From: Limosilactobacillus reuteri
Lineage (GTDB): Bacteria; Bacillota; Bacilli; Lactobacillales; Lactobacillaceae
Direction of reading: 5' to 3'
DNA: 64,000 nucleotides
Assembly: GCF_020784725.1 (NCBI RefSeq)
Contig: NZ_JAJGTZ010000040.1
Coordinates: 1-64,000, forward strand
Shown: one piece after another, positions 1 through 64,000 of the stretch
How the letters are laid out: each line of letters starts with the position of its first letter
Numbering within the stretch: position 1 is the first letter of the stretch
The notes under the pieces: generated by a model
Told to the model about the DNA's origin: nothing
Databases searched by the model: none
Seen by the model: only the letters and a program-made list of their open reading frames with translations
Translations under genes and position numbers: made by a program

Positions 1-3000
1 TAACAACTGGGGTCTTAACGCCATCATAACTTCCCTTGTTGCTTACCCATTCTGTGGAGCTGATAATCTTGCCAGTCACATTGTCAACCGTAATAGAACG
101 AGTCCATTGCGCGTTTTGAACGTTGTCTGCTGGATTATCGTTTCCCGCACCAACATAGTGGACAGTAAACTTAACATCCTTAAGGTAGTCAACATCTTCG
201 TTAGTTACCTTTGGTCCGTCTGGGTAGTTAGGGTTAATTGGTTCACCCGGTGTACCTGGTTTATCCGGTTTGAAGGTTGTGGTTCCGTGCTTCAGGACAA
301 CGGTGTAAGTTTGAGTAGTATTGTCATCATTGTCAAATACTGCGCCTGCTGGGAACCCATCACTTACGAGGACATAACCTTGGTCTTCAAGCTGCTTGAT
401 TTGGTCAGCGGTACTGTAGTTAATTACACTACCGGGCTTACCAGTCAAGTTACCAGAAGTTGCGATCTGAGCATTGTTGTTATCTTGGTCAACATAATTA
501 ACAACAGCTGTTTGATCGTTAACGATTGGGGTGTATGGCACTGGTGTATCCTTACCAGGATCCGTTGGTGTTACCGTTGGAACACTTGGAGTGTAGCCAG
601 GAATTGTTGGTACTGGCTCGTCCGGCGTTACCTTTGATGGATCAGTTGGATCGGTTGGGTATTGTGGGGTTGGGACATTTGGAATTGGCTTACCACTTGG
701 GTCAACCGGAACAATCTTACCATTCTTAGCGTAGCTAACTGTAACAGTGTAGTCAGCAGTTTCATAGTTAACAGTTGTACCATCAACGTTAACATTATCA
801 TTACTATCACGGCTAACCCGTACAACATGGTAACCCTCAACCACTGGTGTCTTTTCGCCAGTTAAGTTTCCATTACCAGTCCAAGTAATCGGTGTAATCC
901 ATTGACCAGTTACCTTGTCAAGAACTCCCTCACCTGTAAAGTGAGCAGTTTGTTCTACCGGTTCGCTAACCTTGTTACCATTTTCATCCACGTATTGGAT
1001 TGTCCGTGTAACATCCTTAGTTACTTGGTCAGAACCATCTGGATACTTAGGTCCATCTGGATCATTAGGATTGATTGGTTCACCTGGCTTACCTGGGTTA
1101 GTTGGTGTTACTGGTTGTTGACCATGTTTCAAGACAACCGTGTAAGTTTGCGTTGTATTATCATCATCGTCAAATGTTGCACCTGCTGGGAACCCATCAC
1201 TTACGAGAACGTATCCTTGATTTTCAAGTTGCTTGATTTGATCAGCCGTACTGTAGTTAATTACACTACCTGGCTTACCAGTCAAGTTACCGGAAGTTGC
1301 GATCTGAGCATTGTTGTTATCTTGGTCAACATAATTAACAACAGCTGTTTGATCATTAACGATTGGGTTGTATGGCACTGGTGTATCCTTACCAGGATCC
1401 GTTGGTGTTACCGTTGGAACACTTGGAGTGTAACCAGGAATTGTTGGTACTGGTTCGTCCGGCGTTACCTTTGATGGATCAGTTGGATCGGTTGGGTATT
1501 GTGGAGTTGGGACATTTGGAATTGGCTTACCACTTGGGTCAACCGGAATAATCTTACCGTTCTTAGCATATTTAACTGTTACTGTGTAACTGTCATTTTC
1601 ATGAGTAAGGGTTACACCAGCAACGTTGTTACCATTGCCATCACGGTCCACATTTACTACGTGGTAACCTTCAACCACTGGCGTCTTAACGCCCACAACA
1701 GATTGACTACCACTCCAAGTTAATGGGGTGATCCATTGACCAGTCACCTTATCAAGAACACCTTGAGCGGTGAAGTTAACAGTTTGCTCTACTGATTCAC
1801 TGACCTTATTACCATTTTCATCCACATATTGAACTGTCCGTGTAACATCCTTAGTTACTTGGTCAGAACCATCTGGGTACTTAGGTCCATCCGGATCGTT
1901 AGGGTTGATTGGTTCACCTGGCTTACCTGGGTTAGTTGGTGTTACTGGTTGGGTACCGTGACGGAAAGTAACAGTGAAGACTTGATCATGATCCTTATTA
2001 TTATCAAAGGCAGCGTCCGTTGGGAAACCGTCGTTAACAAGAACATAGCCCTTATCTTCAAGATTCTTAATTTCGTCAGCCGTACTGTAGTTAATCTTGT
2101 CGCCTGGTTGACCACTTAAGTTACCAGAGTTAGCAAGTTCTTCATTGTTAGTTAAGTCAATGTAACGAACTTGAGCATTTTGTGTATTGTCTACTGGATG
2201 GTAAACAACTGGTGTGTCTTCAGTAGGTACACTCGGCGTTACTGTTGGTACTTCTGGGGTGTAGCCAGGAATTGTTGGTACTGGTTCGTCCGGCGTTACC
2301 TTCGTTGGATCGGTTGGATCGTTAGGGTAACCTGGGGTTGGGGCGTTTGGAATTGGGTTGCCTGTTGGATCAACTGGGATGATCTTACCAACCTTCTTGT
2401 AAACAACTTCTGTTACAACATTTGGATTCTCAGCAGTTGCTGTCAATCCACCGGCAGTTGTAACTTCAGCAACGTACCCATCGATTACTGGAACGTTAAT
2501 TGTGCCGAACTTGTGGCTAGTTTCATTCCATACACCTTCAGTAATTATCTTACCAGTTACAGAATCAACTACATCTGGTGTTCGAGTGAATTCACTGGTT
2601 TGAACATTGTTTTCACGAAGCGTAGTACCATTTTCATCAACAAACTTAATTGTCTGTGAAGCTGGAATGTTTTGACCATGTTCAGTAGTTGTACCGTTTG
2701 GCGCATAGTTTACATAAACGTCATAGCTTGAGTCATTGTGAGTAAGTGATACGCCCTTAACGTTAGTACCATCTGCGTCACGACTTACGTAAGTTACGTG
2801 CATGCCAGTAATAGCTGGTGACTCAACGGCCTTAACATCTTGAGCTGGTGTCCACGTTAATTGACCTGGGCCAGTAATCTTACCATTTTCAACCGTTACT
2901 AACTTGCCAGTTACCTTATCAACAGTTCCATTAGCAGTGAAGTTAACAGTTTCAGAAACTGGATCAGCTACTTGGTTACCGTTTTGCGTATTAACAAAGT

Positions 3001-6000
3001 GAATGGTCCGCGTAACTTCTTTTTGTAAATCAGTCTTGTCGTAACCAGCACCTGGATGTTCTGGGTTAACTGGTTCAGTACCATGTGTTAAGTGAACAGT
3101 AAAGCTATGGGTACCAGTAGTGGAGAATGTATATCCATCAGCTGGGAAGTCATCGCTTACTAACTTGTAGCCTTGACTTTCGTAATTGGCAATTGAACCC
3201 TTAGTTGAGTAATCACTAGGCTTGCCGTCAAGCCCAGTTAATGTATCAGTCTTAAGAGTTGAACCAGTTACATCATCAATGTAAGTTACAGTAGCTTGAA
3301 CATTTTGACGATAAGTTACTGGTGTATCAGTAGTTGGCTTGTCTGGAGTTACTGTAGGCGTATCTGGAGTGTAACCAGGAATACTTGGTACTGGTTCATC
3401 TGGCGTTACCTTCGTTGGATCTGTTGGATCATTAGGGTAACTTGGCGTTGGTGTATCTGGAATTGGCTTACCAGTTGGGTCAACTGGAATAATCTTACCA
3501 ACCTTCTTGTAGACAACCTTATCAGTAACGTTAGGGTTATCAATTGTAGCAGTCTTACCACCGGCAGTTGTAACTTCAGCAACGTAACCAGGGATTACCG
3601 GAACATTAACTGTACCGTAAGTATGACTAGTAGCGTTCCATGAACCTTCAGTAACATTACCTTCTGGATCAGTTACATCTGGAGTCCGGCTAAAGGTGAA
3701 GTCACTAACAGCTGGAGCGTGAAGTTCATTGCCGTCTTCATCAACGAATGTAACAGTTTGTGTTGACGGAACAGTCTTAGCGCCATCTTGGTGAGTACCA
3801 TTTGGAGCGTAGTAAACATTTACAACAATGTTACCGCTCTGGTTGTTAATCGTTGTCTTAGCAACGTTATCGCCGGCCTTTTGATCAGCAGGTGTTACGT
3901 TAGCTACATGCATCCCTTTGACCGTTGGTGATACAACAGCATCAAAGTCATGTTTAGCAGCGTTCCAAGTCAATTGACCGTCACCAGTGATCTTACCATT
4001 TTCAACAGTAACCAACTTGTGAGTGACATTGTCAACCGTCCCATTAGCGATAAAGTCAAATGATTGACTTACTTGGTTTGCAACAATATTTCCTTGACCA
4101 TCAAGGTAGTTGATCGTCCGAGTAACAGTCTTCTTCAAGTCAGTTGCACTGTAACCCGCACCTGGATGATCAGGATCTACTGGAGAAGTACTGTGGGTCA
4201 AGTGGACATTGAAGACATGTTCACCAGTAGCAAATGTGTAACCATCAGCTGGGAAACCATCGCTTACTAACTTGTAACCTTGGCTTTCGTAGTTGGCGAT
4301 TGAACCCTTAGTTGAGTAATCACTCTTGTTACCTTCAACACCTTGTAATGTATCAGTCTTAAGCGTTTGACCTGTAACATCATCAATGTAGTTTACTGTA
4401 GCTTGAACATCTTGATGGTAAACAACTGGTGTATCCTCACCTGGCTTATCAGGAGTTACTGTTGGAATTTCTGGAGTGTAGCCAGGAATTGTTGGTACCG
4501 GTTCATTTGGTGTTACCTTCGTTGGATCAGTTGGATCGGTTGGGTATTGTGGTTGTGGTACGTCTGGAATTGGCTTGCCAGTTGGGTCAACTGGAATGAT
4601 CTTTCCGTTCTTAGCGTACTTAACTGTTACTGTGTAGCTGTTGTCACTATGAGTAAGAGTTACACCAGCAACATCATTACCAGCGGCATCACGATCAACA
4701 TTTACTAAGTGGTAACCAGCAATTACAGGTGACTTAACGCTAGCAACCGCTTGACTACCGCTCCAAGTTAATGGGGTAATCCATTGACCAGTTACCTTAT
4801 CAAGAACACCTTGAGCAGTGAAGTGAACTGGTTGTTCTACTGAACTGCTTACTGTATCACCGTTTTCGTCAACGTATTGGATTGTCCGCGTAACATCCTT
4901 AGTTACTTGGTCAGAACCATCTGGGTACTTTGGTCCATCTGGATCGTTAGGGTTGATCGGTTCGCCTGGCTTACCTGGGTTGGTTGGCGTTACTGGTTGT
5001 TGACCATGTTTCATAACAATTACGAAGTGTTGGTCCGTGTTAGCGTCATCATCGAACTTAGTGCCACTAGTGAAGTTTGAACTTACAAATTCGTAACCGC
5101 GAGCTTCAAGGGCAGCCTGAGCAGCTTCAGTACCAGTGAAGACAATGTTTTCATCTTTGATACCATCGGCATTGAACTTAGTAGTAACACCGTCAACAAT
5201 AATTTGTTGATTGTTGTTATCTTGATCAACAATTGTCAAGTCAGCCTTTTGTACTTGGTTGTAAATAACTGGTGTATCTTCAGTTGGTTTATCTGGAGTT
5301 ACTGTCGGAACCGTTGGACGGTAGCCTGGTACGTCTGGAACTGGCTCATTTGGCTTTACATCTGTTGGGTTGGTTGGATCGTTTGGATAGTTTGGCGTTG
5401 GTGCATCTGGAATTGGTGTCTTGCCATCTGGACCAACTGGAATAATCTTACCAACCTTCTTGTAGACAACAGTGAATACCTTGTTACGATCTGCGTCACT
5501 ACCAGTATTTGCAGCGTTAAAGCCACCAGCAACGTACTGACCGCCTTCGTTAGTGTAACCAGATACTGCTACATAACCATCAATTCTTGGAACATCTTCA
5601 GCAGTAAAGCTGTGGTTAGTTTCATTCCATGAACCCTGCTTAGTGATTTGACCAGTTACACTGTCCTTAGTATCACCTGAGTAAATGAATTCAGCAGTTT
5701 GCTTCTTTTCAGGACGAAGAGCATTACCGTCTTCATCAACATATTTAACTGTTTGTGATGCTGGAAGATTTTGCTTGTTAACAACTTCTTCCCCATTCTT
5801 AACATATTTAACAGTTACAGTAACTTCTGGCTTATCTTGAGTAACAGTTAAGTCACTCGATGGAACGACACTGATTTCAGTATGGTAACCATTGATAGTA
5901 GGAACGGTTACAGCATTGTATGCATGTGAAGTTGCATTCCAAGTACCATCGCTAAGCTTATCACCAGTTTCGGCATCGTAAGTATCACCAGTATATTCGA

Positions 6001-9000
6001 AAGTAAAGCCGTCTTGAACGTTATCAGCTGGTGTTTGATCCCCAGCACCTTCATAGTGAACAGTTGCCTTGGTATGGATAGTTTGTTGGTTTTCAATCTT
6101 AGTACCGTTCTTAGCGTAAGTTACGGTAACAGTGATATCACTAGAATCCTTAGTTAAGCCAGTAATTGCCGCAACATTATTACCATCTTTATGAGCAGAA
6201 ACATTAGTTACGTGGTAGCCCTTTTCAGCTGGTGAAGTTACACTATCAAAGCTGGTTTTGTCACTAGTCCAAGTGATTTGTGGAGCAGCAGTATCATCAG
6301 TATCAATTACCCACTTGCCATCTTCTTGCTTGGCATTTACTAATTGTCCAGTAACTTTGTCAACATAAGCAGTACCAGTAAATGTAGCAGTTTGCTTAGC
6401 ATTTGCTGGGATCGTACCAGTAAATGTAGTACCGTCAGCATTTACGTAGTTTACAGTCAAGTTAACTTTCTTAGTTAATCGATCTGGGCGAGCTTCTGCT
6501 GGAGTGTTCTTTGGAACATCTGGAGTTGGCGTATCTGGAGTAACTGGTTGTACACCATGCTTCATGTGAACAGTTACAGTGATACTATCGTTTGCTGGAA
6601 TTTCAGCTGGAATAGTACCATCAGTTGATACATATACATAACCTTGCTTTTCAAGATCAGCAATCGTGGAAGTTGTTGTGTACTCAACCTTAGTACCGGC
6701 GTCTAAGTCACCTGAATTGTAGCCAACGCCTGGAATAGTGGTGTTAGTAGTGTCATCGTGGTAGATAACTTGTACTGCACCTTGGTCCTTAACGTAAGGA
6801 ACCTTTACATCTTCACCTGGGTTACCTGGAACTGGGTCAACTGGATCGCCTGGCTTACCAGTTTCTGGGTGGTAGCCTGGAACAGTTGGTTTTGTACCTG
6901 GAGTAGTCTTAGTTGGGTCAGTTGGGTCGTTAGGGAATGGTGTAGATGGTACACCTGGAATTGGGTTTCCGTTTGGATCAACTGGAACAACATTACCAAC
7001 AGGCTTGTAAGTTACCGTCTTTTCAATGTCGTCTTGGGTTACGGCAGTTGCTGGTACGTTTGCTTGGTCTGCGTAGTAACCTTCTACAACTGGCGTATTT
7101 ACTTGGTCATAAGTAGTTTTTTGACCATCCGGAATTGTCCAGTCAGTAGTGTATTGACCATTTGGAATAATTTCGTTAGTTACAGCATCAACAGTAACTG
7201 TCCGCGTCCACTTAGAGTTTTGAACACTATCAGCTGGAGTCTTGTCGCCCGCACCAACATAGTGAACTGTTTCCTTAACATTCTTAGTCAACTCATTTGG
7301 ATCTACACCATGCTTATTTGGTGTATCTGGGCCAACTGGAATTTCGTTGTGGTCGTAGTAAACATTAACAGTCGTATTAGTAGTGTTTTGATCTACAGTT
7401 TGTGCGGCAACTTCTGCTGCTGAAGATCCATTTTCAAAGCGTGGAGCCTTGTAGCCATTAGCAGTTAAGTCTGGTGAGGTTACACTTGCCCAGTTACCAT
7501 CAACAACATAATCATTGTTAATAGTATATGACTTGCCATCTGCACTTACTGTACCGTAACCAATTACCTTACCATTATTGTCAACAATCTCAGTCCGGTG
7601 CATATTAACCGTTTGTGATACTGGGTTGTTTTGGATCAGGCCAGATGGAATCTTTTCACCCGTCTTACCATCTAAGTAATTAATGGTCCGCGTTACTTCT
7701 TTAGTTTCAGTCTTACCTGCATGGTATGTTGCTTGCTTGTTGTAAATAACATCAACAGTTAAGTTTTGTGGATCTTGATTATTTACTAAGTAGCTTGATA
7801 CCGCACCGTTTCCAGCATTGTAGTTACCTGGGTTTACAGAAGTGAAGTTGTAGTCTGAGCCGTTATAAGTAATAGTCGGACGAGCAGCAGTTGCTTCAAA
7901 TGTGTAAGAACTACCATTTTGAGCAGCTCCACCGTCTACTGAGTAAGTCCAAGTTAATTGACCATTTTGGTCCTTGATTGAACGATCAGGATTTAGGTTG
8001 ACTAAGTTACCAGTTACAGTATCAATAGTACCGGAACCAGTGAAAATAACAGTTGAAGTTTCTGAATCAGCAATCTTGTTCCCATTGTTGTCAACATAGT
8101 TAATAGTACGAGTGGCTTGCTTTTGTAAGTCGCTCTTAGTGTACTTGTCAGTTGGATTATCTGGATCTACAGGCTTGGTACCGTGCTTCATGTTGATGAC
8201 AATATTTTGAGTTCCTTCAGTAATTTCGGTTGGAATTGTTGGAACAATACCATCTACAACATAACCTTTGTCTTCAAGAGCCTTAATATCGTTTTGTGGG
8301 TTGTAAGTGTAGCTAGTACCTACATCTTCTTGACCACTTTGATTACCGTAACCTGGAATATCCACATTATTAGTAGTGTCATGGAATGTAACGTTAATAG
8401 CACCCTGCTTAGCGACATCCTTATCGTAAGTTACAGTGATGGTAATGTCTTGACTATCTTTAGTTAAGCCATCAATTTGTGCTACGTTGTTTCCATCGGC
8501 ATGACTTGAAACATTAGCTACGTGGTAACCAGTTTCTGATGGAGAAATTACGCCTTCAAAACTTGTCTTACCATCTTTAGCAGTCCACGTGATTTGTGGA
8601 GTTGCAGTATTATTTGTATCAACAATCCACTTACCGTCTTGTTGAGTTGCATTTACCAATTGACCAGTAACTTTATCAACATAGGCGTTACCAGTAAATG
8701 TAACAGTTTGTTTTGCATTTGATGGAATAGTTCCAGTAAATTGAGTTCCATCTGAATTTACGTAGTTAACAGTTAAGTTAACATCCTTAGTTAAGTTAGC
8801 TGGGTCAACAACAGTCTTACCATCTGGAGTCTTTGGAACATCTGGTGTATCTGGCGTTACTGGCTGTACACCATGTTTCATATGAACAGTAACAGTTACG
8901 TCCTTATTACCTTCAATTTCAGCTGGGATTGTACCATCAGTACTTACATATACATAGCCTTGTTTTTCAAGACCTTGAATAGTAGTTGAAGTCTTGTAAT

Positions 9001-11893
9001 CAACCTTAGTTCCAGCATCTACTGAACCAGTATTGTATTCAGTATTAGGAATATCAGTGTTAGTAGTGTCATCGTGGTAGACAACTTTTACTGAACCTTT
9101 TTCGACATGCTTATAGACAACAACAGTTACGTAGTTATCAGGAATTCCAGTAATACCATTGTTCTTATAACTATCTGATAATTCACCATTTTGAACTATA
9201 TCTTCAGATGGATCTATTGCAAATTTAGCAGTTACAGAAGAGCCGTCTTCCCCAACCTTTAAACCTTGAACATTAGTTGATTGAATAGTAGCAGTATAGC
9301 CATCCAGTTTAGGTGATTCTACAGTAGCATATGGATCTGTCACTGTCTGACCGCTACCGTTAGTAAATTTCCATCCTGAATCTTGAGCAACTGATTGACT
9401 ATTCTTTATATACTCTAATGTTTCATCAGCTGTATGGTTCAATGCATAATCTTGAATTTTCTTAATTTGTTCTTGTGTAATATCAAGGATAATATTACGC
9501 TTCAAATTTAAGGATGCGGTATTTTCTGGGAAAATTTCATTCCCTTGCTCATCAACATACTTAATAGTATTTGTATGATTACCAGTTATTTCCAACGGCG
9601 TTCTATGAGGAATCCAAATTTGATGACTAGCACGTTGGGTTGAAATCCCATAGTATGGTGCATTCGAACCAGTTAATGGAGACCCATCAAAGTTATGAAC
9701 TTGGTTCGCTTTAATACCTGCAGTTAAACCATTACCTGCAATTGATACGTCTGGGTTTGCTTGATTATTCCAAATATCTTTAGTTTGGAATCCATTCATT
9801 GGAATATCAACGCTATTTACATTAAGCCAGATTTGTTTTGAGCCATCTGACTTAATTTGTTGGTAAACAACAAAGCCAGAGCTATTAGGATTAGATGGAT
9901 CATAATCCCCACCACTAACACTAAATACTCCTTTAGAGCCTGACATGTAAATCAAGTTGGAAGTATATTGCGATGAAGTAGTGTTAATCATATCACCACC
10001 GGTTGCCATCCAACCAGTAGTTGCACCACCATTAGAATAACGTTGCAAGTTAAGCATCAACGGATCTTGAATATCAATGCGTGAGTTCGCACTTCCTAGC
10101 GGGAATGAAATAAGTTCTGCGTAAAAGTTAGTATTGTCATCACGAATGTCAACAATTGCTCCTGTCTTAGAAGTGAAAGCAGCATTTGTGTTAGCATTCC
10201 TAGAATCTAAGGAAATTACGTCATCCCATGGATTATCGCCACGACCTTCAAGAATTACACGGAAGGTAGCATATTCATCGACAGTAATATTACCGCCTTC
10301 GTTAACACCAATGTAGTTGTAACCATCATAACTACCTGATGTTCCGGTCTTACCAACAGAATGGAAATAAGTAGTAGAGTGTTTAGAAATCTCAATATTT
10401 GAGTTGTTAGCTAAATCTAAGGCAACCCCACGGCCTTTATTTTCAAAATGAACATTAGAATTTTCGCCAGAAATAAAGTTAGCATTATTACCTAGGATAA
10501 TACCGTCTCGACCAGTGAAGTTAAATGTTGATGAATCGCCTAATTGAACTAATGTTGGACCATCGTTTCTTGAACGTGCTCCATATCCACCAAATCGATC
10601 TGAGTCAGTAACAGTTGGTCGAGTAGCCCCAATAGCAATAGCTTGGCCTAATCCTGTATTAAAATTAACATTTGACTTGTAACCACTAATAAAGTTACCA
10701 CCATTCTTGGCAAATACACCAGCAACATGGTAACGAGTAGCAGTAGTTGATGAATTAGTCAGGTTAACATTTAAAGTAGCATTATCGCCAACTTTAACAG
10801 TACCGCCATCAGCTAAGTTAATTCCATCATTAATTTCGGAACTGTTAATAGTTAGGGAAGCACCATTTTCAATATTTACACGACTAGCAGCAATGTTTGA
10901 GTTCTTAAAATTAGTTCTACTACCAGTATAATTTTGAGCGTTATATTGATCTTGCGTTGGGACAGATGAGTTAAGACTGTTTACGTTTGAAGTAACAGCA
11001 CCCTTAATGTTAACAGTACCATTACCCATGATTGAGCCATTAACAGTTACATCAGCAAGAGTTAATTGACCGTTGTTATTAATCTTGTTTTGCCCAAGAT
11101 TTAATACTGCCCCATCAACACCGTGGATAGTGAAGTTACCATTGATGTTTAAGTCGCTGTTCCCAAACCAGCCCGGTGTAATATTACCCTTAATATTTAC
11201 ACCTTGAGCACCACTTAAGGCAGCACTTTGGAGACCGTTCCAGTCAGTAACAGTCTTATAACCACTGTATTCATCATTATTTGCCGTTGCGTTAGTGGCT
11301 GATGATTGAGCAGCAGTGTTTGCTTGTGGCATTGCAGCTAAACTAGCGAATACAGATGCGTAGTTTAAGTTATTGTTTACAGCAGATGAACTCACTGTAA
11401 ATGATTGTGTAGCAATAGCACTTGCGGCACTTGCTTGTGCACTTGAGCTAGTAGCTGATGTGTTTTGGGCTGCACTATTTTGAACAGCAGATGCACTGTT
11501 TTGAGCAGCGTCACTAGCAACCTCACTTGAAGCATTAGCAACAGCAGCGCTAACAGCAGCTTCGTAATCATTAGCAGCTTGTGCCTTAATATCCCCTGCT
11601 GGATTTTGCACAGCAGCGGATGCATTGTTGCTTTGATTTTCAGCAGTAGCAGACTTCAAAGTAGAAGTGCTTGCTGAATTTAATGTAAGGTTATGATCTG
11701 TTTGTTCTGCTGAATCGCTCCCAGAAGCAGAATCAGCATTTGCAGTCGTACTATCTGCTGAGGCGGTTCCTGCAGCAAAAGTTACACCTAGTAAAACAGA
11801 CGCTACACCAACAGACAATTTTTTAATGGTGAAACGTTGCTGTTTAGGCTCATATTTCTTTATTTGTTCTTCCCAGTTATTATGCGATAACAT
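1..11893 (-). CDS. Giant YSIRK-type mucus-binding surface adhesin (3' end outside window)
   Basis: Open for 3,964 codons from ATG at 11893 to the window edge; the frame read at base 4-2 matches the frame at the start, so there is no net frameshift. The N-terminus has a YSIRK-type signal (RFTIKKLSVGVASVLLG) and a cleavage-like TASA near residue 45. Next come an Ala/Ser/Thr-rich stretch (to about residue 200), a Ser/Asn-rich region resembling a right-handed beta-helix (about 200-720), and from about residue 770 many MucBP/MUB-type repeats (TRTINYVDxxGN, GYxVxxV) joined by Pro-rich linkers (DPTDPTKVTPDEPVP, IPGYTP). Family knowledge: lactobacillus MUB proteins bind mucin and are sortase-anchored; the LPxTG end would lie beyond base 1. 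A strong ribosome site (AAGGGGGACA) precedes the ATG. Architecture is clear; ligand and species are inferred. Confidence 0.93.
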   Translation of the reverse strand, partial: MLSHNNWEEQIKKYEPKQQRFTIKKLSVGVASVLLGVTFAAGTASADSTTANADSASGSDSAEQTDHNLTLNSASTSTLKSATAENQSNNASAAVQNPAGDIKAQAANDYEAAVSAAVANASSEVASDAAQNSASAVQNSAAQNTSATSSSAQASAASAIATQSFTVSSSAVNNNLNYASVFASLAAMPQANTAAQSSATNATANNDEYSGYKTVTDWNGLQSAALSGAQGVNIKGNITPGWFGNSDLNINGNFTIHGVDGAVLNLGQNKINNNGQLTLADVTVNGSIMGNGTVNIKGAVTSNVNSLNSSVPTQDQYNAQNYTGSRTNFKNSNIAASRVNIENGASLTINSSEINDGINLADGGTVKVGDNATLNVNLTNSSTTATRYHVAGVFAKNGGNFISGYKSNVNFNTGLGQAIAIGATRPTVTDSDRFGGYGARSRNDGPTLVQLGDSSTFNFTGRDGIILGNNANFISGENSNVHFENKGRGVALDLANNSNIEISKHSTTYFHSVGKTGTSGSYDGYNYIGVNEGGNITVDEYATFRVILEGRGDNPWDDVISLDSRNANTNAAFTSKTGAIVDIRDDNTNFYAELISFPLGSANSRIDIQDPLMLNLQRYSNGGATTGWMATGGDMINTTSSQYTSNLIYMSGSKGVFSVSGGDYDPSNPNSSGFVVYQQIKSDGSKQIWLNVNSVDIPMNGFQTKDIWNNQANPDVSIAGNGLTAGIKANQVHNFDGSPLTGSNAPYYGISTQRASHQIWIPHRTPLEITGNHTNTIKYVDEQGNEIFPENTASLNLKRNIILDITQEQIKKIQDYALNHTADETLEYIKNSQSVAQDSGWKFTNGSGQTVTDPYATVESPKLDGYTATIQSTNVQGLKVGEDGSSVTAKFAIDPSEDIVQNGELSDSYKNNGITGIPDNYVTVVVYKHVEKGSVKVVYHDDTTNTDIPNTEYNTGSVDAGTKVDYKTSTTIQGLEKQGYVYVSTDGTIPAEIEGNKDVTVTVHMKHGVQPVTPDTPDVPKTPDGKTVVDPANLTKDVNLTVNYVNSDGTQFTGTIPSNAKQTVTFTGNAYVDKVTGQLVNATQQDGKWIVDTNNTATPQITWTAKDGKTSFEGVISPSETGYHVANVSSHADGNNVAQIDGLTKDSQDITITVTYDKDVAKQGAINVTFHDTTNNVDIPGYGNQSGQEDVGTSYTYNPQNDIKALEDKGYVVDGIVPTIPTEITEGTQNIVINMKHGTKPVDPDNPTDKYTKSDLQKQATRTINYVDNNGNKIADSETSTVIFTGSGTIDTVTGNLVNLNPDRSIKDQNGQLTWTYSVDGGAAQNGSSYTFEATAARPTITYNGSDYNFTSVNPGNYNAGNGAVSSYLVNNQDPQNLTVDVIYNKQATYHAGKTETKEVTRTINYLDGKTGEKIPSGLIQNNPVSQTVNMHRTEIVDNNGKVIGYGTVSADGKSYTINNDYVVDGNWASVTSPDLTANGYKAPRFENGSSAAEVAAQTVDQNTTNTTVNVYYDHNEIPVGPDTPNKHGVDPNELTKNVKETVHYVGAGDKTPADSVQNSKWTRTVTVDAVTNEIIPNGQYTTDWTIPDGQKTTYDQVNTPVVEGYYADQANVPATAVTQDDIEKTVTYKPVGNVVPVDPNGNPIPGVPSTPFPNDPTDPTKTTPGTKPTVPGYHPETGKPGDPVDPVPGNPGEDVKVPYVKDQGAVQVIYHDDTTNTTIPGVGYNSGDLDAGTKVEYTTTSTIADLEKQGYVYVSTDGTIPAEIPANDSITVTVHMKHGVQPVTPDTPTPDVPKNTPAEARPDRLTKKVNLTVNYVNADGTTFTGTIPANAKQTATFTGTAYVDKVTGQLVNAKQEDGKWVIDTDDTAAPQITWTSDKTSFDSVTSPAEKGYHVTNVSAHKDGNNVAAITGLTKDSSDITVTVTYAKNGTKIENQQTIHTKATVHYEGAGDQTPADNVQDGFTFEYTGDTYDAETGDKLSDGTWNATSHAYNAVTVPTINGYHTEISVVPSSDLTVTQDKPEVTVTVKYVKNGEEVVNKQNLPASQTVKYVDEDGNALRPEKKQTAEFIYSGDTKDSVTGQITKQGSWNETNHSFTAEDVPRIDGYVAVSGYTNEGGQYVAGGFNAANTGSDADRNKVFTVVYKKVGKIIPVGPDGKTPIPDAPTPNYPNDPTNPTDVKPNEPVPDVPGYRPTVPTVTPDKPTEDTPVIYNQVQKADLTIVDQDNNNQQIIVDGVTTKFNADGIKDENIVFTGTEAAQAALEARGYEFVSSNFTSGTKFDDDANTDQHFVIVMKHGQQPVTPTNPGKPGEPINPNDPDGPKYPDGSDQVTKDVTRTIQYVDENGDTVSSSVEQPVHFTAQGVLDKVTGQWITPLTWSGSQAVASVKSPVIAGYHLVNVDRDAAGNDVAGVTLTHSDNSYTVTVKYAKNGKIIPVDPTGKPIPDVPQPQYPTDPTDPTKVTPNEPVPTIPGYTPEIPTVTPDKPGEDTPVVYHQDVQATVNYIDDVTGQTLKTDTLQGVEGNKSDYSTKGSIANYESQGYKLVSDGFPADGYTFATGEHVFNVHLTHSTSPVDPDHPGAGYSATDLKKTVTRTINYLDGQGNIVANQVSQSFDFIANGTVDNVTHKLVTVENGKITGDGQLTWNAAKHDFDAVVSPTVKGMHVANVTPADQKAGDNVAKTTINNQSGNIVVNVYYAPNGTHQDGAKTVPSTQTVTFVDEDGNELHAPAVSDFTFSRTPDVTDPEGNVTEGSWNATSHTYGTVNVPVIPGYVAEVTTAGGKTATIDNPNVTDKVVYKKVGKIIPVDPTGKPIPDTPTPSYPNDPTDPTKVTPDEPVPSIPGYTPDTPTVTPDKPTTDTPVTYRQNVQATVTYIDDVTGSTLKTDTLTGLDGKPSDYSTKGSIANYESQGYKLVSDDFPADGYTFSTTGTHSFTVHLTHGTEPVNPEHPGAGYDKTDLQKEVTRTIHFVNTQNGNQVADPVSETVNFTANGTVDKVTGKLVTVENGKITGPGQLTWTPAQDVKAVESPAITGMHVTYVSRDADGTNVKGVSLTHNDSSYDVYVNYAPNGTTTEHGQNIPASQTIKFVDENGTTLRENNVQTSEFTRTPDVVDSVTGKIITEGVWNETSHKFGTINVPVIDGYVAEVTTAGGLTATAENPNVVTEVVYKKVGKIIPVDPTGNPIPNAPTPGYPNDPTDPTKVTPDEPVPTIPGYTPEVPTVTPSVPTEDTPVVYHPVDNTQNAQVRYIDLTNNEELANSGNLSGQPGDKINYSTADEIKNLEDKGYVLVNDGFPTDAAFDNNKDHDQVFTVTFRHGTQPVTPTNPGKPGEPINPNDPDGPKYPDGSDQVTKDVTRTVQYVDENGNKVSESVEQTVNFTAQGVLDKVTGQWITPLTWSGSQSVVGVKTPVVEGYHVVNVDRDGNGNNVAGVTLTHENDSYTVTVKYAKNGKIIPVDPSGKPIPNVPTPQYPTDPTDPSKVTPDEPVPTIPGYTPSVPTVTPTDPGKDTPVPYNPIVNDQTAVVNYVDQDNNNAQIATSGNLTGKPGSVINYSTADQIKQLENQGYVLVSDGFPAGATFDDDDNTTQTYTVVLKHGQQPVTPTNPGKPGEPINPNDPDGPKYPDGSDQVTKDVTRTIQYVDENGNKVSEPVEQTAHFTGEGVLDKVTGQWITPITWTGNGNLTGEKTPVVEGYHVVRVSRDSNDNVNVDGTTVNYETADYTVTVSYAKNGKIVPVDPSGKPIPNVPTPQYPTDPTDPSKVTPDEPVPTIPGYTPSVPTVTPTDPGKDTPVPYTPIVNDQTAVVNYVDQDNNNAQIATSGNLTGKPGSVINYSTADQIKQLEDQGYVLVSDGFPAGAVFDNDDNTTQTYTVVLKHGTTTFKPDKPGTPGEPINPNYPDGPKVTNEDVDYLKDVKFTVHYVGAGNDNPADNVQNAQWTRSITVDNVTGKIISSTEWVSNKGSYDGVKTPVV
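372..1568 (-). repeat. Near-identical 837-bp tandem repeat inside the giant adhesin
   Basis: The segment at 536-731 recurs at 1373-1568 with only about five base changes, and 372-535 recurs at 1209-1372 with slightly more. The offset is exactly 837 bp (279 codons), so copy-number change keeps frame. Further, more diverged units occur to the right: the IPGYTP-like linker recurs at about 591, 1428, 2259, 3369, 4476 and 5319, giving periods of 837, 831, 1110, 1107 and 843 bp. Confidence 0.85.
6100..9100 (-). repeat. Diverged block duplication in the giant adhesin (offset about 2.3 kb)
   Basis: The stretch from about 6100 to 6790 encodes NLTVNYVNADGTTFTGTIP, YVDKVTGQLVNA, DGNNVA and EKQGYVYVSTDGTIPAEI. 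The same order recurs at about 8430-9100 with scattered substitutions. Both copies end in MKHGVQPVTPDTP. This marks an older multi-domain duplication distinct from the 837-bp units. Confidence 0.7.
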
Positions 11894-11901
11894 AATTTAT
11901 G

Positions 11902-11939
11902 TGTCCCCCTTATTAGGTTTTATTGACAAACGAATTATA
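11902..11939 (-). promoter_or_regulatory. Ribosome site and candidate -10 box of the giant adhesin
   Basis: On the minus strand AAGGGGGACA (11911-11902) lies 8 bases before the ATG. A perfect TATAAT sits at 11939-11934. No good -35 is seen at 17 bp; the nearest TTGTAA is too far away. The -10 assignment is therefore tentative. Confidence 0.4.
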
Positions 11940-11970
11940 CAAATTAACAGTGCACATAACTTGTTTACAA

Positions 11971-12311
11971 ATACTAATATATAATTTCTTAAAAAAAAGG
12001 CAACCTATTTAGAAAGTATTTTTAAAATGTATTTTTGTCGTTTCCACTTATTCATTGATAAACCCTTGATATATCAACGTTTATCTTTTTGAAAAAAACA
12101 GCCTTTTTATTAAATATTTTTAGGAAGATATGAAGAAAATTTCATTCAATTCCAGAGGCGAATTGTTCAGTTTTATTTATCGCCAGCAAAAGCATTACAA
12201 CCATTAAAACTCTATGATACCAGTTGCAACAAGAATCATTTTTGAAAATTCAACCTCTTTTATATAACCTTCGTCCCCCCATCTTTCACCAATAATTTTA
12301 TCATTGTATAA
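11971..12311. other. AT-rich intergenic region between the two adhesin genes
   Basis: About 340 bases with no convincing gene, RNA or repeat on either strand. It holds the upstream region of the giant adhesin; nothing else was recognised. Confidence 0.6.
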
Positions 12312-12312
12312 A

Positions 12313-12361
12313 TAACGCAAAAAGTGCGGATACTCACCATTCTTGATGAGTATCCGCACTT
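12313..12361 (-). terminator. Rho-independent terminator of the LPQTG adhesin
   Basis: A perfect 15-bp inverted repeat (AAGTGCGGATACTCA at 12322-12336, its complement at 12347-12361) with a 10-base loop, followed on the minus strand by a short T-rich run. It lies 62 bases past the stop codon at 12424. Confidence 0.85.
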
Positions 12362-12423
12362 CTTTAGTTCAGCGCTTTTAATTAAGTTATATCTTTCAGG
12401 AGGGAGAAATGATGTTATCTTAA

Positions 12424-15400
12424 TTATTTATCAGCTTTGCGTTTCTTATCGTGACCCACGAAACCGAAGAGACTTGCAAAAGCAGCAAGACTCAAGCCAG
12501 CTAATGCACTGAACTCAGAAGAATTATTACCAGTTTGTGGCAATGCCTTTGCTGGTTGCTGGCTATCAGTATTGTTTGCGCTATTTTGTGATTGACCAGT
12601 TACATTTTCAATTACTGAACCAGCATTAGTAGAGGTAGTATTAATTGCATTGGTATTATTGGTTGCATTGCCGTTCTGGTGACTAGGTGTACTATTACCG
12701 CCATTTGTGTTGCCACTGTTTTCTGGGATTACAGCATTAACATGAATAGTAACAGTTACGTCATAGGTAGTTCCGTCTGGGAAGTGGACTTCAACTACAC
12801 CAGTATGGTCACCAGGTGTTGAAACATCAGGCTCTTGCTTCCAAGTGTAAGTTGTACCATTTGGCATCTGATCTTTGTTCTTAATTGCATCTGCAGGGTT
12901 AGGAAGTTTGCCTTGATCAGTTGTAATATCTTTGCCTTCAGGTGCAGGAACATTCACAGTTACTGTAACTGTATCTTTGGAACCGTCTGGATAAGTTACT
13001 GTAATTGTTTCAGTATGCGAACCTGGCGTCTTAACATCTTGTGAGACTTGATCTGGGTTTGTCCAAGTATACTTGGTGCCATCGGGGAGATCAGCCTTGT
13101 TCTTAATACCGTCTGCTGGATTAGGAACCTTACCTTCCGGAGTAGTAATTGGTTGCGTTTCTGGCGTGTACTTGTTGGCATCCGTTGCTGGGTTCGTTAC
13201 GTGGATGGTTACGGGTACTTCATCCTTCGAGCCGTCTGGGTAGGTTACAACGATAACTGCTGGCTTGTCACCTGGAGTTGTTGTATCAGGAGTGTCCTTC
13301 CAAGTGTACTTAGCCCCATCTGGTAAGTCACTCTTGTTCTTGATACCATCTGCAGGGTTTGGAGTTTCACCCTTCTTGACAGTAACAGTCTGTGGCTCTG
13401 GATTGTACTTATCAGCATCAGTCATAGTTCCTGGTTGAGTTCCGGAATTCTTAACTGTAATAACGACTGGCACCTTATCTTCGGAACCGTCTGGATAGGT
13501 CACAACAACTACTGCTGGTTGAACGCCAACCTTATTAGTATTAGGGGTAGTTTCCCAAGTGTACTTGGTGCCGCCTGGTAATTGATCCTTGTTGGTGATT
13601 GCAGTAGCAGGATCTGGAACCTTAGCGCCCTTGTCAACAGTAATATTCCGGCCTTGTGGAGTGTACTTGTCAGCATCAGTTTGAGTAATACTTTGCTTCT
13701 GGTAGCTTACGGTTACATTCTTACCATTTTGTGGAGTCCCATCTTTTTCTACAACATCAACAGCCGGAACTTCAGTAGCCTTTGTACCATCAACATATGA
13801 GTCATAGCCGTCAATTTGGGTAACACCAGTTGATGGGAATTGAGCATCCCCATTCTTAACATGCCATGGGTTCCAAGTAATGTCACCAGTTACTGGATCT
13901 TGGTAGCCAGCCACACCATCGTTATCTCGAATATACTCAATCGTTTGTGTTACGGGTGTAATCATTGAATGACCTGTTGGCACTTCATAATTAATGGTTC
14001 GGGTTACAGACATATTCATATCCTTATTAGAAGGATTATATGGTACTGGCGTTGAACCTTCTCTGACATAAGTGATGGTGTCAGTAATGTTTTTGGAAGT
14101 AGCAGTTACATCAACAGCTGGAATTTGGTTGGCAGTGTTCTTTTCACCATTTACATAAGTATCGTATCCTTTTTGTGTGGTAATAGTGTAAGCAGGAATC
14201 ATGTAGGTTGATTGACCATCTTTATCAACCGAACCCTCTGGACCTTGCCATGCATTCCAAGCAATAACACCAGTTACTAAGTCTTTAATACCTGTCCGTT
14301 GGAATGGAACAGTAATGCTTCTTACTGTTGTAGCTTTATTCTGTCCAACTAGAACTTCTTGGATAGTTTGAGTAATCGTACGGTAAGTATTCTTGTTGTT
14401 CTTATCAACAGGAACGACTGCTGTTCCATGTTCAACTTTGTAGTCTACGGGTTGTGGATCATTTGCACCAAACGTATAAGATCCGAGAACTTGTTGATTT
14501 GGAACTAATTGCCAGTTAGCTGGAACATTCCCAGGTACATTAACGCTAACTTTTTCACCAGTCTTACCAGGAACCTTGTAAGTACCTATTACAGCACCAC
14601 TACCATCAACATAATTGATTACTAGCGTGTGTGCATTAGCAGTGTAAGTTACATCAACTACTTCATTTTGAGAATCTGGAGTGATGGTGGCGGAAGCTGG
14701 AACGTATTCCTTGCCATCAACAGTTTGAATAGTTGCTCCAGTGGCAGTTGCAGTGTAGCCTGGCTTAGTTATGTTGAATTGTGGGAAGTTCGTTACTGCT
14801 TGCCCGTCACTATTTTTAGCAGCAACCCAGTCAGTATAAGATACTTGTTGATCTGCTGGCTTAGAAAAATCAGTTATTTTAGCACGACTGTAGATAACAT
14901 GTTGAATGTATGGCTTGTCTTCACCTTGAACATTGATTGTCCGAGTAATGTCACGGTAAATTTCGGAATTAGTCTTGTTATCAACACCTTGGTCAACTTT
15001 AATCACATTTACAGCTACTGGAACATCAAGATAACTGCCATCAGTAAAGTTAATTCTTACTGTTGCCGGAGCCTTAGCATTTGCTTCTTCAAGTGATGGT
15101 AATTTTTGCCAAGCAACTGAACTAATTTCAGCATTATGAGCAGCAGTTAAATCACTAGTATTTACAAGCTTTGAAGCATCCCCTAAAGCTGCCTTCAAAT
15201 CAGTTGTATCTGAGTTAACTGATGGAATAGTGCCATTAGCCTCAGCACCATAAATATAAACAAATGGGAATGGGTGAATAGCGCTTGGTCCCTTGCCAAA
15301 GATTGGCCAATCTACTTTAGAAGTATCAACAGTTGCTGAATACATCGGATAAATATATTGATTGCCTTGCGTATTAGTGTCACCAGTATAAGTAATTGTC

Positions 15401-18400
15401 TCAGTACCATTATTAGCAGCAGAAGCTAAACTTGATGGTTGACCTTGACCAGTTACTCCCGGAATACCAAATTCTGTACCTGCTGGAGTCCAAATAGCTG
15501 AAATTTCACTCACTGGGATACTTTGCGGAATATTTCCAGTATAATCAGCGGGCAGATCACCTATTTGAGTAAGTTCATATGCACCCTTCTTTGTGTTTAA
15601 AGTGTAAATGTATGGCTTACTATAATTTTGACCATCTTCGTAGTAGCTCAACTTAAAGTTTTCAATTACTGGTTCGCCAATAATATTTGCGTTTGAAGTC
15701 TTGTGCGTTACGACATTATTAGCATAAAGACTAAAGACATGACCATTATCGATGATAACAACATCCCCACCACCATTTACAGCAACAGGAATAGTAACAG
15801 TTTCAGTCGTACCATCCGGATAAGTTACTTTAGCAACACCAGTAGTCGCACCTGGCTTAGAAGTATCTGGGGCAGTCGTCCAAGTTGCGCTAGATGGATA
15901 ACCATCAACTGGAGTAGAACCACCATTATCTAAGTTAGCAATTCCTTCGGCCGCAGCTGGCGTGCCATTAACGGTGGTTGTAATTGGTTTAACTTCAGGA
16001 TTTGCGTCAACAATTATATTAGTTGGTACATTAGTCTTAGAACCATCGGGGTAAGTGACGACAACTACTGCTGGCTTCTTACCTGGTTCATTGTTATTTG
16101 GAGTATTTTGCCAAGTGTAAGTTGTATCCTTTGGCAATTGATCTTTATTCCCAATTCCATCTGGAGCACTAGGAGTTTCACCTTGTTTAATAATGATAGT
16201 TTGCCCTTTTGGTGCGTATTTGTCAGCATCAGTAGTTACTTTAAGCGAACTTGCTGGAATATTAACGTTCAAGTAGGTTGGTTCACCATTTGCCGCCTTG
16301 TCGGTAAAGGTAATTTTAATAACACCGTCTTGACCTTGTTCATTCGGCTTAGTTGCCCAAGTAGTAGATGCAATCTCCTCGCTTGGAATATTGTTATCAA
16401 CTAATTGGCTAAATTGCTCAGCCGTCAAATCAGATTGATATTGAATGTTTACTGGAACCGTAACATTCTTAGCACCGGCACCTTTAGCAAGAATCGTAAA
16501 TGGCTTAGTAGTTACAACATCATTCTTTGCACCCAAGATATTCTTAGCTGCGTCATTATTAGCAAAGTCAACATTAATGCTAGTTGTAATACCTTTACCA
16601 CTAGCGGTAGCTGTTTCCACATTAGTATCTGGAGCAGTTGTCCAACTGACAGTTGACGGATCAATCGTAATTGCAGTTGGAGTAGTTGAAAGCTTGCCAT
16701 CTGTTAACTCGTAGCCTTCCGCGCTTATGACACCAGCGGCAGAAAGAACTTGTGAATTTTCAGTAGTTTCGTGCGCATTAAGCTTAGAGGTATCAACTGT
16801 CGTGACAATTGCACCATTATCACCCCAAGTTACTGTTTGGCCAGCCTTAGTAACAATTACTGGAACAGTCGTCTCGTTAGTACTCGTATCTGGGTAAGTT
16901 ACTGTCACAGGGATGTTGTAAGCACCTGGAGTTACAGTATTTTCTGGTTTAACAGTTACAGTACCAGTTGATGGATCAATAGTTGCCCAGCCTGGTGTAT
17001 CAGTACCTGTAGTAAATGTCGTTCCAGTTGGAGCAGTAGTATCTTTACCATCTTGATCCGTAAATGCTGGATCATCAGTCGCAGTTTTACCTTGTTCAAC
17101 AGTTACTGGTTTATATGATGGTGTATATTGATTATTTTCTTCTAAACTTGAACCAAATTTAACACCTGAAGTATTCCACCAACTAAAGTGATTAATAAAA
17201 TCATTCAAGGCTTTTGAGGCTTTAGTTTCATTTCCCTCAGGTACAACCGCGCCGTTAGAGAAGCTATTTGAACCTGGATCAGAAGCATTCGGTGTTAATA
17301 CAACTTCATTAACACCTTTAGCTGGAGTATCATCATTGACCGATCCATTCATATATTCAGAGCCTTCATTATTCCAGTCGCCAAAGTCACGATATGAACG
17401 AAAGGCATAAGCGTAGTCTCCACCCTGACTAGTATTATTTAAGTATTTAATATTCCAAGTTACTGGCTCAGTTTCACCAGCAGGAATTATAGTTAATGGA
17501 GTATTATACGTACTATTAGCTGAGTTGATTACAATGTGGGTTTGGTGAGAAGCAACATCTCCTGCACCTTCAGTTTTAATTAAATATCCTGGTTTATTAG
17601 GTGTAGTACGTTGCAAATTAATTAATTTTGCATTATCGAAATTAAGGTAGTCCTGACTGCTTGTTCCCCACATAGTTAAAATAGCTGGCCAACCATTACT
17701 ATAATCTCCCTTAGACAATGTATAGGAAGATGGAAGATAAGATGAGTAAGCGGAATCTTGTAAATTCAAGCTACCGCCATTTACTTCAAGGTGATAAATC
17801 TCACCATCCCCACTGCTTGGCCCCATTGCAAGCAAAGGTGCATCAGAATCACTCACATTAGTTCGAATGACCGAGAGCAAGGCATTGGGACTAATTCTGA
17901 CGGTACTATCATTTGTATCGCCATCATAATCCAAGCCAACTACACCAGCAGAACGAAAGCCAGTTGTATTCATTTTGCTAGTGGTAATTTTTAACGACGA
18001 ATTATCTTGGAGGTCAAGATTACTTGCATTGTTAACTCCCATCGAAGCTCCCAAGCCTAATTCCATTGTTACTTGGGCATTAGGCATCAAACGCAATACG
18101 CCCGAAGTTGCATTATCAATTGTTTGATTGCCAGCGCCACCATCAGCAAATGAAATACCTGCCATATTTGAAGTAGCTTCACTGTTAAAATCAACTTGAG
18201 CACTACCATCTACCACAACATTACCCGAGGCCTCAATATCTGCTAAGTCACTTGAACTATTATTATTTGCCGTAAATACGGTCGACCCATTACTAAAGTT
18301 AACATTATTTGCTTGAATTAAAGCTGAACTAGTAATATTTGAATTATTTAGACTGCCTTGTAATTTATTCTGTCCCTCAAAATTAACATTGACATTAGGA

Positions 18401-19218
18401 TATGAGGAAGTTGTTGAATTATTAAGCAATTGACCTGAATCTTTACTGGTCGTAACTCCATTAAAGGTCAATGTACTATCGTTAGAAGTAGCGCTGTTAA
18501 ACCAAAATGGACCATATCCGCTAGTTGTTTGAAGATTTAAATCCTTTAAAACGACATTCCAATTACGGGTAGGATTACTTGCATTTGGTTCATAGTAAGT
18601 ATTACTGTCAAGATCAATGTAGTTATTCCCCATATTTAAAGCATATTGATTTTGCCCATCAATTGTTACTGTACGAGCAATCCCATAGTTGTTTATGTCC
18701 TGATAGTTATCATTATTTAAATTAGCATTACTGAAATCAATATTTTGATTTAACTTAATTGTGCTTACATTGGCACTCTGTAATGCATTCAAGAATTGCG
18801 AATAATCACTAACTGATTGTACTCCGTTAGTTTGCACAGCCATTGTAGTTGTATTTTGCGCACTTTCATTTTGACCAGTTTCCTGATTGGTTGCCAAGTT
18901 TTGCTTACCAGTATCATTTGGCATCACATTATTTGTACTGTCATTAGTAACTGGGTTAGCTTTAGTGGGCAAGTTAGATAGATTAGTTTGCTCATTATTC
19001 AGAACCGTTGAATCTGGATTGATATTTGTTTGAATCGCTTCTTGATCAGCAGTATTACTATGAGTCTCTGTTGCCGCATCTGCAGAAGCGTTTATTCCCA
19101 TAAACGTAAAACCGATTAATACCGAAGCGACACCGATTGTCAGTTTCTTAATTGTAAACCGTTGTTTCTTAGGTTCTTGCTTAAAAAGTTGTTCTTTTCG
19201 ATTATTCTTTGACAACAT
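12424..19218 (-). CDS. LPQTG-anchored YSIRK surface adhesin with Rib/YPDG and MucBP-like repeats
   Basis: A complete 2,264-residue protein. Residues 1-48 form a YSIRK-type signal (RFTIKKLTIGVASVLIG). A Ser/Asn-rich region at about 130-640 resembles a beta-helix adhesin head (QFLNALQSANVSTIKLNQ). From about 700 there are Rib-like domains (VTYPDTSTNETTVPVIV), then MucBP-like repeats around 1440-1830 (HTLVINYVDGSGAVIG). Finally there are about five Rib modules of roughly 80 residues (VTYPDGSKDEVPVTIHV). The sortase signal LPQTG is at 2226-2230, followed by a hydrophobic stretch and KKRKADK. The ATG follows an excellent GGGGAGGAG ribosome site. Known Rib proteins are rod-like adhesins on the wall; the ligand here is unknown. 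It is a neighbour and distant paralog of the giant adhesin to its left. Confidence 0.95.
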   Translation of the reverse strand: MLSKNNRKEQLFKQEPKKQRFTIKKLTIGVASVLIGFTFMGINASADAATETHSNTADQEAIQTNINPDSTVLNNEQTNLSNLPTKANPVTNDSTNNVMPNDTGKQNLATNQETGQNESAQNTTTMAVQTNGVQSVSDYSQFLNALQSANVSTIKLNQNIDFSNANLNNDNYQDINNYGIARTVTIDGQNQYALNMGNNYIDLDSNTYYEPNASNPTRNWNVVLKDLNLQTTSGYGPFWFNSATSNDSTLTFNGVTTSKDSGQLLNNSTTSSYPNVNVNFEGQNKLQGSLNNSNITSSALIQANNVNFSNGSTVFTANNNSSSDLADIEASGNVVVDGSAQVDFNSEATSNMAGISFADGGAGNQTIDNATSGVLRLMPNAQVTMELGLGASMGVNNASNLDLQDNSSLKITTSKMNTTGFRSAGVVGLDYDGDTNDSTVRISPNALLSVIRTNVSDSDAPLLAMGPSSGDGEIYHLEVNGGSLNLQDSAYSSYLPSSYTLSKGDYSNGWPAILTMWGTSSQDYLNFDNAKLINLQRTTPNKPGYLIKTEGAGDVASHQTHIVINSANSTYNTPLTIIPAGETEPVTWNIKYLNNTSQGGDYAYAFRSYRDFGDWNNEGSEYMNGSVNDDTPAKGVNEVVLTPNASDPGSNSFSNGAVVPEGNETKASKALNDFINHFSWWNTSGVKFGSSLEENNQYTPSYKPVTVEQGKTATDDPAFTDQDGKDTTAPTGTTFTTGTDTPGWATIDPSTGTVTVKPENTVTPGAYNIPVTVTYPDTSTNETTVPVIVTKAGQTVTWGDNGAIVTTVDTSKLNAHETTENSQVLSAAGVISAEGYELTDGKLSTTPTAITIDPSTVSWTTAPDTNVETATASGKGITTSINVDFANNDAAKNILGAKNDVVTTKPFTILAKGAGAKNVTVPVNIQYQSDLTAEQFSQLVDNNIPSEEIASTTWATKPNEQGQDGVIKITFTDKAANGEPTYLNVNIPASSLKVTTDADKYAPKGQTIIIKQGETPSAPDGIGNKDQLPKDTTYTWQNTPNNNEPGKKPAVVVVTYPDGSKTNVPTNIIVDANPEVKPITTTVNGTPAAAEGIANLDNGGSTPVDGYPSSATWTTAPDTSKPGATTGVAKVTYPDGTTETVTIPVAVNGGGDVVIIDNGHVFSLYANNVVTHKTSNANIIGEPVIENFKLSYYEDGQNYSKPYIYTLNTKKGAYELTQIGDLPADYTGNIPQSIPVSEISAIWTPAGTEFGIPGVTGQGQPSSLASAANNGTETITYTGDTNTQGNQYIYPMYSATVDTSKVDWPIFGKGPSAIHPFPFVYIYGAEANGTIPSVNSDTTDLKAALGDASKLVNTSDLTAAHNAEISSVAWQKLPSLEEANAKAPATVRINFTDGSYLDVPVAVNVIKVDQGVDNKTNSEIYRDITRTINVQGEDKPYIQHVIYSRAKITDFSKPADQQVSYTDWVAAKNSDGQAVTNFPQFNITKPGYTATATGATIQTVDGKEYVPASATITPDSQNEVVDVTYTANAHTLVINYVDGSGAVIGTYKVPGKTGEKVSVNVPGNVPANWQLVPNQQVLGSYTFGANDPQPVDYKVEHGTAVVPVDKNNKNTYRTITQTIQEVLVGQNKATTVRSITVPFQRTGIKDLVTGVIAWNAWQGPEGSVDKDGQSTYMIPAYTITTQKGYDTYVNGEKNTANQIPAVDVTATSKNITDTITYVREGSTPVPYNPSNKDMNMSVTRTINYEVPTGHSMITPVTQTIEYIRDNDGVAGYQDPVTGDITWNPWHVKNGDAQFPSTGVTQIDGYDSYVDGTKATEVPAVDVVEKDGTPQNGKNVTVSYQKQSITQTDADKYTPQGRNITVDKGAKVPDPATAITNKDQLPGGTKYTWETTPNTNKVGVQPAVVVVTYPDGSEDKVPVVITVKNSGTQPGTMTDADKYNPEPQTVTVKKGETPNPADGIKNKSDLPDGAKYTWKDTPDTTTPGDKPAVIVVTYPDGSKDEVPVTIHVTNPATDANKYTPETQPITTPEGKVPNPADGIKNKADLPDGTKYTWTNPDQVSQDVKTPGSHTETITVTYPDGSKDTVTVTVNVPAPEGKDITTDQGKLPNPADAIKNKDQMPNGTTYTWKQEPDVSTPGDHTGVVEVHFPDGTTYDVTVTIHVNAVIPENSGNTNGGNSTPSHQNGNATNNTNAINTTSTNAGSVIENVTGQSQNSANNTDSQQPAKALPQTGNNSSEFSALAGLSLAAFASLFGFVGHDKKRKADK

Positions 19219-19469
19219 AATTTGCTCCTCCCCAAAAATATCATACTAATACATAAATCATTACCACTATTAATCCTACTTCCTTTTTTATATTTTTTAA
19301 ATTATTAACACCTATAATAAAATCCCAACCTTAGTGGTCCACAAAAACAAGAACTTCAAAAAAATATTTATATTAAGGCCATAAAAAGTATCATGCGGTT
19401 TAATTGTTGAACTTCATGAAGATTTAGTCGAGAAATGTGTTATTAAAGCGATGACGTCAGAATTAGTTA

Positions 19470-19701
19470 AGTCAGCTAACGGCATGGCTTTCGTAACTAA
19501 AGATGTTAAAAGCCTCAAACTAGCTAATGCACTGATCTTCTTGGTAGCATCATTACTCATTTATGTCGATTCAGCGGTTTGATCAGCAGCCCATTAATTT
19601 GCTTCCATAATTGTATCCACAGAAGCATTCATTTCCATAAATAAATGTGAAACCTATAAGAACTAAAGCTACACCATTTGATACCATCGCTTAACTCCTC
19701 C
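19470..19701 (-). pseudogene. Ghost of a third YSIRK/LPxTG surface protein
   Basis: Reading the minus strand from 19701: a ribosome site (AGGAGGAG), ATG at 19687, then codons GVALVLIGFTF that match the signal peptide of the adjacent adhesin (GVASVLIGFTFMG). A 4-bp tandem duplication (TTTA) shifts the frame just before MEMNASVD. About 60 bases further, at 19490-19550, lies a stretch matching the anchor segment of the neighbour (18 of 21 bases around SALASL versus SALAGL). So both ends of an adhesin gene survive while the kilobases between them are gone. No function is expected. Bases 19219-19469 around it contain nothing else recognisable. Confidence 0.75.
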
Positions 19702-19849
19702 TAATAACATGACATAAATATCGTTATCAATTAATGTAATGCTGTTAATTATATGCGTTTTTAAATTGACATACCTCGCGAAGATCTATGAAAGGATTAA
19801 GGTGAGATGGATATACAGATCTTAAAAGCATTTTATAAACTAATCATAT

Positions 19850-19892
19850 GTTAAACAAAAAGCGTGACTAAGTATCTCACTTAGTCACGCTT
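19850..19892 (-). terminator. Terminator of the flavin operon
   Basis: A perfect 14-bp stem (AAGCGTGACTAAGT at 19860-19873 with its complement at 19879-19892), a 5-base loop and TTTTGTTT on the minus strand. It lies 15 bases past the apbE-like stop. Confidence 0.9.
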
Positions 19893-19907
19893 AAATGAAA
19901 TTAAATT

Positions 19908-20834
19908 TTATTCAAAACCAACATTTACCATTGATTCATCATTATGAATAAAGATAGCGCCACGGTTGCCAGGACGTGCTTCCCAGTCCGCGAGTGGTTC
20001 GCCATTAAAGAAAAGTCGCTTAGCCTCAATTTCACCCATTACCGATTGATTAGTAAAAACAGTCACGCTGCTCAAATCAGTCTCTAACGGGTATCCTGTT
20101 CGTGGATCTAGTAAATGGTGATAACGACGACCATTTTTGATCAAAAATCGTTCATAAATCCCAGATGTAACGGCCGAACAAGCAGGCTCGCGAACAGTTG
20201 CCAGATTTTCACCACGATGTAATTGCGGATCCTGCACACCGATGATCCACTGTCCATCATCCCGCCGTGGCGACTTACCAACAAATAAGAGGTTTCCCCC
20301 TAAGTCGATAATTCCCGCGGGAACTCCAGCTTCAATCCAAAGATCACGAATACGATCCGCAATATAGCCCTTCGCAATTCCGCCAAGGTCTAATTCCATC
20401 CCCGGCTCTTCTAAATATACCGTCCGTGCGTCTCGGTTCAGCAATACTTTATAAGGGTCGATCAACTTTAACCGCTCTTTGATCTCAGCATCACTTGGCA
20501 CGTGTGCTCCTGCAAAACCAATTTTCCATAATTTTACTAACGGGCCAATCAAAGCGTTAAAGCCAAAGTTTTCCCGACTATATTTCACTGCCAGCTCAAT
20601 GAGGTCAAAAGTAGTTGGCGATACCATTTTCGGAGTTTTCCCCGCACCATGATTTACCGACATTACTTCTGATTCATTACGGTTAACCGTTAATTGGTCC
20701 TCATAGCGGTCAATTAGGTCCATGGATTTCTTTAACAATGAAAAATATTTATTGCCAAAAATCGTTAAATTTATGCGAGTTCCGAGAGCGTGATGAGTCA
20801 TCACATGCCGCTGCGCCATCAATTCATTATTCAT
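19908..20834 (-). CDS. apbE: FAD:protein FMN transferase (ApbE family), no signal peptide
   Basis: 308 residues, normal for ApbE. Family hallmarks are visible: ALGTRINLTIFG near the N-terminus, ELDLGGIAKGYIADRI, GIIDLGGNLLFVG, AVTSGIYERF and HHLLDPRTGYPLE. ApbE enzymes move FMN from FAD onto a Thr/Ser in Dxx(S/T)GA(S/T) motifs of redox proteins. Most are exported lipoproteins; this one begins MNNELMAQRH with no hydrophobic segment, so it should act in the cytosol. It starts 2 bases after the preceding stop with no clear ribosome site of its own, so translation is probably coupled. The upstream protein carries four copies of the acceptor motif, making it the obvious substrate (inference). Confidence 0.93.
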   Translation of the reverse strand: MNNELMAQRHVMTHHALGTRINLTIFGNKYFSLLKKSMDLIDRYEDQLTVNRNESEVMSVNHGAGKTPKMVSPTTFDLIELAVKYSRENFGFNALIGPLVKLWKIGFAGAHVPSDAEIKERLKLIDPYKVLLNRDARTVYLEEPGMELDLGGIAKGYIADRIRDLWIEAGVPAGIIDLGGNLLFVGKSPRRDDGQWIIGVQDPQLHRGENLATVREPACSAVTSGIYERFLIKNGRRYHHLLDPRTGYPLETDLSSVTVFTNQSVMGEIEAKRLFFNGEPLADWEARPGNRGAIFIHNDESMVNVGFE

Positions 20835-20836
20835 AA

Positions 20837-22087
20837 CTAGTTTTCGGATGCACCTGTTGTAGCATCTGCCTCATCATCATTTGCGTCTACGCTGCCTGCA
20901 TCGGATGCGCCAGTTGTAGCGTCCGCATCAGTATCATCGTTTGCTGCTGGTGCTGGGGTCGCAACCACTTCACTATCATTGTCAGTGTTATCATCATCGC
21001 TTGATTCTGAAGCACCAGTTGATGCATCAACACTGTCAGCTTCTTCACTGTTATCATTAGCCTCTTCATGCTTAGATGCACCAGTGTTACCATCAGTACT
21101 CCATGCACCATTTTCAAAGAGGTTAAGAATATATTCCACATTACCAGTAAATTCAATGGTTCCAAGGTAATGACCATTAACATCACGTAAAGCGTAGTAT
21201 TGGATCAATGAACGGTGACCATTCATCCATAATGGACGAGTAACAACGTCTTTTTCACCATCTCGGAAACTGTTAATAATCTTCATAACAGCCGGAACAG
21301 CTAACGGTGGATGACATTCTTGAACAGTTTCCCCAAGAGAAGCTACATTCCGAACATGTTCCCGATTTGGCTTGTCAGAGAACCATGCGAAATGGTCAGT
21401 ACTGTCGATTAAGTCAATTTCAAATGGGATTGTACTGAAGATTTGTTGAACTTCTTTTAATGTCAACCGACCAGTAGGGAAGTTAATATAAGCTTCACTG
21501 ATCGTTGGTTGTTTAATGGACATATCCAGTCCCTCCTTATTTACATTTTCAAAGATTTGAATGTATTCCACAAAATGAGTAAAGCAGTTTTCAAGGTTAT
21601 CACGTGCTTCCGCATTAATTAATCGACCATCTTTCGAGAAGGAATGACTAGCATTACCAATCAAAACTTCATTACCTGGCAACAAGTTAGCATCACAATC
21701 AGGAGAAACCAAAATCTGACGCATTTGAACTTGAGATCTTGCAGAAGCTTGGCGTCCATAGGATACACCGACAACCATAACCGGCTTGTGCTTTAACACA
21801 TCGGTCTTGTAAGAAAGCCATTCAACCGTACTCTTTAAGGCAGCAGGAATACCATGATCATATTCAGGAGTAGAGAAGATAACTCCATCAGCAGCTTTAA
21901 CCTTTTGCTTTAACTTCCATACCTCTGTTTGTTCAGAAAGAGGGGTATCAACGCTAAATGGTGGCAATTGGCTAATTTCAGCGATCTCAATATCAGCCAT
22001 TTGACGGAAGTGCTTTTTCATGTATTTAAGCAAAATCCGATTATATGAAAAATTGGCATTAGTTCCGACTAAAGCAAGGATTTTCAT
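20837..22087 (-). CDS. NAD(P)H:FMN reductase fused to PAS_10-like domain and putative multi-flavinylated tail
   Basis: 416 residues in three parts. Residues 1-188 are an NADPH-dependent FMN reductase (flavodoxin-like fold): GTNANFSYNR, STPEYDHGIPAALKSTVEWL, ARSQVQMRQILVSP. Residues about 200-322 resemble the PAS_10 domain found at the C-terminus of DUF438 proteins (ECHPPLAVPAVMKII, YYALRDVNGHYLGTIE). Residues about 328-416 are an Asp/Ala/Ser/Thr-rich tail with four Dxx(T)GAS motifs at 332-338 (DGNTGAS), 354-360 (DASTGAS), 389-395 and 408-414 (both DATTGAS). That pattern is the ApbE acceptor signature and the next gene is ApbE. No signal peptide is present. The ATG overlaps the previous stop (TAATG). 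Inferred role: a cytosolic flavoprotein that passes electrons from NAD(P)H to covalently bound FMN; electron acceptor unknown. Confidence 0.88.
   Translation of the reverse strand: MKILALVGTNANFSYNRILLKYMKKHFRQMADIEIAEISQLPPFSVDTPLSEQTEVWKLKQKVKAADGVIFSTPEYDHGIPAALKSTVEWLSYKTDVLKHKPVMVVGVSYGRQASARSQVQMRQILVSPDCDANLLPGNEVLIGNASHSFSKDGRLINAEARDNLENCFTHFVEYIQIFENVNKEGLDMSIKQPTISEAYINFPTGRLTLKEVQQIFSTIPFEIDLIDSTDHFAWFSDKPNREHVRNVASLGETVQECHPPLAVPAVMKIINSFRDGEKDVVTRPLWMNGHRSLIQYYALRDVNGHYLGTIEFTGNVEYILNLFENGAWSTDGNTGASKHEEANDNSEEADSVDASTGASESSDDDNTDNDSEVVATPAPAANDDTDADATTGASDAGSVDANDDEADATTGASEN
20846..21094 (-). other. Four candidate flavinylation sites (Dxx(T)GAS) in the protein tail
   Basis: The codons lie at 21094-21074, 21028-21008, 20923-20903 and 20866-20846. 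All four fit D-x-x-(S/T)-G-A-(S/T), with Ser at the acceptor position. The spacing is irregular (22, 35 and 19 residues), unlike a simple tandem repeat, yet the seven-residue core is kept each time. Confidence 0.7.
21521..21539 (-). promoter_or_regulatory. Internal ribosome site and ATG within the fusion gene
   Basis: On the minus strand ATAAGGAGGG ends 8-9 bases before an in-frame ATG (21523), which is residue 189 (MSIKQPTISEAY). This is stronger than the signals of most genes in the operon. It falls exactly at the junction between the reductase and the PAS-tail half and could produce a separate protein of 228 residues. Confidence 0.7.
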
Positions 22088-22659
22088 TACTTGTTCGCCT
22101 CCTTCTTTTCAGCAACCATACGATTGATTGCCTTGGCGTAACGTTTGAATTCGCGCATACATTTTTCTAAGAAATGAATAGTCGTTTCATTAGCAATGTC
22201 ACCATCTTTATCAATGATATGAGCAGCATCACTCATAAAGAACTCTTCGTTTTGGAAAATATAAGCATTAACACCTGGCGAGATCAAAATATCTCGTAAT
22301 TGAACTTGGGAACGAGATGAGCCTTGGTCATGGGTAGAAGCCCCGATGATCATGACCGGCTTATTTTCTAATGGGTGAACTTCATAGGAAAGCCATTCAA
22401 TTACACTCTTTAAAGCAGAGGTAACAGAGTGGTTGTATTCGGGGCTAGCAATAATAACAGCATCGGCGCTTGAAACACGACGATCAATATCAGCAACAAC
22501 CTCAGGAATCTTTCCTTTATAATTTTCATTAAACATTGGCACTTGACGAATATCAATCACATCAATATCATCATTACTAAAATGACGGGCAATAAACTCT
22601 AATAACATCCGGTTGTATGAATGATTAGCATTTGACCCGGCAATTGCAGCAATTTTCAA
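22087..22659 (-). CDS. NAD(P)H-dependent FMN reductase
   Basis: 190 residues with the start taken at TTG 22659, giving MKIAAIAGSNANHSYNRML, which aligns with the start of the adjacent paralog (MKILALVGTNANFSYNR). AAAGGAAG lies 7 bases upstream of that TTG; starts at GTG 22668 or ATG 22698 would add 3 or 13 residues with poorer spacing. Family motifs are IASPEYNHSVTSALKSVIEWL and SSRSQVQLRDILISPG. It reduces FMN or quinone-like acceptors with NAD(P)H. It is the first gene of the flavin operon and about 40 percent alike by eye to the N-terminal half of the next gene, so the two reductases probably arose by duplication. Confidence 0.88.
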   Translation of the reverse strand: MKIAAIAGSNANHSYNRMLLEFIARHFSNDDIDVIDIRQVPMFNENYKGKIPEVVADIDRRVSSADAVIIASPEYNHSVTSALKSVIEWLSYEVHPLENKPVMIIGASTHDQGSSRSQVQLRDILISPGVNAYIFQNEEFFMSDAAHIIDKDGDIANETTIHFLEKCMREFKRYAKAINRMVAEKKEANK

Positions 22660-22915
22660 ACGTGTCACTTCCTTTAAGTTATTTATGCAACATTTCACAT
22701 TGTTATTCTACTATATTTTACTCAATCAAAAAACATATTATTAGTAATATGCACACTTAATTGACCATTTCCATAACAATTGATTATAAGCTTGGCTAAG
22801 TTAGCATTCTGAAAATTGATTACGTGTTTCTTCATCCCCCGACATATTTGTCCAGTAATATTTGGAGATGTGCTAAAATAGTCAACACATTGAATTAATA
22901 GAACGGAGAAATAAT

Positions 22916-24322
22916 ATGTCACAAACTAAACAGCATGAACAAGATGTTGATGTATGGGTCGGGAAACGTTTCCCGCTCACAATTCGTCGTCTAGGCGTTA
23001 ACGGGCACGGAATCGGCTACTATAAGCACAAGGTATGTTTTGTCCCCGGTGCCCTGCCAAATGAAGTCGTAGTCGCGGAAGTTACGCGCGTTCTCCCACG
23101 CTATCTTGAAGCTAAAATTCACCGCATCCGGAAAAAGAGTCGGGATCGGGTTACACCACGAGATGAGTATGCTGATATCGCTGGTGGTTTTGAACTTGAA
23201 AACCTCGCTTACCAACAACAATTAAAATTTAAACGGCAAGTAATCATCGATAGTCTTGAAAAATTTCAACCATACGGCTTCCGTAATTATGATGTTCGTC
23301 CAACTATTGCAGCTCCTGAAGAATATGGTTACCGTAACAAGGCCCAGTTTCAAATCCGAATGGTCAATGGCAAAGTATCAGCCGGTCTTTACCAGCCAAA
23401 CAGTCATACCCTCGTTGATATGGAGACTTGTGCTGTTCAAATGCCCCGGACAATGGAGACAGTCCGAGCCGTTACGAAGATGATCGAAGACTTGCAAATC
23501 CCAGTTTATGATGAAAAACACAATAGCGGCATCATCAAGACCTTAGCCGTCCGGGAATCATGGTCAACTGGGGAAGTTCAATTAACTTTCATTACTAATT
23601 CTGCTAAGCTTCCTCACAAACGCGACTTGCTTGAACGCATTGAAAAAGAATTACCAGCAGTTGTTTCAGTTATGCAAAACGTTAACCCTGGTGATACACC
23701 CTTAGTCTGGGGTGATAAAATGATCCACCTTGCTGGCAAAGATTCAATCCTTGAAAGCTTGATGGGACTTGATTTTAAACTCTCAGCGCGGTCATTCCTC
23801 CAGCTAAATCCCGAACAAACAGAGGTATTGTACGAAGAAGCTTCTAAGGCCCTTGAACTAGACAAGGATGATACCTTAATTGATGCATACGCCGGGATCG
23901 GGACAATCGGTCTTTCCCTTGCATCGCGGGTAAAAGCTGTTCGCGGAATGGAAATCATCCCCGAAGCGGTCGCCGATGCTAACGAAAATGCCAAGTTAAA
24001 TAATATTACTAACGCTAAATATGAAGTCGGCAAAGCAGAAGAAGTTCTTCCCCGCTGGCAAAAAGAAGGACTCAACTTTGATGCCCTTGTTGTTGACCCT
24101 CCACGAACCGGATTAGATGACCAATTAATCAAGCAAATCTTAAAAGTTAAGCCGCGAAAGTTTGCCTACGTCTCATGTGGCATGGCTTCTCTCGCTCGCA
24201 ACTTACGGCGGTTAACTAGCGTCTATCATGTTGACTACATTCAACCAATTGATATGATGCCCCAAACAGCTCGCTGTGAAGCAGTCGTGAAATTATCATT
24301 GCGAAACGGAAATAAGGAATAG
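22916..24322 (+). CDS. rlmD: 23S rRNA (uracil-5-)-methyltransferase, RlmD/RlmCD type
   Basis: 468 residues. An N-terminal TRAM domain (about 14-78) is followed by a RumA-type SAM domain: DAYAGIGTIGLSLA near residue 322 binds SAM, VVDPPRTGLD is the conserved catalytic-side loop, SCGMAS contains the nucleophilic Cys near 419-420, and ARCEAVVKL supplies the general base Glu near 453. The cysteine cluster that binds 4Fe-4S in the E. coli enzyme is absent (the matching stretch reads DEYADIAGGFELENLAY), as in several Firmicute RlmCD enzymes. It would methylate 23S rRNA uridines with SAM. The ATG follows GGAG by 7 bases. Which uridines are modified cannot be told from sequence. Confidence 0.92.
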   Translation: MSQTKQHEQDVDVWVGKRFPLTIRRLGVNGHGIGYYKHKVCFVPGALPNEVVVAEVTRVLPRYLEAKIHRIRKKSRDRVTPRDEYADIAGGFELENLAYQQQLKFKRQVIIDSLEKFQPYGFRNYDVRPTIAAPEEYGYRNKAQFQIRMVNGKVSAGLYQPNSHTLVDMETCAVQMPRTMETVRAVTKMIEDLQIPVYDEKHNSGIIKTLAVRESWSTGEVQLTFITNSAKLPHKRDLLERIEKELPAVVSVMQNVNPGDTPLVWGDKMIHLAGKDSILESLMGLDFKLSARSFLQLNPEQTEVLYEEASKALELDKDDTLIDAYAGIGTIGLSLASRVKAVRGMEIIPEAVADANENAKLNNITNAKYEVGKAEEVLPRWQKEGLNFDALVVDPPRTGLDDQLIKQILKVKPRKFAYVSCGMASLARNLRRLTSVYHVDYIQPIDMMPQTARCEAVVKLSLRNGNKE

Positions 24323-24487
24323 TTATGTAGAGAAGTGGGAATAACCTCCTCGACAAGGCGGTCGGCTAAGCTAGGACGATGATTAGCACAACATGGGCCG
24401 ATTATCGTTCACACTTAGAGTCGAGCCTTGTAGCGACGCGAAGCTAGTTCCACGTCATCTTACTATTGTTCATAAAAGTAGTTGAGG
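24323..24487 (+). other. Structured non-coding stretch with complementary segments
   Basis: No gene. ACAAGGC near 24353 is complementary to GCCTTGT near 24426, and the complement of GCTTCGCGTCG appears near 24434. That word also occurs in the repeats at 27610 and 49638. It may be a degenerate, inverted copy of that repeat or a leader; neither is proven. Confidence 0.4.
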
Positions 24488-24530
24488 CTGAGAGAAAACA
24501 AAATTTTCTTTCGGTCTATTTTTGTTTTAA
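24488..24530 (+). terminator. Terminator downstream of the rRNA methyltransferase
   Basis: CTGAGAGAAAA (24488-24498) pairs with TTTTCTTTCGG (24504-24514) including two G-U pairs, with a 5-base loop, followed by a T-rich run to 24530. Confidence 0.75.
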
Positions 24531-24551
24531 ATAATTATCAAGCACCTTTTT

Positions 24552-24588
24552 TGAAAACGTTTACAAAAAATCATAATTTCATTATAAT
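24552..24588 (+). promoter_or_regulatory. cre site overlapping the promoter of the LacI regulator gene
   Basis: TGAAAACGTTTACA at 24552-24565 fits the CcpA consensus at every fixed position. Its last six bases (TTTACA) serve as the -35, followed by a 17-bp spacer and a perfect TATAAT at 24583-24588. CcpA bound here should block transcription in glucose (inference). Confidence 0.8.
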
Positions 24589-24623
24589 AGATTTAATAAG
24601 AAAATAATAAAGGAAGCCCGTCT

Positions 24624-25634
24624 ATGAAGCCAACAATTAAAGATATTGCTCAACGGGCCCATGTTTCAACGGCCACTGTTTCTCGCGTTTTATCCAAAAA
24701 GGCGAAATCCTACCGTCCCGAAACTGCGGCTAAGATTGAAGCAATCGCTAAAGAACTAGGATACAAGAAAAACCTTGCAGCAGCTGAATTAGCTGCCAAT
24801 AGCAGTATGTTAATCGCTGTTATCTTAAATAATACTCAAACAAATTTTTCAAATGATATCATCGCTGCTATTCAAGCAGAGACAGATAAAGCTGGTTACC
24901 AGATGTTTATTCTTTACGCCGGGAACCATAACGCCCGACTGCTTAATCAAGCAATTAGCGTTGCCCTCGAACGACACGTTGCCGGCATTCTGCTAGTCGC
25001 AACCTCCCTTGATGAACAAGCAGCCCGCACCTTACAAGAAAGCAATACCCCTTGTCGGTTAGTATCGGTCTATGACGAAGATGATCCCCGATATATTGGA
25101 TTTAAATTTACAAGTTCAAATAACGAGGAAATTGGTTATTCAGCCACTAGTTATTTAATTGAACGTGGACACTCACGGATTGGGTTAGCCGGCATTGATC
25201 ATTCTTCAACCGGAAAGCAACGACTTCACGGCTACCAACGGGCAATGACTGAACATGGATTAATCCTTCATATGGAATGGATTGAATATGGGGATTACAG
25301 TTTTGGTCCTCAACAAAATATGCTCAAAACATTAATAAATAAGAATCTTGACGCGGTCATCACAGCTAGTGATATGGTGGCCGTGGGAATGATCAGAGAG
25401 GCTCATTTACTGGGCCTTGATATTCCAAAAGACCTGTCATTTATTAGTATCGATGGAACCTTTCTCTGTGACATTACCATCCCAACTATTACAAGCGTAA
25501 CTCAGGACTTTTATCAAATGGGACTCATCGCGGTTAGGAGTCTATTGAAGGATGATGACTCACAATTTATTCCAGTTCATATCACACCGCGAAATAGCGT
25601 AAGACTCCTAGGCAAGAAATCATTAGGACATTAA
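24624..25634 (+). CDS. LacI-family regulator, probably of the adjacent sugar permease
   Basis: 336 residues, standard for LacI/GalR. The N-terminal helix-turn-helix reads IKDIAQRAHVSTATVSRVL, followed by the hinge helix region LAAAELAANSS. The periplasmic-binding-like effector domain follows, with GIDHSSTGKQRLHGY and the typical end SVRLLGKKS. It lies directly upstream of an alpha-glucoside-type permease whose promoter carries a LacI-type palindrome, so it probably represses that gene and perhaps the related permease at 59983. The effector sugar is unknown; maltose or a derivative is the best guess. Its own promoter overlaps a cre site. Confidence 0.9.
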   Translation: MKPTIKDIAQRAHVSTATVSRVLSKKAKSYRPETAAKIEAIAKELGYKKNLAAAELAANSSMLIAVILNNTQTNFSNDIIAAIQAETDKAGYQMFILYAGNHNARLLNQAISVALERHVAGILLVATSLDEQAARTLQESNTPCRLVSVYDEDDPRYIGFKFTSSNNEEIGYSATSYLIERGHSRIGLAGIDHSSTGKQRLHGYQRAMTEHGLILHMEWIEYGDYSFGPQQNMLKTLINKNLDAVITASDMVAVGMIREAHLLGLDIPKDLSFISIDGTFLCDITIPTITSVTQDFYQMGLIAVRSLLKDDDSQFIPVHITPRNSVRLLGKKSLGH

Positions 25635-25678
25635 AAAGTCGCGATCTTTTCATTGAAACAGATCACGACTTTTTTATT
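25633..25678 (+). terminator. Terminator of the LacI regulator gene
   Basis: AAAAAGTCGCGATC (25633-25646) pairs with GATCACGACTTTTT (25661-25674) with one mismatch; a T-rich tail follows. It separates the regulator from the permease. Confidence 0.88.
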
Positions 25679-25689
25679 CTTCTTTTTTT

Positions 25690-25745
25690 GCAAGCGGTTG
25701 CGCAAGAAGAATAAGTTTGTTATATTAATCATGTAAGAGCTTACA
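25690..25745 (+). promoter_or_regulatory. Promoter with LacI-type operator and cre-like site for the permease
   Basis: The near-palindrome GCAAGCGGTTGC (25690-25701) overlaps the -35 TTGCGC (25698-25703). After a 17-bp spacer comes TATATT (25721-25726), then the palindrome TGTAAGAGCTTACA (25732-25745), which resembles cre. The same plan is found before the permease gene starting at 59983. Confidence 0.75.
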
Positions 25746-25796
25746 TCAGCTCGAACTGCAATTATTTTATATATTTTTCGTTAGGAGTTGTTTTTC

Positions 25797-27170
25797 ATGA
25801 GTCAAGATGAGTCTGTGGTACTTAACCAAGACCAAGAAACTTCGACGAGTGGATTACCAATCTTACCAAAGAGTACTATCTGGATGATTAACTTTGGTTT
25901 CCTTGGTGTTCAAATCGCCTTTACGTTACAAGGTTCGCAAATGAGCCGGATTTTCCAAACAATTGGTGCGAATCCTAATAATTTAGGATGGTTCTTCTTA
26001 CTACCACCCCTTGCAGGATTGATCGTGCAACCAATCATTGGTTATTACTCTGACCGGACATGGGCGCCAAAACTTGGTGGCCGGCGTCTTCCCTACCTGT
26101 TAATCGGGATGGTCATTGCCGTTATCGTTATGATTTTACTACCTAATTCAGGAAGTTTTGGATTTGGATACGGTTCATTAGCAGCCCTCTGGTTTGGGGC
26201 TATTACCGTTGCCTTCCTTGATCTTTCATCAAATATGGCAATGCAGCCATTTAAGATGATGGTTGGTGACATGGTTAATGATGACCAAAAGAGTTATGCA
26301 TACGGGATTCAAAGTTTAATTTGTAATACCGGTGCCGTTTTAGCAGCCATTTTCCCATTTCTTTTAACGTGGTGGGGTGTATCAAATACTGCTAAAAAGG
26401 GTGTCGTTCCCCAATCAGTTGTAATTTCGTTCTACGTTGGAGCTGTTATTTTAGTCATCACCTGTCTCTTTACTATCTTCCGGGTTCACGAATATGATCC
26501 CGCAACTTATGCTCGTTACCATGGCATTTCAGAAGAAGATAATAAAAAAGGTGGAAACTGGTTCACTCTCTTAAAGCACGCTCCACGGGTATTTTGGAAT
26601 GTCGCATTAGTCCAATTCTTCTGCTGGTTCTCTTTCCAATACCTTTCAACTTATGCTGTTGGAGCCATCGCTAAGAATGTTTGGTTAACAACTGATGCTT
26701 CTTCAGCTGCCTACCAAGCTGCTGGTAACTGGTACGGTGTTATGACCGCTGTTCAATCAATTGCGGCAGTTGTATGGTCATATGTTCTGGCCAAAGTTCC
26801 TAATAACCGTCATAAAGCCGGCTATGCCTTCAGTCTTTTACTCGGAGCTATTGGATACACATCGATCTTCTTTATCCATTCACAAAACGCCCTTATCTTC
26901 TCCTTCGTTTTGATCGGAATTGCTTGGGCTTCAATGAACACCTACCCATTAACAATGGTTACAAATGCCTTGTCTGGTAAACACATGGGGACCTACCTTG
27001 GCCTATTCAACGGTTCAATCTGTGTACCCCAAATGGTTGCCTCCCTACTTAGTTTTGGTCTCTTCCCATTACTTGGTAGTTCCCAAGTCAACATGATGCT
27101 TGTTACTGGTATTTCTGCCCTCTTAGGTGCAATTTCAGTTCTCTTTATCAAGGAAACTTACCAAGCTTAA
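25797..27170 (+). CDS. MFS sugar permease, SLC45/GPH-like (maltose-type)
   Basis: 457 residues, about 12 membrane segments. The start is ATG 25797, 9 bases after GGAG; the TTG at 25788 touches the ribosome site and is unlikely. Hallmarks of SLC45-like sugar:H+ symporters are seen: SQMSRIFQTIGANPNNLGW, YSDRTWAPKLGGRRLPYLL (loop 2-3), MVGDMVNDDQKSYAYGIQ and FRVHEYDPATYARYHG in the central loop. It is very close to the permease at 58634-59983, which sits beside maltose phosphorylase, so alpha-glucosides such as maltose are the likely substrates. Placed after a LacI gene with its own operator. Confidence 0.9.
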   Translation: MSQDESVVLNQDQETSTSGLPILPKSTIWMINFGFLGVQIAFTLQGSQMSRIFQTIGANPNNLGWFFLLPPLAGLIVQPIIGYYSDRTWAPKLGGRRLPYLLIGMVIAVIVMILLPNSGSFGFGYGSLAALWFGAITVAFLDLSSNMAMQPFKMMVGDMVNDDQKSYAYGIQSLICNTGAVLAAIFPFLLTWWGVSNTAKKGVVPQSVVISFYVGAVILVITCLFTIFRVHEYDPATYARYHGISEEDNKKGGNWFTLLKHAPRVFWNVALVQFFCWFSFQYLSTYAVGAIAKNVWLTTDASSAAYQAAGNWYGVMTAVQSIAAVVWSYVLAKVPNNRHKAGYAFSLLLGAIGYTSIFFIHSQNALIFSFVLIGIAWASMNTYPLTMVTNALSGKHMGTYLGLFNGSICVPQMVASLLSFGLFPLLGSSQVNMMLVTGISALLGAISVLFIKETYQA

Positions 27171-27244
27171 TTATCAACCGCTCACTCCACCGGACTCATA
27201 GTTCTGTATACAGCGGTTCAACAATTTAATCACTTTTAAATTGA

Positions 27245-27290
27245 CTAGAGCAACTTGGACTTACGAATATGTCCAAGTTGCTCTAGTTTT
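27245..27290 (+). terminator. Terminator of the permease gene
   Basis: A perfect 16-bp stem (CTAGAGCAACTTGGAC at 27245-27260, complement 27271-27286) with a 10-base loop and a TTTT tail. The following 27291-27535 is AT-rich and shows no gene. Confidence 0.9.
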
Positions 27291-27535
27291 CCATTTTTAA
27301 GTGAGTAAGTTAGTAGCTTACTATATATCCTGCTAATATTCTTTTCAAGTACTAGCAAATTTATACGCGTCATGATATAATATCTAACTTTTCAAGTTAG
27401 TAACTTTGACTTTCTTCCACTGTTTCTAGGTACCCTATTTTCTCTTATTCATCAATACAATACTTTGCCTTAGATCACCCTTACAGCGGCTCCTCTTACT
27501 ACTACTTTCACATTCTAACTAATATCCATGCCAAG

Positions 27536-27670
27536 CGCAGTACAACAATAGGCCTCTAACGCTCGACAAAACCCGAACATTTGAGGCCTATTATTGTTTA
27601 AGGGGGGCTCCTAGAGGCAAGCTTCGCGTCGAAAAACGAAGTCACAAGTAACTTCTATCTCGCTCCCTTT
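27536..27670. repeat. Dispersed intergenic hairpin repeat, copy A
   Basis: An inverted repeat built on AATAGGCCTC (27547-27565) and GAGGCCTATT (27574-27592), followed by a segment at about 27609-27668 containing GCTTCGCGTCGAAAAACGAAG. The second segment is nearly identical at 49629-49688. No coding capacity. Function unknown; it could act as a terminator or a mobile non-coding repeat. Confidence 0.8.
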
Positions 27671-27710
27671 TATTTTAACTATTTTAGATTAAGGAGAGAT
27701 TTAATTAGTG

Positions 27711-29096
27711 TTATGCTTCTTTAACAGTTACCCCTTCATGGATTGCTTGCACTGCAAACGCCCCGATAAGAAGGGAGATTCCACCAAGCAAAAGCATCAT
27801 TGGTTGATTGTGACCAACAAGCGGAAAGAGGAAGAAGCTGCATAATGAAGCGATAATTTGTGGTACACAGATACCAACATTGAAGAGGCCAAGATAGGCC
27901 CCTTCATTTTTACCATTCAAAGATGAGGTAAGGAGGGTAAATGGAATTGTGTTGATACTAAAGTTACCAATTCCAAACATGATCATTGCAATAATCGAAG
28001 TAGTCTTAGTTGTTACAAAGGTCATCCAGATTAATCCTAAACCACCAACGATCATTCCAAATGTGTACCACTTCTTCCGTGAACCGGCCTTGGCATGGGC
28101 ATAAATCAATCCCCAAACAATACCAGCAATACTATAAACAGCAGTTAAAATCCCGTACCAGTTACCAGCAGCTTGATAGCCAGCAGAAGTTACATCAGAA
28201 GTATGCCAAATATTACGAGCACAAGTCCCAGTAGTATAAGTCCAAACATACATGATCGCAAACCAGCTAAATAATTGAACTAGGTTAATTTCCCAGAAAG
28301 CGCGAGGTGCAGTTTTGATCAATTTCCAAAGGCTGACTGACTTATTTTGCTCTTCTGGATCAATGTGGTGGTATTTTGCATATGTTTCTGGATCATATTC
28401 CTTAACATTGAAGACTGTCCATAATCCAGTGAACAGGAGAACCGCAGCAGCACAAAGGTATGACCAAATAACTGTATTTGGCACTACTCCTCGTTTAGCA
28501 GTATTAGACATCCCAAACATCGTAAAGATAAATGGTAAGATCGTTGCTAAAATCCCCCCACCATTGGAAAAGACTTGTTGCCATGACCAAGCAAAATTCT
28601 TCTGCTTGTTATTAACCATGTCACCAACAATCATCCGTGATGGCTGCATACAAATATTACTAAATAAGTCCATCAAACATACCGCCGTCGCAGCATAAAT
28701 CATCGCAGCCATTGAACCATAGCCGAAACCAAGGGAACCGGAGAATGGTAACATGATCAAAACTAATGCCGCAATCGGTGTCCCAAATAATAGGTAGGGC
28801 AACCGGCGACCAAAGCGATTCCAGGTTCGATCTGACATCTTCCCCATAATCGGTTGTACAATCATCCCCATTAATGGTGGAAAAATGAAGAAGAAACCTA
28901 GGTTGTTAGGATTTGCCCCAATCGTTTGACAAATCCGACTCATCTGAGAACTCTGCAGTGAGAAAGCCATGTTTATTCCCAGAAAAGCAAATGTAATCGC
29001 AAATAGCTCTTTTTTGGGCAAGTCTGGCATCCCTGTATCCAGATCAACCTGCTTCGTTTCAACTTTTTGTTTCGAATTCGAAAGTGATTTATCCAT
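27711..29096 (-). CDS. MFS sugar permease, SLC45/GPH-like, partner of the GH13 enzyme
   Basis: 461 residues, about 12 membrane segments. It shares the paralog signature SSQMSRICQTIGANPNNLG, SDRTWNRFGRRLPYLLFG, MIVGDMVNNKQKNFAWSW and VKEYDPETYAKYHHID with the two other permeases in the window but is clearly more diverged. It begins 17 bases after the stop of the alpha-glucosidase gene, so the two are one operon: uptake followed by cytosolic hydrolysis. Isomaltose, panose or related isomalto-oligosaccharides are the likely cargo (inferred from the enzyme). The ATG follows GGGGA by 9 bases. Confidence 0.88.
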   Translation of the reverse strand: MDKSLSNSKQKVETKQVDLDTGMPDLPKKELFAITFAFLGINMAFSLQSSQMSRICQTIGANPNNLGFFFIFPPLMGMIVQPIMGKMSDRTWNRFGRRLPYLLFGTPIAALVLIMLPFSGSLGFGYGSMAAMIYAATAVCLMDLFSNICMQPSRMIVGDMVNNKQKNFAWSWQQVFSNGGGILATILPFIFTMFGMSNTAKRGVVPNTVIWSYLCAAAVLLFTGLWTVFNVKEYDPETYAKYHHIDPEEQNKSVSLWKLIKTAPRAFWEINLVQLFSWFAIMYVWTYTTGTCARNIWHTSDVTSAGYQAAGNWYGILTAVYSIAGIVWGLIYAHAKAGSRKKWYTFGMIVGGLGLIWMTFVTTKTTSIIAMIMFGIGNFSINTIPFTLLTSSLNGKNEGAYLGLFNVGICVPQIIASLCSFFLFPLVGHNQPMMLLLGGISLLIGAFAVQAIHEGVTVKEA

Positions 29097-29113
29097 GATT
29101 ATTCATCCCCACT

Positions 29114-30796
29114 CTAGTATTGATAAACCTTAGCTTCGTATGGCCGGATAGTATCATTTTGATCATCCTCATAATTACTAATTAGTAACTTCGCATCAGC
29201 TGGCACATTATAATGGCGGTTAACAGTCTCATCAGTATAGTTCAAGATTATCAACAAAGTAGTGTCATCATCTTGGCGTGTATATGCAAAGACCTGTTCA
29301 TCATCTTCATTACCAGGAACTAACGCATACTTTCCATTAGTAATTACCGGCATTGTGTGTCGTAGTTCAATCAATTTTTGATAGTAATAGAAAATTGAAT
29401 TTTTATCAGCTAATGTGTTTTTGACATTAATCTGCTTGTAATTTGGATTAACTTTTTCCCATGGGGTATGGTCGGAAAAGCCTGCATACTCGCTGTCATC
29501 CCATTGCATTGGTGTCCGCGCATTATCACGTGAATGAATCGCAATATACTTCATCATCGTCTCGCCATCAAGCAAATGTTGGTCATCAACAAGTTGGTGG
29601 TAGGCATTAATCGATTCAAGGTCGACGTAATCTTCAAGCTTTGGGAAATAGGCATTAGTCATGCCAATTTCTTCCCCTTCATAAATGTATGGCGTTCCTT
29701 GCATCATATGGGTCATGGTTGCTAACATCTTGGCAGATTTAACTCGATAATCTTCGGCCTGGTCATTACCAAACCGTGATACAACCCGTGGCTGGTCATG
29801 GTTGTTCCAATAAAGGGAGTTCCAAGCCTTGCCATACAATTTTTCTTGCCACTTCGTTAAGTTTGCCCGCAAATCTTTAAGGCTTGTCTTGCGATCATCC
29901 CACTTACCAAGAACTGGATTAGGGTTACTATCAAGGCCCATGTGTTCAAATTGGAAAATCATATTTAATTCTTTATTATCAAGGCTGGCATACTTCTCGG
30001 CATCTTCCGGTGTAGCGCCCGGTGTTTCACCAACTGTCACCATCTTATGCTTACTCATAACATTCTTATTCATTTCTTGTAAGAATTCATGAATACGGTG
30101 ACCATTTGATACTAATGGTTCAACATTGGCGTATTTCTCATCTTCGTTCTTATTAGCATCTGGCAATCCATCCGGCTTAGAAATTAGGTTAATAACGTCC
30201 ATCCGAAAACCATCGACACCCTTGGCAGCCCACCAGTTCATCATGTCATAAACAGAGTGCCGAACTTTCGGATTTTCCCAATTTAAATCTGGTTGCTCTG
30301 GAGCAAAAAGATGGAGGTAATATTGGCCGGATTCATCATCATATTTCCAAGCAGCTCCAGAGAAATACGATCCCCAATTATTTGGCTCTTCACCATCCTT
30401 ACCGTCACGCCAAATATAATAATCACGGTATAGATTGTCTTTGCCCTTACGTGATTCTTTAAACCAGTCATGTTGATCAGAAGTATGGTTAACAACTAAG
30501 TCCATGACCAATTTCATTCCACGTTCATGAACGCCATCAATCAATTCTTGAAAATCATCCATGTTGCCAAGAGTTGGGTTAATTGCTTCATAGTTACTAA
30601 TATCATAACCATTATCAACTTGCGGAGATTCATAAATGGGGTTTAGCCAAATGACATCAACACCTAATTTTTTAATGTAATCAAGGCGCTCAATTATTCC
30701 ACGAAGGTCACCGACACCATCATGATTGGTATCTTGAAAACTTTTTGGATAAATTTGATAAACAACCGATTTATTCCACCAATGATTGTTTTCCAT
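29114..30796 (-). CDS. Alpha-glucosidase, GH13 oligo-1,6-glucosidase type
   Basis: 560 residues, the usual length for GH13 subfamily 31. The N-terminus WWNKSVVYQIYPKSFQDTN and the regions IWLNPIYESP and VMDLVVNHTSDQH are typical. The catalytic triad is visible: nucleophile D200 in GFRMDVINL, acid/base E257 in VGETPG, and D334 in NNHDQPR. The residue after the nucleophile is Val, which in this subfamily goes with alpha-1,6 linkages rather than maltose. No signal peptide, so it acts in the cytosol on imported sugars. It is first in an operon with a permease and has cre-like sites upstream. Glucan 1,6-alpha-glucosidase (DexB) is an alternative name. Confidence 0.92.
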   Translation of the reverse strand: MENNHWWNKSVVYQIYPKSFQDTNHDGVGDLRGIIERLDYIKKLGVDVIWLNPIYESPQVDNGYDISNYEAINPTLGNMDDFQELIDGVHERGMKLVMDLVVNHTSDQHDWFKESRKGKDNLYRDYYIWRDGKDGEEPNNWGSYFSGAAWKYDDESGQYYLHLFAPEQPDLNWENPKVRHSVYDMMNWWAAKGVDGFRMDVINLISKPDGLPDANKNEDEKYANVEPLVSNGHRIHEFLQEMNKNVMSKHKMVTVGETPGATPEDAEKYASLDNKELNMIFQFEHMGLDSNPNPVLGKWDDRKTSLKDLRANLTKWQEKLYGKAWNSLYWNNHDQPRVVSRFGNDQAEDYRVKSAKMLATMTHMMQGTPYIYEGEEIGMTNAYFPKLEDYVDLESINAYHQLVDDQHLLDGETMMKYIAIHSRDNARTPMQWDDSEYAGFSDHTPWEKVNPNYKQINVKNTLADKNSIFYYYQKLIELRHTMPVITNGKYALVPGNEDDEQVFAYTRQDDDTTLLIILNYTDETVNRHYNVPADAKLLISNYEDDQNDTIRPYEAKVYQY

Positions 30797-30848
30797 AAAA
30801 TAAAACCTCTCTCCATAAAACTACTATAATTCTCATTTAAATCATCAA

Positions 30849-30925
30849 TGTAAACGTTTACTTCGCTTCAATTAAATATTAACACCTACATTTTTAATTG
30901 CAAGCACTTTATGGAAACGATTACA
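30849..30925 (-). promoter_or_regulatory. Promoter region with two cre/LacI-type operators for the GH13 operon
   Basis: TGGAAACGATTACA (30912-30925) fits cre with one mismatch. TGTAAACGTTTACT (30849-30862) contains a perfect 12-bp palindrome. Between them, on the minus strand, TTGCAA, a 16-bp spacer and TAATAT form a plausible promoter. The two sites flank it, which suits repression by CcpA and/or a LacI regulator. Confidence 0.7.
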
Positions 30926-30936
30926 TTTTAGTAAAA

Positions 30937-30973
30937 AATAAAGCGCCAGGACAATCTCTCCTGACGCTTTATT
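30937..30973. terminator. Bidirectional terminator
   Basis: AATAAAGCGCCAGGA (30937-30951) pairs with TCCTGACGCTTTATT (30959-30973) with one mismatch. T-rich runs follow on both strands. It ends the minus-strand gene at 30980. Confidence 0.85.
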
Positions 30974-30979
30974 TTTTTA

Positions 30980-32827
30980 TTAACGTCTCCGCAAATGACG
31001 CAATGAATGACTCGACCGTGTTGGCTTTTGAAAACGACTATGTCGACGTGGTGGCCGTCGTCCCAGCATTGGTAATGATGCTGGACTTGTCTCCTCTTCA
31101 CTAACTTTAATTTCAACAGCAGGCTCAGGTGCGGCGGATTCTTCAGATAATGCCTGAGTCGATTCTGCTGGTGTTGCTTGCGGAGTGATGTCAAAGGAGA
31201 TTGATAATTCATCCCCACCAACTGCTGCACTGACCGCAGAAGCTTCCGCCTGATTTTCTTCTTGTTCAGCAGCAACAGTCGACTCTTCTTCATCATCTGA
31301 ATCAAATGAGATTATATAAGCTGATGAGTCAGATTCTTCTTCAACGGCTGTTTCATCGCCTGAAACTGCACTTTGCGCGAAATCTTCTTGGGGTTCAACT
31401 TGCTTTTCCTCATCAACATCATTAATCGGGATATCCTCCAACTTTTCTTTGATCGGTGTTTCCTCTTCTTCCCCTTGAGAACCAGAAAACTGTTCCTGAC
31501 TATCAGAAGCAATTGGAATATCCATTTCTTCGATGACCGATGATTCAAGAGGCTCTTCCACGTCGCCAAAATGGTCTTCTTGTTTCACGTCTTCTGTTGT
31601 ATTTACTACCTTCTCCCCTAACTTCTCTTTAGAAATGGCATGACCACTTGCGACCATCGAAGTTCCAGTGGCTGTTGCAGCCGTAGAATTACTCATATAA
31701 ACATTTTGCTGATCCATTCCAAACAAGCGAGCTCGCAAGCGTACCGTTCCATCAAGTTCAGCATTATATTGACCAATTACCCTAATAATATAGGAATCAT
31801 TAGTGTGATCGGCGCCAAAATTCAAACGCATCTTGTTATCAGCAAAGGACATTGTATAAGGTGTCTCGACAAGGTGATCGCCTTCCACTACCGGGAATCG
31901 ATTAGTAATATCCCGTAGTCGCTGAAGGTTTACCCCATATGATTGAGGTAATTTTAATCCCCGTGAATTACGATAAATCTCAATCCGCATTGTCGACGGT
32001 TTGACGATGGCATTAGATAATTCTTCCACTAGATCACTCGTATTAAAAACAATATAGGCATGATTAAGGTCTTTTTGTGGTGGATTAACATAGATAATGT
32101 CCTCAAAAAGCTGCTGATCCTTATCAAAATGCATCATCCGGCTAGAAATCCCGAGAAACATGTCGTTAGCAAGATCTGGATAGTCGATATCAATAGTAAA
32201 GTCTTTTCGATAATCATCAACACTTATAAAACATTTCAAGCCAAATTTGTTCTCTGGAGTTGTGAGGGGATCAATTGCCAGCTCTCCCTTTAATTCACCA
32301 ATTATTTGTCGATGCTCGGTTACATAATTCGTAAAAGTATAGACAAGTTCGTGCTTATCACGGTCATAAGCCCCCATCGCAATAACAGTCCCATTTTGAT
32401 CACTAAAATCAGGAATTGGCTTTTCAGGATGACCATTAGGCGTAACCATCAAATTTGGTGACAGCTGAACTGTAAATTGATCAGCTGGCCGGACATCTTT
32501 AGCAACTGTAAAACTAACATGCCACTTGACAGTATCTTCCCGGGTCGGATCGAGGAAAAAGTCTGATTGGGTATTAATTTTGACATTATGTAAAATATGA
32601 CCATCTTCATAAAATGACCCAAATGCAATTTGATCACGACTCAATTGCTTGTGGTCTTGGCTTAAAGTCTCTTCTACAGTATGGTATGCCGTTGCTGATT
32701 GTTGATTTTTATCAGGGATACTTTGTGCGATCGTCATTAGTATTTCGCATAAGTCAGCCTTAAAGAAACCAGCATGCAAATTAAGAAGTCCATAGTAAAA
32801 ATTCATTGCTTGATAATTATCCATCAT
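30980..32827 (-). CDS. Unrecognised 615-residue protein with acidic tail, linked to glycosyltransferases
   Basis: Not recognised. It begins MMDNYQAMNFYYGLLNLHAG and has no signal peptide or membrane segment. Residues 1 to about 395 look like a folded, beta-rich region (SDFFLDPTREDTVKWHVSF, FTVQLSPNLMVTPNG, RLNFGADHTNDSYIIRVIG). From about 396 to 580 it is strongly acidic and low in complexity (Glu, Asp, Ser). The last 30 residues switch to Arg/His/Pro-rich (GRRPPRRHSRF, RHLRRR). It lies 111 bases downstream of the GtfB-like gene in the same direction and ends at a terminator, so it probably belongs to that unit. A role as partner or regulator of surface-protein glycosylation is possible but unsupported by a domain match. 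Confidence 0.75.
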   Translation of the reverse strand: MMDNYQAMNFYYGLLNLHAGFFKADLCEILMTIAQSIPDKNQQSATAYHTVEETLSQDHKQLSRDQIAFGSFYEDGHILHNVKINTQSDFFLDPTREDTVKWHVSFTVAKDVRPADQFTVQLSPNLMVTPNGHPEKPIPDFSDQNGTVIAMGAYDRDKHELVYTFTNYVTEHRQIIGELKGELAIDPLTTPENKFGLKCFISVDDYRKDFTIDIDYPDLANDMFLGISSRMMHFDKDQQLFEDIIYVNPPQKDLNHAYIVFNTSDLVEELSNAIVKPSTMRIEIYRNSRGLKLPQSYGVNLQRLRDITNRFPVVEGDHLVETPYTMSFADNKMRLNFGADHTNDSYIIRVIGQYNAELDGTVRLRARLFGMDQQNVYMSNSTAATATGTSMVASGHAISKEKLGEKVVNTTEDVKQEDHFGDVEEPLESSVIEEMDIPIASDSQEQFSGSQGEEEETPIKEKLEDIPINDVDEEKQVEPQEDFAQSAVSGDETAVEEESDSSAYIISFDSDDEEESTVAAEQEENQAEASAVSAAVGGDELSISFDITPQATPAESTQALSEESAAPEPAVEIKVSEEETSPASLPMLGRRPPRRHSRFQKPTRSSHSLRHLRRR

Positions 32828-32938
32828 TCCGCCCTCATTTTCCGTCTTTAAATTATCAATAGATAACGACCAAAGGCTTCAAAAAAATTTGATTATTTTC
32901 TGCTTTTCGTCTTCTGAATATATTATAACCAATTTTAA

Positions 32939-34441
32939 CTAAATAGCTGATAGTTGTTGCCATTGCTTCCAAATTTTTTCTTCTGCCAATTCATCTAGAT
33001 TGTCATAGGCACCAGTACTCAAGCTTTGCAGTTTATCTTGGTCTTGTAATAATTTGACGACGGTTTGAATGAACTGTCCCTGGTTATTTAAAGGAACGAT
33101 CTCGCCATTTTGACCTGAAATTACCATTTCACGTGGTCCATAAAGGTAATCATAAGAAACAACTGGTACCCCATGGTTTAAGGCCTCGCCCATCGCTAAG
33201 GGTTGTGCATCGATTCGACTTGCATCGACAAACATTTGAGCTTGATCATACGCTTCATCTAACGATACCTGATAACCGGCAAACTCAATTGCCCCATCTA
33301 ATTCAAGGCTTTTAACCTGCTTTTTATAGTTATCCATATCTTTCCCAGTGCCATACCCATAGAAAACCAGCTTACTTTCAGGCACTTGATGATGAATCTG
33401 CGCAAACATATTGATTAGTTGACTAGTTTGCTTATCTTCTGCTAATCTTCCAACGTAAATCAACTGTCCTGGTGTCCGATCAGCTTCATAAATTCGCGCA
33501 TAATTAGTAAGAACGGGAGTCCCATTAATTACATAGATTGGTACAGCATTGTGAATTTGTTGCTGGAGAATCTCTGCTTGTTTAGCAGTCATGACGATTA
33601 CGCCATCCCACTTGTTTGCATCCGTAGTAACAGGGTCTTGCAACATAGAATTTAAAGGACCATTTATTAAGTCCTGGCCATCGTTAACCTGGTTCATCGG
33701 AAGCCATAAGAATTTCTTTGCTTTTGTCATCATTGATTGAACCGGTTTGATCGCAACAGCTGGGCGGTCAGCAATAAACACGTTGTCCTCACCATTTGCC
33801 TTATTCAATTCATCCAAAAAGAAGATAAAGAGGTCTTCTAAAGAATCAAAGAAGCGATCCTGCCCCTGATAATTGCGTAAGACATTCAGCGAATTAATCG
33901 GAGTATTTTCAACTGATTTTACAAAATATCGTTCAAGATACGTTTCTCCATCTGGGCGATAATAACGCGCATAATATTCCTGTCCATCCTCACCAAAGAA
34001 TTCGTCAGCTGCTTTAAATCCACGAATATCATATTGTTGGCGAAGAGTCATATTACCAGCAATATCAAAATAATCAACATGGCTAACTTGCCCAATGGTT
34101 CCAGCCGCAAAGTGGACCTCGCAAACGAGTCGGTCACCGCTTTTTACTTCGCGATAGTTATTTCCAGTTCCTACTTGATATTCAATTGGTAAAGGTAAAT
34201 CCTCAGTATGGAGCTTTTTACCTTGATAATCAGTCGTGTTTGCAAAAAAATCATACATATTAACAATCTGGTCGTTAGTTAAGCCAAATTTTTTGATTGT
34301 ATCATGGAGAACGAGGTCAAAGTCACGGGTTACCAATTTAGCTTTTCCACCATGCTTTTTAAATAGGGCTAGTCGTTTTAATTCGGCGTGTTCAACACTA
34401 GAATTACTACCTAATAAGTATTGATTTACAAAAAAATACAT
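32939..34441 (-). CDS. GT4-type glycosyltransferase, GtfB-like (TagE/DUF1975 family)
   Basis: 500 residues. The N-terminal beta-rich extension begins MYFFVNQYLLGSNSSVEHAE; the C-terminal half is a GT-B fold (IYVGRLAEDKQTSQLINMFA, MFVDASRIDAQPLAMGEALN). The usual E-x7-E catalytic motif of GT4 enzymes reads DAQPLAMGE, so the first Glu is Asp. In the paired protein it is intact. This fits the GtfA/GtfB complexes that add GlcNAc to serine-rich or secreted proteins, where GtfB is a weakly active substrate-binding partner. L. plantarum pairs once called TagE5/TagE6 were shown to be such protein glycosyltransferases. A teichoic-acid glucosyltransferase (TagE) is the alternative. ATG lies one base beyond the stop of the upstream gene. 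Confidence 0.8.
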   Translation of the reverse strand: MYFFVNQYLLGSNSSVEHAELKRLALFKKHGGKAKLVTRDFDLVLHDTIKKFGLTNDQIVNMYDFFANTTDYQGKKLHTEDLPLPIEYQVGTGNNYREVKSGDRLVCEVHFAAGTIGQVSHVDYFDIAGNMTLRQQYDIRGFKAADEFFGEDGQEYYARYYRPDGETYLERYFVKSVENTPINSLNVLRNYQGQDRFFDSLEDLFIFFLDELNKANGEDNVFIADRPAVAIKPVQSMMTKAKKFLWLPMNQVNDGQDLINGPLNSMLQDPVTTDANKWDGVIVMTAKQAEILQQQIHNAVPIYVINGTPVLTNYARIYEADRTPGQLIYVGRLAEDKQTSQLINMFAQIHHQVPESKLVFYGYGTGKDMDNYKKQVKSLELDGAIEFAGYQVSLDEAYDQAQMFVDASRIDAQPLAMGEALNHGVPVVSYDYLYGPREMVISGQNGEIVPLNNQGQFIQTVVKLLQDQDKLQSLSTGAYDNLDELAEEKIWKQWQQLSAI

Positions 34442-34442
34442 T

Positions 34443-35984
34443 TTACTCTTCCCCCTTTTCCTTCATATCATCAACCAACTCATTCCATAACTTCATCACG
34501 TTTGGTTCAGAATAACGTTCACTATCAGCATAAGCATTTTCACTCATCTTTGCTAATCGCTCTTGATCTTGCAATAAGCGAATGATCGCTTGAGCTAATC
34601 CATCAATATCACCGTTCTTGGTCAGTATGCCATCCTGTTGGTCAATAACGACATCTGAAGGACCATATTTTATGTCATTAGCAATAATCGGCAACCCATG
34701 GGACTGGGCCTCCACTAAAGATAGTGGCAAGCCTTCAGCCCGACTTGGCAAAATAAGCAATTGCGCATCTTCGTAAACCGAATTGACGTCATCCGTATAC
34801 CCATGGAAAGTCACAGAGCTATTAATCGCTTCCTCTTTTACAATTTCATTGAGCGTCTTATCAAAATCATCATTAGCATAACCCCAAAAATCGAGTTTGG
34901 CATCTGGAACCGCCGCTAGTACTTGTGGCCATGCTTTCAATAAATGATCTTGCTGTTTTTCCGGAGACAAGCGAGCGACCATGACAACTTGTTTCTTCGT
35001 TCGTTTTTTAAATGGAACGTGACGCTTATCAATAACTGCTGCAGGAACAATCGGACCGGGAATTCGGTATATCTTCACGCCAAGCTTGCCGAACCGGTCT
35101 TGAAGGTCTTTTTGTTGTTGCGGAGTTAAGGCAATAACCCCATCCCAATCTTGGAGGTGCTTAAGCCCCCAATCATAGTTATAATTAAGGGGAGAATGGA
35201 GCATATCGTCAGGATTATTGACATGGTCATTATGCAATTGAAGAATCCGAAAGACACGGTGCTTCATGTGCAGGACCGCCCAGCCTAATTCATAAACCCG
35301 GTCAACGATAAAGCCAACCGGACCCTTACCACAGATTTGTTTATCAGCAACCAGTTCATCGAGGAAGAACCTGGTCAACTGGTCAAATCCACTAAATTGG
35401 TAGTCATGACCATGGTAATTAAAGAGATGATAAGTTTTAATTTCCTTTCCCCGCTTATCCTGCTGGTGGGCTAACTGGATTGCTAAGGTTCCATCTGGAC
35501 GGTAATAATTTTCCGTTGCCATTTTTCCATCCCAGTCATAAAGTTGTTCAACCGAGATAAAACCGCGGCTATCATACCAACTAACCTTAAGTAGTTTTCC
35601 ATAATGGTCAAAATATTGAATATTAATTACTCGCCGATCAGTATCACTGCGCCGGCGAATATAGAGTACACGTTTGCCATTTTGATAATAATTATAATTA
35701 ATTCCGTCAGCCTTGCGTTCCCAGTGGGGATTAACTGGAATATCTTTAATCCGAATATTCTTTTGAGGAACCTCACAAGCCTCTTGAAAATAATCAAACA
35801 AGTTAATAAAGTTACGATCATCAATCCCTGCTTCTGATGTTACCAAGTGTAATTCATTTGAATATTGCCGAGTAACAATCTTAGCTGGTTGATGATATTT
35901 TTCAAACAGATGCAGACGCTTAATTTGCGCATGCTCAATTCCTGATTTGTTTCGTTGAATATTATCGTTTAGGAAAAAAAACAT
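34443..35984 (-). CDS. GT4-type glycosyltransferase, GtfA-like (TagE/DUF1975 family)
   Basis: 513 residues. It begins MFFFLNDNIQRNKSGIEHAQ, matching the SG(V/I)E(Y/H)AQ motif of GtfA. An N-terminal extension rich in YxxxG and RPDG repeats (YNYYQNGKRVLYIRRR, NYYRPDGTLAIQ) precedes the GT-B domain with VVMVARLSPEKQQDHLLKAW and an intact E-x7-E in SRAEGLPLSLVEAQSHG. It is probably the catalytic subunit of a two-subunit protein O-glycosyltransferase with the next gene. No accessory Sec genes (secA2, asp1-3) are in the window, so the target is either exported by the normal Sec route or encoded elsewhere. The neighbouring giant adhesins have Ser/Thr-rich regions and are possible targets. Confidence 0.82.
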   Translation of the reverse strand: MFFFLNDNIQRNKSGIEHAQIKRLHLFEKYHQPAKIVTRQYSNELHLVTSEAGIDDRNFINLFDYFQEACEVPQKNIRIKDIPVNPHWERKADGINYNYYQNGKRVLYIRRRSDTDRRVINIQYFDHYGKLLKVSWYDSRGFISVEQLYDWDGKMATENYYRPDGTLAIQLAHQQDKRGKEIKTYHLFNYHGHDYQFSGFDQLTRFFLDELVADKQICGKGPVGFIVDRVYELGWAVLHMKHRVFRILQLHNDHVNNPDDMLHSPLNYNYDWGLKHLQDWDGVIALTPQQQKDLQDRFGKLGVKIYRIPGPIVPAAVIDKRHVPFKKRTKKQVVMVARLSPEKQQDHLLKAWPQVLAAVPDAKLDFWGYANDDFDKTLNEIVKEEAINSSVTFHGYTDDVNSVYEDAQLLILPSRAEGLPLSLVEAQSHGLPIIANDIKYGPSDVVIDQQDGILTKNGDIDGLAQAIIRLLQDQERLAKMSENAYADSERYSEPNVMKLWNELVDDMKEKGEE

Positions 35985-36122
35985 CCTTGATTTCCCCTTT
36001 CATGGTTATCACTTTGAGTTTACCATATAATTGTTAACATTCCTTGAAAGCCTGATAGAGACGTTTCCTATCCCTCACTCAATGTGTTAATATTATTACT
36101 TATAGAAAGAAGTGGACGAGAT

Positions 36123-36527
36123 ATGCAAAACCCATTTGGTAATAACAATAATGATAACCAAAATCCGTTTAACTTAAACAATCTCCCCCTCCCACCAAAT
36201 TACGCTAAAATCGTTAATGACCAGGGGGATATCCGAATCGCCAAAGTCGGCTTTTCTTGGACAACTCTTTGGTTCGGGCCACTGCCAGCACTTTTTCGCG
36301 CGGATTACTATAATTTCATTTTAATGATTGTATTAACCCTCGATTATGCTTTGGTAGCCCTTTTCTTTGGACTTAATGCCTTGCTCCAATTCCCATGGCC
36401 TTCTGTTTTCTTTGGCTTTTTCTATAATATGATGTACTTCCGACACCTATTTACTAAGGGTTATCGACCAGCTGACCAACGTTCACGGGAATTGCTTACC
36501 CGAGCACGTTATTGGAAGGGCAATTAA
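36123..36527 (+). CDS. DUF2628-like small membrane protein
   Basis: 134 residues from ATG 36123 (MQNPFGNNNNDNQNPF). The Asn/Pro-rich cytosolic start is followed by IAKVGFSWTTLWFGPLPALF, a signature of DUF2628 proteins, then two to three membrane segments (NFILMIVLTLDYALVALFF, WPSVFFGFFYNMMYF) and a basic end. The upstream in-frame ATG at 36084 lacks a ribosome site. Function of the family is unknown. It converges on the TetR gene; their shared terminator has been split by an IS. Confidence 0.75.
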   Translation: MQNPFGNNNNDNQNPFNLNNLPLPPNYAKIVNDQGDIRIAKVGFSWTTLWFGPLPALFRADYYNFILMIVLTLDYALVALFFGLNALLQFPWPSVFFGFFYNMMYFRHLFTKGYRPADQRSRELLTRARYWKGN

Positions 36528-36575
36528 TTTAAAAAGAATTTTTGTTAATAAAAAATGAGGAGACCGAGAAAATTT

Positions 36576-38089
36576 GGCTCTACAATATCTGGTGTTGATA
36601 TAGAAATATCACTTTCTATACCAATACCAGATTTTTTGTTTTTAAACTAAAAAAGAGGCATGCCCTCTGATACAATGAAATCGCCAAATCACATAGTAAA
36701 GAAGGTAACCTCCATGGATAATGATACAAGAACTCTTCTCAATTTAACAGACCCTCATTTAAATTTTCCTCATCATTGGCTTAAATATAAATCAATTAAA
36801 AACGTTCGGGTGGCACAAATATCCTGTACCCTTTCTTATATCCCGCGTGCTTGTCCAAATTGTGGCGTTATTAATCGTGGACAAATCTTAAAATATGGTT
36901 TTTATCAAGCTAAACACAAATATGGACAATTTAGGGCTCAACCATTAATGTTGCTTGTTAATACCCAACGTTTTCAATGTCCTGACTGCCATACAACATT
37001 TAATGCGACTAGTTATCTTTTTGAAAAGCAACGAACAATTAGTCGTGATTTAAGGCGTGAAATTATTCTTCGGTTAACGCGAATTCAAACAATTAAAGAT
37101 ATTGCCCATGATTTGTTTATCAGTGAAGCTTCGGTCCAGCGGGTCCTTTTGGACCTCGCTGATCAATACAAGCCGAATTTAAACTATCTACCGGAAACAC
37201 TATGTATTGATGAATTTAAATCAATGCGGAGCGCTAAAGGTAAGATGAGTTTCATCGCCGTTGATGGTGATCGGAGTTGCTTATTTGAGCTCCTTGAAGA
37301 TCGGCGATTACGTAGTTTATTTAAGCATTATCAACAGTTTACACGTGCTGCCCGTTGCCGGGTAAAATATCTGGTAATGGATATGAACGCTGCTTATGAT
37401 CAACTAGTTAAAACCGTTTTTCCTTGTGCTCAAATCATCTATGATCGCTTTCATATTGCCAAACACCTTAATGATACGATGAATCATGTGCGAATTCATG
37501 TCTTCAATCGTTTGCGAAAAGGTGATTCTGCGGAGCAGAAACAAGCTCGGCGCCTTAAACGTTATTGGCGGCTATTTCTTCAAGATCGGGAAAATTTAAG
37601 TACAAAAGTTTATTACGAAGGACGGTATTTTAATCGCGTTGTTAATTCCATTATGATCTTAGACTTAATGTTAGCGTATGACCAAGAGTTAAGAGCCACC
37701 TATAATTTTATTCAATCCTTGAAGCGTGCTTACAATCAACGTGATTTTACAACTTTCTTTCAATTACTTAAACTCCGGCCAGACAGTGTCAGCCATTATA
37801 CAATCCACCGTTGTCAAGTTTTAGCGCGCTATAAAGAGGGAATTAAGCGTGGCTTTGAGACGAAGTTCTCAAATGGTCGAACCGAAGGGATTAATAATCG
37901 AATTAAAACTATTAAACGAGTTGCCTGTGGTTATCGTTACTTTACGGCATTTAAAACGCGGATTTATTTAATTATTGGCCACCAAATTCAAACTAACTAA
38001 AAAGAACCGCCACGAATGACGATTCTAACTAGACCAATTTAATTGGCGAAAATTCATATTTGCGTATCAACACTACTTGACGTAGAGCC
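36576..38089 (+). mobile_element. ISL3-family insertion sequence, complete (1,514 bp)
   Basis: The ends are imperfect inverted repeats of about 25 bp: GGCTCTAC then GTGTTGATA at the left, and the same words on the opposite strand at the right. They are flanked by a perfect 8-bp target duplication GAAAATTT (36568-36575 and 38090-38097), the length typical of ISL3. One full-length transposase lies inside. The intact duplication and open reading frame suggest a recent insertion. Confidence 0.93.
36714..38000 (+). CDS. tnp: ISL3-family transposase
   Basis: 428 residues from ATG 36714 (MDNDTRTLLNLTDP), the usual start in this family; an upstream ATG at 36660 would add 18 unusual residues. The N-terminal zinc-finger-like cysteines appear as CPNCGVINRG and CPDCHTTF. 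The DDE-type catalytic domain includes CIDEFKSMRSAKG (first Asp), MDMNAAYDQLV (second Asp), YDRFHIAKHLND and, late, SNGRTEGINNRIKTIKR (Glu). Length and motifs are intact, so it may be active. It catalyses cut-and-paste movement of the element. Confidence 0.95.
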   Translation: MDNDTRTLLNLTDPHLNFPHHWLKYKSIKNVRVAQISCTLSYIPRACPNCGVINRGQILKYGFYQAKHKYGQFRAQPLMLLVNTQRFQCPDCHTTFNATSYLFEKQRTISRDLRREIILRLTRIQTIKDIAHDLFISEASVQRVLLDLADQYKPNLNYLPETLCIDEFKSMRSAKGKMSFIAVDGDRSCLFELLEDRRLRSLFKHYQQFTRAARCRVKYLVMDMNAAYDQLVKTVFPCAQIIYDRFHIAKHLNDTMNHVRIHVFNRLRKGDSAEQKQARRLKRYWRLFLQDRENLSTKVYYEGRYFNRVVNSIMILDLMLAYDQELRATYNFIQSLKRAYNQRDFTTFFQLLKLRPDSVSHYTIHRCQVLARYKEGIKRGFETKFSNGRTEGINNRIKTIKRVACGYRYFTAFKTRIYLIIGHQIQTN

Positions 38090-38112
38090 GAAAATTTTGG
38101 GCTCCTCATTTT

Positions 38113-38754
38113 CTAGTTTAAATATAATTTATAAATTCGAATCAATTCAACTGGTGATTTTGTTTGAATCAAGCCTGCAATTGACTTAATTTCGTTAATA
38201 CTCAAAGCATCTGGTGCGGCACCCCAAAGCATTAACAAATTAACAATTGTATTGATATAGAGGGTTTTAATAAATGAAAACGGCAATGGCGATTTCACAT
38301 TAGTTTCTTTAATGTCTATATCACCAAATAAATATGGAACTCGCGCATCAAATTCTGCATTTGCTACTTCAACAATCATTTGATAAAACTGCATGTCCCC
38401 ATTTGAGGAAAGTAAATTTGACAATGCATGCTTGTTCTCATTACAAAAAGCTAAAGTCTGATTAAAAGCAACTTCTGCTAATTCCTTAATTTCGTCTGCA
38501 CCTGGTAAATGCTTAACATCTTTTAGCTCTTCCCGATCAATTACGAGAGCTTCTTTCAGTCCTTCCAATAGATCATTTTCAATTTCATGAAGAAGGTCCT
38601 GTTTATTTTGGTAATAATTGTAGAAAGTTTTCTTACTAATTTCAGCGCTATTTACAATATCATTAGTAGTACATTCTGATAACTTTTTAGTATCTAAAAC
38701 AGTAATAAATCCTTCCTTAATTCTATTTAACGTATTAATTTTACGAATATCCAT
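38113..38754 (-). CDS. TetR-family transcriptional regulator
   Basis: 213 residues. An N-terminal helix-turn-helix (TTNDIVNSAEISKKTFYNYY, residues about 28-47) precedes a helical ligand domain without clear homology. No efflux pump or other target is adjacent, and the gene converges on a DUF2628 protein, so its target is unknown. Its terminator arm immediately follows the stop but has been separated from its partner by the IS, so its transcripts may run into the IS. Regulators like this usually repress and are released by a small molecule. Confidence 0.85.
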   Translation of the reverse strand: MDIRKINTLNRIKEGFITVLDTKKLSECTTNDIVNSAEISKKTFYNYYQNKQDLLHEIENDLLEGLKEALVIDREELKDVKHLPGADEIKELAEVAFNQTLAFCNENKHALSNLLSSNGDMQFYQMIVEVANAEFDARVPYLFGDIDIKETNVKSPLPFSFIKTLYINTIVNLLMLWGAAPDALSINEIKSIAGLIQTKSPVELIRIYKLYLN

Positions 38755-39180
38755 CTTTTTTCTCCTATATAAACTCCAAACTATATTATCTTAATATAAA
38801 CGATTAGTAAAAATATAGCAAAATAACACCCTTGTTAGAACAAAGTATATTCTTGGTATCACTTGTACACAGTGAGTGCATAATCTCGTAAAACTATTAA
38901 CTATTGATAAATTACTTGGTAAAATATCAACGAATTGAAGCTTTAACATCAAAAGCAATTTGTGAAGAGATCAATTTTATTACTTAATGACTTCTAGAAT
39001 GTCCTTAACTTTTTCTCATTTTAATAAGGACAAAAATCCTAATAAACTCCCAAAGTTAAATTGTTCTTTCTTCTAGGGTGGTGCCAATAGTTGTTTTTAG
39101 TTATTCGCCTCAATCAGACTTAACATTTTACTAGTAGCAGATAATGTGCGATATCAGCTACTACTATTCCCTAAAATAAT
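38755..39180. other. Intergenic stretch with possible coding remnant
   Basis: No intact gene. On the plus strand at about 38915-38985 a short frame reads LVKYQRIEALTSKAICEEIN before stops. It looks like the tail of a lost gene but matches nothing I can name. The rest is AT-rich. Confidence 0.35.
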
Positions 39181-39214
39181 CGCTCAATGACTTGTGCAAT
39201 CATTGAGCGTTTTT
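39181..39214. terminator. Terminator at the end of the small membrane-protein gene
   Basis: A perfect 10-bp stem CGCTCAATGA (39181-39190) / TCATTGAGCG (39200-39209) with TTTTT on the plus strand and a weaker T-rich run on the minus strand. Confidence 0.75.
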
Positions 39215-39439
39215 CTATTCCTCTAGTTTTTTGGCTCGCTCATGCCACGTTAACCAGAATAAAATTAACAGTAAAATCACAAAACCAAAGACCATTCTAA
39301 AAATTGCAAACCATTTTGGCATCAGATGGCCTGCACGATTAATGCTAAACTCACTAATCCAATCATACCGCATTAATAAGAATAGTGTAATTCCAACGAA
39401 AAGAATTGGCAAAATTACATCAATAAAGAAATTTTACAT
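39215..39439 (-). pseudogene. Small membrane protein with a stop at codon 2
   Basis: From ATG 39439 the minus strand reads Met, TAA, then NFFIDVILPILFVGITLF, a second hydrophobic helix (FRMVFGFVILLLILFWL) and HERAKKLEE before the true stop. An AGGAA ribosome site lies about 10 bases before that ATG. Changing TAA to AAA would give a 74-residue two-helix membrane protein. The remaining open frame can only start at TTG 39412 without a ribosome site. It is either a recent nonsense mutation or a sequencing error. Family not recognised. Confidence 0.6.
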
Positions 39440-39504
39440 GATTTATTCTGTTCCTAAGTATGATATACTATCTCCTAAACAGACGTTCGATTAGAGGCTT
39501 TTAT

Positions 39505-39891
39505 ATGCGAAATATAATTCTTAACCCAACTAAACGCCAAGTTCACAAGATCAATAAGCGGATCGAAAAAGTTTATCATCCGCGACAAAAACAAGCATTA
39601 ATCGTATTTACCACCAACATCAGTAACAACCCAATCTACAAAATTAGTCTTGATACATTTCCTGCACTGGGGACAGGGATTTCGATGACCATGGTTAGTG
39701 AGATTCCAGTAGATGATATTAGCAAGGAACAATACATCCTCCTTCTCTATGCTCTCTATTCTCATTGGAAAAACTTACCATTAGTCTTCCGAGGATTTAC
39801 CCCCAAACAGGTCCGGTGGTTTCAAAAAAAGTTTGGTACCCGAGTATTTAATGAGCATTCAACAGTGGATTGGTGGCGGAAGATAAGATAA
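39505..39891 (+). CDS. Hypothetical protein, 128 residues
   Basis: Start ATG 39505 (MRNIILNPTKRQVHKINKRI) follows AGAGG. It is basic and soluble, with no signal peptide or membrane helix. The C-terminal part is rich in Trp, Phe and Lys (VRWFQKKFGTRVFNEH, STVDWWRKIR). No domain recognised. It stands alone, with the divergent small membrane protein on one side and an intergenic hairpin repeat after it. Confidence 0.65.
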   Translation: MRNIILNPTKRQVHKINKRIEKVYHPRQKQALIVFTTNISNNPIYKISLDTFPALGTGISMTMVSEIPVDDISKEQYILLLYALYSHWKNLPLVFRGFTPKQVRWFQKKFGTRVFNEHSTVDWWRKIR

Positions 39892-39929
39892 AAGGCTGTG
39901 GAGCATGAGTCAAGCTGTATCCATTAAAA

Positions 39930-40030
39930 TAAACAGCGCAAGACGCCAATAGGCCTCCAACGTCCAGTAAAGGATGAACGTTGGAGGCCTATTGTTACTT
40001 GTGGGAAGCTCACAGGCATTTCTGTCTTGA
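39930..40030. repeat. Dispersed intergenic hairpin repeat, copy B
   Basis: A perfect 17-bp stem (CAATAGGCCTCCAACGT at 39947-39963, complement 39978-39994) with a 14-base loop. It shares the AATAGGCCTC core and the preceding word CAGCGCA with copies A and C but lacks their long downstream segment. Confidence 0.8.
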
Positions 40031-40035
40031 GCTTT

Positions 40036-40584
<549 letters not shown>

Positions 40585-40723
40585 TTAATTAATTTAAAAT
40601 CTTTCAAAAGAATAAGACCCTCCGCTAATCTAAGGAAGGATCCAGCATTTACTTGAGCCTTTCCCTCATCCCTAACAACTTAACGGGAAATCTCGCTAAT
40701 TATTATTACCATTTTAAGGGTCT
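40585..40723 (-). promoter_or_regulatory. Possible attenuator leader of pyrR
   Basis: On the minus strand GGAGGGTCT (40623-40615) can pair locally with CCTTCC (40639-40634) to form a hairpin followed by a U-rich run. It can instead pair with the distant AGACCCT (40723-40717). Two exclusive pairings are what an attenuator needs. I do not see a clear PyrR binding-loop consensus, so this is tentative. Confidence 0.35.
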
Positions 40724-40744
40724 ATCTTGTTGCTGTCAAACTCA

Positions 40745-41527
40745 CTAATTAGCAAACTCATCTAACCATTTCTGGACTTCTTGGCTAATATTTCCCCAGA
40801 TTTCTTGAAAGTCGCCCTTATTCTTTAGATTGTTGACAATTTTCGTCCCATTATCTGGGTTTTCCCGTACTTCATTAACAGTTTCATTAACTTGGTTTAA
40901 ATCTTGCTTCACATTGTTACTTTGGACTTGATTTTGCAAGTCTTGAGTTTGACTTTGAATCTTATCAAGTCGACTTTCTAATGCTTGTTGATCGTGGTCT
41001 TTTTGATATTGTTGGGTTGCCCCTTTAAGTTCTGCAACTTGGTTAGCGAGATGTTGATTATCTTTTGTTAAATCGCTAATACTGCTTGAATTATTGCTTA
41101 TTTGACTACTTTGCTGACTATCAGTTGCCGCTTGATTAGCTGCTTGCCGGTTATGAGAGCTGATCGCCCACCAGGCACATAAGATAATAATGATTACGAT
41201 AACGCCCCATAGCCATCCCCGTCTTGACTTTTTGGGAGCTGCAGTTTCCTGAGTTGCATTCTGTGTCCGCATCGGTTGAATGTTTAGTGTGATGCTTACC
41301 TGAGTACTTTGTCCATTATTATTCATCACACTTAACATCACAGGGTATTCTCCTGCTTTGTTAACATTCACTTGAGTTAGGTTCATCATCACCTTACTCG
41401 TTAAATCTTGGCCATTTTCATCGGATGCATGCACACCCAACTCATGCATTATGTCAGCTTGATTTAAAGGGCGGTTAAGCGGCCAATTCAAATAATGTTT
41501 TTCTACTGTTAGGGTTGGCTGTGTCAT
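40745..41527 (-). CDS. Membrane protein with N-terminal Ig-like region and C-terminal coiled coil
   Basis: 260 residues from ATG 41527, 7 bases after AGGAGG. Residues 1 to about 83 resemble an Ig-like/DUF5011 fold (LTQVNVNKAGEYPVMLSV, STQVSITLNI). KKSRRG then precedes one membrane helix (WLWGVIVIIIILCAWWAIS, about 104-122). The C-terminal 135 residues are Gln/Asn/Ser-rich with heptads (QHLANQVAELKGATQQYQ, LDKIQSQTQDLQNQVQ). Basic residues before the helix predict N-inside, so the Ig-like part would be cytosolic, which is unusual. Function unknown. Confidence 0.75.
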   Translation of the reverse strand: MTQPTLTVEKHYLNWPLNRPLNQADIMHELGVHASDENGQDLTSKVMMNLTQVNVNKAGEYPVMLSVMNNNGQSTQVSITLNIQPMRTQNATQETAAPKKSRRGWLWGVIVIIIILCAWWAISSHNRQAANQAATDSQQSSQISNNSSSISDLTKDNQHLANQVAELKGATQQYQKDHDQQALESRLDKIQSQTQDLQNQVQSNNVKQDLNQVNETVNEVRENPDNGTKIVNNLKNKGDFQEIWGNISQEVQKWLDEFAN

Positions 41528-41584
41528 CATCTTGCCTCCTATAACGTGTATTTGTCTCGATTATACCATAGGGGAGGCAAGAGA

Positions 41585-41632
41585 AATAAAAAGCTTCCAA
41601 TGCTTAAAGATTATTCAAACATTAGAAGCTTT
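41585..41632 (-). terminator. Terminator of purA
   Basis: AAAGCTTCCAATG (41590-41602) pairs with CATTAGAAGCTTT (41620-41632) with one mismatch; the minus strand then reads TTATTTC. It lies just after the purA stop at 41640. Confidence 0.85.
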
Positions 41633-41639
41633 CATCTAT

Positions 41640-42938
<1,299 letters not shown>

Positions 42939-42989
42939 TTATTTTCACCTCATAGTTATATTTTCTAAAATTAACGTTTTTACTTCGCT

Positions 42990-43018
42990 ATTTTACCGGA
43001 TTAATTTCTTGTCGTCAA
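42990..43018 (-). promoter_or_regulatory. Promoter of purA
   Basis: On the minus strand -35 TTGACG (43018-43013), 17-bp spacer, -10 TAAAAT (42995-42990). It lies about 50 bases upstream of the purA ATG. Confidence 0.85.
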
Positions 43019-43070
43019 CAGTTTATCGAACTATTTTTAGGAATCACTCAGCAAATGTACGCTATTTTCA

Positions 43071-43099
43071 TTGACGCTTCATCTATTTTAGCGCATAAT
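43071..43099 (+). promoter_or_regulatory. Promoter of guaC
   Basis: -35 TTGACG (43071-43076), 17-bp spacer, -10 CATAAT (43094-43099), 35 bases before the ATG. The 52 bases between the two divergent -35 boxes could hold a shared operator; no clear palindrome is seen there. Confidence 0.85.
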
Positions 43100-43133
43100 A
43101 ATTAGGGTAAATTTTTAAAAAGGAGCTGCCCTA

Positions 43134-44108
43134 ATGAAAACATTCGATTATGATGATATTCAATTGGTCCCAAATAAATGTGTGATTAAGAGCCGCAAGG
43201 AAGCAGATACAAGCGTCAAGTTTGGTCCGCGCACATTTAAAATCCCTGTTGTACCTGCAAATATGGAAAGCGTCATCGATGAAGATTTAGCAATTTGGCT
43301 TGCCCAAAATGACTATTATTACGTGATGCACCGTTTTAATCCAGAGACACGAGCAGCTTTCGTTAAAATGATGCACGAAAAAGAATTGTTTGCTTCGATT
43401 TCAGTCGGGATTAAAGATAATGAGTACAAGTTTATTGATCAACTAAAATCCGAACAATTAACTCCAGAATATATTACGATCGATGTTGCCCACGGTCATT
43501 CTGATTTTGTGATCAAAATGATCCAATACATCAAAGAAAAACTTCCCGACACTTTTGTAACCGCGGGAAATGTTGCGACTCCCGAAGCTGTTCGTGACCT
43601 TGAAAATGCAGGGGCGGATGCGACTAAGGTTGGGGTTGGTCCTGGTAAAGCCTGCATCACTAAGCTAAAGACTGGTTTTGGTACTGGAGGCTGGCAATTA
43701 TCCGCTATTCGTTGGTGTGCTAAAGCCGCGCGTAAACCAATCATTGCTGATGGCGGTATTAGACATAATGGCGATATTGCTAAGTCTGTTCGTTTTGGTG
43801 CTTCAATGGTGATGATTGGCTCATTGCTTGCTGGCCACCTCGAATCACCAGGACATGTCATCACCATTGATGGAAAACAATACAAGCAATACTGGGGTTC
43901 TGCATCTGAAGTTCAAAAGGGTGCTTATCGAAATGTTGAAGGAAAGCAGATGCTCGTTCCTTACCGCGGCTCCATCAAAGACACCTTAAATGAAATGCAA
44001 GAAGACTTGCAATCATCTATTTCTTACTCGGGTGGTCGTGACCTTGAAGCTATTCGGAAGGTCGATTATATGATTGTAAAAGATTCGATTATGAACGGTG
44101 ATTTTTAA
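43134..44108 (+). CDS. guaC: GMP reductase
   Basis: 324 residues. It belongs to the IMPDH/GMPR family but lacks the CBS domains of IMP dehydrogenase, and its start [18 protein letters not shown] is typical of the shorter bacterial GuaC. Catalytic Cys174 lies in [18 protein letters not shown]; the phosphate loop follows in [21 protein letters not shown]. It reduces GMP to IMP and ammonia with NADPH, allowing guanine to feed adenine nucleotide synthesis through the divergent purA. A good ribosome site (AAGGAG) precedes the ATG. It ends at a hairpin shared with the converging nox gene. Confidence 0.95.
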
Positions 44109-44118
44109 AAATAAGCGC

Positions 44119-44166
44119 AAAAAAGAGGCTAGGAGAAAACTTTTTCGTTCTCTTCTAACCTTTTTT
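44119..44166. terminator. Bidirectional terminator between guaC and nox
   Basis: An imperfect stem around AGGCTAGGAGA (about 44126-44136) and TCTTCTAACCT (about 44151-44161), with A-rich and T-rich flanks giving a T run on either strand. Genes converge here. Confidence 0.7.
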
Positions 44167-44171
44167 AGTTA

Positions 44172-45521
44172 TTATTTTTCTAATTCAGCTTGCTTCTTTA
44201 CCGCCGCTTGACCAAGAATATTTACATAGTTAAATGGACGATCAAAGTGTGGTTGGAAAAGCATATCAACAAATGCTAAATAATCAATCGTGTGCTTATC
44301 TTGGATACATAAGGAGATGATGTTAGCAGATTGAGAAACATCATGCTTACTCATAAACTGTCCCCCAAGGATTTGCCGAGTCTTTTTATCCCAAACTAAT
44401 GTCATTAACACGGGGGTTGTCGTTGGCATAAATTCCGGGCGGTAGTTGTCCTCAATTGTCACCGCAGCTGCATCAAAACCAGCTTCCTTAGCATTCTCCA
44501 AAGTTAATCCAGATGATACCATCGTTGTCCCGTATAAGTTTAAGCCAGAACTAGATTGAGTTCCCATATCGCGCATCGTATTGCCAAAGAGATTTGTGCC
44601 GACAATTGTTCCTTGCCGAATAGCGTTAGTAGCTAATGGAATGTATGCATCCTTGCCAGTTGGGTTATAGTGAACAGCCGTTGAATCTCCAGCAGCGTAA
44701 ATATCTGGATCAGATGATTGCATGTATTCGTTTGTAATGATTGCCCCGTTATTATGCATCTTAACTTTACCCTTTAAGAGATCAGTATTAGGACGGAAAC
44801 CAACACAGAGGATAGCGATATCTGCCTCATAATTACCCTTATCCGTTTTAACGGTTACACCATTTTCGTGGTTTTCAAATCCGGTTACGCGTTGGTCAAA
44901 AGCAAAGCGGGCGCCGTGATCTACAAATTCTTGTTGAATCCGATCAGTGTACTCACGGTCAAAGTATTTATGAAGCATCCGTGGAGAACCATCAATCAAT
45001 GTAACATTCTTGTTTTGACGAGTGTAAGCTTCTACTAATTCAACTCCAATATAACCTCCACCAATTACAACAATCCGTTGCGCATCTTTAGCAACGTTAA
45101 ACAATTCTTTAGCATGATGGTAATTCTTGCACAAATAAACACGAGGGCCATCCACACCTTCAATTGGAGGGATTACTGGCCAAGAACCTGTAGTATCAAC
45201 TAACTTGTCGTAATGGTCAGTCTTTGTTTCACCTGTCACTAGATCTGTCACTGTAACCGTTTTAGTCTCAGGGTCAATATCAGTTACATTATGTTGCATA
45301 TGAACTGTTGCACCCATGGCAGCAAGTTGTTCGGGACTTGAATAGAACATTGCATCTGGGTCACCAACATCACCGCTCAAGTAAACAGCAATCCCACATG
45401 AGAGGAATGAAACGTTATCATTCCGTTCATAAATTGAGACTTCTGTTTCTGGATGATTCTGTAAAATTTGAGTGGCAGTAATCGTTCCCGCATGTGTACA
45501 ACCAACAATAATAACCTTCAT
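44172..45521 (-). CDS. nox: NADH oxidase, H2O-forming (pyridine nucleotide-disulfide family)
   Basis: 449 residues from ATG 45521; the GTG at 45530 overlaps the ribosome site GAGGTG. FAD-binding GCTHAGT near the N-terminus, single redox Cys42 in SFLSCGIAVYL (sulfenic-acid type), NAD-binding VVIGGGYIGVELVEAY and the second FAD motif DIYAAGDSTAV. It oxidises NADH with oxygen to water using FAD. Heterofermenters use it to regenerate NAD+ and gain acetate-kinase ATP in air. CoA-disulfide reductase is the nearest alternative; the sequence around Cys42 does not separate the two with certainty. It stands alone. Confidence 0.9.
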   Translation of the reverse strand: MKVIIVGCTHAGTITATQILQNHPETEVSIYERNDNVSFLSCGIAVYLSGDVGDPDAMFYSSPEQLAAMGATVHMQHNVTDIDPETKTVTVTDLVTGETKTDHYDKLVDTTGSWPVIPPIEGVDGPRVYLCKNYHHAKELFNVAKDAQRIVVIGGGYIGVELVEAYTRQNKNVTLIDGSPRMLHKYFDREYTDRIQQEFVDHGARFAFDQRVTGFENHENGVTVKTDKGNYEADIAILCVGFRPNTDLLKGKVKMHNNGAIITNEYMQSSDPDIYAAGDSTAVHYNPTGKDAYIPLATNAIRQGTIVGTNLFGNTMRDMGTQSSSGLNLYGTTMVSSGLTLENAKEAGFDAAAVTIEDNYRPEFMPTTTPVLMTLVWDKKTRQILGGQFMSKHDVSQSANIISLCIQDKHTIDYLAFVDMLFQPHFDRPFNYVNILGQAAVKKQAELEK

Positions 45522-45789
45522 AACACACACCTCATATCATGTTCTAATTTTCACAATTTATTATACGCATAATTTTCATTTAATCAATATATAAAATAGG
45601 AATATTGATTATCAATCGAAAATCAATTCTCAGCTTTATTACATAATATTTCAATGCAATTACTATCACGAAAGATATTAAGCTGATTTTTATTTATATC
45701 GCTAGATAAATAACAATACATTTTTTCTCTGAAATTTCTTAAAAATTATTGTAAAATTACTCACAATTGATTATGTTAGGAGTCTTAAT

Positions 45790-46287
45790 ATGGAATCTAC
45801 TTTTCGGTTGCGTCGCTCAATAATTGCTGCAATGCTTTTAGCATTAACTCTTGTCCTTGGTCGCTTCTTTCTTATCCCCATTCCATGGACACATGGTAAC
45901 GTCAACTTATGTGATGCTGGTGTATTCATTGCTGCAATGCTCTTGGGACCAGGAGCAGGAACAATTGTTGGCGGCTTTGGCGGAATGTTCCTTGACCTTA
46001 TTTCCGGCTTTCCGCAAGATGCCTTATTTTCCTTTGCTGCTCATGGTTTAGAAGGATTTATTAGTGGCTGGATTTATAAAAAATATGGCAACACCACCTG
46101 GGGCAAATGGACCGCAATCTTGGCTGGAACAATCGCAATGATTGCAATTTACTTTATCTGCAATACCGTCATGTACCATGTAATTACTGGTTTTTTAAGT
46201 TTAGGTTCAAACTTTATCCAAGGAATGATCGGTGGAATAGTGGCATTAGTTGTTATTAGGCAATTAAAGAAGCATCATATTGGATAA
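45790..46287 (+). CDS. ECF transporter S component (substrate unknown)
   Basis: 165 residues with about five to six hydrophobic helices. The pattern of an S component is visible: RRSIIAAMLLALTLVLGRFF, then IPWTHGNVNLCDAGVFIAAM, GPGAGTIVGGFGGMFLDLISG and a basic C-terminus (RQLKKHHIG). These small proteins bind a vitamin or precursor and dock on a shared EcfAA'T energy module encoded elsewhere. No riboswitch or biosynthetic neighbour reveals the ligand. The 258 bases upstream are very AT-rich with no other feature. Start ATG follows TTAGGAG. Confidence 0.88.
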   Translation: MESTFRLRRSIIAAMLLALTLVLGRFFLIPIPWTHGNVNLCDAGVFIAAMLLGPGAGTIVGGFGGMFLDLISGFPQDALFSFAAHGLEGFISGWIYKKYGNTTWGKWTAILAGTIAMIAIYFICNTVMYHVITGFLSLGSNFIQGMIGGIVALVVIRQLKKHHIG

Positions 46288-46341
46288 AAAATACTCGAGA
46301 ACTAATCGTCTTAATGGCTTATCTGTTCTCGAGTATTTTTT
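46286..46341. terminator. Bidirectional terminator between the S component and the phosphodiesterase
   Basis: A 16-bp perfect stem around AAAAATACTCGAGAAC (46287-46302) and GTTCTCGAGTATTTTT (46325-46340), with a 22-base loop. The right arm includes the stop of the converging gene. Confidence 0.88.
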
Positions 46342-48127
46342 ACGGTTCAATTCCTTCGCTTGTAGGGACAACAATAATATAGTTTAAAATTCGATTAGCA
46401 TAACTTTGCTTACCAGTAAAATCTTTAATTGCCGCATTTAATTTCCCTAAATTATCGGTAATTATCCCATCAGCATGGTTATACATAGTCTGTTTCATTA
46501 AATCTGTTTCATTAACCGTCCATGCATATACCGGTTTATGTTGCCACTGGGCTTGAGTGATAAAGTCCTGATTTAATGTTGAATATTCCATCGAAAAACC
46601 ATCAGCAACTCCCTGGGGATTACCCAAATTATAAGGTTGAATATACAAAACTGTTAACCGCGGATTAATCTTTTTTAGCTTAGTCACAGCACTGTAATCG
46701 AGCGAGTGAACTTGGTCATGGTCTCGCAAAATCCTCTTCCCATACCGGCGATTAAAATTCTGGAGCATCTGCTTTGAATCATGTGGTGTTGTTTTTATCT
46801 CAATCAAAAGTTTCTGATGATGTTTCTCTGCCGCTGCTAAATATTGATCAAAACTCGCCACCTTAGCATGATAGCCATTTTCGCGCGCTGTTAATCGTGT
46901 TAATTGCTTCAATGCTAGTTCATGAGGTGTTTTGTTTACTCCTGTTAGGTCTTTAAGATTCTCGTCATGCATTACAACAAACTGGTGGTCCTTTGTTTCA
47001 TGCAAATCCATTTCAATATAATCAGGCTTAAATTTACTTGTTTTTTCCATTGCTGGAATGGTATTTTGCACCCCGTTTTTTTCAGCAACACCCCGATGAG
47101 AGATGGTTATTGGGCGTTTAAATCCCGTCCCCCGCATGTAAAAAGTATTATTTGCAAGAGTTGCCAAAGCAATTACCAAGAACACAAGCATAAAGGAGGT
47201 AAGCAAGCCTCGTGATGGATGTTCAGAAGTTGTCGCTAGCTCACTAATACTCGTTAACGGATTGACGACTACCAGTAAGATAATCGTTCCTGCCCATACT
47301 GCTAGTAGCTCACCACCAAGTTGTAAGATCGACAAGTTAAAGATAGCAGTAAGCAAGGATAATTTCCCGGGTAATAAATCCAAAACAACCTGTAGAAGGT
47401 AAATCATGAGATTAAAAACAACAGTTATACTACCCACAATCATTGTCATCAGCACAATTTGAATTAAAAAGTTCAGCCATCTTAGCTTACTTGTCATTTG
47501 CCAACTTTGAGACATCGCAACTCGTAACCGTAAGTGTTGATAAGCCATTAACGGCATTGTTAATATTAAACGAATACCGATTATTGTCATCAAAAGATAG
47601 AACAAGGCCAACCCACCAATAAGCCACACATTACGGGTAAGATAATCAACAATAAACTGAGGAACTTGGATTTTCGCCAGTAAAGGGGTCCGAAAGATGA
47701 TATCCGCAAATGGAATAATGAGCAAAAAGTAACCTAATAATAAAATTAACGATCCAAAATTTAACAATGATAAAGTTTCTTGCGTTTGCCTAAACATTCG
47801 CCGCCAGCTAAACTCCGGCAAGCCAATTTCACGAAAGCCCGTCAACAAGAGCATAAATTCGCCATAGATAATAATTAGCAAACATCCTAATTCAATCAAT
47901 AAACTAATAACAACCAATGGGTGCTTCGTTAAAATAGTTATTAAGTTTTGATATGAAACAAACGGAATTTCTCCGGCTTGTAATACAAAGGTCGTTATCC
48001 AGCGAAAAAAGGGAATTACTGCAAATTGATTTACAATATCAAGACCACCGAATAATATTAAGTACTCCAACCAATTTTTCCTGAATTGGCGTGAATATTG
48101 TATAAACGCACGATAAGCATTTTTCAT
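46340..48127 (-). CDS. Membrane-bound glycerophosphodiester phosphodiesterase
   Basis: 595 residues from ATG 48127 (9 bases after GGAG; the TTG two codons earlier is too close). The N-terminal 330 residues hold about seven to eight membrane helices (GPDPase_memb region: LEYLILFGGLDIVNQF, LVVISLLIELGCLLIIIYG). The C-terminal part is a GDPD catalytic domain outside the membrane: SHRGVAEKNGVQNT near residue 344, DYIEMDLHETKD, VVMHDENLKDLTG and GIITDNLG. It would cleave glycerophosphodiesters such as deacylated phospholipid or lipoteichoic-acid fragments to glycerol-3-phosphate. No operon partner. Confidence 0.92.
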   Translation of the reverse strand: MKNAYRAFIQYSRQFRKNWLEYLILFGGLDIVNQFAVIPFFRWITTFVLQAGEIPFVSYQNLITILTKHPLVVISLLIELGCLLIIIYGEFMLLLTGFREIGLPEFSWRRMFRQTQETLSLLNFGSLILLLGYFLLIIPFADIIFRTPLLAKIQVPQFIVDYLTRNVWLIGGLALFYLLMTIIGIRLILTMPLMAYQHLRLRVAMSQSWQMTSKLRWLNFLIQIVLMTMIVGSITVVFNLMIYLLQVVLDLLPGKLSLLTAIFNLSILQLGGELLAVWAGTIILLVVVNPLTSISELATTSEHPSRGLLTSFMLVFLVIALATLANNTFYMRGTGFKRPITISHRGVAEKNGVQNTIPAMEKTSKFKPDYIEMDLHETKDHQFVVMHDENLKDLTGVNKTPHELALKQLTRLTARENGYHAKVASFDQYLAAAEKHHQKLLIEIKTTPHDSKQMLQNFNRRYGKRILRDHDQVHSLDYSAVTKLKKINPRLTVLYIQPYNLGNPQGVADGFSMEYSTLNQDFITQAQWQHKPVYAWTVNETDLMKQTMYNHADGIITDNLGKLNAAIKDFTGKQSYANRILNYIIVVPTSEGIEP

Positions 48128-48167
48128 TTTCAAATTCTCCTCGTTATTAGCTAAAAGAAATTATATC

Positions 48168-48203
48168 AAAAAAGCCTCCTCCATGAAGGTTCGAGACTTT
48201 TTT
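48168..48203 (-). terminator. Terminator of the aldo/keto reductase remnant
   Basis: AAAAAAGCCTC (48168-48178) pairs with GAGACTTTTTT (48193-48203) with one mismatch; loop 14 bases. Confidence 0.7.
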
Positions 48204-48267
48204 AGCATACTATTTTAATTCTGACCAGATACCCAATACTGTTGCATCAATTTCATGTTTCTTATTA

Positions 48268-48621
48268 TTAAAAATCAACTTCATCTGGATCAACACATTG
48301 GCCACCACGGTTTGGCAATAAATTAATCTTATGCATATCCTCATCCGTTAATTTGAAATCAAATATATTTTTACTTACTATCCGTTCTTTATGTACAGAC
48401 TTCGGTAATGAAAGAATCCCCCTGTTGAAGAATCTAACGTAAGCAGACTTGTGCTGGCGTCTTTTGCTACTTAGACCTCCTGCTTCTTCATTTCCGTAAA
48501 CAGCATCAGTATCAATGGGTCGATAACCGGTTTCAATTGCTTCTTTCACGGCCTGTTCAGCTGTATCAGCCGGAGTCTTAAATGTACCATATCCCACGCA
48601 GGACATCTTGACCCCATTATT
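48268..48621 (-). pseudogene. Aldo/keto reductase with internal deletion
   Basis: The frame joins the N-terminal strand and catalytic Asp/Tyr region (VGYGTFKTPADTAEQ, GYRPIDTDAVYGNEEAGG) directly to the C-terminal NADPH-binding part (GILSLPKSVHKERIVSKN, FKLTDEDMHKINLLP). About 165 residues of the barrel, including the Lys and His of the active site, are missing, so 112 residues remain where about 280 are normal. The 5' end is also damaged: conserved codons NNGVK precede the ATG but follow an in-frame TAA. It cannot be an active enzyme. Confidence 0.85.
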
Positions 48622-48778
48622 TTATTTGAACCTCGAGTTAATATTAGTTATATTCAAGCATCTTTACATTCTTTTTCATTTTCTATTTAATATCTTTTTT
48701 ATTAAAAATACTGATTGCTATTCCAAACGAATTATGATTTGATTATAATATCATGAGAATTAAATGAGGAGGGATTAT

Positions 48779-49507
48779 ATGCATCCACGAATTGCTATTC
48801 CTGCAGATACATTAACTGAAGCTACAAACATCATTAACGAGCGAAATGCTGCCTTCGCACCTCGCCCATTAATAGAAGCTATTATCAAATCAGGAGGATT
48901 ACCCGTTATTCTTCCTAGTGTTGCTGCTTCACTAGCACCATCTTACCTTGATCTTTTTGATGGGATTATCTTTGCTGGAGGAAGCGATGTCGATCCAACC
49001 TTTTTCAAGGAAGAACCACACCAAAAATTAGGTCCTACATATCTTAAACGAGATCAATTTGAAATCAGTCTTGCAACAGCTGCGTTTAATGCTGGAAAGC
49101 CAATGATGGGAATCTGCCGCGGAATGCAGGTACTAAATGTTGCGCTTGGCGGGACTTTATACCAAGATCTTTCGGAAAATCCTCATCAAACGCTCAAGCA
49201 TTCTCAAGATGCTCCAGGAAATTTCCCTTCCCACCACGTTACTACAGACAAGGCAAGTCGATTATTTAACTTAGTAGGACCCAGACCATATGTTAATTCA
49301 CGTCATCATCAATCACTAAATCAAATTGCTGAACCACTTCATGTAACGGCATGGGCTGATGATCAAGTGCCAGAAGCCGTGGAAACCATTAACTCTGATC
49401 AAATCTTAGCAGTTCAATGGCATCCGGAAAACATGTTTAAACATTATGATTATTCACGTGCTATTTTTGCTGACTTAATCGCTAGAGCAAAAATAGCAGT
49501 TAAGTAA
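48779..49507 (+). CDS. Gamma-glutamyl-gamma-aminobutyrate hydrolase family (peptidase C26)
   Basis: 242 residues from ATG 48779 (MHPRIAIPADTL), 6 bases after AGGAGGG; the ATG at 48764 overlaps that site. Class-I glutamine-amidotransferase fold with nucleophile Cys113 in GICRGMQVLNVALGG and the His215-x-Glu217 pair in VQWHPEN; GGSDVDP is typical of PuuD-like members. The family cleaves gamma-glutamyl bonds, for example in gamma-glutamyl-GABA. The real substrate is unknown; a gamma-glutamylcysteine ligase gene lies nearby in convergent orientation, which may hint at gamma-glutamyl peptides. Confidence 0.88.
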   Translation: MHPRIAIPADTLTEATNIINERNAAFAPRPLIEAIIKSGGLPVILPSVAASLAPSYLDLFDGIIFAGGSDVDPTFFKEEPHQKLGPTYLKRDQFEISLATAAFNAGKPMMGICRGMQVLNVALGGTLYQDLSENPHQTLKHSQDAPGNFPSHHVTTDKASRLFNLVGPRPYVNSRHHQSLNQIAEPLHVTAWADDQVPEAVETINSDQILAVQWHPENMFKHYDYSRAIFADLIARAKIAVK

Positions 49508-49554
49508 ATAGGGTTGTGACATAAGTCAGGCTTCTTTCATAAAAGACAAATAGC

Positions 49555-49690
49555 GCAGTACAACAATAGGCCTCCAACGCTCGGTTAAACCGAACATTGG
49601 AGGCCTTGGCCTTGCTTACGGGAACTCCCAAAGGCTTGCTTCGCGTCGAAAAACGAAGTCACAAGTAACTTCTATCACGCTCCCTTTCCT
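49555..49690. repeat. Dispersed intergenic hairpin repeat, copy C
   Basis: The stem AGGCCTCCAACGCTCGG (49568-49584) pairs with 49590-49606 with one mismatch around a 5-base loop. A segment at 49629-49688 follows that is almost identical to 27609-27668 and includes an inner CTTCG/CGAAG hairpin. It fills most of the gap between two convergent genes. Confidence 0.82.
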
Positions 49691-49743
49691 ACGATTAATC
49701 AAAAAAATATAATTCCTCGTTGAAAAGGTTATTGCCAGCTCTC

Positions 49744-51084
49744 TTACAATGTTAATTCTTTTCGCAGCTCATCAGCAGTATAGATTCGTCCATCTTCAAA
49801 CCCTTTGAAAGGATGGATTGTCTCCTGTGCTGCTTGTTGATAACGTTTGGCACGACGCAACGCATACTTGGTAAGCGAGCCATCCTTTACATAGCTTAAG
49901 AGTTTAGCACTCGGGGTAGTTAGTGGATTCTCTACCCGATCTTCTAAGTCTTCCAGAACTTCGGAATATTCTGGACCGAGTTGGATTTGATTGGCATACC
50001 GCTCTAAACTTTTGAGAACAGCACGAGCTTTTGCCTGATATTTACAAATTGCTTGGGGATTTTCCTCGGCCACCACTTCATTCATTTTATCGGCAGTCAC
50101 CAACATTTCTTCTACTTCGTTTTCTTTTAATGGTGGTTGCATGATCAAGTAGCTTGCTAATAAACGGATAAATCTTAGTGTGCCAGTTCGAACGCCTACT
50201 GAACTACTAGGATCTAAATCGAGCATTCGTAATTCTAAATACTCAATTCCATCTTCAGGCAACTTTTTTAAATCCGCGTTTCCTTTGAACCTCACCGGAC
50301 CATGAAATTCGTAATCCGATGTTAAAATTCCTGCTTTAACTCCTTCTTCAATCCGCGCAATATAACGATCGAGATTAGTAAAATCACCAGTAAATTTTGT
50401 TCCAAAGCCGTATTGACTTTGTCGCACGCTCCGAATCGGGTGAGGCAACCCTTTTCCCGGTTCAAAATAATTTTCCTCAACAATTGGACTTGCACCATAA
50501 AGATACGTAAGGAGCCATCGATACCGGACAAAACCTTGTGCCAGGATAGTATATAAATAATTCCGCACTTCACGCTCATTCTTAAAACGCTCTGGAAAAG
50601 CATTAAGTACTAACGTAATAATGTGCTGATCAATGCTCAGATTAATATGCGCTCCACAAGGCGTTCCTTGCGAGTATCCATGACGTTTTGCCCATTCTTT
50701 CAAATAAGCTTCTTTTTTCGGTCCCATTTTAGCTAGCCGCAATTTAGTCTTATCTTTAGGGAGTCGCGGAGGCATCGATAACGGCCATAATAACTCGCCA
50801 GGAGCTAGGGCAGATCGCAATGTATTATTAATAACATACAAATAATGCATCGCATCAAGAGCATGTTGGGCAGAAGGAGTTACCATTTCAGCCATTGTTT
50901 CTAAAAAATCATTGGTAATCCATGGATTAGTCTTCTCATCCCCAATCGCTGACGGATATGGCTCAAGGCTTAGGTTGCCATCTTCGTCTACTCGTTGCAT
51001 TTCAATCTCAAGACCCATTGTAAAATCAGAAGTCTTCGCAACGGCTTCATTATCAAATATTAATTGACCAATTCTGCTAAACAT
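49744..51084 (-). CDS. Glutamate-cysteine ligase family protein (GshA-like)
   Basis: 446 residues. N-terminal TMGLEIEMQRV is the metal/ATP site start of the glutamate-cysteine ligase family; then ELLWPLSMPP, GTPCGAHINLSI and EYLELRMLDLDPSSSVGV, all as in the N-terminal half of Gram-positive GshAB. The ATP-grasp half that would add glycine is absent and no gshB is nearby, so the product would be gamma-glutamylcysteine, or the cell may import or finish it elsewhere. It joins glutamate and cysteine with ATP in the cytosol. The 150 bases upstream separate it from the ClC operon and could hold its promoter. Confidence 0.88.
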   Translation of the reverse strand: MFSRIGQLIFDNEAVAKTSDFTMGLEIEMQRVDEDGNLSLEPYPSAIGDEKTNPWITNDFLETMAEMVTPSAQHALDAMHYLYVINNTLRSALAPGELLWPLSMPPRLPKDKTKLRLAKMGPKKEAYLKEWAKRHGYSQGTPCGAHINLSIDQHIITLVLNAFPERFKNEREVRNYLYTILAQGFVRYRWLLTYLYGASPIVEENYFEPGKGLPHPIRSVRQSQYGFGTKFTGDFTNLDRYIARIEEGVKAGILTSDYEFHGPVRFKGNADLKKLPEDGIEYLELRMLDLDPSSSVGVRTGTLRFIRLLASYLIMQPPLKENEVEEMLVTADKMNEVVAEENPQAICKYQAKARAVLKSLERYANQIQLGPEYSEVLEDLEDRVENPLTTPSAKLLSYVKDGSLTKYALRRAKRYQQAAQETIHPFKGFEDGRIYTADELRKELTL

Positions 51085-51234
51085 ATTATCGCCTCGTTTT
51101 CTAATCGTTTTTTAATAAAGATACAGGAATTCTCTCATATAAACAACTAGATATTAATAAAACGAAATTTAAATAATTTTTAGGCTTAGCAAATACCCGA
51201 TCTTCCTTGTTGCACAAAAGATATTAAAGATTCC

Positions 51235-52416
51235 CTATTCACTAGCCGGAAAAAGTTTAATAATCCTACCCACTAAGAAGCAAACAAGAATGATTACAGG
51301 AGCTAGTTCAATCGGTACTAATAATAACAGCAGGATAATTGTTAATAACGGTTTTTCTAAAATAAAGGTAAGGCTTGCCGCAATCACAACAATTGCATTT
51401 ACCCGTAAATCCCCCGGTAACATCATCGCACAGGCAGTTCCTACCGCTACACTCGAAAAGATAGCCGGAAAAATAGTTCCTCCCCGCCATCCCATTGCAA
51501 AACCAAGGTTACTCATTACGGCTTTTACGAGTGCTACAACTAATAGGAAGGTGATTGAATGATTAAAAGCTTCGTGAGTAAAAGGAACAATTCTAAACTC
51601 ACCAGAAAACAAAATATCGCTTGTGATCAACGAGCTAACCGCTAAAATTAGCCCAAAAATCCCACCTTGCCAAATTTTGCTTATTTTTGCGTTAATTATC
51701 AGTGCAGCCCAATTTTCTAAGTGAACAAACAGCCACCCAAAAGCAAGCCCGATAATAAGTGTTGGGATACTCGTTAATAAATTGATCCACTCCCAATTAA
51801 TAGTCCGGTGATGAATTCCAAAAACACCTTCTTCAGGAAAAAGCTTAAAAACAATCGTTGCGCCTATTATCCCAACTCCAACTAATCCTGAAATAACAAG
51901 AATTCGTTGATATTTATTTTTAAAAAGCTGACTGAATCTAGGGGCAACGGCTAAATCTTGCGTTTGCATTTTACCATGCCAAAGAGAAACCTTCTGGCGC
52001 ATTGAAACTGCCCAGCGCAAGCGATCCCCAAGCCAATTAACCATACTGCTAGTTAATACGGTTGTAGAAGCTTCGGGTCCGATGCTTCCGCCGGCGCCCA
52101 AGGCCAATAAACCAAGAATAAAAGACTTCCACCAATTATGATAATTTAATTGCCCCTTCATCCTTACCTGCGTCAGCACTTGTTCAATTGTTAAGGGATA
52201 ATTTCCCCATCGCTTATTCAAGAAACCAATCAAAAATCCCAATGGAATACACACTAAAAACGGATACCATTTGCCACCAACTGTCGTATCAAGGTATTGA
52301 TGCCAAACTAAATCAATTACCCAGTTAACTAAGTTTAAATATGCTGCTGTCAGCACACCAATTATTAGGCTCCAAACAACTGCATATATCCCAATCTTAA
52401 GTCGCCAAATTTTCAT
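51235..52416 (-). CDS. ClC-family ion channel/transporter
   Basis: 393 residues with about ten membrane helices. The selectivity-filter stretch around residues 106-114 reads GAGGSIGPEAST; where ClC-ec1 has GREGP, this has GSIGP, so the gating Glu is replaced by Ile. Other ClC-like segments are GFAMGWRGGTIFPAIFSSV and LRVNAIVVIAASLTFILEKP. Loss of the gating Glu occurs in a known bacterial ClC subgroup and points to a channel or a different ion, rather than a Cl-/H+ exchanger. It is last in an operon with a two-component system and an alarmone synthetase, starting 2 bases after the kinase, which suggests a link to ionic or acid stress (inference). Confidence 0.88.
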   Translation of the reverse strand: MKIWRLKIGIYAVVWSLIIGVLTAAYLNLVNWVIDLVWHQYLDTTVGGKWYPFLVCIPLGFLIGFLNKRWGNYPLTIEQVLTQVRMKGQLNYHNWWKSFILGLLALGAGGSIGPEASTTVLTSSMVNWLGDRLRWAVSMRQKVSLWHGKMQTQDLAVAPRFSQLFKNKYQRILVISGLVGVGIIGATIVFKLFPEEGVFGIHHRTINWEWINLLTSIPTLIIGLAFGWLFVHLENWAALIINAKISKIWQGGIFGLILAVSSLITSDILFSGEFRIVPFTHEAFNHSITFLLVVALVKAVMSNLGFAMGWRGGTIFPAIFSSVAVGTACAMMLPGDLRVNAIVVIAASLTFILEKPLLTIILLLLLVPIELAPVIILVCFLVGRIIKLFPASE

Positions 52417-52418
52417 TC

Positions 52419-53666
52419 TTACTTTCCTACTTCTTTTAACGTTACGATAAAAGCTAATTTACCATTTGTGTACTTGGCCGTAATTTTCCCTTTAAATTGT
52501 TTAACGATATATTGAGCCATAGAAAGCCCAATACCAAAGCCAGCCTTTTTCCCTTGAGTATGCGATTCATCAACCCGGTAAAAGCGGTTAAAGAATTTTT
52601 TAACATCCAGACTTTTACCATCTTTATAGCTATTCGCAATCGTAATAATTATATTTTTGCTATGACTAGATGAGGACACTGTAAAATCAATTTCACCCTG
52701 AGGATCACAATACTTATTCGCATTATCAAGCAAAATATTCAATAGTTCCCGTAGTGTATTCTCATCAGCGTTTGCTACCAAGCCTTTATCAATCTGTACA
52801 TTGAACTGTTTCTGTTCGGTTGAAATCACACTCTTGAAACTACTAGCCACATCCCTGGCAATTTGACTTACATTTACTGGCACCATCGTTAATGTCGGTT
52901 GTTCTTGCATGCGCGCAAGTGACACCAGGTTATTAATTAACTTTGTCAGGCGGGTAACCTGTTGCTTGGTACTTGTTGTCCATTCATTTTCCCCATTGAT
53001 AATCTCTTGCATTTCATTATTCGCTGAAATAACCGTCAATGGCGTTTTTAGTTCGTGACTAGCATTAGTTATAAATTCTTGCTGCCGCTGCTCTGCCTCA
53101 ATAATTGGTCGAATTGCACGACGCGAGTAAAGAGTTAGGACAACGGTGTATAAAATTAAAATAATTATTCCTAGAATCAACCCAGTATGCATTAATGATC
53201 GTGTCCGGGCCATAAGAAGTGATTCGTCTAGAAAGACAATTACTTTTCCCCCGTCTCTATTTCGAATCTTATAGGCATAAGTTACTCCTTGATACAGCAA
53301 CTGTCCGCTATGCAACTTTCTTCTTATAAGACGGTCTGCCATTGCTCGGGCATCCTGCGGCGTAACCGTTGCAATATGATCATCTCGCACTTCCGTTACT
53401 TGATTTTTATTATCGACCAATACAGCAAAATAACGATATTGATGAAGGCCCTCACGTGAAAATTGAGGTTGATTATTGTCAGTAGTCTGAATCCCTTTTC
53501 GAGGAATTTGACCATCATTATTTACTAAAATCGTCAATACCCGTTCAATTTCTTGGTGAGATTGATAGTAAGTGAGGGTACAAATACTGCCAACAATTGT
53601 CAAAATCACAAATAATAACGCCGCAGTTGAGATTGCAATAAATTTATAGCGAAAACGTTGAATCAT
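52419..53666 (-). CDS. Sensor histidine kinase
   Basis: 415 residues. A first membrane helix (residues about 10-32), an extracellular region of about 120 residues with REGLHQYRYFAVLVDNKNQ, and a second helix (LILGIIILILYTVVLTLY). Then the phospho-acceptor H204 in ITNASHELKTPLTVIS, N-box LLDNANKYCDPQGE and G-box KKAGFGIGLSMAQYIV. All catalytic boxes are intact. It should phosphorylate the response regulator encoded 11 bases upstream. The signal is unknown; its position with a ClC gene suggests ions or envelope stress. Confidence 0.93.
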   Translation of the reverse strand: MIQRFRYKFIAISTAALLFVILTIVGSICTLTYYQSHQEIERVLTILVNNDGQIPRKGIQTTDNNQPQFSREGLHQYRYFAVLVDNKNQVTEVRDDHIATVTPQDARAMADRLIRRKLHSGQLLYQGVTYAYKIRNRDGGKVIVFLDESLLMARTRSLMHTGLILGIIILILYTVVLTLYSRRAIRPIIEAEQRQQEFITNASHELKTPLTVISANNEMQEIINGENEWTTSTKQQVTRLTKLINNLVSLARMQEQPTLTMVPVNVSQIARDVASSFKSVISTEQKQFNVQIDKGLVANADENTLRELLNILLDNANKYCDPQGEIDFTVSSSSHSKNIIITIANSYKDGKSLDVKKFFNRFYRVDESHTQGKKAGFGIGLSMAQYIVKQFKGKITAKYTNGKLAFIVTLKEVGK

Positions 53667-53677
53667 TCCTTGGCCCC

Positions 53678-54343
53678 CTAGTATACAATCATAAACGGTC
53701 CAGTTTTTTCACCACTAATTGTTACTTGAGATTGAATTGCCTGTAATTTTTGTCGTAAATAACAGATATTAATCCAGAGATTTTCTTGATCAGCGATTTC
53801 ATTCTCATCCCAAACGTGACTGATAAGTTCATTTACTGATAGTTCTTTATTAGCATTCAAAATAAAATACTGAAGTAAGCGATTTTCCCGATTCGTTAAA
53901 CTAATCGAATTATGACTTTCAAGCGATTGATCATTTCCATTAAGGGTCAAATCACCAAATTCAAGAACATCTACTTGGTAAGAATCATCGCGGCGTTGAC
54001 GGGAACGCAAACGAGCAAGCAGTTCTTTTAAGGAAAATGGCTTAGTTAAGTAATCGTCAGCACCAGCATCAAGCCCAGTTACCTTATCATCTTCTTCACC
54101 CATTGCCGTTAACATCATAATATACGTGCGATTACCACTCGCTCTGATTTCTTTTAATGCTTCCAGTCCTGATTTAACAGGCATCATGATGTCTAAAATT
54201 ATGACATCATAAGCATTTTCTTTCGCCTGCTCAACCGCTTCTTGGCCATTATTAGCAACATCAACTTGATAGCCGCTCGCTGTCATCGCTGAACTTAATA
54301 CATGAGATAGCTGCTGTTCATCTTCTGCTATAAGGATTCGCAT
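53678..54343 (-). CDS. OmpR-family response regulator
   Basis: 221 residues from ATG 54343 (MRILIAEDEQQLSHVL), 8 bases after AGGAAGG; the longer GTG start at 54361 lies in that site. Receiver domain with D51 in VIILDIMMPVKSG, Thr in MMLTAMGEED and Lys in YLTKPFSL. The winged-helix output domain follows (SLTNRENRLLQYFILNAN, NLWINICYLRQKL). It starts one base after the stop of the alarmone synthetase gene (TAAGATG), so translation is coupled. It is expected to regulate genes with its kinase partner; its regulon is unknown. Confidence 0.93.
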   Translation of the reverse strand: MRILIAEDEQQLSHVLSSAMTASGYQVDVANNGQEAVEQAKENAYDVIILDIMMPVKSGLEALKEIRASGNRTYIMMLTAMGEEDDKVTGLDAGADDYLTKPFSLKELLARLRSRQRRDDSYQVDVLEFGDLTLNGNDQSLESHNSISLTNRENRLLQYFILNANKELSVNELISHVWDENEIADQENLWINICYLRQKLQAIQSQVTISGEKTGPFMIVY

Positions 54344-54344
54344 C

Positions 54345-54965
54345 TTATTCGCCTTCCTCACTAGAATTAATTAATTCCCGGATTGTTTGCATTTGAACGT
54401 CGCATGATGCTAATTGGTCAGCACAACGTTTAAGTTCACGGCCAATTAGCTCTGGATTTTTAATATTATGTTTATATTTCATCTCATGTTCGAGGCTTGC
54501 CCATGAATCCATTGCGATCGTCCGTAACTGAATTTCAACATAAAAATGTCCCGGGTTATTTCCTTCAATATCTTGATACGGAACTTTTTCATCAATAATG
54601 ACATGATAGCTCCGATATCCATTTGGCTTTGCATTTGTAATATAATCTTTTTCCTTAATAACCTCACACCAGTCAGCTTGACGTAATTGGTAAAGACAAC
54701 GGTCAATATCATCGATAAAGTTACAAACAATTCTGATTCCAACTGCATCGCGACACTTTCGTAAGGCCGATTCAGTAGAGACCGGATAGCCTTTTCGTTG
54801 GCATTTTTCTTCCATACTCTTGGAAGTCTTTACTCGGGCAATTAAATGTTCATAAAGTTTCGGTTGCTCATCCTGCACAGTTTGCTGATTTAGTTCTTTA
54901 ATCCGATCAGTTGTGAGGGAAAGAATATTTGACAAAATCTGCTCATATGGGCCGTAAATTGACAT
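54345..54965 (-). CDS. Small alarmone synthetase, (p)ppGpp synthetase RelQ/YjbM-like
   Basis: 206 residues from ATG 54965 (AAAGGAGG is 8 bases away; the GTG one codon earlier is less likely). RelA/SpoT synthetase domain only: CRDAVGIRIVCNFIDDIDR, KPNGYRSYHVIID and VEIQLRTIAMDSWASLEHE are the substrate and catalytic motifs, all intact. No hydrolase or regulatory domain. It makes (p)ppGpp from ATP and GDP/GTP. The helical C-terminus (ELIGRELKRCADQLASCD) fits tetramer-forming RelQ enzymes. It is the first gene of an operon with a two-component system and a ClC protein, an arrangement linking alarmone production to envelope or ion sensing. Confidence 0.9.
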   Translation of the reverse strand: MSIYGPYEQILSNILSLTTDRIKELNQQTVQDEQPKLYEHLIARVKTSKSMEEKCQRKGYPVSTESALRKCRDAVGIRIVCNFIDDIDRCLYQLRQADWCEVIKEKDYITNAKPNGYRSYHVIIDEKVPYQDIEGNNPGHFYVEIQLRTIAMDSWASLEHEMKYKHNIKNPELIGRELKRCADQLASCDVQMQTIRELINSSEEGE

Positions 54966-55052
54966 CACATTTTCCTCCTTTAATTTGAATATTATACAGT
55001 ACTCACTACTAAAGAATACCCTAAAAATAGCATTTTTAAGATGCCTTAAATT

Positions 55053-55535
55053 TTATTCGGTTCGCAATCCTGCTACATAGTCATCTACTTCTCTTTTTTG
55101 TGACCTCGTTTGGTAGAATTCTTTTTTTAATTGCGATAAGGTTAAGTCCTTTGTTTTTAGTTTTGTATTTCGCTGAGAAGTGTATTTTATGATTACGGTT
55201 TGGCCTTCCTCTTTAAAGAAAATTACCGTCCCATCTTGGTCGTCAGCGGCTACTAAATAGCTATAATCAGCTACCCCCGCTGGAACGGTGTCAGATGGCT
55301 TAACAATTCCATAAACGAGTTGATTTCCAGCAATATTTTGTTTTAACCATTCAGGAGATGTTGCCAATCCTGCTAAAATTCCAATTTGCTGATCGGTAAA
55401 TTTTGGTTTCGGCTGCTGACTTGACTGTGTTTCATCTTGAACTGGCTGAGGGGAAGGCCGATTAAAATTAATTGTAACTGCCACACATAAGCAACTAATT
55501 AAAATAATGATTGCTATAATTACTTTTCTTTTCAT
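55053..55535 (-). CDS. Small secreted or membrane-anchored protein of unknown function
   Basis: 160 residues. The N-terminus KRKVIIAIIILISCLCVAVT is a signal or anchor; LISC would fit a lipobox with Cys15, but the hydrophobic stretch continues past it, so a membrane anchor is as likely. A Pro/Gln-rich spacer follows, then an outer domain with TDQQIGILAGLATSPEWLKQ and GVADYSYLVAADDQDGTVIF. I recall similar short secreted proteins in lactobacilli but cannot name a function. It stands alone between the alarmone operon and the maltose operon. Confidence 0.7.
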   Translation of the reverse strand: MKRKVIIAIIILISCLCVAVTINFNRPSPQPVQDETQSSQQPKPKFTDQQIGILAGLATSPEWLKQNIAGNQLVYGIVKPSDTVPAGVADYSYLVAADDQDGTVIFFKEEGQTVIIKYTSQRNTKLKTKDLTLSQLKKEFYQTRSQKREVDDYVAGLRTE

Positions 55536-55544
55536 AATTTCACC

Positions 55545-55582
55545 TAAAAAAGGCGCACCTAGATTATTCTAAGTACGTCTTT
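55545..55582 (-). terminator. Terminator of the maltose operon
   Basis: On the minus strand AAAGACGTACTTAGA (55582-55568) pairs with TCTAGGTGCGCCTTT (55563-55549) with one mismatch and two G-U pairs around a 4-base loop; a T run follows. Confidence 0.8.
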
Positions 55583-55611
55583 ACGGATTATTAAAAGAGA
55601 GAAATTGGATC

Positions 55612-56274
55612 TTAATTCATTTGCGCTTTAATAGCAGCTAAGGATACGTCGCCAGTCTTATCGAACTTAACATCAGCATCCTTTAAATCAGCACCAAAAC
55701 CGATTGATAATTCACCAGCACGGTTAATTGATTCAATTCCGGCTTGGGCATCTTCAAGTCCCGCTACTTGGTCAGCTGGAAGATCCATTAATTTAGCTGC
55801 TTCTTGGTAAATTTCTGGATCTGGCTTACCATGACTTAAGTTTGCTGGATTAACGATTCCTTCAAAGTAATCAGTTAATTGCAAATACTTAAGAACCTTT
55901 GGCGCATTTTTAGAAGCAGAAGCTAATACAATATGGTAACCATTAGCCTTCAATTCATCTAAGAAGTCTTTCATTCCTGGAAGAATATCGGCAGGGGTTA
56001 GAGTTTCAACTAATTTAATATAGTTATCATTCTTTTCAGTTGCCAAAGCTTCTTTTTCTTCTTGCGTATAGTCATTTTCATGACCGCCAGCCTTCAAGAT
56101 TAATTCCAAAGAATCCATCCGACTAACACCTTTTAATGCGTCAGCCAATTCTGGAGTCCATTCAGTTCCAACCTTGTCAGCTAATTGATGCCATGCTTGA
56201 CCATGAAAACGAGCAGTGTCAGCAATAACACCGTCAAGGTCAAATGCAAAACCTTTCAAATCTTCAAACTTCAT
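55612..56274 (-). CDS. pgmB: Beta-phosphoglucomutase
   Basis: 220 residues from ATG 56274 (GGAGG 8 bases before). HAD-family motifs are clear: nucleophile D12 and acid/base D14 in FAFDLDGVIADTARFHGQAW, then VLASASKNAPKVLKYL, and GLEDAQAGIESINRAG for Mg2+ binding. KGVSRMDSLELIL is typical of the cap domain of beta-PGM. It isomerises beta-glucose-1-phosphate, the product of maltose phosphorylase, to glucose-6-phosphate. It starts 18 bases after mapA and ends the operon at a terminator. Confidence 0.95.
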   Translation of the reverse strand: MKFEDLKGFAFDLDGVIADTARFHGQAWHQLADKVGTEWTPELADALKGVSRMDSLELILKAGGHENDYTQEEKEALATEKNDNYIKLVETLTPADILPGMKDFLDELKANGYHIVLASASKNAPKVLKYLQLTDYFEGIVNPANLSHGKPDPEIYQEAAKLMDLPADQVAGLEDAQAGIESINRAGELSIGFGADLKDADVKFDKTGDVSLAAIKAQMN

Positions 56275-56292
56275 CTCAAATGCCTCCAAGAA

Positions 56293-58545
56293 TTACTTTA
56301 ATTCAAGCTTCTTACCGTCAAGATCGATGGTAATTGGGTCACCTGATACAAGGTCAATCTTAGTACCATGCTTGTCAACTTTAACCTTCAAGATCCGACC
56401 ACGGAACATTTGACGGAATTGGTATGAATCCCACTTCTTAGGTAAGAATGGTGCATAGTGTAATTGACCATCACGGACACGCATACCAGCAAATCCTTGA
56501 ACAATATCAAGCCATGAACCAGTCATTGAAGTAATGTGAAGTCCATCAGAAGTATCGTTATTGTAGTTATCAAGGTCAAGACGTGCTGAACGTTCATACA
56601 ATTCAACGGCCTTGTCTTCGTAACCAATATCAGCAGCGATAATTGAGTAAACGGAAGCAGAAAGACTTGATTCGTGAACAGTAAATTGTTCGTAGAAGTC
56701 AAAGTTATTCTTCTTTTCTTCCTTAGTAAAGTCATCAATGAAGTCCCAGAGACCTTGGATAACGTCACCTTGTTTTACGTATGGTGAACGTAAGATCTTA
56801 TCCCATGACCAGTGTTGGTTAAGTGGTAATTGGTCACTTGGAATTTCAGACACTGGAGTCAAGTCCTTGTCCATGAAGCCATCGTTTTCTGGGAAGATGT
56901 CCTTTTCCTTGTCGTAAGGAAGGTACATGTTGTCTACAATACCCTTCCACTTACGCTTTTCGTCTTCTGAAACATTAAGCTTCTTAGCTACCTTTTCATC
57001 TACTTGGTCTAAGATATCAAGGGTGTATTGAAGGGTCCAACGACAAAGAAGGTTAGTGTACCAGTCATTGTTTACGTTGTTATCGTATTCATCAGGACCA
57101 GTTACGGCATGAAGCATGTACTTGTTCTTGTTTTGGGAGTAGTGAACACGGTCTGCCCAGAAACGAGAAATTTCAGTAAGAACTTCTGCACCTTCGTTAA
57201 GAACGTATGACTTGTCGCCAGTGTACTTAGTGTAAAGGTAAATAGCAAAGGCAATGTCCCCGTTACGGTGAATTTCTTCAAAGGTAATTTCCCATTCGTT
57301 ATGACATTCAATACCGTTGAAGGTAACCATTGGGAATAATGCACCATCAAGTCCTTGTTCCTTAGCGTTAACAAAGGCACCATCTAATTGCTTGTAACGG
57401 TACATTAATAAGTTACGTGCAACTTCTGGGTCTGCAACCCCAAGGTAAACTGGAATACAGTAAGCTTCAGTATCCCAATAAGTAGCACCACCATACTTTT
57501 CACCAGTGAATCCCTTTGGACTGATGTTAAGACGGTAATCTTGACCGTAGTAAGTAGAGAAGAGTTGGAAGAGGTTGAAACGAATACCCTGTTGAGCTCC
57601 TTCGTCACCTTCAATTTCAACATCAGACTTAACCCAACGGTCTGCCCATTCTTTAATATGTGGATCAAGTAAATCGTCAAAACTTTGATTATCAAGTTGG
57701 TCGCCTAATACATCCAAGTTCTTTTCAATATCTGCTTGGGAGTCATAATCACGAGAAGTCATTACGATACTGCGCTTTTCAAAGTTAACTTCTTTACCAG
57801 CAGCTACAGTACCAGCAAATGTATTGTAAGCGTGCTTTTCGTCAGTGCCGTCACCCACGTGGTCAAGGTTAGTCTTTGAAGTAGTCTTCATTCCAACGAT
57901 AAATTGTGGAGTGCCAAAATCATTCTTCTTAGTCATAGAAGTTAATTCAGCATGTTCACCATCAGCAGACTTACCTAAAACGTTCCAGAATTGTTCATCG
58001 TAGTTGGCATCTTCGTTGTATACATCAGCATCAATCATGCTAGTAATTTCAACCTTAGCATCATTGTCGCCACGGTTCTTAATGTGGAGACGTTGACCAA
58101 CTAATTCTTTTTGTGTAACACTAACAAAACGTTCAAAATTGAAGTACATTTCAGTACCACCAATTTCAACAGTAAAGCGCCGTTCTAAGACACCACGCTT
58201 CATGTCAAGATCAAGCTTAAAGTCTTTTGGTGTTTGCTTGGCTAGGTCGAGTTGTTCACCATTAACCTTAATGATTAACTTCATGAAGTTGACAGCGTTG
58301 ATCATCTTACCAAAGTACTTAGGATAACCATTCTTCCACCAACCAACACGAGTCTTGTCAGGGAACCAAACTCCACCGAGGTAGATACCTTCCATGTGGT
58401 CACCACTGTAACCTTCTTCAAAGAAGCCACGCATACCAAGATTTTCATTGGCTAAACTAGTCATTGATTCTTGTAAACGCTTGTCTTGTGGGTCCCATTT
58501 GTGAGTAGCAACATGCCAAGGGGCAATATCAAATGTACGTTTCAT
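56293..58545 (-). CDS. mapA: Maltose phosphorylase (GH65)
   Basis: 750 residues from ATG 58545 (MKRTFDIAPWHVATHKWD), 12 bases after AAAGGA; the ATG at 58566 has no ribosome site. GH65 hallmarks include YLGGVWFPDKTRVGWWKNGY, the (alpha/alpha)6 barrel core TYWDTEAYCIPVYLG, and general acid E486 in HAVTGPDEYDNNVNNDWYTN. It splits maltose with phosphate into glucose and beta-glucose-1-phosphate, saving one ATP. Full length with no damage. The permease lies upstream and pgmB downstream in one operon. Confidence 0.96.
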   Translation of the reverse strand: MKRTFDIAPWHVATHKWDPQDKRLQESMTSLANENLGMRGFFEEGYSGDHMEGIYLGGVWFPDKTRVGWWKNGYPKYFGKMINAVNFMKLIIKVNGEQLDLAKQTPKDFKLDLDMKRGVLERRFTVEIGGTEMYFNFERFVSVTQKELVGQRLHIKNRGDNDAKVEITSMIDADVYNEDANYDEQFWNVLGKSADGEHAELTSMTKKNDFGTPQFIVGMKTTSKTNLDHVGDGTDEKHAYNTFAGTVAAGKEVNFEKRSIVMTSRDYDSQADIEKNLDVLGDQLDNQSFDDLLDPHIKEWADRWVKSDVEIEGDEGAQQGIRFNLFQLFSTYYGQDYRLNISPKGFTGEKYGGATYWDTEAYCIPVYLGVADPEVARNLLMYRYKQLDGAFVNAKEQGLDGALFPMVTFNGIECHNEWEITFEEIHRNGDIAFAIYLYTKYTGDKSYVLNEGAEVLTEISRFWADRVHYSQNKNKYMLHAVTGPDEYDNNVNNDWYTNLLCRWTLQYTLDILDQVDEKVAKKLNVSEDEKRKWKGIVDNMYLPYDKEKDIFPENDGFMDKDLTPVSEIPSDQLPLNQHWSWDKILRSPYVKQGDVIQGLWDFIDDFTKEEKKNNFDFYEQFTVHESSLSASVYSIIAADIGYEDKAVELYERSARLDLDNYNNDTSDGLHITSMTGSWLDIVQGFAGMRVRDGQLHYAPFLPKKWDSYQFRQMFRGRILKVKVDKHGTKIDLVSGDPITIDLDGKKLELK

Positions 58546-58633
58546 TGAAATCTCAATTCCTTTCATCTGAAATAAAGGTAGTCTTTAACCTGCCTTTATT
58601 ATAACTTAATTGATTTGTTTTATTAAATAACTC

Positions 58634-59983
58634 CTATTCAGCATAAGTTTCCTTGATTGTGGCAACTGAAAGAGCTCCAAGAGCCATTACGATACCAGCA
58701 AGGATAAACATGTGAACTTGTGAGTGTCCAAATAATGGGAATAAAGCAAAACTCAATAATGAAGCAACAATCTGTGGTAAACAAATTGAACCGTTGAATA
58801 ATCCAAGGTATGTACCCATGTGCTTACCAGTCAATGCGTTTGTAACAATTGTTAATGGGTAAGTGTTCATCGCAGCCCAAGCAATTCCGACAAGGGTGTA
58901 TGAAACAATCAACGTCCATTGATCATGAACAAAGAACACTGAAATGAACCCAAGAGCACCAAGAAGTAAACTACCACTGTAACCAAGCTTGTGGTACTTG
59001 TTTGGCACCTTAGCTAAAACGTATGACCAAATAACAGCAGCGATTGATTGAACAGCCGCAAGCACACCATACCAGTTACCAGCAGCCTGGTAACCAGCAG
59101 AGGTAGCATCAACAGTATCCCAAACGTTTTTAGCAATAGCCCCTGCTGAGTATGTCCAAAGGTATTGGAATGCAAACCAGCAGAAGAATTGAACAAGGGT
59201 AACTGTCCAGAATGCCTTTGGTGCATGCTTTAAGAGTGTGAACCAATTTCCACCCTCTTTGTTATCATCTTCAGAAATACCATGGTACTTTGCGTAAGTT
59301 GCTGGGTCATATTCATGAACCCGGAAAACTGTAAATAAACTAGTAACAACTAACAAGGCTGCCCCAACGTAGAAGGCGATAATAACTGAATCTGGAACAA
59401 CACCTCGTTTTGCAGTGTTACGAACCCCAAACCAAGCAGTTAAAATGAATGGGAAAACGGCAGCTAACACAGCACCTGTGTTAGATAAGAAACTTTGAAT
59501 CCCATAGGCATAACTCTTTTGGTCATCGTTAACCATATCACCAACCATCATCTTAAATGGCTGCATTGCCACATTTGATGAAAGGTCAAGTAAAGCAACA
59601 GTAATTGCACCGAACCAAAGGGCAGCAAGCGAACCATACCCGAAACCGAAACTTCCTGAATTAGGAAGCAAAATCATAACGATAACAGCTACAATCATTC
59701 CCAATAGTAAGTATGGTAACCGCCGACCACCTAATTTTGGTGCCCATGTACGGTCTGAATAATAACCAATGATTGGTTGAACAATCAAACCAGCTAATGG
59801 TGGTAAGATGAAGAACCAGCCAAGGTTGTTAGGGTCGGCCCCAATAGTTTGGAAAATCCGACTCATTTGAGAACTCTGCAGAGTAAAAGCTGTCTGAACA
59901 CCAAGGAATCCAAAGTTGATCATCCAGATGGTACTCTTTGATAGAGTAGGTAATCCAGCCCCCGTGGACTTTTCTTGACTCAT
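58634..59983 (-). CDS. malT: Maltose permease, SLC45/GPH-like MFS
   Basis: 449 residues, about 12 membrane segments. It is closely alike to the permease at 25797 over its whole length: both have STIWMINFGFLGVQ, YSDRTWAPKLGGRRLPYLL, MVGDMVNDDQKSYAYGIQ and FRVHEYDPATYAKYHGISE-like stretches. First gene of an operon with maltose phosphorylase and beta-phosphoglucomutase, so maltose import with protons is the expected role. Ribosome site AAGGAG. The promoter carries a LacI-type operator and a cre-like site. The two permeases likely stem from one duplication. Confidence 0.92.
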   Translation of the reverse strand: MSQEKSTGAGLPTLSKSTIWMINFGFLGVQTAFTLQSSQMSRIFQTIGADPNNLGWFFILPPLAGLIVQPIIGYYSDRTWAPKLGGRRLPYLLLGMIVAVIVMILLPNSGSFGFGYGSLAALWFGAITVALLDLSSNVAMQPFKMMVGDMVNDDQKSYAYGIQSFLSNTGAVLAAVFPFILTAWFGVRNTAKRGVVPDSVIIAFYVGAALLVVTSLFTVFRVHEYDPATYAKYHGISEDDNKEGGNWFTLLKHAPKAFWTVTLVQFFCWFAFQYLWTYSAGAIAKNVWDTVDATSAGYQAAGNWYGVLAAVQSIAAVIWSYVLAKVPNKYHKLGYSGSLLLGALGFISVFFVHDQWTLIVSYTLVGIAWAAMNTYPLTIVTNALTGKHMGTYLGLFNGSICLPQIVASLLSFALFPLFGHSQVHMFILAGIVMALGALSVATIKETYAE

Positions 59984-60034
59984 GCTAACAACTCCTTAAC
60001 TTATAAAATAGTTCTAAAAGACACTTATGATTAT

Positions 60035-60126
60035 TGTAAGCGCTTCATACATTATTGCAATATTAATAATATCAAATTTAAAATTGTTGTGCAACCGCTT
60101 GCGCATTTTTTTGGAAAACGGTTGCA
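60035..60126 (-). promoter_or_regulatory. Promoter with LacI-type operators and cre-like site of the maltose operon
   Basis: On the minus strand -35 TTGCAC (60094-60089), a 17-bp spacer, -10 TATTAT (60071-60066). The operator GCAAGCGGTTGC (60102-60091) overlaps the -35. A second half-like site TGCAACCGTTTTCC lies at 60126-60113. ATGAAGCGCTTACA, resembling cre, lies at 60048-60035 downstream of the -10. Confidence 0.78.
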
Positions 60127-60224
60127 GATTCTTATAATTTAAAGTTATTACTGTTAAAGCTCTGTGAAATAAAACTGTTATAGTTAATAATTTAAAACAT
60201 ATTTAGCTTAATAAAATAAAGAAA

Positions 60225-60264
60225 GCAAGCAATTGAAAAAAGTCATGCTTCATCAATTACTTGC
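60225..60264 (-). terminator. Terminator of the thiolase gene
   Basis: GCAAGCAATTGA (60225-60236) pairs with TCAATTACTTGC (60253-60264) with one mismatch; the minus strand then reads TTTCTTTATTTT. Confidence 0.82.
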
Positions 60265-60291
60265 CTTTTACGATAAAAGTTATTCTTGGTA

Positions 60292-61470
60292 CTAAATTTT
60301 CTTAAGCAGAACCGCTTCACCCATTCCGCCCCCAACACACAGCGAAGCAATACCGCGTTCATGATTATCCCTATGCATTTCGTTAATCATCGTGACGATA
60401 ATTCGCGCGCCTGAACACCCAACAGGATGGCCTAACGCAATTGCTCCACCCCAAGGATTAACAGCACTAGGATCAAGATGAAGCAAGTCTTGACAGACAA
60501 GGGCTTGGGCCGCAAACGCTTCATTAATTTCGTAAGTATCTACGTCATCTGACGACATCTGCTGGTTTTTTAAGAGCTTTTTGATTGCATAATATGGTCC
60601 CAAACCCATTAATGCTGGATCAAGACCAACAATTGCAGCTCCTTGCCACTCAGCCAACGGAGTTAATCCTAACTGGTTGACTGCACTTTCAGAAGCAAGA
60701 ACTAGGGCCGCTCCTCCATCGTTAATTCCCGAGGCGTTTCCTGCGGTCACACTTCCATCAGGTTTAAAAGCTGGTTTTAATTTCTCTAAAGCCGCTAGTG
60801 AAGTAGCTGGTCGTGGAGCTTCATCAACCGTTACAGTCACGGTTGTTCGTTTCTGCTTAACTTCAACTGGCACAATCTCTGAATCGAAATAGCCTGCTTT
60901 TTGAGCCTTTACTGCACGTTGATGGCTCGTCAAAGCAAATTCGTCCTGCTGGTGACGAGTAATCTGATACTTATCATTGATATTTTCAGCAGTAATCCCC
61001 ATCGGATAATCGCCATAAACATCATTTAAAGCATCACTTTGCATTGCATCAAGTAAGGTCCCGTTCCCAAACCGATAACCATTCCGTGCTTTAGGAAGAA
61101 CATAAGGGGCTTGAGACATACTTTCCATCCCCCCGGCAACAATTACATTAGCTTGTCCTGCGCGAATCAAACTTGCTGCCAAATCAACACTGGACATTCC
61201 CGACGCACAGACGTCATTAATCGTTATTGCCGGAACCTGCTCACCTAATCCAGCGACCATTGATGCTTGGCGAGCTGGGTTTTGTCCAGTCCCTGCTTGA
61301 ATAACATTCCCCATTAATACTTGGTCAATCTCGTTTCCGCTGAGCTTTGCCTTTTCAACAGCCGCTTTAATTGCAATCGCTCCCAATTCAACTGCCGACT
61401 TTGAAGCTAACTGACCATTAAACTTACCGATTGGTGTTCGCTGAGCAGCAACAATGTAAACCTTCTCCAT
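60292..61470 (-). CDS. Acetyl-CoA C-acetyltransferase (thiolase)
   Basis: 392 residues, full length. Active residues are Cys88 in [18 protein letters not shown], His348 in [13 protein letters not shown] and Cys378 in [11 protein letters not shown]. The N-terminal [18 protein letters not shown] is typical of biosynthetic thiolases. It condenses two acetyl-CoA to acetoacetyl-CoA, the entry to the mevalonate pathway in lactobacilli. No other mevalonate gene is adjacent. It follows the LacI gene but is separated from it by a terminator. Confidence 0.95.
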
Positions 61471-61489
61471 TCCGATTTCCCTCCATGTA

Positions 61490-61532
61490 AAAATAAGAGA
61501 GGACCCTGGTAAGTAATTCCGTGGTCCTTTCT
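61490..61532 (-). terminator. Terminator of the second LacI regulator gene
   Basis: AGAGAGGACC (61496-61505) pairs with GGTCCTTTCT (61523-61532) including one G-U pair; ATTTTTA follows on the minus strand. It lies directly after the stop at 61534. Confidence 0.8.
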
Positions 61533-61533
61533 A

Positions 61534-62469
61534 TCAACTATTTATTTTAAAATCAACGATTCGAAATTGCTCTTCTGGATTAAAAAGCAATTCAACAGCT
61601 TGTTGACCCAATTTGCGGGGTTGTAAATCAACCTTTTCTTCTTGATTAATTAACATCCCCATCAACCGACTATTGTTAAAACAAATAGTTGGTAAATTAA
61701 ATTCTTGTAGTTGCCGTATTAATCGTACCAGTAACAAGTCATCAGCACAAACAATTGAATCGATTTGTGGATGTTGTTTAATAAAATCTTTAACTGCGGT
61801 CCCGCTTGATGAATATCGCCAGCTAAGAGCAGGAAGTTGATGACTTCGCATACTCTGCTTATAACCTTGATGTCTATCCTGTTCAAATGCCCAATTACTT
61901 GCAGATTGAAGAAACACAGGGTGGCTAACCTCCTGATGATCCATCAGATAATCAGTCGCCGCTTGTCCTGCCGCTACGTTATCATTGTCGACAAAACGAT
62001 CTTGGGCTTTATCTGGGTGACCGATCACCACAAAATTAAGGTTATTTTGGCGAAGGTAATTAGTAATGGGGTCATCTTTAACCGTATAAAGCACTAAAAA
62101 GTTATGCACCTTCGACTGTTCGACCATCGATTTTACATTTTGTAAAAGATCTGTGGTAGTGGGTACAATTGCCACAACCATTTCATAGTGAATTGGCTTT
62201 AATGCCATGCTAATTCCCCGTAACAAGTCTATATGAAAAGGGTTGGCAGGAGCAGTATCACTGGTTACTGGAAAAATAATTCCGACCATATTTGATTCGC
62301 CCCGTGTTAGGTTCTGTGCATTGTAATTTGGTTGATATCCCAACTCTTTAGCAATCGTCGCGATTCGTTGTCGTGTTTTTTCACTAATTCGTGGATTATG
62401 GTTTAAAGCTCGAGAAGCAGTCGAAACCGATACCCCTGCTTTTTGTGCAATATCTTTAATTGTCGCCAA
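61534..62469 (-). CDS. LacI-family regulator (target unknown)
   Basis: 311 residues, slightly short for the family. Helix-turn-helix IKDIAQKAGVSVSTASRALN, hinge YNAQNLTRGESN and a sugar-binding-like domain (DNDNVAAGQAATDYLMDHQE, DSIVCADDLLLVRLI). The C-terminal end PEEQFRIVDFKINS lacks the usual longer tail. It starts at TTG 62469, directly abutting the TAG of addA (TAGTTG), with GAGGGTG inside the end of addA as ribosome site. It lies 1.3 kb upstream of the maltose operon beyond the thiolase gene, so it is a candidate MalR, but the LacI at 24624 is equally likely. Confidence 0.88.
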   Translation of the reverse strand: MATIKDIAQKAGVSVSTASRALNHNPRISEKTRQRIATIAKELGYQPNYNAQNLTRGESNMVGIIFPVTSDTAPANPFHIDLLRGISMALKPIHYEMVVAIVPTTTDLLQNVKSMVEQSKVHNFLVLYTVKDDPITNYLRQNNLNFVVIGHPDKAQDRFVDNDNVAAGQAATDYLMDHQEVSHPVFLQSASNWAFEQDRHQGYKQSMRSHQLPALSWRYSSSGTAVKDFIKQHPQIDSIVCADDLLLVRLIRQLQEFNLPTICFNNSRLMGMLINQEEKVDLQPRKLGQQAVELLFNPEEQFRIVDFKINS

Positions 62470-64000
62470 CTAATCACCCTCTTTTGTAAATAACACGAAC
62501 TCTCCTAATTCTAACAGGTAAAGCCCCATTTGGACAACTGAAATCCCTTCCATTAAGTTCAAAGCTTCTTTATAGAGTTCTAATTGTCCCCGATACCGGT
62601 CCTTTATCCGTGCCAAATCAAAGTCGCGATAATCTTTGTTAAGATGATCAGTCTTATAGTCAACTAGAATAATTCCCTCATCAGTTTTTAAGTAGCCATC
62701 AATGATTCCGTGAATTAAAATACGTTCATCATCACTAACATTTACCCCTTTAAATAATTCATGCCCATTCATAATCATTGAGAACGGCACTTCACGATGA
62801 TAGCCTGCAGGATGTTTTAAAATCTTCTGTCCAACATTAGTCTGATAAAAGGCCACTATTCCTTCACGGTTGATCTGCGCTGCCACAACTGGATTAATCA
62901 ATTTTTCTCCTACTAATTTTTGAATTTCTTGATCAACAAATTCAACGTTAATCGGACCTTCATCAAGTGGGAGTTTTTGGAAAACAAGGTGAGTTGCTGT
63001 TCCAATTTCTGTTGCCGCGGGTTCCTGAGTAGTCTGCTGAATGAAAGCAGGGACATCAAAGTTATTATTTAAGTAAATACCTTGCGTCTTTACCTTTTGT
63101 TGTTGATCATAATCCCACCGCGCCATATCACGTGTGTCAGGATCTTCAAAGACTCGTTTAACATCTGTAACGGATTGGTAAGCAGTTGTTTGAGTAGCGA
63201 CAAGATAGGGGTAACGATAGCGCAAAATTTGATCAATCTTTTGTTCAGCAGCATCAGTTGTGACTGTATTGTTCTTTTCCGTTACATTAGCACTAGCATT
63301 TTGCCCAATTTTTGCCAATCCATCACTAACATCAAGCGCGGTATACGTTTTTGCAATAAAATGAGGATCAGCCGCCAAACCAGTAACTTTAGTATCAGCA
63401 AGAGTGCTTTCTTCTAACGTGACATTTCCACGACTCAATTGTTGCGCATTGAATTCCGGATAACGAGATAGTGCAAGACCAATCCAATCCATAAATGAAT
63501 TTGCAGTGATCCGTGGTTGCGGGCCAATTAGTAAATTCTTACTCTGGTAGGCTTTCTGCCATCGCTGCCATGAACCAACAAGACTTTGTGTCCGCATTTC
63601 TTCATTAAAGGAGCCCGTAATAACTAACCGCTGTTCCGCTCGGGTCAATGCAACATAGAGAACCCGAAGATCTTCTGCTCGTTCTCCGCGCTGAATCTCT
63701 TCAATCACTGCTTGTCGTTGCGGCGTATCATAAATGACCCGTTGATCATCCATGTAACGAATTCCTACCCCCGCAACAGCATCAACAACTGCATTTTCAC
63801 GAGCTGCTCCTTTGTTAAAACCATGTGTGGCATCAATTAGAAATACCACGGGGAATTGAAGCCCCTTACTTCCGTGAATCGTCATAACATTAACCGTGTT
63901 TGCAGTTAACTGCGTCGGTGCTACTCCTAAATCTTTATCATGTTCCTGCATTTTCTCAATAAAGCGAATAAATTGATAAAGGCCCTTAAAGCTGCTTTGT
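62470..64000 (-). CDS. addA: ATP-dependent helicase/nuclease subunit A, C-terminal part (AddA/RexA)
   Basis: The last 510 codons of a gene that continues past the right edge; the frame stays open upstream of the internal ATG at 63951 and reads [20 protein letters not shown], as in AddA. Helicase motifs V ([19 protein letters not shown]) and VI ([18 protein letters not shown]) are present. The C-terminal RecB-type nuclease has [20 protein letters not shown] with its catalytic Asp and Lys. With AddB it processes double-strand breaks for recombination repair. Full AddA is about 1,200 or more residues. It runs directly into a LacI gene. Confidence 0.95.

Follow-up and report, generated by a model that had tools for sequence, protein, structure and literature searches.

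A reductase-PAS fusion with a predicted multi-site flavinylated tail and its adjacent ApbE in Limosilactobacillus reuteri

Described systems and the layout of the locus

Two groups of described FMN reductases come close to the locus reported here. In the sections available to us, Huang 2024 (PMC11334425) describes ApbE-linked FMN_red proteins that are flavinylated on unstructured C-terminal extensions bearing 1-2 motifs; for Lactococcus lactis WP_021723379.1 and L. taiwanensis WP_205872264.1, flavinylation was followed by SDS-PAGE and required the Ser/Thr of the motif, and the modelled sites lay near conserved flavin pockets. Its discussion holds that ApbE flavinylation mainly prevents the loss of flavin outside the cell, and the word PAS is absent from its main text. 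The second group is the FRedA/FRedB pair of L. johnsonii which, in the available sections of Valladares 2015 (PMC4500961), is active only when both proteins combine into a heterodimer, which has two FMN sites (KD 1.96 uM, FMN Km 20 uM), oxidises NADH and produces H2O2, NADPH not being an effective donor. Given added FMN, the tail-less pair is catalytically active in vitro; its assembly is slowed by LjPAS, which in other lactobacilli occurs as a fusion with FMN reductase, the FRed proteins and the reductase portion of the fusion in L. plantarum being 42% identical (PMC4500961). Because the FRedA/B-LjPAS proteins were produced in E. coli, and the words "apbE" and "covalent" do not appear in the main text, a native flavinylated form may have gone unassayed.

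Three further systems bear on the comparison, each as described in the available sections of the papers cited. The hydroxycinnamate reductase HcrA/HcrB is a heterodimer of a small FMN_red-type protein and a large partner (PMC10295242). Multi-flavinylated proteins are extracytosolic strings of folded FMN_bind domains (PMC8238504, PMC10339131), and O2 reacts with the reduced form of one multi-FMN protein (PMC10339131). Finally, a seven-residue motif suffices for ApbE and works best at a terminus, flavinylation was 10-55% lower with Ser than with Thr as acceptor, and a cytosolic ApbE is on record in a Klebsiella case (PMC12052999).

The window analysed here (64,000 nucleotides, positions 1 to 64,000 of contig NZ_JAJGTZ010000040.1) contains three minus-strand genes lying end to end, which we call FR1, FRP and apbE:

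22087..22659, minus strand: FR1, small FMN_red partner upstream of FRP (ORF list, Pfam)
20837..22087, minus strand: FRP, fusion of FMN_red, PAS_10 and a multi-motif tail, 416 aa (ORF list, Pfam, AlphaFold)
21650..22087, minus strand: NADPH-dependent FMN reductase domain of FRP, residues 1-146 (Pfam PF03358, E 2.8e-33; Foldseek)
21140..21448, minus strand: PAS_10 domain of FRP, residues 214-316 (Pfam PF13596, E 2.4e-15; relatives 3cax, 2qkp)
20840..21097, minus strand: disordered acidic tail of FRP, residues 331-416 (pLDDT below 50 throughout)
21074..21094, minus strand: motif 1, DGNTGAS, residues 332-338, predicted FMN acceptor Ser338
21008..21028, minus strand: motif 2, DASTGAS, residues 354-360, predicted acceptor Ser360
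20903..20923, minus strand: motif 3, DATTGAS, residues 389-395, predicted acceptor Ser395
20846..20866, minus strand: motif 4, DATTGAS, residues 408-414, predicted acceptor Ser414
19908..20834, minus strand: ApbE (FAD:protein FMN transferase), 308 aa (Pfam PF02424, E 1.7e-68)
19860..19892, minus strand: terminator-like hairpin with a 15-pair stem, just 3' of apbE (hairpin scan)

FR1 has 190 aa if its start is the TTG at 22659 behind AAAGGAAG, or 203 aa from the GTG at 22698 given in the ORF list; its Pfam scan covered 22087-22665. The FR1 stop and the FRP start overlap by one base (TAATG), and a gap of two bases separates FRP from apbE downstream. The hairpin is the probable end of the operon, although hairpins of its kind number 3 in the region as compared to 2.7 in shuffles. 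A promoter scan of the region gave no more sites than shuffles, and one simple pattern for Fnr-type boxes found none upstream of three operons. Downstream of the operon and on the same strand (window 12424-19218) lies a gene for a repetitive protein of 2264 aa whose end is LPQTG-like, which we take to be a surface anchor.

The reductase part of FRP matches 1rtt (rank 1) and 3svl (ChrR) in Foldseek, and the PAS part matches the solved structures 3cax and 2qkp. In the AlphaFold model (built from 37 sequences drawn from the window and from named loci) pLDDT falls below 50 for residues 331-416 and for the linker 183-195, most other parts being confident, and the last 100 residues contain 28 D/E versus 1 K/R. 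An exported multi-flavinylated protein was rejected as a reading of FRP, since by Pfam and AlphaFold the FMN_red fold starts right at the N-terminus; "cytosolic" is used here, for FRP and ApbE alike, to mean the lack of a visible signal peptide, together with length. The earlier picture of a reductase-PAS protein with no export signal, a flexible tail of up to four predicted ApbE sites and an ApbE of its own is supported, and so is the description of that ApbE as lying two bases away and lacking a signal peptide (the signal judged by eye). The closest FRP among the matches listed from named genomes, at 99%, is that of Limosilactobacillus balticus.

FRP shares with the FMN_red proteins of Huang 2024 the reductase domain, the motif-bearing C-terminal extension and a co-located apbE, but it has four motifs where those have 1-2. 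With FRedA/B-LjPAS it shares, going by the published description rather than by sequence, an adjacent FMN_red gene pair (here FR1 and FRP) and a PAS_10 partner, which is separate in L. johnsonii and fused in FRP. HcrB, the large partner, has FAD_binding_2 and FMN_bind, where FRP has PAS and tail instead, and no FAD_binding_2 domain was found in FRP by Pfam. Like the multi-flavinylated proteins, FRP is predicted to hold several covalent FMNs in one polypeptide; its sites, unlike the folded extracytosolic FMN_bind domains of those proteins, lie in a disordered tail with no export signal. The first-pass annotation knew of nothing alike in the literature, a claim that does not stand: flavinylated FMN_red extensions (PMC11334425, in the sections available) and PAS-FMN reductase fusions (PMC4500961, likewise) have been described. 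Flavinylated FMN_red tails, FRedA/B with PAS, and cytosolic ApbE were all already known. What appears to be new from the sequences is the four-site PAS-fused form, the occurrence of the tail on different partners with up to ten sites, and its tight link to a short ApbE. Within the open-access literature, subscription papers and preprints aside, we found no paper joining FRedA/B-PAS and flavinylated FMN_red tails, and no report of flavinylated PAS proteins.

Tail motifs and their link to ApbE

We counted a strict motif, D..[ST]GA[ST], and a general one, D..[STAG][GSAT]A[ST], which is wider than the published motif. The tail of FRP has four strict motifs, at the positions assigned to them in the first reading and in agreement with the seven-residue motif of ApbE targets. 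Shuffling its last 100 residues 300,000 times gave 0, 1, 2 and 3 or more motifs in 296,693, 3,294, 13 and 0 cases, and a DNA form of the motif (which omits Ser AGY at position 4) matched the genome nine times, four of them within the FRP tail, as compared to four matches for a reversed control pattern. In a set of 21 same-genus sequences that includes the window's, pairwise amino acid identity reaches 97.3% over the core columns of the motifs, with different codons in 58% of the identical pairs there, while the linkers are 44.8% identical and 13% gapped (FMN_red 84.0%, PAS 87.9%); the exceptions are motif 1, which is DATSSAS in two, and motif 3, which is DATTGVS in one and DASTGTS in another. 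On this evidence the motifs are held while the linkers drift, and the shuffles, together with conservation relative to the linkers, rule out a tail that is simply low in complexity or that repeats by chance.

A scan of named genomes, of which the best 80 loci were kept, gave 79 with an FRP by our own profile (score above 350); L150, which has no full FRP, was excluded, and the FRP of L136, split in two reading frames, was counted unmended via its C-terminal piece. Among the matches listed, FRPs range over Limosilactobacillus, other Lactobacillaceae, Enterococcus, Tetragenococcus, Oceanobacillus and Bacillus. Every one of these 79 has at least one general motif: one in 2, two in 22, three in 17, four in 35, five in 2 (one of them L117, whose count includes motifs outside the tail) and six in 1; shuffled sequences average 0.06 over their last 110 residues. 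Homologs that keep ApbE and lack the motifs, which had been named as evidence that would tell against tail modification, were thus not among them. The small FMN_red partner, present in 75 of the 79 loci, has no general motif in any of the 75. Strict motifs are fewer (none in 2, one in 14, two in 20, three in 16, four in 25, five in 2 of the same 79), several distant FRPs having motifs outside the strict consensus (DxxASAS, DxxSSAS). Another type of FRP in the same genus (G007, G008, G009, G027, G029, G030, G031) has mostly DxxASAS or DxxAGAS, and its ApbE would thus need to accept a changed motif.

An ApbE lies within the fetched stretch in 57 of the 79 FRP loci among the matches listed, and for each of the remaining 22 the genome has an ApbE match elsewhere (the whole-genome look-up covered these 22 loci, L117, which has an ApbE in its own stretch, and L150). 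The sole ApbE of G078 is split over two frames, and the only ApbEs of G056, G065 and G067 have open frames of 367-374 aa and may be exported ones. In a set of 56 genomes (genus and order) that overlaps in species with the named loci, so that the two counts are not independent, the proposed link between tail and ApbE is upheld: a short ApbE occurs in all 37 genomes that have a tailed reductase versus 2 of the 19 that lack one (Fisher p 1.7e-12 from a hand-made table, a value that overstates the case because the genomes are related). Short and exported ApbEs were told apart by open-frame length (short, ~350 aa or less), with N-termini judged by eye for 38 aligned ApbEs only. G019 and G023 (88 and 86% complete) have a short ApbE and no detected FRP.

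The ApbE of the window, the only ApbE match in its genome, has 7esa as its closest solved relative (E 8e-59) and in alignment with it retains DLG.IAKG and YHH.LDP.TGYP; no signal peptide is visible by eye at its N-terminus. Residues 267-275 are GEIEAKRLF as compared to GDGLSTATF in 7esa, so that the C-terminal Asp/Thr pair of 7esa, which we take to be Mg2+ ligands, is not found; Glu268 and Lys272 stand in its place. Among 106 aligned ApbEs (near-duplicates included), the first position of the pair is Glu in 104, Asp in 1 and Lys in 1, and the second is Lys in 54, Thr in 30, Ser in 15 and Gly in 7. Because of these replacements, the metal use of the window ApbE is uncertain, and Lys in place of Thr may point to a changed metal site; the enzyme may nevertheless be active as an ApbE.

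In Tetragenococcus halophilus DSM 20339 (L136, G066), the FRP gene is split over two reading frames, and the same genome has one ApbE match in pieces with internal stops, beside an intact longer ApbE; the FRP and ApbE genes of this strain may be decaying together.

Occurrence of the tail on other proteins

Stand-alone PAS proteins of 170-271 aa have 1-5 general motifs at the C-terminus in 18 of 20 loci picked by size or identity, then in 5 of 5 more, and an ApbE lies within the same stretch in 11 of the 20. Smaller PAS proteins of the same genus (160-192 aa, L067-L075) have 1-2 motifs in nine of nine cases; five other intact PAS proteins (L076, L077, L079-L081) have none. At L232 a single operon joins ApbE with an adjacent PAS-tail protein and a pair of small FMN_reds. 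Reductases with the tail and no PAS also occur: G007 (L057, Pfam-checked), G030 (L062, by sequence), and a 393-aa FMN_red protein (L246:51-1232, plus strand; G267:C61) that has ten general motifs in its last ~200 residues and adjoins a PAS-only gene with no motif. A 1020-aa protein of Secundilactobacillus collinoides (L117:5558-8620, plus strand) joins FMN_red, PAS_10, motifs, FMN_bind and FAD_binding_2. From these sequences the tail looks like a movable module of 1-10 sites, borne by stand-alone PAS proteins and by reductases without PAS.

Of 251 family genomes, in a table that mixes PAS kinds, 114 have both PAS and ApbE matches, 38 ApbE only, 95 neither, and 4 PAS only (G105, G127, G170, G289). 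The PAS protein inspected in each of these four has no motif; only that of G289 is near the stand-alone type, and the other three resemble kinds that are tail-less in ApbE genomes too. For hand-picked PAS matches (a pick that omitted G289) ApbE is present in 17 of 17 fused and 22 of 22 stand-alone genomes, and for PAS open frames of 160-300 aa it is present in 32 of 33 genomes among the matches listed.

Proposed role of the tail flavins

To the anatomy of FRP, the conservation of its motifs and its co-occurrence with ApbE, all established by the comparisons above, we add by analogy with FRedA/B an FR1/FRP heterodimer, NADH:FMN oxidase activity and H2O2 formation, and by analogy with the Lactococcus FMN_red proteins the flavinylation of the tail; the role of the tail FMNs is one that we infer. 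We consider it somewhat better than an even chance that fr1-frp-apbE is a PAS-fused FRedA/B-type oxidoreductase operon in which the tail FMNs act as tethered substrate and relay. Under such a scheme, the operon would encode cytosolic members of the FRedA/FRedB family of H2O2-forming NADH:FMN oxidoreductases; FR1 and the FMN_red half of FRP would form a heterodimer with two non-covalent FMN sites, and ApbE would draw on FAD to attach FMN to as many as four DxxTGAS motifs, each at its final Ser. The heterodimer would take hydride from NAD(P)H and reduce the tethered FMNs, which would take the place of free FMN as substrate and hand electrons on, either to O2 with formation of H2O2 or to another acceptor, and the PAS domain would tune the assembly or activity of FR1/FRP. 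By a crude Gaussian-chain estimate that ignores sterics and charge, the concentration of each tethered FMN close to the origin of the tail is 4-145 mM, far above the FMN Km of FRedA/B. Occupancy of the tail may be partial, because Ser acceptors are flavinylated less than Thr.

Flavinylated FMN_red proteins and the FRedA/B-PAS systems look like one family, and our reading of FRP, if true, joins two systems so far described separately. The Huang 2024 case probably belongs to the FRP family, because L. lactis plasmids pUC11A and pGdh442, the relatives through which alone it was compared by sequence, code for ApbE and FMN_red together with an FMN_red-PAS_10 protein in which DATSGAS occurs twice. 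Widespread multi-site flavinylation with no export signal would need an explanation other than preventing the loss of flavin outside the cell. It would also suggest a possible dependence of lactobacillar H2O2 production on apbE and on the supply of flavin.

Alternatively, one could envision one or two tail FMNs folding back into the FMN_red sites as a prosthetic group, with the extra motifs as spares, as is suggested for the Lactococcus FMN_red by modelled sites near the flavin pockets (PMC11334425, in the sections available). The two sites and weak FMN binding of FRedA/B (PMC4500961, likewise) would suit this, as would the two general motifs common among FRPs (22 of the 79 listed). Yet four are found in 35 of those 79, with a range of 1-6, and ten in L246; the tail of stand-alone PAS proteins belongs to a separate polypeptide; and the acceptor of motif 1 in FRP sits 22 residues past the end of the Pfam PAS match. 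We regard such docking as unlikely.

More doubtful still is a scheme in which the tail FMNs feed, instead of O2, a separate cytosolic reductase (fumarate, cinnamate or another ene-reductase, or an FMN_bind mini-protein), although the acceptor may indeed be other than O2. The L117 fusion argues for such a route, as do proteins of 804-815 aa that adjoin FRP in three Liquorilactobacillus loci (one of the three has FMN_red, FAD_binding_2 and FMN_bind by Pfam) and the window genome itself, which has one full-length FAD_binding_2 match and one FMN_bind protein. Two of the relatives scanned have FMN_red and FMN_bind by Pfam, and from this architecture we take them to be HcrB-like. HcrA and HcrB, in the available sections of PMC10295242, form a comparable pair. 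Against it, the window operon contains no reductase of this kind, and an FMN_bind match is absent from 21 of the 37 genomes with a tailed reductase.

The FMN_bind protein of the window genome (96 aa, stand-alone; L085:3722-4012, minus strand; G000:C35) has the motif DGITGAS and no visible signal peptide, and is by its sequence a likely second ApbE target in the cytosol; its neighbour gene presumably encodes a relative of endonuclease III, which it resembles by eye. As the sole reason for apbE it is unlikely, given those 21 genomes. A 129-aa Fe-S_biosyn-like protein (L084:3143-3532, minus strand; G000:C23:134145-134531), whose PF01521 match has only E 0.11, ends in DASTGAS, and its relatives have a general motif near the C-terminus in 26 of 30 picked loci in the genus and 18 of 20 in the order. 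For us this family is no more than a lead. It was rejected as proof that ApbE is specific, since no ApbE was found in three genomes with motif-bearing non-FRP proteins, G005 (L209), G015 (L190) and G017 (L193), which are 93, 75 and 66% complete; G015 also has a motif-bearing PAS protein, L071. The first-pass annotation had allowed that another clear target might explain apbE, and this is borne out in part: FMN_bind and Fe-S_biosyn-like candidates exist, and G019 and G023 retain a short ApbE, but the FMN_bind match is missing from most tailed-reductase genomes. That ApbE serves these two proteins of the window genome, each with one motif, and hardly modifies the FRP tail is very improbable, against the FRP-apbE operon position, motifs conserved under codon drift, the 37 of 37 co-occurrence, the Lactococcus flavinylation experiment (PMC11334425, in the sections available) and the three genomes with motif-bearing proteins of this kind and no ApbE found.

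Returning to the tethered-flavin reading, we offer only tentatively, and as a view that could well prove mistaken, its extension to lactic acid bacteria at large: that ApbE decorates disordered cytosolic tails with 1-10 FMNs; that the tail is a portable module on reductases, stand-alone PAS proteins and possibly Fe-S_biosyn-like proteins; that the tethered flavin pool relays electrons between proteins and sets H2O2 output; and that LjPAS-type proteins would be flavoproteins rather than mere sensors.

The apbE-FMN_red-FRP unit is also carried on plasmids (L262-L265), two in Lactococcus lactis, one in Enterococcus faecium and one in Lacticaseibacillus paracasei; in two of the four, IS transposase genes flank it on both sides, and in both L. 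lactis cases it is preceded by a gene for a regulator of the Crp/Fnr family.
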